From: Desulfobacterales bacterium
GTDB taxonomy: Bacteria; Desulfobacterota; Desulfobacteria; Desulfobacterales; JAHDSC01
DNA: 33,273 nucleotides
Direction: 5' to 3'
NCBI GenBank assembly: GCA_016931455.1
Contig: JAFGES010000112.1
Coordinates: 1-33,273 of the forward strand
Shown here: piece by piece, positions 1 through 33,273 of the stretch
How the letters are laid out: every line of letters starts with the position of its first letter
Numbering within the stretch: the stretch's first letter is position 1
Translations under genes and position numbers: made by a program
Notes under the pieces: generated by a model
What the model saw: the letters and a program-made list of their open reading frames with translations, nothing else
Told to the model about the DNA's origin: nothing
The model's database searches: none

Positions 1-47
1 GTCCAGTTCCTGGTTCCGGCGCAAGGCGACGGGATCAGGAGCTGGAC
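1..47. repeat. long GC-rich hairpin at the left edge
   Basis: Bases 1-22 fold back on 26-47 around a 3-base loop (23-25). The outer arms are 1-12 and 36-47, and pairing continues inward through 13-18/30-35 and 20-22/26-28. I count one mismatch (19/29) and three G-T pairs over 22 positions. The fold may extend past the window edge. GC content of 1-88 is about 66%, well above what follows. It could be one half of a REP/BIME-type palindromic repeat or the end of a small mobile element. It has no attC core triplets at its ends, so I do not call it a cassette site. Confidence 0.6.
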
Positions 48-61
48 GAAGTCAGCACCGC

Positions 62-88
62 ATTCCTGGCGGCGCAGCCGCCAGGAAT
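62..88. repeat. perfect 12-bp inverted repeat (hairpin)
   Basis: Bases 62-73 and 77-88 are perfect reverse complements separated by the 3-base loop GCA. No T-run follows on either strand, so it is not a convincing intrinsic terminator. Its closeness to the 1-47 hairpin and the shared GC-rich character suggest the two form one paired palindromic unit, as in REP/BIME elements. This is inference from structure only. Confidence 0.6.
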
Positions 89-133
89 AAGTTATTCTAT
101 GGTTTCTTTATAACTTACTACCCGATTTTAAGT

Positions 134-163
134 TTGACAATAAAAATGTAGATATGCTAATAG
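134..163 (+). promoter_or_regulatory. candidate sigma-70 promoter of the integrase gene
   Basis: A perfect TTGACA lies at 134-139. After an 18-base spacer comes TAATAG at 158-163, preceded by TG at 155-156, which would make an extended -10. The start codon is about 57 bases downstream. The -35 is strong and the -10 matches only 3 of 6 consensus positions. Confidence 0.4.
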
Positions 164-219
164 TTTATAACCATATATCATTCCAATGAGATGAATATAA
201 AGAAGATGGATATCATTTA

Positions 220-1641
220 ATGCTGAGTATACCTCCAGCCCTCATGCGGTCTTACGATATATTGCTTAATCGAAAAGGTATTCATAACAACCACCGGCCT
301 CATTATAAAAAATGGCTACGTTACTACCTGGATTTTTGCAATAAATATGAATACAATCCGAAAGACAGAAAAAGTTTCCCGGCTTTCAACGATAAACTCA
401 GGAACAAAAAGCAGTCTGAATCCTTGCGAAAACAGGCATATTTTGCAGTATCTCTGTATTATGAGATTACTACATCCAACTGTAATACAGAAATAACTTC
501 GGCACAGTCGCCTGCGCCTACTATATATAGGAAATCGTCTGAGGTAGCGGACCAACGGAACAACCCCTTTGTCCCAACAGATTACACTTTTCCGACGGAA
601 ATTAAAGAACCGGTACGCCCTCAATCTATGATTGCCGAAGAGATGAGAGGAGGTAGCGCTCGATTAAAATTGACGAATGCAAGTTGGGTGTCAGTTTATG
701 ACAAACTGAATTCTGCCGTCAAAGTACGGCATTATTCGCCCAAAACCTTGGTCGCCTATAAAAATTGGACAAGGAAATTTCAGGCCTTTACCAAAAGTAA
801 AGATCCACATTTATTGAACATGAATGATGTGAAGGGTTTTTTAACACATCTGGCTGTGGTACGAAAAGTATCGGCATCCAGTCAGAATCAGGCATTTAAT
901 GCACTCTTGTTTTTGTTCAGGCATGTTCTTGAAAAAGAATTTGAACAAGTGGAAGGAGTGGTCAGAGCCAAAAGAAAAGCCTATATTCCGGTTATCTTGT
1001 CACGGAAAGAAGTAAACCGGGTCATTGGCCGGCTGAATTATCCATATGACTTGATCGTGAAATTATTATACGGTTGCGGGTTGCGTCTTTTCGAATGTAT
1101 GAAGCTGCGGGTCCAGGATTTGAATTTTGGCATGCAGCGGATAACGATCCATGACGGAAAAGGGGAAAAAGATCGCGCGGTGCCTTTACCGAAAAAGCTG
1201 GTGCGTGAGTTGAAAGCGCAAATTAAAACCGCGGCGCGTGTACACCAGGAGGATTTGCAGGCCGGTTATGCGGGAACATTTTTGCCGGATCTGTTGGCAG
1301 ATAAGTATAAAAACGCAGCCAAAGAATTTCCGTGGCAATGGTTGTTTCCGGCCAAAACCTTGACACTGGTTCCGGAACTTGAGGAATACCGCCGATATCA
1401 TTTGCACGAGTCACATGTACAAAAGGCAATTAAGAGAGCGGTGCAAAAAGCTTCGATTCCAAAACGAGCCTCAGCCCATACTTTCCGGCACAGTTTTGCG
1501 AGCCATTTGTTGCAGGCGAATTATGATATTCGCACGATTCAGGAGTTATTGGGGCATAGCAGTGTGAAGACGACGATGATTTACACTCATACTCTGCGTA
1601 GTATGACACTTAAAGAAGCGAAAAGTCCGCTGGATTTTTAG
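220..1641 (+). CDS. integron integrase-like tyrosine recombinase with extra N-terminal domain
   Basis: Site-specific recombinase of the tyrosine family. The catalytic set is visible: R289 in GCGLR, K314 in GKGEKDR, H420-x-x-R423 in HTFRHS, H446 in LGHSS and nucleophile Y455 in MIYTH. The stretch around 364-378 (KNAAKEFPWQWLFPA) matches the additional patch that separates IntI integrases from XerC/D. The protein has 473 residues, whereas IntI proteins are usually about 320-340. The surplus is an N-terminal segment (about 1-90) that itself reads like a SAM-like core-binding domain, followed by a low-complexity linker and the ordinary core-binding domain (about 155-240). The next gene starts 17 bases downstream on the same strand. 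I found no attC array and no clear attI in the 219 bases upstream. In integrons, cassettes would lie upstream of intI, outside this window. The family call is firm; cassette capture activity is not shown. Confidence 0.85.
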   Translation: MLSIPPALMRSYDILLNRKGIHNNHRPHYKKWLRYYLDFCNKYEYNPKDRKSFPAFNDKLRNKKQSESLRKQAYFAVSLYYEITTSNCNTEITSAQSPAPTIYRKSSEVADQRNNPFVPTDYTFPTEIKEPVRPQSMIAEEMRGGSARLKLTNASWVSVYDKLNSAVKVRHYSPKTLVAYKNWTRKFQAFTKSKDPHLLNMNDVKGFLTHLAVVRKVSASSQNQAFNALLFLFRHVLEKEFEQVEGVVRAKRKAYIPVILSRKEVNRVIGRLNYPYDLIVKLLYGCGLRLFECMKLRVQDLNFGMQRITIHDGKGEKDRAVPLPKKLVRELKAQIKTAARVHQEDLQAGYAGTFLPDLLADKYKNAAKEFPWQWLFPAKTLTLVPELEEYRRYHLHESHVQKAIKRAVQKASIPKRASAHTFRHSFASHLLQANYDIRTIQELLGHSSVKTTMIYTHTLRSMTLKEAKSPLDF

Positions 1642-1658
1642 TAAAAGCGGGAGGAGCG

Positions 1659-2837
1659 ATGTTGATAAAACTCAGAAAAGGCAAACAAAAAATACCGGAA
1701 TATAATTATCAAAAAGATACCCGGTATTTTGCTCAAATTGCTGAAGACCTATCAGAAGCCGGTGCAAAAGAATTGGTCGAACTTGGGGCTGAAGATGTCG
1801 CTCCGGAATTTCGTGGGATTTATTTTAAAGCCGATAAAGCGACGCTGTACCGGATCAATTACTTGTCAAGGCTTATTTCAAGATGTCTTGCGCCGCTGAT
1901 ATCATTTGATTGCCCGGATACTGAAACGTTGTACAAGACGGCAAAAAAAATCCAATGGGAAGATTTCTTTTTTGAAAACAGCACATTTGCTGTGAGCAGT
2001 AATGTTTCCAACAGTACGATTTCACATTCAAAATACGCCTCTCTTCGTCTTAAAGATGCGGTTGTGGATTATTTCAGAGAAAAAACCGGTAAACGCCCAA
2101 ATGTGTCCGTCATTAATCCGGATATCCATCTGAATCTTCATATCGTGGAGAACAAAGCGGATATAAGCCTTGATACTTCAGGCGACGCGCTTCACAGGCG
2201 AGGTTATCGGGTCGAGACGGTATCCGCGCCCATGCAGGAAACCGTTGCGGCAGCCATTATTAGGTTTTCCGAATGGGATGGCGATGTGCCGTTATATGAT
2301 CCCATGTGCGGTTCCGGGACGCTGTTGTGTGAGGCGCTGATGCGCTATTGCAGAGTTCCTGCGGGTATTTTCAGGGAAAAATTCGGTTTTGAATTTCTGC
2401 CTGATTTTTACAAATCGGTCTGGAAACAGGTCAAAAGAGAGGCTGATGAAAAAATCCGAAAATTACCCAAGGGGTTGATTGCCGGCAGTGACCTTTCCGA
2501 ACAGGCGGTAACGGCTTCAAAGACCAACCTCATGGGGCTTCACTACGGCAGTAACGTCAAAGTTGAAAAAGCGGATTTTACTTGTTTGCCCGGCCTTGAG
2601 GGCCGGATCATTGTGACCAATCCACCCTATGGCATCCGAATGGGAAGCGACCAGGACCTTGATGCATTTTACAAAACCCTAGGTGACTTTCTGAAACAAA
2701 AATGCAAAGGCTCGACTGCCTACATTTATTTCGGCGAACCGAAATATATTAAAAAAATAGGTCTGAAAGCATTATGGAAAAAACCGATCCAGACCGGCGG
2801 ACTTGAAGGCAGACTGGTTAAATATGAAATGTACTAG
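1659..2837 (+). CDS. THUMP-domain class I SAM-dependent RNA methyltransferase
   Basis: Probable RNA guanine-N2 methyltransferase, related to the N-terminal (RlmL) half of E. coli RlmKL and to Bacillus YpsC, and acting on 23S rRNA by family analogy. Residues about 60-170 fit a THUMP RNA-binding domain. The Rossmann methyltransferase follows, with SAM-binding motif DPMCGSGT at 214-221 and catalytic motif NPPYG at 321-325. Length 392 residues is normal for the stand-alone form. The start is supported by a GGGAGG ribosome-binding site six bases upstream. It may be cotranscribed with the integrase (17-base gap) but is functionally unrelated housekeeping. It converges on glgB with only 14 bases between the stop codons. 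No terminator is visible there. Exact target base unknown. Confidence 0.88.
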   Translation: MLIKLRKGKQKIPEYNYQKDTRYFAQIAEDLSEAGAKELVELGAEDVAPEFRGIYFKADKATLYRINYLSRLISRCLAPLISFDCPDTETLYKTAKKIQWEDFFFENSTFAVSSNVSNSTISHSKYASLRLKDAVVDYFREKTGKRPNVSVINPDIHLNLHIVENKADISLDTSGDALHRRGYRVETVSAPMQETVAAAIIRFSEWDGDVPLYDPMCGSGTLLCEALMRYCRVPAGIFREKFGFEFLPDFYKSVWKQVKREADEKIRKLPKGLIAGSDLSEQAVTASKTNLMGLHYGSNVKVEKADFTCLPGLEGRIIVTNPPYGIRMGSDQDLDAFYKTLGDFLKQKCKGSTAYIYFGEPKYIKKIGLKALWKKPIQTGGLEGRLVKYEMY

Positions 2838-2851
2838 CCCGGGATTCGGTT

Positions 2852-4894
2852 TCAGGATGAAACAAGCTGCAATACAATTGCCGTGCGAGTCGGCAGATAG
2901 AGACTGAGATAATGTCGCTTCGGTTTATTTTCATTGTCCGGAAGCGTGAAATGATATTGATTGGGAATCAGTCGACCATGCCCATCGTATTCGGTTGCAT
3001 CACTGTCAAAAATCATTCGGTATTTTCCAGGCGTTGCTTCGAGGCGGTAGTCATTGTACGAATGCGTTGAATGGAAATTAAATACAAAAATCAGATTTCC
3101 ACGCTCAAAAGCAAGAATTTTATCATCGGAATGCTCCCATAAAAGACGGAGTTGCGAAAACTCCAACACACGAAATTCTTTGACCAGTTTGATCATGTCA
3201 TAGTCAAAACGTGCTAAAAAATGATATTTAAGATTAGAATTATCGACAAGATGCCACTGGCGCCTCGCATAGTGAAGCGACCATTGATTACCTTCACGCG
3301 GAAAATCAATCCATTCCGGATGCCCGAATTCATTCCCCATAAAATTGAGATAGCCGCCATCGGCCGTTGTCAGGGTAATAAACCGTATCATTTTGTGAAG
3401 CGCTATGCCGCGGTCAACCCGAATATTTTGATCCGAAACGCGCATGTATTGATACATATCCGAACCGATCAATCGAAAAATAAGCGTCTGGTCACCGACA
3501 AGCGCTTGATCATGCGATTCAGCATAGCTGATGGTTTGCTCTTCCCGACGTCGGTTCGTCAGTTCATACCACATCTGACCCATATGCCAGTGATCGTCTG
3601 AAATATCTTTGACTGCCCGAATCCAGTAGTCCGGAATACCCATTGCAAACCGGTAATCAAATCCCACACCACCATCGGAAATCGGGACGGCTAGCCCCGG
3701 CATTCCGCTGATGTCTTCAGCAATCGTTAAGGCATCCGGGCGCACATTATGGATAAGCTTATTTGCTAGGTATAAATAGGTGACGGCATCCTCATCCACA
3801 CTAGAGTCAAAATAATTTTCATAAGAAGTAAAGGCTTTGCCCAATCCATGGTGGTCGTAGAGCATGCTGGTAATACCGTCAAAACGAAAACCGTCGAAAT
3901 GATATTCATCGAGCCAAAAGCGACAGTTTGAAAGCAGAAAATGAAGGACCTGGGGCTTTGCATAGTCAAAACACCGGGAATCCCATGCATCATGAAATCC
4001 TCGTGGGCCTTTATGAAAATATTGATATAAAGTACCATCGAAACGGCTAAGCCCCTCTACTTCATTTCGAACGGCATGTGAATGGACCAGATCCATAATC
4101 ACTTTAAGCCCTAACGCATGCGCGGCATCGATTAATTCCTTCAATTCCTCGGGTGTTCCAAATCGAGATGAAGCCGCAAAAAAATTTGAGACATGATATC
4201 CAAAAGATCCATAATACGGATGTTCAGGAATGGCCATCAACTGAAGGGTATTATATCCGGCTTTAACAATTCGGGGTAAAATATTTTGAGTAAATTCTTG
4301 ATAAGATCCAATTTTTTTTTCTTCTTGTGCCATCCCGACATGCGCTTCATAGATGAACAATTTTTTCGATCTAGAGCGAACATCATGATGCTGCCAACGA
4401 TATGGAGAAATCGGCATCCAGACTTGAGCATTATAAATCAAGCTAACCGGATCCTGTAACACACGCCTGGCATAAACAGGTATACGGTCACCTTCCCCAC
4501 CCGGCCAGTGGAGGCGGAGCCGATAGAGATCCCCATGCCCCAATTTTTCCGGAGTCAGTCGTATTTCCCAAACTCCTTCCGAATTAATCCGCTCTAAGGC
4601 AAACGTTTTTTTTTCCGTCCAGTCATTCATTACACCTATGAGATGAATTGCGGTTGCATTCGGCGCCCATTCTCGAAAAACCCATTTGTTTTCCCGATAA
4701 TGAAGGCCGAAATACTCATGACCGGATGCAAAATCAGCCAGACTCATTTTGCCTTGAGTGAGTCGGTCCTCAGTCCCCTGAAAATTTGATATCCGACGTT
4801 CAATGATTTTTTCATACGGTTGCAGCAGTGGATCGGTATCCAACATGCGTTGTAAGAGTTCTTTTTTATGCATGGAATTTATAGCGTTTTTCAT
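2852..4894 (-). CDS. glgB: 1,4-alpha-glucan branching enzyme (GH13, eukaryote-type)
   Basis: Transfers alpha-1,4 glucan segments to alpha-1,6 positions during cytoplasmic glycogen synthesis. A CBM48-like N-terminal module (about 60-150) precedes the GH13 barrel. The four GH13 regions are clear: MDLVHSH at 267-273, nucleophile D339 in GFRFDG, acid/base E393 in IAEDISG, and D462 in AESHDQ. The forms GFRFDGITSM, AEDISGMP and AESHDQALVGD match the eukaryotic/GH13_8-like subfamily better than classical E. coli GlgB, which has a different N-terminal organisation. The start overlaps the end of glgA by four bases (ATGA), indicating translational coupling. It is the last gene of the glycogen operon. 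A second in-frame ATG occurs at codon 8. The function is secure; subfamily placement is by recollection of motifs. Confidence 0.93.
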   Translation of the reverse strand: MKNAINSMHKKELLQRMLDTDPLLQPYEKIIERRISNFQGTEDRLTQGKMSLADFASGHEYFGLHYRENKWVFREWAPNATAIHLIGVMNDWTEKKTFALERINSEGVWEIRLTPEKLGHGDLYRLRLHWPGGEGDRIPVYARRVLQDPVSLIYNAQVWMPISPYRWQHHDVRSRSKKLFIYEAHVGMAQEEKKIGSYQEFTQNILPRIVKAGYNTLQLMAIPEHPYYGSFGYHVSNFFAASSRFGTPEELKELIDAAHALGLKVIMDLVHSHAVRNEVEGLSRFDGTLYQYFHKGPRGFHDAWDSRCFDYAKPQVLHFLLSNCRFWLDEYHFDGFRFDGITSMLYDHHGLGKAFTSYENYFDSSVDEDAVTYLYLANKLIHNVRPDALTIAEDISGMPGLAVPISDGGVGFDYRFAMGIPDYWIRAVKDISDDHWHMGQMWYELTNRRREEQTISYAESHDQALVGDQTLIFRLIGSDMYQYMRVSDQNIRVDRGIALHKMIRFITLTTADGGYLNFMGNEFGHPEWIDFPREGNQWSLHYARRQWHLVDNSNLKYHFLARFDYDMIKLVKEFRVLEFSQLRLLWEHSDDKILAFERGNLIFVFNFHSTHSYNDYRLEATPGKYRMIFDSDATEYDGHGRLIPNQYHFTLPDNENKPKRHYLSLYLPTRTAIVLQLVSS

Positions 4895-6411
4895 TCGGAT
4901 TCAATAACTAGTGGACGATTTAACATTTTTTCATAAAGGTCGATGTATTGCCGGGCTGTCACCTCATGATTAAATGTGGCAGCGCTTTGTTTCATGATTC
5001 GCTGAATTTGTGTGTTTTTAACGCTTTCCGGTAGGTTATAGAAAGCCATGGCTTGGTTGATCGCCCAATAAAATCCATTGGAATCAAAAACATTAAATAA
5101 AAATCCATTCCCCTCATTCTTTTCAATATCTAGATGCACGACCGTGTCGTGTATTCCTCCAGTGTCATGAGCTACCGGTAAGGAGCCGTAAATAGGGCCG
5201 ATCATTTGCGGAAGACCACAGGGTTCAAAACTGGAAGGCATCATAATAAAATCAGATGCTCCATAGGCTATACGAGACAACTTTTCATCAAAGTCACAGA
5301 TCGCGACGCGATCACCAATCTGATGAAACTTGACAATATCTTTAAAATGCCTCTGAAAATCGCCACTACCAACAAAAACGATTTGCAAGTTTTGTTCCCA
5401 ATACCGCGAAATAACTTTATACAAAATTTCTGCTAACAATTGGCAGCCTTTTTGTATCGGATCAAGCCGTGAAGGCCAAAAAAAAATAGGTGCCGCGTCA
5501 TCTTGAATTAATGTGAACATTTCTTGCAGAAAAATTTTATTCTTTTTCTTTGCAACCAACTGGTTGCGATACGTATAGCACTGCGCCAAAGCCGTGTCTG
5601 TCGATGGATTAAACGAAGGATCCGGTGCATTCAGGATGCCGACGGCACAATTGGCATAAAATTTATTGCTTAACTCCTGCTGCAGATGTTCGGTGACAAA
5701 ACCATGCCGCCCTTGGACAACTTCCTTTAAAAAGGTTGGACTGACCGTATTGACAAAATGAGCTGCAAAAACACCGCTGGTCAGAAAATCCACTGGGTTG
5801 GTGTTACGGGTATTTTCGTAATCATAGGCCATATTTTCATAATAAAGGTATTGCCAGAATGAAGCAGCATCGATCCCTTTGTCCTCAATATGAGACAAAA
5901 AATTTTTGACTGTGTGGATATTATGAATCGTAAACAGACAGGGAATGTTCAGTTGCCGTGCCATCGCCGGAATGAGACCGGTCATCCAATCATTGCAATG
6001 AATTAGATCCGGCTGGACATAAGGTACGATATTATTGATGACCTCTCGTTGAAACGCAAGACTGATCTTTGTATCTTCCCACCAGTAACCGGAATATACA
6101 CGATCCAAGTAGAAAAAGGCTCGGTCTTCAGCAAGATGAATTCTATCCTCAGGCATTTTGTTTTGAATGGTATTAAGCTCCCGTTTTATAAAAGGAGCTA
6201 ATTGAGCATGAAACAGTGCACGGTAATCGGGCAGAGCGACATGCACGTCGGCACCCTGATCAAAAAGGGCGCTGATCAACGCAGCGGAAACATCGGCAAG
6301 TCCACCGGCTTTAGCAGACAGCCCGTCGAAAAAATAGCCCATACCACTGGGAAGATAAGTAACTTCAGGAGTCACAATAAGAATACGCGGTTTTCTTTTT
6401 TGATTTATCAT
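4891..6411 (-). CDS. glgA: glycogen synthase (GT5)
   Basis: Elongates alpha-1,4-glucan from a nucleotide-glucose donor, ADP-glucose in most bacterial GT5 enzymes. The N-terminal donor-binding loop normally written KTGGL reads KAGGL at 34-38. HCNDW at 138-142 and TIHN at 161-164 are typical of the GT-B N-domain. The C-domain has SSFEPCGLPQ with catalytic-type E396 and the DTGGIHDTV loop. At 506 residues it is of normal length. AAGGAG lies about nine bases before the ATG. It sits 24 bases after glgP and overlaps glgB by four bases, so all are probably one transcript. No ADP-glucose pyrophosphorylase gene is in the window. The T-to-A change in KTGGL is the only oddity noted. Confidence 0.92.
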   Translation of the reverse strand: MINQKRKPRILIVTPEVTYLPSGMGYFFDGLSAKAGGLADVSAALISALFDQGADVHVALPDYRALFHAQLAPFIKRELNTIQNKMPEDRIHLAEDRAFFYLDRVYSGYWWEDTKISLAFQREVINNIVPYVQPDLIHCNDWMTGLIPAMARQLNIPCLFTIHNIHTVKNFLSHIEDKGIDAASFWQYLYYENMAYDYENTRNTNPVDFLTSGVFAAHFVNTVSPTFLKEVVQGRHGFVTEHLQQELSNKFYANCAVGILNAPDPSFNPSTDTALAQCYTYRNQLVAKKKNKIFLQEMFTLIQDDAAPIFFWPSRLDPIQKGCQLLAEILYKVISRYWEQNLQIVFVGSGDFQRHFKDIVKFHQIGDRVAICDFDEKLSRIAYGASDFIMMPSSFEPCGLPQMIGPIYGSLPVAHDTGGIHDTVVHLDIEKNEGNGFLFNVFDSNGFYWAINQAMAFYNLPESVKNTQIQRIMKQSAATFNHEVTARQYIDLYEKMLNRPLVIESE

Positions 6412-6435
6412 GCTCTTTTGCTCCTTAAGATATTT

Positions 6436-8982
6436 TTATGCCCAAGTAATAAATCCGGGAGTAAATCTGAGCCAACTATCTCCTCGGGGCGTTACACGAA
6501 CACTAAAACCATATCGACCGGAATCATTGCAAGTTATTCTACAAGCATACTGATACCTGCTGCCGCCTCGGTCTTCAACCACGGCCATTTCCTCTGTAAA
6601 ACCGTTAGCCAGAGTATTCAAAGACTGCATATGTCCGTAATATAGTTCAACCGTTACCTCTGCAGGACTAATTTTGTCAAGATGCACCACAGCAGTAACT
6701 CCGAAAGATTCTCCAACCCGAAATGGTCCCTCGGCATCCCTTACAGGAGGCTCTACTCGAATATTGCTCCAAAGAAAACGTAATCGCTGATGCTGGGTGA
6801 CTAAATTTTTAGCTGCAGAGGCATCATCGGCAACCAAATTCTTTAAATTTTTTGCAGCCGGCAAATAAAATCTTTTTTCATATTCTCCCACCATTCGATG
6901 GCTGCAAAAAGTGAGCATTGCCATCTTGATTGCCTCTTTCATCATTTTAACCCAATTAACGGGGACATCACCATATCTTCGTTCATAAAAACATGGAATC
7001 ACCTCATTTTCCAGAACATTATAAAGTGCCTGGCTTTCGACCGCATCTTGGTACTCAGGATCATGGTATTCTTCTCCTTGACCGATCGGCCATCCACGTT
7101 CTTCGGAATATCCTTCGCACCACCAGCCGTCGAGGACACTCACGTGAAGCACACCATTGACTGCTGCTTTCATACCGGAAGTACCACAAGCCTCAAAAGG
7201 TCGCCGGGGAGTATTGAGCCAAACATCGGCCCCCTGCAGTAGGCGGCGTGCCATATGGATGTCGTAGTTCTCAAGAAAGATAATTCGTCGTCTTGCACTA
7301 GGTCTGCGGGCAAACTGGACAATGCGTCGAATCATTTCTTTGCCCTCATTGTCTTTGGGATGGGCTTTTCCTGCAAAAATAAACTGCACCGGATAAGTTT
7401 CTGAATTGAGAATCGATTCAAAGCGTTCGGGATCGTTAAGTAAAAGATTCGCTCGCTTATAGGTAGCAAATCGGCGTGCAAAAGCAATTGTCAAAACATC
7501 TTGATCCAAGACGGATTTTGCATCATTAATCATCGTCTTGGGCGCATTACGTCTTGCATACTGCTTCACCATCATTTTTCGACAAGCCCGTATCAGACCA
7601 AAGCGGTTCATTTCATGGGCGCGCCATAATTCTTCATCATAAATTTCATCGATCCGTTTAATAATGTTCGGATTCCAAGGGTGTAAGCGCCATTCAGGGT
7701 CAAGGTAGCGTCCAAAAAGTTGTGAAATTTCAAGCGAAACCCAAGAAGGAACATGCACTCCATTTGTTATATGAGAAATAGGAATTTCCGTTTCAGGTCT
7801 GCCCGGCCAGACATTCGACCACATCCTTCGGGCGACTTTTCCGTGTAGCCGGCTAACTCCATTACAGTATTGCGCCATGCGCAAACCGAGTATAAACATT
7901 GAGAAGGGGCCACCGGATCCAATAATAGGTTGCCCCAGTGATAAAATTTGATCGACTTTGACTCCCAGGCGTTCTTCAAGTGGAATCAGATAGGGTCTTA
8001 CGAGATCAGCTGGAAATTCATCGTGGCCGGCCGCCACCGGTGTGTGGGTCGTAAAAATCGTAGATCGTGGGCCGATTTCCATGGCCGTGTTTAAATCCAC
8101 CTTATAGACGGACATAATTTGAGCAAGCCGTTCTATATTCGAAAATGCGGAATGCCCTTCGTTCATATGAGAAACCACCGGACAAATCCCTATCGCCTCA
8201 AGTGCCCGCATTCCACCAATTCCCAGGAGAACTTCCTGAGCCAATCGCATCTTTTGTTCTCCTGTATAGAGATTAGATGTGATATCCCTAATTTCAGGAG
8301 GATTAATCGTTAAATTTGTATCCAGCAAATAAAGCGGTATCCGCCCAACCATGACTTGCCAAACTAATGCATTTATTTTACCGTCAGGCCCCATGATAGA
8401 AATATATACATCATCTCCTGACCTGTTTCGCGCTCTTCTTAAGGGCAGATGATAGAGATTGGTCTCCGGGTACTCCTCCTGCTGCCATCCGTCCCGGTTT
8501 AGAAATTGATGAAAATATCCCTTACGATAAAGCAGACCGATACCTGTTAACGGAAGCGCCATATCAGAGGCCGATTTAAGATGATCACCCGCCAAGACCC
8601 CAAGTCCTCCGGCAAACAGCGGCAAACTTTCATGGATTCCAAATTCCATTGAAAAATAGGCAATCGTCCCCTTGGGACCGAAAGGTGAATCGGATCGATC
8701 AACAGGTGTGAGGACCTGATTTTGAAAAAGTTCTTTGACGTGCTGCAAATGGGCTAAAAAACTTTCATCTTCTTTCAACTCTTCAAACCGATTTTGGCTA
8801 ATATATGTCAAAAAAGCAATGGGATTTCGATTTGCATCATCCCAGCGTTGAGGATCGATTCGTCTAAAAAGTTCTAATGCCTCATGCTGCCAGCTCCACC
8901 AAAGATTGCGTGAAAGCACCTCTAAAAATGAAAGTGGTTCCGGAATTGCAGGGGATACTTGAAACGTTTGTAAGTAACTCAT
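6436..8982 (-). CDS. glgP: alpha-glucan (glycogen) phosphorylase (GT35)
   Basis: Releases glucose-1-phosphate from alpha-1,4-glucan chain ends using a pyridoxal-phosphate cofactor. The N-terminus (LSRNLWWSWQHEA at about 23-35) is the DUF3417-type region of the compact alpha-glucan phosphorylase subfamily. IAYFSMEFGIHESLPLFAGGLG at about 107-128 is the conserved N-domain signature (given in part). The cofactor lysine is expected at K605 in EACGTSGMKAAVNG, the counterpart of EASGTGNMK in animal and E. coli phosphorylases. Length 848 residues is usual for this subfamily. An AAGG lies about ten bases before the ATG. The upstream debranching gene ends 34 bases away, a natural partnership because phosphorolysis stalls at branch points. 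Confidence 0.93.
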   Translation of the reverse strand: MSYLQTFQVSPAIPEPLSFLEVLSRNLWWSWQHEALELFRRIDPQRWDDANRNPIAFLTYISQNRFEELKEDESFLAHLQHVKELFQNQVLTPVDRSDSPFGPKGTIAYFSMEFGIHESLPLFAGGLGVLAGDHLKSASDMALPLTGIGLLYRKGYFHQFLNRDGWQQEEYPETNLYHLPLRRARNRSGDDVYISIMGPDGKINALVWQVMVGRIPLYLLDTNLTINPPEIRDITSNLYTGEQKMRLAQEVLLGIGGMRALEAIGICPVVSHMNEGHSAFSNIERLAQIMSVYKVDLNTAMEIGPRSTIFTTHTPVAAGHDEFPADLVRPYLIPLEERLGVKVDQILSLGQPIIGSGGPFSMFILGLRMAQYCNGVSRLHGKVARRMWSNVWPGRPETEIPISHITNGVHVPSWVSLEISQLFGRYLDPEWRLHPWNPNIIKRIDEIYDEELWRAHEMNRFGLIRACRKMMVKQYARRNAPKTMINDAKSVLDQDVLTIAFARRFATYKRANLLLNDPERFESILNSETYPVQFIFAGKAHPKDNEGKEMIRRIVQFARRPSARRRIIFLENYDIHMARRLLQGADVWLNTPRRPFEACGTSGMKAAVNGVLHVSVLDGWWCEGYSEERGWPIGQGEEYHDPEYQDAVESQALYNVLENEVIPCFYERRYGDVPVNWVKMMKEAIKMAMLTFCSHRMVGEYEKRFYLPAAKNLKNLVADDASAAKNLVTQHQRLRFLWSNIRVEPPVRDAEGPFRVGESFGVTAVVHLDKISPAEVTVELYYGHMQSLNTLANGFTEEMAVVEDRGGSRYQYACRITCNDSGRYGFSVRVTPRGDSWLRFTPGFITWA

Positions 8983-9016
8983 ATTTTGATAACCTTGGTT
9001 AAATGGATTAGTTTAT

Positions 9017-12000
9017 TTATGCGATCAGCTGCAACCAGACCCGTAATAACTCACTTACGCCCCAGGCCTGTGCATCACATCCACGTTGCTGATGCGGAAA
9101 ATCTCCATCTAAGATTTCCGGAAGTTGGCCGACACATCCCCGACAAATCAAGCGTGTACTACTGGAGAGCCAAGATAGAGCGGTTTCTTTGCTGCTCTCG
9201 CCATAAGCCTTAACCCAAGCTTCACAAAATGTCGGAAAAAGCCATGTCCAAGCGGTACCATTATGATAAGCGGGTTTACGGCTGGTGTCTTCATCGCCTG
9301 CATATCTTCCTTGATAAGGATGATTTGGATTGTTGATCACATTTCCGTGATGAACAATTTTGAGGGGATATTGAACATCTCGATCGGCAAGGCTTCGAAT
9401 GGCACCGGGAACTAATAGTTCTTCACAAGTCGCCACAATCTTTCGACAAATACGCTTTTCAGCAACAGCTCCCATCGTCACGGCTAAAAGTTGATTCGGT
9501 CGTAAGGCATCATCACGCTCGGCCTGTATAGCAGATACGCCGGGATGGGCGTGGAGACAATCAGACAGGTAGCCTTCCTTTTCAATCCAAAACAACTCAA
9601 AAATCGATCTTTGAACGAGACGAGCCATATTTTTCCAATCGCTTCGGCCTGCGGGGGAATCGATTTGACCTAAAAATGATAATGCAAAATACCATAACGC
9701 CTGGATTTCAATCGGATATCCTTCGCGTGGGGTACCCGCCGGATAATTCGTGTCCATCCAAGTAAAATGGGCGGGACTGAATATAAGTCCGGATTCCGGA
9801 TCCATTCGTATGCCGTTTTTCGTACCATGAATAAAGGCTCGCACGATTGAAAAAAGAACCTGACGCAGTGTTCGATCACCGCACGGTAATTCGAGAAAGG
9901 CATCGTTTCCTTCGATGTGGACCAGATCGGCGCTTGATACGAAAAACCAAAGCGGAGCATCCGTAGTATCACGATTTCCGGCATCTGTTCCCTTAATCAT
10001 ATTTGGAAGCGTGCCATTTTCCTCATATTGCCCGAACTGCTTTAAAATAGCGCCGGCATCTTCGCTTCTTTTTAATGCAATTAACCCTCGCGCAAAGATG
10101 AGTGAATCACGTCCCCAATCAAGAAACCAAGGGTATCCTGCAATCACCGTTTTCAAACTTGCCCGCTTGACAAGAAAATGTTCCAATGCTTGTTGAAAAA
10201 CTTCAATAGGTTCCCGAAAAATATTTTCCTCAAAGACCGCAGGTTCCAAATTCCAATCAAACGGCTGAAGAGATAATGGTTTAGAATCGCATGAATCTCC
10301 AATGCATGCCGTCAATTCCACCGTCTGCTTACCTTTCAGGGATGCAAAAAAATAACCTGGACTAAACAGATCCGAATCAGGATCTAGACCTCGTTCGGCC
10401 TCAACCGGATGATTCACCATATAATTCCATTCCGGTTGCCATACAAAGCTTCCTGTTGATATTCCAACACTCAGTGTATGTTCAGGCTCCGGTGCGAAAA
10501 CAAAGCCCTTGGAATGGGATGTCACGGCTTGCGGCCAGATATGTTCCGGCCCCATATATGCTTTAGTTGTATCATGAAAACTACGGTTTTCGATATCCGG
10601 ACGCAGAATAAGACGAATAGGTTTTTTATCGTCAAGCTTCCCGGCTTGCTTTTGGGCCGGCTGACGCCGAAAAACAATCCGCATGGCATTTTGGCCGCTC
10701 ACCATTTCAATCATAATGATCAGTAAAATATGCTCGCCCTGACCCGTCGGAATATAGTATCGCCAGAATGCCCGAGATTGGGTATCAAAGCAAAATGAAT
10801 GAAAACAATCAAAGCGAATCTCCTGCGAATAGTCTTGAAAAACAATCCAGGCGCGACAGCGTGTCAACATGATCCAGCGATCTTCGGGAAATTCAGGGTT
10901 CAAATTTGCTGCCAGCAATGCATCATATCGACTGCCGAGTTTTCCCCAATCAACGGAAGCCCGCAGCATTCCACCTCTGCCATTGGTTCCAAGAAAAAGA
11001 AGAGATTTTTGCTGCAATTGCGTCCGGTTAAAAACTATTTTGACCTTGGCTGCTTCCGGATGCGAAAGAAATAGAATCGGAGCCTTGACATGTTCACATC
11101 GTCCAAGCGTATACACCGACATTTTAAGTGTGTAGGTTTGATGGATTTCAGGTGTATGCAATGGTAAAAAAAGAACAAAAAATGATCCATCGGCACTCCG
11201 TAAACTGTTTTCCTGTGCAAGGCATCGACTATTGCCCATCATTTTTGCTCGGAAAGCAGTGTCGGATCGAATCAATAAAAAATGCTCCGGAGGTACCATC
11301 ACTTCGCGCCTCGCATCCCGCGGCCATTGCCAAGTAATCACCCGCGGCTCAAGGCTCAAATGATTCAGATGACGACAAAATTCCAACGGATCTTCAAAAA
11401 GTTGACATGCAGCCTCATCCGGATCAAACTCTCCCAAATCTTGAGTTCCATTATAGTATCGAAAAATATCAAGGGCCTTAGCATGCAGACATTGTTTTTC
11501 AATACGCTTTGGAAGCAAAAATCTTTTATTTGAATTTCGATAAACAAGATCGATATCGCTGTAATCATCAGTTAAGCAGAGAACCTGGCCGGGGTCAAGA
11601 AGATAAGTATGATTGGAACCCGATGGGTTGACACTGATTTTCTCTTTGGTAAGCAGATCTATATATACGGTGCCGGACATGCCGACTTGCCGTGTATCCC
11701 AACAACCCAAATTTTGCTTCACGTCGTCGAGGTTTACAATGATCAAAAGCTTCTTTCCGGTGGGAAGATGGTGGCGCAACAAGCCCACTTGGTTTCCTCC
11801 GTCTTTTTGAACAAGTGCCAATTTCACCTGGTCGTGGAACGTGGGATGGTTTTTAAGCAATTGGTTGATCCGTCGAATATGATCCACCTGGTTGCATTCC
11901 GCTCCCCAATTCAAGGATGGAGAACCATGTACATTTATTTTTTCAGTAGCATACCATTCCACACCATTGGCAAAACCAAAAGCTCCGTTTTGTGAAAAAA

Positions 12001-13318
12001 GGGCACATAAAGCCGTCCGCATACGTGCAAAGGTCTTTGACCGTGCTGCCAAACGAAGATTGTCGTGAGTTTCGGCAAAATGAACCAAGATTCCTTCACC
12101 ACTTGAAATTTCCCAATTTCTCGGCATATAGCTTTCAATTTGATAGCGGTCATAATTTTGAAAAAGTTCTGAATAAGCCCAATTAAAATTCGCCGTGTTC
12201 AAAATTTCCTGCATCAATGAAATTTCGCCGCCAAGTCCTTCCAGAAGAAAAATGGTGTCCGGGTATTGGTCGCGGACAACGGCAACAATATACTTCCATG
12301 CCGGCACCGGAATCATATAACCCGCATCCCCTCGGAACCCGTCGACACCTCGCCGGCACCATGTTATAAATATATCGGCCATATATTGCCACAAATCTTT
12401 ATGGGTATAGTCAAGACGGGTAAGGTCTTCCCAAATTACTCCCCAGGCACCGGGAACCTCTATTCGACCTTCCGAATCTCTAGCCAGCCATTGCGGATGG
12501 GTTTCATGAAGGCTGGCAGCCCATCCGGTATGGTTTATTGCAATATCGATAAAAATTTTAGCATTCCGAGCATGGATGGCACCTACTAGTTCAATAAATT
12601 GTTCCAAAGGCGTTGCGCGAGGATCAAATTCCGCCAACGCCGGATCAATGGCTGTAAAATGAAGTGCGGCATAGGGATTTCCAAATCGTCCCATGCGAGC
12701 ATAAGTTGTCGGTGTAGGATGTACCGGAAGAAGTTGCAGGATATTGCAGCCCATTTCTCCGATAATAAAATCAAGTTCCTTGATTAAATCACGAAAAGTA
12801 CCCGACGGTGGAATCACCGTATAGCCGGTGCGGTCAAGGGTTTGTATCAAAATTTCTTCTGAGGGTTTAGGAACCGCATCACCCTTTTTATTCGGGCCGA
12901 ATTGCCGAACAAAAGTATTATAAATGATATTGGCACAGCAAGTGTCGGCCGGTTCTACATTGATTACTGTGTTTGCTCCGGAGGGCCAAACCGGATTGGA
13001 CTCCCCTTCTTTCAGAAAAAAACATTTGCCTTCAAAATGTCCGACTTCACAAAGAGGGATTGATACCTTAAAATGTCGATCATCTATTTGTTTCATGGGA
13101 ATATCGAACCAGTCACTTCCGAGTGGAGGCACATTATCCCGTACCTCTCTGATAATCTCTCGACGTGAAGTTTCGATATGACCGATGTTTGTGCGAAGCC
13201 AAGCACTGCCCTTATCACTTTGAGGCAAAATAAGAGTAAAATCCTGGATATCACCACAAAACTTAAGAAGTCTTTTTCCAGGCACCGGGATTTGCGTGAT
13301 ATGATAGAAGTTATTCAT
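9017..13318 (-). CDS. bifunctional GH13 / amylo-alpha-1,6-glucosidase glycogen debranching enzyme
   Basis: Large cytoplasmic debranching enzyme with two catalytic modules, arranged like eukaryotic AGL. The N-terminal GH13 module shows D258 in DIAINHTG, nucleophile D331 in GFRGDAGY, E360 in LLEGLGG and D419 in FAETHDN. The C-terminal GH133 module shows DWGRDSLI starting at D1067 and YHNGTAWTW near residue 1350. The expected job is 4-alpha-glucanotransferase (or amylase-like) action followed by alpha-1,6-glucosidase trimming. I chose the ATG at 13318: AAAGAG lies nine bases upstream, and the residues before it do not look conserved. An in-frame TTG at 13399 would add 27 residues. It is the first gene of the glycogen operon, 34 bases ahead of glgP. 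Which activity the GH13 module has cannot be settled from motifs. Confidence 0.88.
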   Translation of the reverse strand: MNNFYHITQIPVPGKRLLKFCGDIQDFTLILPQSDKGSAWLRTNIGHIETSRREIIREVRDNVPPLGSDWFDIPMKQIDDRHFKVSIPLCEVGHFEGKCFFLKEGESNPVWPSGANTVINVEPADTCCANIIYNTFVRQFGPNKKGDAVPKPSEEILIQTLDRTGYTVIPPSGTFRDLIKELDFIIGEMGCNILQLLPVHPTPTTYARMGRFGNPYAALHFTAIDPALAEFDPRATPLEQFIELVGAIHARNAKIFIDIAINHTGWAASLHETHPQWLARDSEGRIEVPGAWGVIWEDLTRLDYTHKDLWQYMADIFITWCRRGVDGFRGDAGYMIPVPAWKYIVAVVRDQYPDTIFLLEGLGGEISLMQEILNTANFNWAYSELFQNYDRYQIESYMPRNWEISSGEGILVHFAETHDNLRLAARSKTFARMRTALCALFSQNGAFGFANGVEWYATEKINVHGSPSLNWGAECNQVDHIRRINQLLKNHPTFHDQVKLALVQKDGGNQVGLLRHHLPTGKKLLIIVNLDDVKQNLGCWDTRQVGMSGTVYIDLLTKEKISVNPSGSNHTYLLDPGQVLCLTDDYSDIDLVYRNSNKRFLLPKRIEKQCLHAKALDIFRYYNGTQDLGEFDPDEAACQLFEDPLEFCRHLNHLSLEPRVITWQWPRDARREVMVPPEHFLLIRSDTAFRAKMMGNSRCLAQENSLRSADGSFFVLFLPLHTPEIHQTYTLKMSVYTLGRCEHVKAPILFLSHPEAAKVKIVFNRTQLQQKSLLFLGTNGRGGMLRASVDWGKLGSRYDALLAANLNPEFPEDRWIMLTRCRAWIVFQDYSQEIRFDCFHSFCFDTQSRAFWRYYIPTGQGEHILLIIMIEMVSGQNAMRIVFRRQPAQKQAGKLDDKKPIRLILRPDIENRSFHDTTKAYMGPEHIWPQAVTSHSKGFVFAPEPEHTLSVGISTGSFVWQPEWNYMVNHPVEAERGLDPDSDLFSPGYFFASLKGKQTVELTACIGDSCDSKPLSLQPFDWNLEPAVFEENIFREPIEVFQQALEHFLVKRASLKTVIAGYPWFLDWGRDSLIFARGLIALKRSEDAGAILKQFGQYEENGTLPNMIKGTDAGNRDTTDAPLWFFVSSADLVHIEGNDAFLELPCGDRTLRQVLFSIVRAFIHGTKNGIRMDPESGLIFSPAHFTWMDTNYPAGTPREGYPIEIQALWYFALSFLGQIDSPAGRSDWKNMARLVQRSIFELFWIEKEGYLSDCLHAHPGVSAIQAERDDALRPNQLLAVTMGAVAEKRICRKIVATCEELLVPGAIRSLADRDVQYPLKIVHHGNVINNPNHPYQGRYAGDEDTSRKPAYHNGTAWTWLFPTFCEAWVKAYGESSKETALSWLSSSTRLICRGCVGQLPEILDGDFPHQQRGCDAQAWGVSELLRVWLQLIA

Positions 13319-13804
13319 ATTGTTATACTCTTTATTTTTGAAACAGTTCGTATCATAGTTTAAAATGCTATGTCTTATATTGAAGAAATGGCCATCCAAG
13401 GCAAACTGATGCGCGCCCTTTTTCTATCATCTATATATTATACAGTTCCTGACAAATGAAATAAAAAATAAATTAAAAGAGGATTATCTTTCGGTCTATC
13501 ATGGCGAGAAGGGAGGGAAATTTTGATTTTGTTCAGCAAATTGTAAAAATCTTTTTTGAATTTTTCATATCTTAATAAAACTCATGACCGGAAGATACAA
13601 TCATTCGGAAACCATCTTAAAAATATGACCTGAATATAATATCTTAGACCGCCCGATTTGGATAAAATTAAAAATCTTGGATTGAAGCTAAAGGGAAATA
13701 TCACCATTGGACCGCACTCCGATAAACAGTGTGAGCGACTTGCTGCAATATATTCGATAGCTCTTCGAATTTTTACAATATCGAATTTATATTCTCGCGC
13801 TGAT
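13319..13804 (-). other. 486-base non-coding leader of the glycogen operon
   Basis: No credible coding region on either strand. It holds the presumed promoter of the glycogen operon. On the minus strand a perfect TATAAT occurs at 13442-13437, about 120 bases before the ATG, but I see no good -35 at proper spacing. A short inverted repeat (ATTCGA at 13752-13757 with TCGAAT at 13765-13770) is followed by T-residues on the plus strand, where no gene would use it. The rest is AT-rich without recognised structure. Confidence 0.4.
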
Positions 13805-13993
13805 TTATTTTGATTTCGCTAAGCATAAGGGGCGAAAAACGCATTCTTTCTGATCGCAATAACCATTTGCCGTACCAAAACAGTCAAAATTTCCCTCGGC
13901 CCTTTGAATTTCTCGGATCAAATCGACTTTTTTTTTCCCGAAGGAATTTATGCCAAGGTTTTTTGCCATTCGGCGAACCTCCGACATTTTCAT
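13805..13993 (-). CDS. small SAP/Rho-N-like protein with four-Cys C-terminus
   Basis: A 62-residue protein. The N-terminal half (about 1-33, VRRMAKNLGI then KKKVDLIREIQRAEG) resembles the helix-extended-helix SAP or Rho_N nucleic-acid-binding fold. The C-terminal half holds C38, C46, C51 and C57, in the pattern C-x7-C-x4-C-x5-C, suggesting a small metal or Fe-S site. I recall similar short proteins in Desulfobacterota genomes annotated as SAP domain-containing. An AAGGAG lies seven bases before the ATG. The protein at 15713-15988 repeats the same core (LIR-x-IQRAEGN-x-DCF and the same Cys spacing). A role in DNA or RNA binding is inference; partner unknown. Confidence 0.7.
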   Translation of the reverse strand: MKMSEVRRMAKNLGINSFGKKKVDLIREIQRAEGNFDCFGTANGYCDQKECVFRPLCLAKSK

Positions 13994-14085
13994 TTATTTT
14001 GCTCCTTTAGATCAAAAATCAAAAATTAACATTCCAACTCAACTCTATTGTCGGCGTGGAGATGACGATAAAACCGTAACTCTGA

Positions 14086-14502
14086 TTATGAACCCTGAGT
14101 ATAAGGTTGCATATAATATCTATTACTAATCGGGGCAAGAGGCAGCGTCGATCCCAAAATTTCGATTATTTTGCGCTTAAGCTTCTCGAAAGCAAAAAAG
14201 ATATTGATTACACTAACATCTTCAGGCAAATAACTCAAGTCATCCGGTAAGCTTTCATAAGCTGTGGTAAATAGAACGGGAATATTTGGAAACTTCTGTT
14301 TAATATCCAGAAATGTCTTCCAACTCATCCTTCCGTATAAATAAAGATCAAGCAATACCAAATTCGGAGGTGATTCGTTAAAGCATTCCCACATCAGTTC
14401 AACATTGCCGACACTGACAATTTCAAAGCCCTCATAGGTTAACACCTCTGAAAGAAGCTCACGGATATAGGGTTGATCGTTTAAAATTAAAATTTTTGCC
14501 AT
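14086..14502 (-). CDS. single-domain response-regulator receiver protein
   Basis: CheY-like receiver of 138 residues with no output domain. Beta-1 reads ILILNDQ, giving N8-D9 where most receivers have an acidic pair. The phosphoacceptor is D52 in LLDLYL, and the switch Thr is T79/T80 in VLFTTAY. The usual Lys of the beta-5 KPF motif is replaced: the aligned segment reads FFAF near 102-105. Start supported by GAGG eight bases upstream. One copy of a 64-base structured element lies 117 bases upstream of the start codon. No histidine kinase is encoded nearby. It may act by protein-protein contact with neighbouring small proteins; phosphorylation competence is uncertain given the missing Lys. Confidence 0.82.
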   Translation of the reverse strand: MAKILILNDQPYIRELLSEVLTYEGFEIVSVGNVELMWECFNESPPNLVLLDLYLYGRMSWKTFLDIKQKFPNIPVLFTTAYESLPDDLSYLPEDVSVINIFFAFEKLKRKIIEILGSTLPLAPISNRYYMQPYTQGS

Positions 14503-14933
14503 TTTATTTTCCTCTTCTCTATCATAGCAGATTCCGTACCTGATCGTTGGGGGTTACACGGCCTACTGATATTAAAAAGTCTGTCATTATTTGTATTACT
14601 ATTACAATTTTTCTTCTTATTGTCTATAAGGAGAAGGCGTTATTTTTATAGGCAAAACTCCCAAGCATCGGGAATTTATCCTGTTTTTATTCGTCAAAAA
14701 TTAAGAGGAATTTGTTATGTATCAATTATTTTTCATGTCCCTAATCCGGATAAACCGGAAAAGCTGAAAACTCAAGAGGGAAACATGTGGCATATAATAA
14801 ATAACTTAAATGTTAAGAGGATATATCTGTTTTTTATAAATTTTGACTATTTTTGTCATAGATTAACATATTTGTGTAATTTTTTAACCTAGGAATAAAA
14901 ATTGTATGATTAAAAAAAAGCCGAAAATCACAT
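14503..14933 (-). other. 431-base intergenic region holding structured element copy A
   Basis: Lies between the STAS-like gene and the receiver gene, both on the minus strand. It contains copy A of the 64-base element at 14620-14683, given separately. A small 5-bp hairpin (TCCGG 14745-14749 with CCGGA 14755-14759) is present without a following T-run. A 90-codon reading frame on the plus strand overlaps copy A and shows no recognisable protein features, so I treat the region as non-coding. Confidence 0.4.
14620..14683 (-). promoter_or_regulatory. 64-base conserved element, copy A
   Basis: Aligns without gaps to 16087-16150, with 44 of 64 bases identical by hand count. On the minus strand the order is AGGATAAA, then TTCCC - 7 bases - GGGAG, then CCTATAAAAAT, then TATAGACAA. 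AGG and CCT can pair outside TCCC/GGGA across an internal loop, and GGAG can instead pair with CTCC further downstream. It may be a promoter with a dyad operator (TATAAA as -10) or a structured RNA leader. It sits 117 bases upstream of the receiver gene start. Confidence 0.5.
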
Positions 14934-15224
14934 TTAGAAAGATATAGTTTTTTCAGGGACAATTTGGTTAGCGTGTTCACCCGTAAAGAGTATATTAAGA
15001 GGAAGGCCGTTTAAATTGGAAAGATTTTTCTTAAAAACATCTTGTCCAAAGGGAATTATATTTCCTATACAGCTGGTATGAATAATAACTCGATAAACAT
15101 TATTGCAGCTTTTTTTTAAAACATTAATCAATTCGCAAGCCGAAGAACCATCAAAATCACCCATCAGCTTTAGATGTAGATTATCATCATTACGATGCAT
15201 AAAAATTTTAAAATTTGCCGCCAT
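14934..15224 (-). CDS. STAS-like small protein
   Basis: A 96-residue protein resembling a STAS / anti-sigma-factor-antagonist domain. An N-terminal beta strand (LHLKLMGDFDGSSACELI at about 16-33) leads into a helix, then a second strand (YRVIIHTS) and helix, ending with a strand (LNILFTG). The DFDGSSA segment resembles the G-E-L-D loop of STAS proteins. The usual D-S-S/T-G phosphorylatable loop is not evident: the corresponding region reads CIGNIIPFG, so classical SpoIIAA-style phosphorylation is doubtful. It lies between the two receiver genes, on the same strand. I recall similar short proteins in Desulfobacterota. The fold assignment is moderate and the function unknown; a partner-switching role is inference from the fold and neighbours. 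Confidence 0.6.
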   Translation of the reverse strand: MAANFKIFMHRNDDNLHLKLMGDFDGSSACELINVLKKSCNNVYRVIIHTSCIGNIIPFGQDVFKKNLSNLNGLPLNILFTGEHANQIVPEKTISF

Positions 15225-15305
15225 TACCTAACCCCCTATTTTTCTATTAAAGTCAAATCGTTCAATTAAACAAGATGTACAGAAAAATGCCAAATCGTTT
15301 AAAGG

Positions 15306-15623
15306 TCATGAAACGCTTATTTTTTTACCCAATGCTGCGGTTACTGTTTGTTTTATTCGATATAATGCACTGACATTATTAATTATATAAACAAGAACCG
15401 GGAGATCCGGGCATTGTTTGTTAATATCCAAAAGAATCTTCCAACTTTCGTTTCCGTTTAGATAATGATCAATAAGAACTACATCGGGTTGCAAGTTTTT
15501 AAGCTGTTCCCACATATAAATTGTATTAACAACATGCCTGACCCTATACCCCTCAGTTGCCAACTCCATCAATAAAAGATCGGGAATATAAGGCCGATCA
15601 TCGACGATTAAGATTTTCGCCAT
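15306..15623 (-). CDS. truncated-type receiver (CheY-like) protein
   Basis: Receiver of 105 residues when started at the ATG at 15623, which has AAGGAG upstream; a reading frame extending to 15680 adds 19 non-conserved residues. D8-D9 (ILIVDD) and D52 (VLIDHYLNG) form a plausible acidic pocket. After beta-4 (LPVLVYI) the switch Thr is absent, and alpha-4/beta-5 with the KPF Lys is essentially missing. Compared with the neighbour at 14086-14502, about 20-30 residues are lost there while a C-terminal helix (QTVTAALGKK) remains. The two receivers share a common start (MAKIL, PYI, the M-W-E helix), so they are likely paralogues. It may be a pseudo-receiver or a protein docking module. Confidence 0.75.
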   Translation of the reverse strand: MAKILIVDDRPYIPDLLLMELATEGYRVRHVVNTIYMWEQLKNLQPDVVLIDHYLNGNESWKILLDINKQCPDLPVLVYIINNVSALYRIKQTVTAALGKKISVS

Positions 15624-15712
15624 TTTTTTCTCCTTAATCCCCCTTTCATTAGCCGGGATTAGGCAACATCTCATCCGCATGCAATTAAAATGCCATTTCT
15701 TTGGGGCATCAA

Positions 15713-15988
15713 TTACTTGCCCTCTATATTCGTGTTTTCAACGTTGCCGATACAATAAACATACCAAGCACACTCCGTCCTATCACAATATCCCTCTTTT
15801 CTCCGGAAACAGTCGATGTTACCTTCTGCTCGTTGAATACTTCTAATCAAGGCGGTTACATCTAAAAAATTTTCCTTTATATTTTTGTCTCCTTTGGGAA
15901 CAGACACTTTAGCGGTTTGATTTTCCATATTAAAATTTCCAGAAGGCTTGACGTTGTTTTGCTCTATATTCAGCATATCCTTAATCAT
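15713..15988 (-). CDS. small four-Cys protein, paralogue of the SAP-like protein
   Basis: A 91-residue protein whose second half (about 50-81) repeats the core of the 13805-13993 protein: ALIRSIQRAEGN, DCF, then the same C-x7-C-x4-C-x5-C spacing. The first 50 residues are Asn/Lys-rich and appear disordered; they replace the first SAP helix. The start is uncertain, since no strong ribosome-binding site precedes the ATG at 15988 and in-frame ATGs also occur at 15976 and 15928. It lies just upstream of the receiver gene at 15306-15623, mirroring the receiver/Cys-protein pairing on the other side of the STAS-like gene. Metal binding is inferred from the Cys spacing. Confidence 0.6.
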   Translation of the reverse strand: MIKDMLNIEQNNVKPSGNFNMENQTAKVSVPKGDKNIKENFLDVTALIRSIQRAEGNIDCFRRKEGYCDRTECAWYVYCIGNVENTNIEGK

Positions 15989-16086
15989 TATTTATTAGAC
16001 TCGAAATTTATCAATATTTGATCGTTTAATCATTTACGTTCATAAGATTTCATATTTCTTTTTAAAACTAATTTTTTTTTTTAAAT

Positions 16087-16150
16087 TTGTCTATAGGGGT
16101 AGGGATTCATTTTTATAGGTTCAATCCCTCTTAATTGGGATTTTATCCTA
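16087..16150 (-). promoter_or_regulatory. 64-base conserved element, copy B
   Basis: Second copy of the element at 14620-14683. On the minus strand it carries TAGG, then AATCCC - 8 bases - GGGATT (a perfect 6-bp stem), then CCTATAAAAAT, a second AATCCC, and CCTATAGACAA. The TAGG and CCTA flanks can pair outside the stem, and GGGATT can pair with either AATCCC, giving two mutually exclusive hairpins. It begins 34 bases past the stop of the 262-residue gene and ends 98 bases before the Cys-protein start at 15988. Regulatory role inferred from duplication and placement. Confidence 0.5.
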
Positions 16151-16184
16151 TATAATTGATTTTAGAGCTCTATCGTAAATGCTA

Positions 16185-16973
16185 CTACGCCTTCTGCATT
16201 AAAACCGCTTCTTTTAAACGTTGAAAAACGGAGGGCCCCTCGGTAGGAGCGGTGTGTTTTCCGGATGCAATCAGATTTATGAATTCTATCTTCTCCTTAT
16301 CGAAGATTCCAACTTGGTCATCAATAAATTTGAGCGTATCGTTCATTAGATTGTAGATGACCATCGGGCCGTACAGGATTTCCCCATTTTCCTTTTTTGT
16401 TGAAGCCCCGATAATTTTGTGATTGGCTATCCTCAGGCTCTTCGGAGGTGAAGTATACTCGAGCAATTCTGCAAAAAGAGAAAGACATTCAAGAACGCCC
16501 TCGGTATTTTTTAACTCAAGAGACGTCCGCCCCTCATTTTCGATTGCATCGAGATCGGATTTTTTAAAGCTAAGGTCCAACATCTCAATGGCTTCTTTTT
16601 GAATATCCTTGACGGATTCTTGTTTTTTGCTGATCACGACATCGCTGTCACTTAATATTTTAATTGCATTTCGGATATTAATCATCTCTTTGATTGTCGG
16701 ACTTTTGCGTAAAACAACATCTTTAACCGACGTTCGGTAAATCGGCAGATCATTATCAAGAACCAGTATTTTGCCCATGTTTACATCACCGCTCAAAACA
16801 TAAATTTCAAGATCCCTTTCTTTTCGAATTTGAGCTGAACGCAATTCAAGCAGGCTCCGCATGCTTTCCTTGTCAACTTTTTGAATGCTGTCCGGAGGGC
16901 CGATAGAATCAATTACTTTTTTTGTTAAGTGGTTGATTTGTATCTTTTTTAAAAGATTTTCCTTAAATGACAT
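16185..16973 (-). CDS. conserved protein of unknown function
   Basis: A 262-residue, mostly helical, soluble-looking protein with no signal peptide or membrane segment. I recognise no domain. It is rich in charged residues, with Lys/Glu-rich helices at about 85-150 (KSPTIKEMINIRNAIKIL and the following segment) and a C-terminal helix. I have an impression of similar sequences in Desulfobacterota but cannot name a family. Start supported by AAGGGGG four bases before the ATG. It is divergent from citrate synthase, with the palindrome at 17052-17075 between them, and is the first of six minus-strand genes leading toward the glycogen operon. Function not assigned. Confidence 0.7.
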   Translation of the reverse strand: MSFKENLLKKIQINHLTKKVIDSIGPPDSIQKVDKESMRSLLELRSAQIRKERDLEIYVLSGDVNMGKILVLDNDLPIYRTSVKDVVLRKSPTIKEMINIRNAIKILSDSDVVISKKQESVKDIQKEAIEMLDLSFKKSDLDAIENEGRTSLELKNTEGVLECLSLFAELLEYTSPPKSLRIANHKIIGASTKKENGEILYGPMVIYNLMNDTLKFIDDQVGIFDKEKIEFINLIASGKHTAPTEGPSVFQRLKEAVLMQKA

Positions 16974-17032
16974 AGTACCCCCTTATTCTAAAAATTAAAA
17001 AATTCTTCCTTATTTTGGTAGTTATAGATTTC

Positions 17033-17061
17033 TTGACGGCACAATTATATTAAAGTATAAG
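17033..17061 (+). promoter_or_regulatory. sigma-70-type promoter of citrate synthase
   Basis: TTGACG at 17033-17038 and TATAAG at 17056-17061 are separated by exactly 17 bases, each matching five of six consensus positions. Transcription would begin near 17068, leaving a leader of roughly 215 bases before the start codon at 17285. Confidence 0.6.
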
Positions 17062-17075
17062 ATATTTTATACTTT
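17052..17075. promoter_or_regulatory. 24-base palindrome overlapping the promoter, candidate operator
   Basis: AAAGTATAA at 17052-17060 is the exact reverse complement of TTATACTTT at 17067-17075, with a 6-base centre. It covers the -10 box and the expected transcription start of the citrate synthase promoter, the usual place for a repressor site. No regulator gene of a known palindrome-binding family lies beside it, so the cognate protein is unknown. Confidence 0.5.
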
Positions 17076-17284
17076 CTATGCAAAAATAAAATCCAAAAAG
17101 AATAATATAGTCCTCGAATCAAAAATGAGCTCGCCCAAAGAGAGCGAGATTGAAGAAATTTCGCGCTTTAAAAAGTTTCTAATTCTTTTTTGAATCACCT
17201 ATTAACAAACATTGTACGGAAGTGGAAATTCGTATCAAAAAAAACCGAGGCGATTCTTGATCAATTTTAAATAACGGTGAAAAA

Positions 17285-18565
17285 ATGGATGAATACGTAA
17301 AGATTATTGTTGAAGGGAAAACGTATGAATTTCCTATCATTCTGGGTTCTGAAGGCGAAAAAGCGATTGATATATCCAAACTTCGACAGATGACGGGATT
17401 AATCACTATGGATCCGGGATTTGTCAATACCGGTAGCTGCATCAGCAACATCACATACATGGATGGTGAAAAAGGGATCCTGCGTTATCGGGGGGTGCCG
17501 ATCGAACAGCTCGCCGAAAATTCAACTTTCGTAGAAACCGCCTCTCTTTTAATCAATGGGATTTTACCGGCTAAAAATGAGCTTAATCGTTTTTCGGTAT
17601 TGTTAAATGACAATTCTTTAGTGCATGAGGATATGCAGATTTTCTATCAGAACTTTCCACGGGGTGCACATCCGATGAGCATTTTGTCATCGATGGTTAA
17701 CGCCCTGAGAAGCTTTTATCCCGCCCTGCAAACCGTTGAAGAAGAAATTAACATTACCGTTACAAGACTGCTGTCCAAAGTCCGAACGATGGCGGCCATG
17801 TCGTATAAGATATCCAAGGGGCATAAAGTTGTTTATCCTCGACCGGATTTGTCTTATGCCGCCAATTTTCTCAACATGATGTTTGACACCCCTGTCAAAC
17901 CTTACAAGATTGAGGAAGATCTGGTCAAGGCATTAAATGTTTTTTGGATTCTGCATGCCGATCATGAGCAGAGCTGCTCAACTTCCGCCGTAAGGATTGT
18001 CGGAAGTGCACGCGTCAACCTCTATGCCGCTATTTCCTCCGGAATCGCAGCACTTTCAGGCCCATTGCACGGAGGGGCAAACCAAGCCGTTATTGAAATG
18101 CTCACCCATATTATCGAAAATAGTATCAAAGTCGAACAAGTGATCCAACGTGCTAAAAACAAAAAGGATCCTTTCAAATTGATGGGCTTTGGCCACAGGG
18201 TTTATAAGTCTTATGACCCTCGCGCCAAAATTATGAAAAAATACTGTGATAAGCTCTTTGAAAAGTTTAATTTTCATGATCCTTTACTTGATTTAGCCAA
18301 AGAACTTGAAGAGGCAGCCTTGAAAGATGATTATTTTATCGAACATCATCTTTACCCAAATATTGATTTCTACAGCGGCATTGTGCTGCGAGCCATTGGA
18401 ATCCCGACCAATATGTTTACCGTAATTTTCGCCATCGGCCGAATGCCGGGGTGGATCGCTCAGTGGAAAGAAAGTGCCGATGATCCCAACTGGAAACTCA
18501 ATCGGCCGCGTCAGATCTATATGGGACAACCTAAAACAGATTATGTGCCGATTGAAGAGAGATAG
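17285..18565 (+). CDS. gltA: citrate synthase
   Basis: Condenses oxaloacetate and acetyl-CoA to citrate at the entry to the TCA cycle. Catalytic residues fall at H262 (PLHGGANQ), H304 (GFGHRVYK) and D361 (NIDFYSG), within a residue or two of the E. coli GltA numbering. At 426 residues it has the usual length for the type II (hexameric, NADH-sensitive) bacterial class, and an N-terminal beta-rich domain precedes the helical core; whether NADH inhibits it cannot be read from the sequence. Preceded by GGTGA before the ATG and by a near-consensus promoter with a palindromic operator-like site. No other TCA gene is adjacent, so it is probably transcribed alone. Confidence 0.95.
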   Translation: MDEYVKIIVEGKTYEFPIILGSEGEKAIDISKLRQMTGLITMDPGFVNTGSCISNITYMDGEKGILRYRGVPIEQLAENSTFVETASLLINGILPAKNELNRFSVLLNDNSLVHEDMQIFYQNFPRGAHPMSILSSMVNALRSFYPALQTVEEEINITVTRLLSKVRTMAAMSYKISKGHKVVYPRPDLSYAANFLNMMFDTPVKPYKIEEDLVKALNVFWILHADHEQSCSTSAVRIVGSARVNLYAAISSGIAALSGPLHGGANQAVIEMLTHIIENSIKVEQVIQRAKNKKDPFKLMGFGHRVYKSYDPRAKIMKKYCDKLFEKFNFHDPLLDLAKELEEAALKDDYFIEHHLYPNIDFYSGIVLRAIGIPTNMFTVIFAIGRMPGWIAQWKESADDPNWKLNRPRQIYMGQPKTDYVPIEER

Positions 18566-19310
18566 TATCTAGTAATAAATATAAATATTAATAAACACTT
18601 GCCAAACCCCGGGATGACGCCGGTCCCTGATCTATTTTGATGAAAAAGAAATCAACCCTTCCACCAATTCCATCCGTGAAGAGTCGAATCAGTCTAAAAA
18701 AGCCAACTTACTAAAATTCGAATCTGAAGATTCAAGCCATACAATTATTTCATGCACTCGAATCAATGGCCGATAAGGTAATCAGCCTTGATTGGTTTAC
18801 CGATAATGTTGGCAGACATCTTGCATTAGAAATCTAAAAAGAGCTTAACTTCTAGAAGATTATGCCGAATGAAGAGACAAAGGCATTATGAATCTGTTGT
18901 TGATCGGTAATATTGATCAATATCACCTTAATAAAACAGGGTGTAATTGACCAGGCGGAGCCGTATTTGAATTTCCGCTATGGTTACGGGTTGACTGAAT
19001 CTGTTTAGATAATTTTTACATGGACAATAAACATGACATCCTTCATCTTCTGGTGAATCCGTACTTCGAGTTGTATCGACAAGATCTAACTTTTCCCCTG
19101 TATCTGGAGCCGGATATCACCCTTCCTGGAAAAATTCTCAAATGGAAGCCGAAAGTCGATCTGGAGCAAGGTTAAAAAGCCACGATTGATTATTTCCAAA
19201 AAGTGTTTAGAACCACATCGGCAATTTCGGCACCATGTAAATGAAGATAAATTTGATGTTAAAGTAGTACCGGCACCAGGTAAAACTAAAACTGTTGAGC
19301 AACCATATTA
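18566..19310 (+). other. 745-base decayed intergenic region
   Basis: No intact gene. Short open stretches interrupted by stops occur on the plus strand, for example one ending at the stop near 18835 and another around 18960-19007. None of these is recognisable. The only identifiable part is the epimerase/decarboxylase C-terminus at 19101-19244, listed separately. The region looks like degraded remains of a polysaccharide gene or genes at the left border of the surface-glycan cluster. Confidence 0.45.
19101..19244 (+). pseudogene. C-terminal remnant of a nucleotide-sugar epimerase/UDP-glucuronate decarboxylase
   Basis: The frame starting at 19101 reads EPDITL, then ILKWKPKVDLEQG, an in-frame TAA at 19173-19175, then KATIDYFQKVF. 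This matches the typical C-terminal tail of UDP-xylose synthase and dTDP-glucose 4,6-dehydratase-type SDR enzymes (P-D-I-S-L-A ... L-G-W-x-P-K-V-x-L-x-E-G-L-K-x-T-I-x-Y-F). The stop replaces the usual Leu; TTA to TAA is one base change. No Rossmann domain or catalytic YxxxK is found upstream, so the gene is both truncated and interrupted. Confidence 0.6.
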
Positions 19311-20171
19311 TTGTTGAATATTAAAACACCAAAAAAAACTGTGTACACTCCTGATTCTTCCTTAAGGAATCCAGGCCGTATGCTGAAGGCGATGTTTCGT
19401 GATTTGATTGCCGGGCGTGAATTGGCCTGGCAGCTGGCCGTGCGGGATATCCGGGCCCAATACCGACAGACAGTTCTGGGACTGATATGGGCTTTCATCC
19501 TCCCCCTGGCCAATACGTTGACCTGGATCTTTTTAAGTAGGTCAGGCATTGTATCTATAAGTGATACGGAATTGCCTTATCCGGTGTATGTGTTTACCGG
19601 CACAATGATTTGGGCCATTTTTATGGATGCTGTCAACGCGCCCCTGCAAAAAACCCTTGCAGCCAAACAGATGTTAGCCAAGATCAATTTTCAGCGTGAA
19701 GCAATCGTGGTTTCCGGAATTTACCAAACCCTATTCAATGGTGCAATCAAGATCATGATCTTGATTGGGACTTTGCTGTTTTTTGGCATTTATCCGGACT
19801 GGGGCTTAATATGTTTACCCATGGGCATTATATCATTGATATTGGCAGGTACATCCCTTGGCCTGTTGTTAACCCCTGTAGGTATGCTTTATACCGACAT
19901 CGGCAAATCATTGCCCTTGTTGATGCAATTTCTGATGTATCTGACACCGGTAGTGTTTCCAATGCCGACGAGTACTTTGACCGCTGTTATTTACAAATTC
20001 AACCCTTTGACTCCTTTAATTCTGTCTACTCGTAACTGGTTGACCGGATTTACACCGGTTTATCTAAGCTATTTTTTTATTGTCAATGCCTTAGTCATCG
20101 CTCTGTTGCTGGTGGTGTGGGTATTATATAGGGCCGCAATGCCGATTTTAATTGAACGACTTAGTGCGTGA
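19311..20171 (+). CDS. wzm: ABC-2 type polysaccharide exporter permease
   Basis: Inner-membrane subunit of an ABC exporter for O-antigen or capsule-type glycans. The segment ELAWQLAVRDIRAQYRQTVLGLIWAF (about 38-63, given in part) is the typical Wzm cytoplasmic-to-first-helix transition. Several further hydrophobic helices follow, and the Pro-rich loop LTPVVFPMPT precedes the last ones. The start is uncertain: TTG at 19311 keeps the conserved VYTPDSSLRNPG tail but has a poor ribosome-binding site, while ATG at 19380 removes it. I keep the longer form because that tail is common in the family. It is followed three bases after its stop by the ATPase gene, so the two are cotranscribed. First intact gene of the surface-glycan cluster. 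Confidence 0.85.
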   Translation: MLNIKTPKKTVYTPDSSLRNPGRMLKAMFRDLIAGRELAWQLAVRDIRAQYRQTVLGLIWAFILPLANTLTWIFLSRSGIVSISDTELPYPVYVFTGTMIWAIFMDAVNAPLQKTLAAKQMLAKINFQREAIVVSGIYQTLFNGAIKIMILIGTLLFFGIYPDWGLICLPMGIISLILAGTSLGLLLTPVGMLYTDIGKSLPLLMQFLMYLTPVVFPMPTSTLTAVIYKFNPLTPLILSTRNWLTGFTPVYLSYFFIVNALVIALLLVVWVLYRAAMPILIERLSA

Positions 20172-20177
20172 AAAGTG

Positions 20178-21335
20178 ATGGCTGAGACCTTAATCAAAGT
20201 CGAAAATGTCTCCAAAAAATTCTGCCGTAACCTTAAGCGTTCATTGTGGTATGGCATGAAGGATTTGGGTAGTGAACTGTTAGGCCGATCAGTTTGTAAT
20301 GATAAGGATTTGCGCAGGGATGAATTTTGGGCGGTTGAGAATGTCAGCTTTGAATTAAAGCGTGGGGAGTGTTTGGGGCTGATTGGTCGCAACGGGGCAG
20401 GGAAAACCACCTTATTGCGTATGCTTAATGGCCTTATTAAACCGGATCGCGGCCGCATTGAGATGCACGGTAGGGTTGGAGCACTGATCGCCCTGGGAGC
20501 GGGGTTTAATCCGATTTTGACGGGACGAGAAAATATTTATGTGAATGCCTCTGTGTTGGGGCTTTCTACTAAGGAGATCGATAAAATATTTGATAAGATT
20601 GTTGAATTCGCCGATTTAGGTGAATTTATTGACATGCCGGTGCAGAGTTATAGCTCCGGAATGACAGTAAGGTTAGGATTTTCCATCGCATCTCGTCTGA
20701 ATCCGGATATATTGCTAATTGACGAAGTTCTTTCCGTCGGTGATCGCCCCTTTCGTGTGAAATGTTACAACCTCGTAGCAGAATTGCGGGAGAAGACCTC
20801 TATGATCCTGGTTAGTCATAATATGGGCGAAATATTAAGAGTATGTACATCTGTGATGCTTCTCCACCAAAACAAAATGTTATTTTTCGGTGACACCCAG
20901 GAAGGCATAGATTTTTACAATTCGTTCAGTGACCTGAAAGAACAGTCGTTTTCCGTAACATCTGAAGGATTTATATTTCGCAATATCCAGATCGATCCAC
21001 AAAAATTAACCGGTGACCCGAAAATGAAAATCAGCGTTGTTTTTGAATCTCCTACCAAAATACACGATTGCATTATCCGTTTCCCCATTTTAGACGAGTT
21101 GGGTACAGTCATCGCAGAGTGGCGAAGCTCTAATCACAATTTGTTCTACACCATCCAAAGGGGGCACAACACTATCAACGTCGAAATCAACAATCTTAAC
21201 CTCAGAAACGGCTCCTATTTTCTGACATTCGTTCTAAGTCCTATAGATGGTCTTAGGTATCTAATCAATGTCCACCAGGTTATTGCATTTAAGGTAGCTA
21301 TGGGTCAAATCGGGCTGTCTGCCTGCCAGTTTTAG
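20178..21335 (+). CDS. wzt: ABC exporter ATP-binding protein with C-terminal cargo-type domain
   Basis: ATPase partner of the permease immediately upstream. The nucleotide-binding domain shows Walker A GRNGAGKTT, signature YSSGM and Walker B ILLIDEVLSVGD, followed by the SHNM switch His. About 140 residues past the ATPase domain (from about 245) form a beta-rich extension typical of Wzt proteins, which in characterised systems binds the modified non-reducing end of the glycan. Its presence suggests an O-antigen exported with a terminal cap. ATG at 20178 is chosen over the GTG at 20175. The extension places the protein in the Wzt rather than the KpsT class. Confidence 0.87.
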   Translation: MAETLIKVENVSKKFCRNLKRSLWYGMKDLGSELLGRSVCNDKDLRRDEFWAVENVSFELKRGECLGLIGRNGAGKTTLLRMLNGLIKPDRGRIEMHGRVGALIALGAGFNPILTGRENIYVNASVLGLSTKEIDKIFDKIVEFADLGEFIDMPVQSYSSGMTVRLGFSIASRLNPDILLIDEVLSVGDRPFRVKCYNLVAELREKTSMILVSHNMGEILRVCTSVMLLHQNKMLFFGDTQEGIDFYNSFSDLKEQSFSVTSEGFIFRNIQIDPQKLTGDPKMKISVVFESPTKIHDCIIRFPILDELGTVIAEWRSSNHNLFYTIQRGHNTINVEINNLNLRNGSYFLTFVLSPIDGLRYLINVHQVIAFKVAMGQIGLSACQF

Positions 21336-21362
21336 ACCTTGAATAAATTCGGAGATGATTTG

Positions 21363-22214
21363 ATGATATCTGTTAAAGAATGGATAATAAGAACAATAAG
21401 AAATTTTTTTTGGGGTCATTTATTAAACCAAATAGCTGCTTTAGAAAATCGAATAAAAAAAATAGAAGACCACCTTGTACCCTCTACCTACAACTTATTT
21501 CAAGATCCTTGGTTGAAATCAGCTGGCGGAATTCATAAAAATGAGCGCTGTTTTCTGCTCGGTTGCGGACCAAGCCTGAAAAATTTAAATCTTTCATTAC
21601 TAAAAAATGATATAGTGATGGGTGTCAATGGGGCCTACCAGTTGGATTCCGTCAAATTAGATTATTTCGCTTCTGTCTCTCACTATTTTTGGAAGCATCA
21701 CAAAAATGAATTGAAAAAATACCCATGTAGGCGGCGTTTTTTACCTCACTATTTAAATGAAATAGAATCGGATACCCCGACGAGCTGGCTCAATTTACTT
21801 GAAAAGAAACATTATGGGTACATGAATGTTCCTCATCCTTGGTTTTTTTCTTTTGAACCATTTAAATATGTCAGTTCAGGGGGCAGCGTGATTTATTGTT
21901 GTCTGCAGATTCTATATTATTTGGGCTTCCGGACCATTGTTCTTTTAGGTGTTGATCATGACTATGGAGTCAACAGTATTAATTGCCTAAAAAAAAATGG
22001 GGCCTACATTATTAACAGTACCGACCTAAATGCTCATTTCACTTCAAATTATTACCGATCTAAAGAACAAGTTCATATTGATGTAGAAGCCATGGAGAGG
22101 GGTTACAAATTGGCTAGGGATGTTTTCCATGCAGATGGAAGAACTATAATTAACGCAAGCCCGGGGACCAAATTGGATGTTTTTGATATCAAAGATTTTG
22201 AATCTTTTTTTTAA
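21363..22214 (+). CDS. DUF115/Maf-like putative glycosyltransferase
   Basis: A 283-residue protein with the DUF115 (motility accessory factor-type) signature. CFLLGCGPSL starts near residue 63, followed by a VNGAY motif. GSVIYCCLQILYYLGF precedes VLLGVDHDYG. Both halves resemble the nucleotide-binding elements of GT42 sialyltransferases such as Campylobacter CstII (GNGPSL and I-x-L-S-G-I-D-F-Y). A C-terminal block (NAHF-x2-NYYR, INAS, KLDVF) recurs in the protein at 32261-33124. A short coiled-coil-like segment (IAALENRIKKIEDHL) lies near the N-terminus. I chose ATG 21363 because GGAGA stands seven bases before it; a TTG at 21339 would add eight residues. Transfer of a CMP-activated sugar is inference. 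Confidence 0.7.
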   Translation: MISVKEWIIRTIRNFFWGHLLNQIAALENRIKKIEDHLVPSTYNLFQDPWLKSAGGIHKNERCFLLGCGPSLKNLNLSLLKNDIVMGVNGAYQLDSVKLDYFASVSHYFWKHHKNELKKYPCRRRFLPHYLNEIESDTPTSWLNLLEKKHYGYMNVPHPWFFSFEPFKYVSSGGSVIYCCLQILYYLGFRTIVLLGVDHDYGVNSINCLKKNGAYIINSTDLNAHFTSNYYRSKEQVHIDVEAMERGYKLARDVFHADGRTIINASPGTKLDVFDIKDFESFF

Positions 22215-22351
22215 ATTTTGTAATTCTTTTGTATCCAATCAAAAGAAAATATTCCCATTGAAAAAAAAATTTCAATATTGATTTTCAAGGCCAGCGTCAA
22301 TACAGGCTCGGCACATCCCAGACCCTTTAAGGTAAAAGTAAAATCCGTCTT

Positions 22352-23041
22352 ATGACCGATAAAATTCAAAGCAGTGAAGCTGTCTTATTTTTTGATTTTG
22401 ATGGAGTAATATTGGACTCCGTTCATGTGAAGACCGATGCCTTCGTGAAAATTTATGCCGAACATGGACCAAATATAATGGCTAAGGTTCGCGAGTATCA
22501 TTTAGATAATCTAGGTATTAGCAGATATGACAAATTCCGTTATTATAACGAAGTCCTGCTTGGCCGTGAATTTACAGATCAGGACAGTATATCTCTGGAT
22601 TACAAATTTAATCTGCTTATAACTGAAGGGTTGCTCAAGGCACGGTTTGTACCCGGCGTTTATGAAATACTCAAGTGGGCATGCCATATGAGGTTACACA
22701 CCTATATTGTTTCGGCAGCCCCCAAGGTTGAACTATTAGAAATTTGCGAGAAAAGGGGAATCAAGTCATTTTTCACCGAAATATATGGTATCCCTGATAA
22801 AAAGGCCGATGTAATGGCTCAAGTCATTGTCAATCGCGGTATAAGCCCGAAACAGTGCGTCATGTTCGGCGATTCGTGCAACGATCTGCAGGCGGCTCGT
22901 AAAATCGGTGTCTATTTCGTGGGTATCAACGCCATTGATAGAAAATTTTTTATAAAGCAAGGGGCTTCCTGTCTACAAAATTTCAACGAATTAGATAGGT
23001 ATTCGTTGCTAACACTATTGAAAAAGGAGAAATCAATGTGA
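22352..23041 (+). CDS. HAD-superfamily phosphatase
   Basis: A 229-residue hydrolase with HAD motif I FFDFDGVILDS (D15 nucleophile, D17 acid/base), an alpha-helical C1 cap (about 25-95), motif II in YIVSAAP, and motif IV GDSCNDLQAA. The layout matches the phosphoglycolate/beta-phosphoglucomutase-like subclass. In this setting it probably dephosphorylates a sugar-phosphate intermediate of the CMP-sugar pathway, much as KdsC-type or nonulosonate-9-phosphate phosphatases do, though those often lack this cap. It overlaps the following epimerase gene by four bases. No strong ribosome-binding site precedes the ATG. Confidence 0.8.
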   Translation: MTDKIQSSEAVLFFDFDGVILDSVHVKTDAFVKIYAEHGPNIMAKVREYHLDNLGISRYDKFRYYNEVLLGREFTDQDSISLDYKFNLLITEGLLKARFVPGVYEILKWACHMRLHTYIVSAAPKVELLEICEKRGIKSFFTEIYGIPDKKADVMAQVIVNRGISPKQCVMFGDSCNDLQAARKIGVYFVGINAIDRKFFIKQGASCLQNFNELDRYSLLTLLKKEKSM

Positions 23042-23913
23042 GAATTGTCATGTTTGGCGGTAGCGGCTATATCGCAGTTAAAACCTTGGAGTTTCTTGTT
23101 GAAGAACATGAAGTAACCATCGCTGATCTGCATCTGCCTACTAAAACAACACCAGGGTTTACTTTTGCTCAATGTGACATTACCGACATTGAAGCGGTAA
23201 AGAAAATTGTTGATTCGGCTGAAGTAATCTATAATTTTGCAGCCTGTTCCAGCTTGGAAGGTTGTAATGCTGATCCTTGCCGGGCTATTGATATTAATCT
23301 GCGCGGTCATGTGAATATTTTACAGTCTTGTATAGATCAAGATGTAAAAAAGTACATTTATGCCAGCAGCGTCTATGCCATATCCAAATATGGCGGTATC
23401 TATGGTATAACAAAAAGAGCGAGTGAAGAACTTGTTCTGCATTATCATAACGAACATAGGCTACCATTTGTTGGGCTTCGTTACGGCACCATCTACGGCC
23501 CTGAAAAAGCACAGGGCAACAGTCTTTATCAACTCATCCGTCAGGCAATGATTGAGCGATGCATTGTATATAATGGATCCGGACGAGAACTGCGTGAATT
23601 TATCCATATTGATGATGCTGCAAGACTGACAGCCACGATGATCGACGACAAATACTCAAACGAATTCTACACGTTAACTGGACCGCACCCTTATACTCTA
23701 TCCGATATAATTGAACTGGTTCGTGAAATTCTTGACAGAGATATTGAAATCAACTATCGAAATGCACCCGCCAAATATCATTATACCAGAACACCTGCCA
23801 ACTTACTCAACATTGTATCCAAAAAAATCGTCAGCGATCACTATGTAGATATTCATCAAGGATTGCTAGATGTGGTCAACACCATCCATGGAGAATTACA
23901 TGCGACGGACTAG
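23038..23913 (+). CDS. NAD-dependent sugar epimerase/dehydratase (extended SDR)
   Basis: A 291-residue extended SDR enzyme. The N-terminal nucleotide loop is GGSGYIA, where the last Gly of the usual GxxGxxG is Ala. YASSVYA contributes the catalytic Ser region, and Y122-x3-K126 (YGITK) is the catalytic pair. RYGTIYGP and REFIHIDDAA are typical substrate-domain motifs of UDP/dTDP-sugar epimerases. The start is GTG at 23038, supported by AAGGAG eight bases upstream; it overlaps the HAD gene by four bases. Its end overlaps the cytidylyltransferase gene by 14 bases. The tight HAD-epimerase-cytidylyltransferase triplet suggests one activated-sugar pathway. The exact sugar is not deducible. Confidence 0.82.
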   Translation: MRIVMFGGSGYIAVKTLEFLVEEHEVTIADLHLPTKTTPGFTFAQCDITDIEAVKKIVDSAEVIYNFAACSSLEGCNADPCRAIDINLRGHVNILQSCIDQDVKKYIYASSVYAISKYGGIYGITKRASEELVLHYHNEHRLPFVGLRYGTIYGPEKAQGNSLYQLIRQAMIERCIVYNGSGRELREFIHIDDAARLTATMIDDKYSNEFYTLTGPHPYTLSDIIELVREILDRDIEINYRNAPAKYHYTRTPANLLNIVSKKIVSDHYVDIHQGLLDVVNTIHGELHATD

Positions 23914-24562
23914 TGTTTGTATTGTGCCCGTAAAGGGAAGGAGTACCCGTGTTCCAGGTAAGAACTTTCGGATATTGAATGGCAAGCCGCTTTACAGATA
24001 CATGCTCGAACATATTCTGAAGGCGGATTGCTTCGATGCTGTATATGTCGATACAGATAGCATTGAACTCATCGAATACATAGAAAAAGTAGGGATTGGT
24101 CATATAGGACGACTTTCCTGGCTGGCTGAAGATGGCGCCAACGGAAACGATTTGCTTGTACATCATGTAAAGATCCTACCTGGATACGATTGCTATTTTC
24201 AGCTATTTATTACAGCTCCTTTCCTTAGCGACGCTTCAATCAAAAAATGTCACAGTATTCTCATGAATAGTGAGGAGTATGATTCCGTTTTTACTGCTAC
24301 TGAAGAAGTAGGTTGGTTTTGGTTAAACGGTCAGCCTGTGAATTTTCGACCCGGTATTCTGCCCCGCAGCCAAGATGCACCGAAAGTCATAAAGGAAACT
24401 ACCGGTCTATATGGTATTACGGCACAATCACTGGCGCGATACAATTGCCGTATCGGTGCTTCCCCACATATACATATCCTACCTTATAACGAAGCTGTAG
24501 ATTTGGATTCAGAAGAAGATTTTGCATATGCTGAATATCTCATAAACCGAAAATTAATTTAA
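23900..24562 (+). CDS. CMP-sugar (acylneuraminate/Kdo-type) cytidylyltransferase
   Basis: A 220-residue nucleotidyltransferase. Near the N-terminus it has IVPVKGRSTRVPGKNFR, the counterpart of the IPARGGSKRIPGKN motif of NeuA/PseF-type enzymes, followed by LNGKPL. A later PFLSDASIKKC block fits the sugar-binding half. It activates an acidic sugar with CTP. ATG 23900 is chosen because GGAGA lies five bases before it; the frame opens earlier at 23870. It overlaps the epimerase gene by 14 bases. This is the first of two such enzymes in the cluster; the two differ clearly in the signature loop. Substrate unknown. Confidence 0.82.
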   Translation: MRRTSVCIVPVKGRSTRVPGKNFRILNGKPLYRYMLEHILKADCFDAVYVDTDSIELIEYIEKVGIGHIGRLSWLAEDGANGNDLLVHHVKILPGYDCYFQLFITAPFLSDASIKKCHSILMNSEEYDSVFTATEEVGWFWLNGQPVNFRPGILPRSQDAPKVIKETTGLYGITAQSLARYNCRIGASPHIHILPYNEAVDLDSEEDFAYAEYLINRKLI

Positions 24563-24695
24563 TATTGAAAAGCGCTCATTGAAAGTATTTTTGTATCTGT
24601 AATAACGGCCAATTATAAGGGACCAAATACTTTGATAAGGCAAAAGAGATTGTCTTAATTCAATCATACATCAACCAATTTCGAACACGTACTAC

Positions 24696-25961
24696 ATGAA
24701 GAAAGAATTCTTAAATATTCTCGTCATCTTAATTAATCCATTATCGGGCTATTCCGGTGGTAGATATCATGCATGGATCATGGCGGAGGGCATAGCTAAG
24801 TGCAACCATAAAGTTTTTGTCTGGACTAATGCTGTGCCCGCATTTATCAATGATTTTAATTATTTTCCAGCACACAACTCAATAAAATTACAAATAGATG
24901 TTAATTTTGAAAAACCACCACTTTGTCCATTTGATATAATTATTGTTGTACCTCATACAGGTAGGCCCTATGATTTTTATTACAAAGCGTATTTAATTGC
25001 TAAGCGATATAAGTCTCGGCTTATTTTATTAAATTTTGAAACGCCGAATTGGTTCAATAACCTGTCTCCAGAGCAAAGAAATCCAAAATTATGGCGCGGT
25101 TGGGTAAATACTAGTTGTGTGGCGGATCTAATTTTGTCGTCTACTGCTGAAAGCACAAAGTGGGCTAAACAATTTTATGTATCTGCTTATTCAAATACGG
25201 TTTTTCGGCACTGCTATCCATCAATTAATTCAATAACAGCAGATAAAATAAAATCATTATCTATAAATAAAAAGAAACAAATAATTTGCATATCAAGATT
25301 CACGAAAGGCCATATGCATAAAGGCGGCAGAGAGTTAATCAATGCAATATGTCCTGCCATGGCCGGATATATCTTAAAAATTATTGTTGGAATTGGAGAA
25401 ATTGATACTAAGTTCCATGCTGAATTATTAAAAAAGGCAAAAAGCTATGGCGTTCAAATACAAATTAAACATAACATGAGTGATAGAGAAAAATTTTCTG
25501 AAATTATAAGCTCTGAATTAATGTTGTTTCTATCATTTTTTGAAGGCTTTGGTTATCCTCCGCTTGAGGCCCTATATTGTGGCACCCCATGTGTGGTTTA
25601 CGATATTCCTGTTTTGCGTGAAGTCAGTGGAAATGGTTTAATTTATGTTCCGCCCGGTGATGAGACAGCATTGAATAGAGCAATTTCTTTTGCTCTCTCT
25701 TCAGATCACCAGAAATTAGTACTGAAATCTAAAGATATTCCTAATGGTATAAAATATGTGGCAAAATTTGAATATTATTCAAAAAGATTAGACAAATTGA
25801 TTGAAGAAGTTATTAATTTGCCTAATAAGCCGGCAGTTTTGTATGCATCAAAAAATTTTGTCGGCAAATGGAAAATTGAAATAAATTTAGAAAAAATTAG
25901 AAAAGAAATATTAAAACCTATCAAATTTATTTGCAAAAAAATAAATGGAAATAAAAATTAA
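24696..25961 (+). CDS. family 4 glycosyltransferase
   Basis: A GT-B glycosyltransferase of 421 residues. The C-terminal domain shows IICISRFTKGHMHKGG and the E-x7-E motif in FFEGFGYPPLEA, followed by CGTPCVVYDIPVLREV and GLIYVPPGD, all typical of GT4. The N-domain has SGYSGGRYHAW, a likely acceptor/donor loop. It would add a sugar to the growing glycan on the cytoplasmic face. It begins 133 bases after the cytidylyltransferase, with no clear ribosome-binding site, and its end overlaps the next gene by 17 bases. Base composition is clearly more AT-rich than the genes on both sides, suggesting separate acquisition. Confidence 0.87.
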   Translation: MKKEFLNILVILINPLSGYSGGRYHAWIMAEGIAKCNHKVFVWTNAVPAFINDFNYFPAHNSIKLQIDVNFEKPPLCPFDIIIVVPHTGRPYDFYYKAYLIAKRYKSRLILLNFETPNWFNNLSPEQRNPKLWRGWVNTSCVADLILSSTAESTKWAKQFYVSAYSNTVFRHCYPSINSITADKIKSLSINKKKQIICISRFTKGHMHKGGRELINAICPAMAGYILKIIVGIGEIDTKFHAELLKKAKSYGVQIQIKHNMSDREKFSEIISSELMLFLSFFEGFGYPPLEALYCGTPCVVYDIPVLREVSGNGLIYVPPGDETALNRAISFALSSDHQKLVLKSKDIPNGIKYVAKFEYYSKRLDKLIEEVINLPNKPAVLYASKNFVGKWKIEINLEKIRKEILKPIKFICKKINGNKN

Positions 25962-27237
25962 GAAATTATTAAATATTTTAGCTGATAAAATTTATGAAAT
26001 TAAAAATAAGTACTTCAACTACAATACAGTTGTTTATTTTCCATATTTTGACTCGAATGCAGATATAAGTAATCATTATTATAGGGCATCATGGTATCTG
26101 CCGTATCTGCCGAATAAATTGGAAAAAATTTATTTCTTTCATTTAAGAAAAATAAAAATCAATATTAATCCAAATAGTTATATGTCTAATGCATTAAATA
26201 ATAATAGGCATATATATATAAAATCAAATTTTAAATCATATTTAAAACTTCTTATTTTTTCAAAAGTTATTCTGGTCTGGAAAAATTATAATTGGTTCGC
26301 GGAATATATTCTCAAATTCATTGGCATTAGATTAGTAAATATTGATACATATGACAATAGTGCTATAGAATATGGTAAATATTGCGGTATACTTTGGAAT
26401 TTTATTATAGAATCTAAAGATAGAATTAAAATATTAAATGAAAATCGCCTTAGATTTAAAAAAATATCAGAACAAATAGAAGAAAAAAAATATTCTTATT
26501 CCTGTGTCTTTGGAACAGCACCATCAATTGAAAAAGCATTAGATTTCAATTTTAAAAAATGTTTATCGATTGTTTGTAACTCAATAGTTAAAAATCAAAC
26601 CTTAATAAATCATATAAAACCAGCATTTATAACTGCTGGTGATGTTGTTAGCCACTTTGGTGTTTCAAAATACGCTGAAGCTTTTCGAAAAGATTTAATT
26701 AAAATACTTCTTCTAAATAACTCTATCTATCTAGTCACAACAGCGAATTTCGGCTATCTTTTTGTTGTGAATCACCCTGAAATAAGACACAAAACAATTT
26801 TGATTGATCAGAACATGAATGAACCCAATTTCAATCTATTGAAAAATTATGGCTTACCACGTCTCGATAGCACATTAAACATTCACATGCTTCCGTTAGC
26901 AGCTACTTTTACCAATACGATTTTCATGCTCGGGTGTGATGGTAAAATTCCAAATGTTGATAATGAAGATTTCTGGGCACATTCAAACGTTGCTCAATAC
27001 CACGAATTTGTTGACTCCGGCCACCTTTGCCATCCAACTTTCGCTGTTCATAGACAAATTAATACTTACACACGCTATTTGAAATCCCTAGAGCAAACTG
27101 TTCGAATTGGAGAGGATAACAATTCGAAAAAATATTATACGTTATCGAAATCTTATATCCCAATATTGAACGAACGATTAGTCGATCACAATGAAATCAT
27201 GCATGCTGGTTTATGTAATAAAGTTGAACGGTCATGA
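25945..27237 (+). CDS. DUF115-like protein, putative glycosyltransferase
   Basis: A 430-residue protein. The first 180 residues are Lys/Asn/Tyr/Ile-rich and unrecognised. From about 185 the sequence resembles DUF115/Maf: CVFGTAPSIEKAL corresponds to the GxGPSL loop, IVCNSIVKN to the N-G/N-x-x motif, and TNTIFMLGCDGK to the L-x-G-x-D element. FWAHSNVAQYHEF and the following His residues may be functional. It overlaps the GT4 gene by 17 bases and shares its strong AT bias. It is more divergent than the other two DUF115 proteins here, so the family call is tentative; function not established. Confidence 0.55.
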   Translation: MEIKIKKLLNILADKIYEIKNKYFNYNTVVYFPYFDSNADISNHYYRASWYLPYLPNKLEKIYFFHLRKIKININPNSYMSNALNNNRHIYIKSNFKSYLKLLIFSKVILVWKNYNWFAEYILKFIGIRLVNIDTYDNSAIEYGKYCGILWNFIIESKDRIKILNENRLRFKKISEQIEEKKYSYSCVFGTAPSIEKALDFNFKKCLSIVCNSIVKNQTLINHIKPAFITAGDVVSHFGVSKYAEAFRKDLIKILLLNNSIYLVTTANFGYLFVVNHPEIRHKTILIDQNMNEPNFNLLKNYGLPRLDSTLNIHMLPLAATFTNTIFMLGCDGKIPNVDNEDFWAHSNVAQYHEFVDSGHLCHPTFAVHRQINTYTRYLKSLEQTVRIGEDNNSKKYYTLSKSYIPILNERLVDHNEIMHAGLCNKVERS

Positions 27238-27267
27238 AGATTATAAGCATTTAGGAAAAGGTAAATT

Positions 27268-27930
27268 ATGATCATTGCTATGCTCCCTGCCCGAATGGGC
27301 AGCCAGCGACTGATACGAAAAAACCTACGCCGAATAGGCGGTGTTCCGCTAATTACACGGGCCATACGTAAATGTTTTTCGGCAGGCGTATTCGACGAAA
27401 TTTGGGTCAACTCCGAACATGAAACTTTTGGAGATATTGCAGAGAAAGAGGGGGTTCGGTTTCATCTGCGACCCGCCGAACTGGCAAGCAACACCGCAAC
27501 CAGCGAGGACTATGTATACGAATTTTTGAAAAGTCATCCCTGCCGATACCTGGTTCAGGTCCATAGCATCGCCCCTCTGCTTACGGCCCAACAGGTCTCC
27601 GCATTTACCCGAAATCTGATCGATGGGGATCAGGATGTATTGATCAGCGTGGTCCATGAACAGATCGAGTGCGCCTTCAAAGGCAACCCCATCAACTTCA
27701 ACTTTGAGGAAAAAACCAACTCCCAAGCTCTGCTCCCCGTTCAACGGATTACCTGGGGTATTACGGGATGGCGATGTTCTACTTATCAGGCCGCCTACGA
27801 GGCCGGTCAATGTGCCACCTATGCCGGAACGGTTGGTTTTTTTCCCATCGATCGGGCCGCCGGCCACATCATCAAAACCGAGGAAGATCTAAAAATTGCC
27901 GAAGCGCTCCTGCGATTACGCAACCCCTGA
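27268..27930 (+). CDS. second CMP-sugar cytidylyltransferase-like protein
   Basis: A 220-residue acylneuraminate-cytidylyltransferase family member. It starts MLPARMGSQRLIRKNLRRIGG, close to the PARMGSQRLxxKNL form of the CTP-binding loop (given as a motif), followed by GVPLITRAI and a W-V-N-S-E strand. VQVHSIAPLL corresponds to the substrate-domain strand. AAAAGG precedes the ATG. It opens the second half of the cluster, followed 24 bases later by the SIS gene. The GC content returns to the level of the left half. Having two diverged cytidylyltransferases suggests two different CMP-sugars or one enzyme with a modified substrate. Confidence 0.8.
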   Translation: MIIAMLPARMGSQRLIRKNLRRIGGVPLITRAIRKCFSAGVFDEIWVNSEHETFGDIAEKEGVRFHLRPAELASNTATSEDYVYEFLKSHPCRYLVQVHSIAPLLTAQQVSAFTRNLIDGDQDVLISVVHEQIECAFKGNPINFNFEEKTNSQALLPVQRITWGITGWRCSTYQAAYEAGQCATYAGTVGFFPIDRAAGHIIKTEEDLKIAEALLRLRNP

Positions 27931-27954
27931 AACCACAAACAGAAGGAAGGCATC

Positions 27955-28527
27955 ATGACAGCATACAAACAGTATGTGAAAGCGGTAACCGAAGCACTGA
28001 AGCAGATTAAGGTCACTGACGGCAAAGGAAAAACGCTGACTCCGGATGAAGGACTTAACAGCTGGTGTGAACTGACGCGAACCGTCAAACAGAACAATGC
28101 CACAATGTTTTTCACCGGCAACGGCGCCAGTGCCATGATGGCCGGTCACATGGCGGCTGATGCAGGTAAAAACGGCGGTTTCCGAAGTCAGGCATTTAAT
28201 GACGCCGCTTTGATGACGGCCATCAGCAACGATATCAGCTACGAAGAATCTTTTGCTCTTCCTCTATGCCGATTCGCGGACCCGGGCGATGTACTCGTTA
28301 CCATCAGTAGTTCCGGGAACTCGCCGAACATTATCCGTGCCATCGAGAAGGCTTCGGAGCTGGGGTTAACTGTGATCACTATCAGCGGCATGAGGCCCGA
28401 CAACCGTTCGAGAGGGATGGGCAACTTAAACTTCTATGTTCCAGCAGATACGTATGGTATTGTGGAAACCTCTCATCAGGTGCTCCTGCATGGATGGCTG
28501 GACCGATTCATGGAAGCATATTCATAA
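27955..28527 (+). CDS. SIS-domain phosphosugar isomerase (GmhA-like)
   Basis: A single SIS domain of 190 residues. MFFTGNGASAMMAGHMAAD matches the first phosphosugar-binding loop of GmhA-type proteins (G-N-G-x-S/A), and ISSSGNSPNIIRAI is the second Ser-rich phosphate loop. A C-terminal His region (TSHQVLLHGWLD) also fits GmhA. Likely an aldose-ketose isomerase acting on a sedoheptulose-, arabinose- or other sugar-phosphate. GmhB/HddA partners for heptose synthesis are not present, so a heptose role cannot be assumed. AAGGAAGG precedes the start. The next gene begins 24 bases on. Confidence 0.82.
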   Translation: MTAYKQYVKAVTEALKQIKVTDGKGKTLTPDEGLNSWCELTRTVKQNNATMFFTGNGASAMMAGHMAADAGKNGGFRSQAFNDAALMTAISNDISYEESFALPLCRFADPGDVLVTISSSGNSPNIIRAIEKASELGLTVITISGMRPDNRSRGMGNLNFYVPADTYGIVETSHQVLLHGWLDRFMEAYS

Positions 28528-28551
28528 CTACGAGAAAAGGAAAATAAATCC

Positions 28552-29478
28552 ATGGGCTACAAAGTGGCTGTCTCAGTCTCATCATTTGCCGAAGCCGATC
28601 CGGCGCCGCTTAATATTCTGTCGCAGGCCGATATCGAGGTCGTTCCCAATCCTCATAGTCGACGTCTGACCAAGGCAGAAATCATGTTGCACCTTGAAGG
28701 ATGCGATGGGCTAATAGCCGGCTTGGAACCACTCGACTGCGAAGTGTTGACGTCTTCAGCAAACCTCAAGGCCATAGCAAGAGTCGGCATTGGCATCGAC
28801 AACGTGGATCTGGAAGCTGCTGAAAACCTTGGAATTCGGGTCTCCAATACTCCGGACGGCCCCACCGAGGCAGTAGCGGAGATGTGCCTGGCCGCAGTTT
28901 TGGCCTTGAGTCGAAAACTGGTCGATTTTTCGGCTACCATGCACCAGGGAATCTGGCAAAAGAAGATGGGTAATGGGCTACGTGGAACTGCCTGTTTTTT
29001 TATCGGCTATGGCCGTATCGGCAAAAGCTTTGCCGAACTTTTACGGCGTTTAGGTGCCACTATTTATGTATATGATCCGGCTCTTATACCGGCGGATTTA
29101 AAACATGGTGAGCAGTGGTGCGATATGGCAACGGGGCTGGGCCTGGCGGATGTAGTTACATTGCATGCCAGTGGCAACCAAGTCGTGTTGGGCACAGATC
29201 AATTTGATCAACTTAAGCCCGGTGCAATTTTGCTTAATTCCGCTCGCGGTGGACTGATTGATGAACCGGCCCTGATGAAGGCTTTAAAAAATGGGACAGT
29301 AGACCAGGCATGGATAGATACCTTTGAGGAGGAGCCCTATCGAGGGCCGTTGATGCATTTCAGCCAGGTATTGCTGACACCTCATGTTTCCACCTATACC
29401 CATCAGTGTCGAAAGTCCATGGAGGTAGCGGCGGTAACCAACCTGCTACGAGACCTGGATATTAAGGTAGGTGCATGA
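28552..29478 (+). CDS. D-2-hydroxyacid dehydrogenase (PGDH-like)
   Basis: A 308-residue NAD-dependent dehydrogenase of the D-isomer-specific 2-hydroxyacid family. The nucleotide loop is G152-YGRI-G157, and the catalytic triad is R232 (NSARGG), E261 (FEEEP) and H278 (TPHVS). There is no ACT domain, so it differs from full-length SerA. In a glycan cluster it more likely oxidises or reduces a 2-hydroxyacid precursor of an acyl or acidic-sugar component than it serves serine synthesis; that is inference. Its stop overlaps the next start by four bases (ATGA), tying it to the IMPase-like gene. Confidence 0.85.
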   Translation: MGYKVAVSVSSFAEADPAPLNILSQADIEVVPNPHSRRLTKAEIMLHLEGCDGLIAGLEPLDCEVLTSSANLKAIARVGIGIDNVDLEAAENLGIRVSNTPDGPTEAVAEMCLAAVLALSRKLVDFSATMHQGIWQKKMGNGLRGTACFFIGYGRIGKSFAELLRRLGATIYVYDPALIPADLKHGEQWCDMATGLGLADVVTLHASGNQVVLGTDQFDQLKPGAILLNSARGGLIDEPALMKALKNGTVDQAWIDTFEEEPYRGPLMHFSQVLLTPHVSTYTHQCRKSMEVAAVTNLLRDLDIKVGA

Positions 29479-30242
29479 TGCCATGGGCTGTTGAAGCGGC
29501 GATAGCAAAACGTGCGGCCAGAGCCGCGGCTGAACGGATCAGTACGGTTGACAAACATGCTGTGATCGATGAGAGGGGACGAGATGTCAAACACAGGGCC
29601 GATATAGTAGCCCAAACGGTAATTATTGAGCAGCTTAGTTGTCATAGCCCATTTGTTGTTCTGGCTGAAGAAAGTGCATGGGGCACCAAAGCAGAAAATA
29701 ACCAAACGTACTGGATTGTCGATCCACTGGACGGTACGGTTAATTTCAGCCGCGACATACCATTGGGATGTATTTCCATTGCGTTATGGAAGGTAAACCA
29801 GCCTCTGCTTGGTGTGGTTTATGATTTTTATCATGATGAGTTGTTCGAAGGTATTGTTGGGGCAGGTGCCTGGTGTAATGGAAAAAAAATTGAACCTTCG
29901 AGCGTTAAACGGTCATCTGAAGCGATTTTGGCTACAGGCTTTCCTGTTAACCGGGATTTTGCTTCGGATTCTCTCAAGGCGTTTATCAGTCATGTCCAGG
30001 TATACAAAAAGATTCGACTCTTTGGCTCAGCCGCCCTTTCATTAGCTTATGTTGCCTGTGGCAGGGTCGATGCCTATTTGGAGGAAGACATCATGCTCTG
30101 GGATGTAGCCGCGGGGATTGCCCTGGTCCAAGCTGCCGGCGGTCAAGCAATCCGGCAAGAAAGTAGTGCTAAAAAATGGGCTCAAACAGTGTGGTCCGGC
30201 AATCCATTTCTATTCCCGGAACTAATCGGTAGCCAAAGGTAA
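29475..30242 (+). CDS. inositol-monophosphatase-family phosphatase
   Basis: A 255-residue Mg-dependent phosphatase of the IMPase/CysQ/FBPase-like group. Metal-binding residues are visible at E65/E66 (VLAEES), D83 and D86 (WIVDPLDGT at 80-88), and in LWDVAAG near the C-terminus. Typical substrates are inositol-phosphate, nucleotide 3'-phosphate or sugar phosphates. The neighbouring isomerase and dehydrogenase point to a sugar-phosphate or phospho-acid intermediate. It overlaps the PGDH-like gene by four bases. Length is normal. Confidence 0.85.
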   Translation: MMPWAVEAAIAKRAARAAAERISTVDKHAVIDERGRDVKHRADIVAQTVIIEQLSCHSPFVVLAEESAWGTKAENNQTYWIVDPLDGTVNFSRDIPLGCISIALWKVNQPLLGVVYDFYHDELFEGIVGAGAWCNGKKIEPSSVKRSSEAILATGFPVNRDFASDSLKAFISHVQVYKKIRLFGSAALSLAYVACGRVDAYLEEDIMLWDVAAGIALVQAAGGQAIRQESSAKKWAQTVWSGNPFLFPELIGSQR

Positions 30243-30256
30243 CGAAGGGAAGCAGC

Positions 30257-31228
30257 ATGATTCGCTATGAGTATATGGATGAATCCATCCGTGAACAGGA
30301 TATTCACCCCGACACGGTGTTTGAGCAGGAGCAGGTTATAGCAAGAGCACTTGTGTCAAAACTGGAAAAAACCGGTAAGATTGCCAATTGCCCGATATGT
30401 AATAGTCAAAGGAATGAATTGTTATTTAAGAAATGGGGTCTGACCTATGCGATTTGTCCACAGACCTGGTCGGTCGCTTTATCTATGCCGCTCGAACCCG
30501 ATGTATTATCGGAGTATTTTAAGACCAGTGATTTGGCCAAGTTGCGGGCATCCCGAGCCTATCAAGATCAAGTGACACATAACCGCAAAGAGCTTTGGGC
30601 GCATCAGATAGAATGGATGGCCGCACGTATCTGTCGTTATTTGGGTAACGACCGATACCAGGTGGTTGACTGGGGTGGAAAATTTATCGGATGGGAGGCT
30701 ATGTTGTCCAATGCCGGTTTCGTGGCAACCCTTTCAGTTGAAGCTGCACTGCCACCCATAATCAACAACGCTGAGCAGAATGAGCTTGCCGATGTACTTT
30801 GCCTGATCGATGTATTGCAGCGTATGCGAGAACCTGTAGCTGAAATGCAGACCATTGCAGAAAGGATCAAACCCGGCGGACTGCTGATTGCCACCTGTCG
30901 CTCTGGCCCGGGATTTGATATTTTGACCCTTAGGGAAGCATCTGAAAGTATTTTTCCCTTGGACCATATATTTTTACCATCCCCTCAAGGGTTGGCGAAA
31001 TTGCTGCACAAAACCGGATTCGAAGTTCTAGAGATCACTACTCCGGGTCAGTTTGACATGCAATATATTAGGAATTCACGCCATGCGATCCCACATGATC
31101 AATATTTTCAACGCTATCTGATCGAACAGGGAGATGAGCCGTTATTCGAACGAATACAGGCCTTTTTGCAACGCAATAATCTGAGTTCGCACCTGCGTTG
31201 CGTCGCGAAACGTCTGGAGGGTAGATGA
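30257..31228 (+). CDS. class I methyltransferase-like protein with N-terminal Cys motif
   Basis: A 323-residue protein. Residues 45-48 (CPIC) and C68 form most of a zinc knuckle like that heading sugar C-methyltransferases, but the fourth Cys is replaced (CPQT). The Rossmann part has VVDWGGKFIGWEAML, where the canonical D-x-G-C-G-T-G loop is altered, then ADVLCLIDVLQRMREP and RIKPGGLLIATC, which fit motifs of SAM-dependent enzymes. It may methylate a sugar or may have lost SAM binding. AAGGGAAG precedes the start, and the stop overlaps the next gene by four bases. Confidence 0.65.
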   Translation: MIRYEYMDESIREQDIHPDTVFEQEQVIARALVSKLEKTGKIANCPICNSQRNELLFKKWGLTYAICPQTWSVALSMPLEPDVLSEYFKTSDLAKLRASRAYQDQVTHNRKELWAHQIEWMAARICRYLGNDRYQVVDWGGKFIGWEAMLSNAGFVATLSVEAALPPIINNAEQNELADVLCLIDVLQRMREPVAEMQTIAERIKPGGLLIATCRSGPGFDILTLREASESIFPLDHIFLPSPQGLAKLLHKTGFEVLEITTPGQFDMQYIRNSRHAIPHDQYFQRYLIEQGDEPLFERIQAFLQRNNLSSHLRCVAKRLEGR

Positions 31229-32223
31229 GCATTCGTACCGCCATCGTAGGTATGGGCAAAATGGGGAAGATTCGAAAGCAGATACTGGACACGCACCCTG
31301 CGTTTGAGGTGGTCGCTATTTGTGATCGGGAAAGAGGAATGAAAGAAGCTTTTCCAGGTCTGACATTTGTTGAGCAATGGCGGGATCTATTGGACCTAAG
31401 GTTGGATGCAATAGTCGTGTGTGCTTACAATAATGTAGCGCCGGATATCGTATGCAGTGCTTTAGATGCGGGTTTGCATGTCTTTTGTGAAAAGCCGCCT
31501 GGACGTTGTCTGGCGGATATTGAACGTGTGATTGCCCATGAAAAAGCGGCCGGCGGCCGAGTACTTAAGTATGGTTTCAATCACCGCTTTCACTATGCAG
31601 TCATGGAAGCTAAAGCCATTATCGACAGTGGCCGCTATGGACCGGTACTATGCGCTCGGGGCACCTATGGCAAGGCCGGTGGTTTGGGCCTGGAAAAAAA
31701 CTGGCGTCTGGACAAGGAGTTGGCCGGGGGCGGCATTTTGTTGGACCAGGGCATTCACATGTTGGATTTGATGTGCTATTTGATCGGTGATTTTACGCAA
31801 GTCAAAAGTTTTGTGGAAAATTTATACTGGAAAGCTCCCTTGGAGGATAATGCCTTTGTGTTGATGAAAACCGATAATGGGCAAGTAGCCATGGTACATT
31901 CCAGCGCCACTCAATGGAAACATAAATTTTCCTTAGAGTTATTTATGGCAGATGGTTACGTATCGATCAATGGAATTTTAACATCCACACGCAGCTATGG
32001 GGATGAAACGATTACTTTTGCCCGCAAGCAATTTGAAGATGTAACTTTTGCCTTTGGCCATCCTCGTGAGGAAATCATTTATTTTGATCGAGATGATTCC
32101 TGGGAACAGGAAATGAATGAATTTTATGCCTGCATCAATGGCGAAAAAAAACGGCCACAAGGAAGTTCGGAGGATGCCAGGAAGGTAATGGAGCTTGTGG
32201 AAAAAATATATGCTGCCGGTTAA
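31225..32223 (+). CDS. Gfo/Idh/MocA-family oxidoreductase
   Basis: A 332-residue NAD(P)-dependent sugar oxidoreductase. The nucleotide loop is GMGKMG at 9-14, the cofactor/substrate motif is CEKPPG (E89-K90-P91), and GGGILLDQGIHMLD is the conserved C-domain segment carrying the catalytic His. Family members oxidise, for example, UDP-GlcNAc derivatives or inositol at a ring carbon. Coupled by a 4-base overlap with the methyltransferase-like gene. Likely acts on a nucleotide-sugar or free sugar of the glycan pathway; the substrate cannot be read from the sequence. Confidence 0.88.
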   Translation: MSIRTAIVGMGKMGKIRKQILDTHPAFEVVAICDRERGMKEAFPGLTFVEQWRDLLDLRLDAIVVCAYNNVAPDIVCSALDAGLHVFCEKPPGRCLADIERVIAHEKAAGGRVLKYGFNHRFHYAVMEAKAIIDSGRYGPVLCARGTYGKAGGLGLEKNWRLDKELAGGGILLDQGIHMLDLMCYLIGDFTQVKSFVENLYWKAPLEDNAFVLMKTDNGQVAMVHSSATQWKHKFSLELFMADGYVSINGILTSTRSYGDETITFARKQFEDVTFAFGHPREEIIYFDRDDSWEQEMNEFYACINGEKKRPQGSSEDARKVMELVEKIYAAG

Positions 32224-32260
32224 AGAATGAATGGCAATTTGTTGACGAGGCGATTTGATT

Positions 32261-33124
32261 ATGACCTATCCTTTGCTGTTAAATCCTTTTTATGTTTATC
32301 GCAAACGGAATAAAATTCTTCCGGGTTTGCTTAAATACGGGCTAATGCCGATTTATGAGTTTCAGCGTCGCCTGGCTCTGGCGGGATGTCCTGTTAACGA
32401 AAACGATAAAAAGCTGGCGGCGTTAAAAAACAGTCAATGTGGCAAACGATGCTTCATTATTGGTAATGGCCCAAGTCTTCGGATCGATGATTTGACGGCG
32501 CTACATAAAAAGGATGAGTTTACCATTGCCTTTAATAAAATTTATCTTGCTTTTCCGCACACGAGCTTTCGGCCTTCATATTACATTGTTGAAGACCCAC
32601 TAGTGGTAAAAAATGCTAAAGAAAATATTTTAGCCCTGGAATCTTTCCCGAAATTTTTCCCTTATGATTTTCGCCGGCATCTTAGTAAGGCGACAAATCG
32701 AACTTTTTTTTATCTTAATTGGTCCAATTTTGGTAAGGGTTATCCGATTTTTTCATGCAACCCCTTTGCATTGCATTGGGGCGCTACAGTCACTTTTACC
32801 GGAATTCAGTTTGCAATTTTCCTCGGGTGTAATCCAATCTATTTGATAGGGGTTGATTTCTATTTTGTTGAGCCTAAACAAAAAGCAGATGAAAGAGGTC
32901 GTATTCTAATTAGTGAAGGTGAAAAAAACCATTTTCATCCAAATTATAGACCTGCTGGTGAAAAATGGTACATACCTCGACTTGACCAACAAAAAAATGC
33001 CTTTGAAGCGACCCATCGGTTTTGTCTTCAAAATGGAATTTCGGTCATCAACGCTTCTCGCAAGTCACATCTCGATGTTTTCAAGAGGGAAAATCTGGAT
33101 GATGTTTTGGCCGGTAGTAACTAG
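32261..33124 (+). CDS. DUF115/Maf-like putative glycosyltransferase
   Basis: A 287-residue protein, the clearest of the three DUF115-like proteins. CFIIGNGPSL (GNGPSL at 68-73), then IAFNKIYL, and ATVTFTGIQFAIFLGC followed by YLIGVDFYF reproduce the order of motifs in GT42 sialyltransferases such as CstII. NHFHPNYR may hold the catalytic-type His, and INASRKSHLDVF forms a C-terminal block shared with the 21363-22214 protein. ATG 32261 is preferred over a TTG at 32255; GAGG lies ten bases before it. It comes 37 bases after the oxidoreductase gene. A role in transferring the CMP-sugar made in this cluster is inference. Confidence 0.72.
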   Translation: MTYPLLLNPFYVYRKRNKILPGLLKYGLMPIYEFQRRLALAGCPVNENDKKLAALKNSQCGKRCFIIGNGPSLRIDDLTALHKKDEFTIAFNKIYLAFPHTSFRPSYYIVEDPLVVKNAKENILALESFPKFFPYDFRRHLSKATNRTFFYLNWSNFGKGYPIFSCNPFALHWGATVTFTGIQFAIFLGCNPIYLIGVDFYFVEPKQKADERGRILISEGEKNHFHPNYRPAGEKWYIPRLDQQKNAFEATHRFCLQNGISVINASRKSHLDVFKRENLDDVLAGSN

Positions 33125-33273
33125 TTTGAATTTTTTGAGAAATATATTATAAGATTTTGTATTAAATTCATTTTTTTATTTATCTGACTAAAGTTTCGCA
33201 GATGTTATCCGCATCTGCCGTATAATGGTATCTTCAATGATATCGATAAAATGGAATAAAATATCAGGTTCAA

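Follow-up and report, generated by a model that had tools for sequence, protein, structure and literature searches.

Two similar elements precede small signaling genes

Two similar elements lie on the minus strand of the window (i.e., the whole stretch of 33,273 nucleotides of Desulfobacterales DNA that was analyzed), namely, element A at positions 14620 to 14683 and element B at positions 16087 to 16150. The gene behind A (14086 to 14502, minus strand) encodes a single-domain response regulator (receiver; Response_reg, 3.3e-11). It is followed in the same direction, and probably in the same operon, by a gene for a small Rho_N/SAP-like protein with the Cys motif CDQKECVFRPLC (13805 to 13993, minus strand; Rho_N at 0.0034, below the cutoff), similar proteins being first targets in other genomes. 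The first gene behind B (15713 to 15988, minus strand) encodes a small Cys protein (SIQRAEGNIDCF...CDRTECAWYVYC) that matched no Pfam or NCBIfam family and has homologs placed first behind elements at 8 loci in several genomes. Next come the genes of a receiver-domain protein (15306 to 15626, minus strand; Response_reg, 2.7e-8) and of a 96-aa protein (14934 to 15224, minus strand) that looks STAS-like by eye (GDFDGSSACEL), has no Pfam or NCBIfam match, and has homologs near elements in three other genomes (G057, G127, and G049). The STAS-like protein, the receiver, and the Cys protein are apparently encoded in one operon, possibly a partner-switching module.

The products of 15713 to 15988 and 13805 to 13993 represent a family of small Cys proteins (SIQRxEGNxDCF ... 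CDxxxCxWRxxC), sometimes with a Rho_N/SAP-like N terminus, which corresponds to no Pfam or NCBIfam family and recurs as the first element target in several genomes. Upstream of element B, the window also encodes a 262-aa protein (16185 to 16973, minus strand) that belongs to no Pfam or NCBIfam family; a homolog (266 aa, MSFKENLLxKIxI...) is encoded directly before an element in another genome (G013, locus L033).

An earlier sequence-only reading had described A and B as a duplication lying 117 and 98 b before the starts of 14086 to 14502 and 15713 to 15988, respectively. Both distances are correct, and the duplication is real: the ungapped alignment of A and B has 44 identities in 64 positions, versus a mean of 34.4 (standard deviation, 1.6) and a maximum of 40 for the top-scoring 64-mer pair when both intergenic regions were shuffled 300 times (first order). 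The pattern CCTATAAAAAT-N13-TATAGACAA occurs in the window only twice, at A and B (expected, 0.00). The GGGA and TCCC arms noted in the same reading are present in both copies; the stems drawn from them are not superposable in the ungapped alignment, the GGGA arms being one base off register between A and B.

The element family in related genomes

Searches were performed with a covariance model seeded with A and B (R1) and with a sequence-only model built from 39 aligned copies (R2). Further copies in related genomes, for which the sequence-only reading had suggested looking in this way, were found with R1 in 26 of the 58 genomes of the order, in addition to nine copies (E < 0.003) in the genome of origin. 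R2 detected 12 copies in this 3.4-Mb genome (E ≤ 5.7e-6), and it located the element in 28 of the 58 order genomes (E ≤ 1e-3) and in 46 of 345 genomes of the phylum (E ≤ 0.01), 17 of which fell below 1e-4. Element A scored 86.4 bits with R1 and had an E value of 5.5e-18 with R2 in its own genome; the corresponding values for B were 85.2 bits and 2.1e-15. With a weight matrix for the 43-bp core, A and B scored 50.5 and 48.4, versus a best score of 6.0 in 3 Mb of random sequence. More than 100 copies are present in relatives, i.e., Desulfobacterales and some other Desulfobacterota. A and B are thus two members of one family of cis-regulatory elements and not an isolated pair. The highest copy number among the order genomes examined was 24, in G057, which at 2.1 Mb is among the smaller genomes; the next highest numbers were 15 and 13.

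Putative operator boxes and promoter geometry

An information profile of 41 copies, in which position 0 is the last A of GACA, revealed a series of conserved blocks: GGGA-N5-TCCC at -61 to -49, GGGAnTTTTCCC at -41 to -30, CTATAAAAATGA at about -30 to -19, TTTCCCCTAT at -14 to -5, TAGACA or TGGACA at -5 to 0, and xATAxT at +18 to +23. In element A, the distal dyad AGGATAAATTCCC (consensus GGGATAAATTCCC) occupies 14670 to 14682 and the middle dyad GGGAGTTTTGCC, which includes the most conserved G pair, occupies 14651 to 14662 (both minus strand). The aligned copies show two GGGA-N4/5-TCCC dyads spaced about 20 bp apart. When the frequency matrix is compared with itself, a 22-bp direct repeat of TTTYCCCTATA stands out most, and the dyads are weaker; in A, the repeat spans 14624 to 14656 on the minus strand (TTTTGCCTATA at 14646 to 14656 and TTCTCCTTATA at 14624 to 14634). 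On the basis of the two dyads and this repeat, the boxes are predicted to be spaced by two helical turns and to share one face of the DNA.

The second copy of the repeat runs into the -35-like hexamer TAGACA/TGGACA (TAGACA at 14621 to 14626 in A and at 16088 to 16093 in B, both minus strand). TAT[A/G]GACA was found in 41 of 41 copies, an invariance that for GACA is partly by construction, as the collecting pattern demanded it. When matches to TATAAT were profiled along the copies, the peak fell at a spacer of 17 (mean of 3.20, versus a maximum of 2.83 in 500 shuffles), and the same spacer was recovered from 110 held-out elements that had not entered the matrix (2.95, versus a maximum of 2.50 in 300 shuffles). 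The -10-like hexamer of A at this position is AATAGT (14598 to 14603, minus strand); in B, the position reads TAGTTT (16065 to 16070, minus strand), a weak match. The TATAAA that the sequence-only reading had taken as the -10 is therefore probably not the -10: the best-conserved -10-like position in the 41 copies, xATAxT, lies 17 bp after TAGACA/TGGACA, and TATAAA itself belongs to the first half of the direct repeat. A sigma54-type -24/-12 spacing was rejected on inspection by eye.

From its architecture, we read the element as an upstream activator region of about 65 bp joined to a sigma70-type promoter, with putative operator boxes that lie upstream of the -35 and extend into it. Of the two options left by the sequence-only reading, that of a dyad operator in a shared promoter is in this respect supported by the tandem dyads, the -35/-10 geometry, and the copies in relatives. 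A different explanation for a multicopy, partly palindromic, intergenic sequence would be a mobile or structural repeat (REP-, MITE-, or terminator-like) without a regulatory role. Such repeats would hardly keep a fixed geometry to a -35/-10 pair and, usually, one orientation relative to the downstream genes. The copies also share little identity outside the boxes (the mean column identity of A and B is 74% over 184 columns), are conserved deeply across families, and recur before the same target families. A REP/MITE-type repeat was rejected on geometry and divergence, and we regard this explanation as scarcely credible.

Lack of a conserved RNA structure

The other option of the sequence-only reading was a structured RNA leader (i.e., a riboswitch or attenuator), in which the transcribed element would toggle its GGGA arm between two pairings and thereby control the downstream genes. 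Each copy can fold singly (minimum free energies of -20.3 and -15.6 kcal/mol for 101 nt), and alternative TCCC/GGGA pairings can indeed be drawn in each. However, the proposed stem was paired in 70.1% of the cells of an alignment of 39 distinct copies, versus 70.3% in shuffles; covariation over the 39 rows was not in excess, and RNAalifold predicted no pairs and no consensus structure for the aligned copies. The stems thus vary without compensation. The -10-like site at +18 to +23 after GACA also places the predicted transcription start downstream of the element. The pairings are explained by the repeated GGGA and TCCC half-sites that the element holds, and we consider an RNA leader very improbable.

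No Rfam 15 family matched at gathering cutoffs, and at a relaxed cutoff neither A nor B was matched on its own strand. Weak low-threshold Rfam matches elsewhere or on the opposite strand were attributed to chance. PreQ1-I, considered for its likeness to CCTATAAAAA, was rejected, with no Rfam match and no conserved stem.

Genes downstream of the elements

In the genome of origin, the genes behind elements encode a cold-shock protein (C56), two UspA proteins (C127), Hsp20 (C97), a formate dehydrogenase-type molybdopterin protein (C98), a HisKA_3-type kinase (C25), a DUF547 protein (C50), a repeat protein (C48:136531), and small unknown proteins, in addition to both window modules. The Usp (1.4e-28; C127) and HSP20 (2.5e-27; C97) domains are encoded directly behind their elements. 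Among relatives, the first gene recurrently encodes a receiver or response regulator (10) or the Cys protein SIQRxEGNxDCF...CDxxxCxW (8); Hsp20, CspA, and a protein of ~92 to 112 aa that is conserved but of unknown kind also recur. Genes were called by a simple longest-ORF rule, so that the counts are minimum values and some of the first ORFs are artifactual; many first ORFs have no recognized stress function. The placement before small receiver and Cys-protein genes, which the sequence-only reading had emphasized, thus holds for a subset of the copies and not for the family as a whole, whose targets range more widely (UspA, Hsp20, CspA, and others).

The frequent position of elements before stress genes points to an undescribed stress regulon, a function suggested by the target families. 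The conserved ~92- to 112-aa protein (SADLCATLFFRLxxKGFTSxQVERLVKDxYxIVKDGGxFTLExIN; no Pfam family) is encoded, in three genomes, behind elements oriented divergently to the regulator gene described below (L114, 1503, plus strand; L148, 1502, plus strand; L155, 1514, minus strand).

A candidate regulator linked to the element

The gene before the element repeatedly encodes a response regulator of ~225 aa (Response_reg plus GerE), itself preceded by a gene for a PAS-HisKA_3 kinase. The regulator of the genome of origin (G000:C50:7321-7995; Response_reg, 8.8e-32; GerE, 5.6e-25) is followed after 129 bp by an element and has a paralog that is 78% identical (C41:146-814). The sole kinase scanned with Pfam, from a relative (L220), contains PAS, HisKA_3, and HATPase_c domains. 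The closest solved structure to the regulator is NarL (1a04; E = 1.1e-33), closely followed by DevR (3c3w; E = 7.2e-32), which is level with VraR.

With close regulators defined at E ≤ 1e-78, a cutoff chosen after the score gap had been seen, 27 of the 58 order genomes have both element and regulator, 1 has the element only (G037), 1 has the regulator only (G033), and 29 have neither (P = 4e-14). Among the 345 phylum genomes, the counts were 12 with both, 5 with the element only, and 4 with the regulator only (P = 2e-15), or 8, 5, and 4, respectively, after removal of the genomes shared with the order set (P = 2e-10). The two are also physically linked: of 30 linked pairs, 23 have an element that starts 28 to 214 bp after the regulator stop codon on the same strand, whereas the element is upstream of the regulator in 4 pairs and divergent in 3.

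Close homologs of the regulator were found in named genomes of Desulfobacterales (Desulforapulum, Desulfoluna, Desulfosarcina, Desulfatitalea, Desulfosudis, and others). At 33 new loci around regulators of at least 58% identity, an element occurred within 3 kb in 27, on the regulator strand in 27 of 27; some of the named genomes had also served for training, and the loci shared for this reason were identified and excluded from the 33. Elements were found at 0 of 31 loci around homologs of 34 to 41% identity, nor was any found around homologs of 44 to 56% identity (Geobacter, Desulfuromonas, and others). Because elements surround homologs of at least 58% identity and are absent around those of 34 to 56%, the operator and this regulator clade go together. 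The cognate regulator is probably this NarL/LuxR-family response regulator with its PAS-HisKA_3 kinase.

Elements without a close regulator occur in G037, G346, G127, G215, G152, and G099, several of which are incomplete or contaminated, and regulators without an element occur in G033, G266, G283, and G328 and at a few named loci (L237, L238, and L244). The elements of G037, G346, and G127 are strong, and the missing regulator there may reflect assembly gaps or a replaced regulator.

These three genomes would also fit a scheme in which the operator-promoter is real but its cognate regulator is another protein (i.e., another transcription factor or an alternative sigma factor), with the NarL-type gene linked to the element as a member of the regulon. 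The same scheme could accommodate elements placed upstream of the regulator gene, as for autoregulation (G017, G014, and G021). It is at odds with the 23 of 30 linked pairs in which the element stands behind the regulator gene and drives the next gene, with the nearly one-to-one presence and absence across 58 genomes, and with a DNA-binding domain from a family that binds such dyads in DosR/DevR (PMC5069765). We therefore consider a different cognate regulator unlikely.

Proposed mechanism and implications

The reading that we prefer, and hold to be highly probable on these genomic grounds, is that A and B represent the operator-promoter of a stress regulon run by the NarL/LuxR-type regulator through the PAS-HisKA_3 kinase. 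The kinase would phosphorylate the response regulator (G000:C50:7321-7995 or its paralog, C41:146-814), dimers of which would bind the boxes cooperatively and, once bound, activate transcription from a weak -35. Activation rather than repression is what we infer from the position of the operator upstream of and overlapping the -35. The regulon would include UspA, Hsp20, cold-shock protein, and formate dehydrogenase together with signaling genes (the receiver, Cys-protein, and STAS-like modules).

Among the major sulfate reducers of marine sediments are the Desulfobacterales, most of which have not been cultured. To our knowledge, little is known about the control of stress and dormancy in this order. 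There may be, with about an even chance in our estimation, a general stress or dormancy response that is widespread in Desulfobacterales and some other Desulfobacterota, governed by one NarL-type two-component system acting on a long and highly conserved tandem operator-promoter, and functionally convergent with mycobacterial DosR. If so, UspA, Hsp20, cold-shock proteins, formate dehydrogenases, and the unannotated receiver, Cys-protein, and STAS-like modules would be coordinated together. A regulator-operator pair defined by sequence, combined with a precise model, would allow members of the regulon to be identified in any genome or metagenome; the model predicts that the Cys-protein, single-receiver, and STAS-like modules are unannotated members of the response. 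The pair also offers a direct test of a DosR-like program outside actinobacteria.

Comparison with known systems

We found no earlier description of the motif or of a DosR/NarL regulon of Desulfobacterota in the open-license literature, where the motif letters returned, among the matches listed, only unrelated primer-type sequences. A systematic in vitro map of response regulators and their targets, in which a few regulators of the LytR/NarL family are covered, exists for the sulfate reducer Desulfovibrio vulgaris (Rajeev et al. 2011, PMC3333781); keyword matches in the text of that paper included no corresponding motif or regulon.

NarX-NarL/NarP of enterobacteria shares the Response_reg plus GerE architecture, and NarL (1a04) is the best solved relative of the regulator. 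NarL binds several upstream targets, e.g., at the ogt promoter (PMC7419079). Unlike in that system, no nitrate-respiration target set was recognized among the genes considered here, and the operator and array architectures differ.

The closest resemblance is to the DosR/DevR (DevRS-DosT) dormancy regulon of Mycobacterium and to OsdR of Streptomyces, which likewise combine a NarL-family response regulator with palindromic GGG...CCC boxes. DosR/DevR binds cooperatively to two or more closely packed boxes, the proximal one overlapping the -35 (PMC3029386), and the dyads described here at -61 to -49 and -41 to -30, with a repeat ending in TAGACA, are arranged in the same manner. Universal stress proteins and heat shock proteins are among the DosR/OsdR targets (PMC5069765); the UspA and Hsp20 targets here parallel the universal stress and alpha-crystallin-type heat shock targets of DosR/DevR. 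The boxes themselves differ. The OsdR palindrome AGGGCCGATCGGCCCT, stated to conform to the Mycobacterium tuberculosis consensus (PMC5069765), has only the GGG...CCC frame in common with GGGATAAATTCCC and GGGAnTTTTCCC, which have an AT-rich center, and the Desulfobacterota element has the 22-bp direct repeat TTTYCCCTATA in contrast to that palindrome. The DosR/DevR signal is hypoxia, NO, or redox state, sensed by heme kinases. Set further against DosR/DevR are the kinase beside the regulator, which in the example tested (L220) combines PAS with HisKA_3, and the anaerobic Desulfobacterota host; by solved-structure matches, the regulator is about equally near NarL, VraR, and DevR. Because the box differs, the kinship to DevR is, by these matches, no closer than that to NarL or VraR, and both the signal and the binding are what we infer, we do not file the system as a DosR regulon, but by analogy it would work like one.
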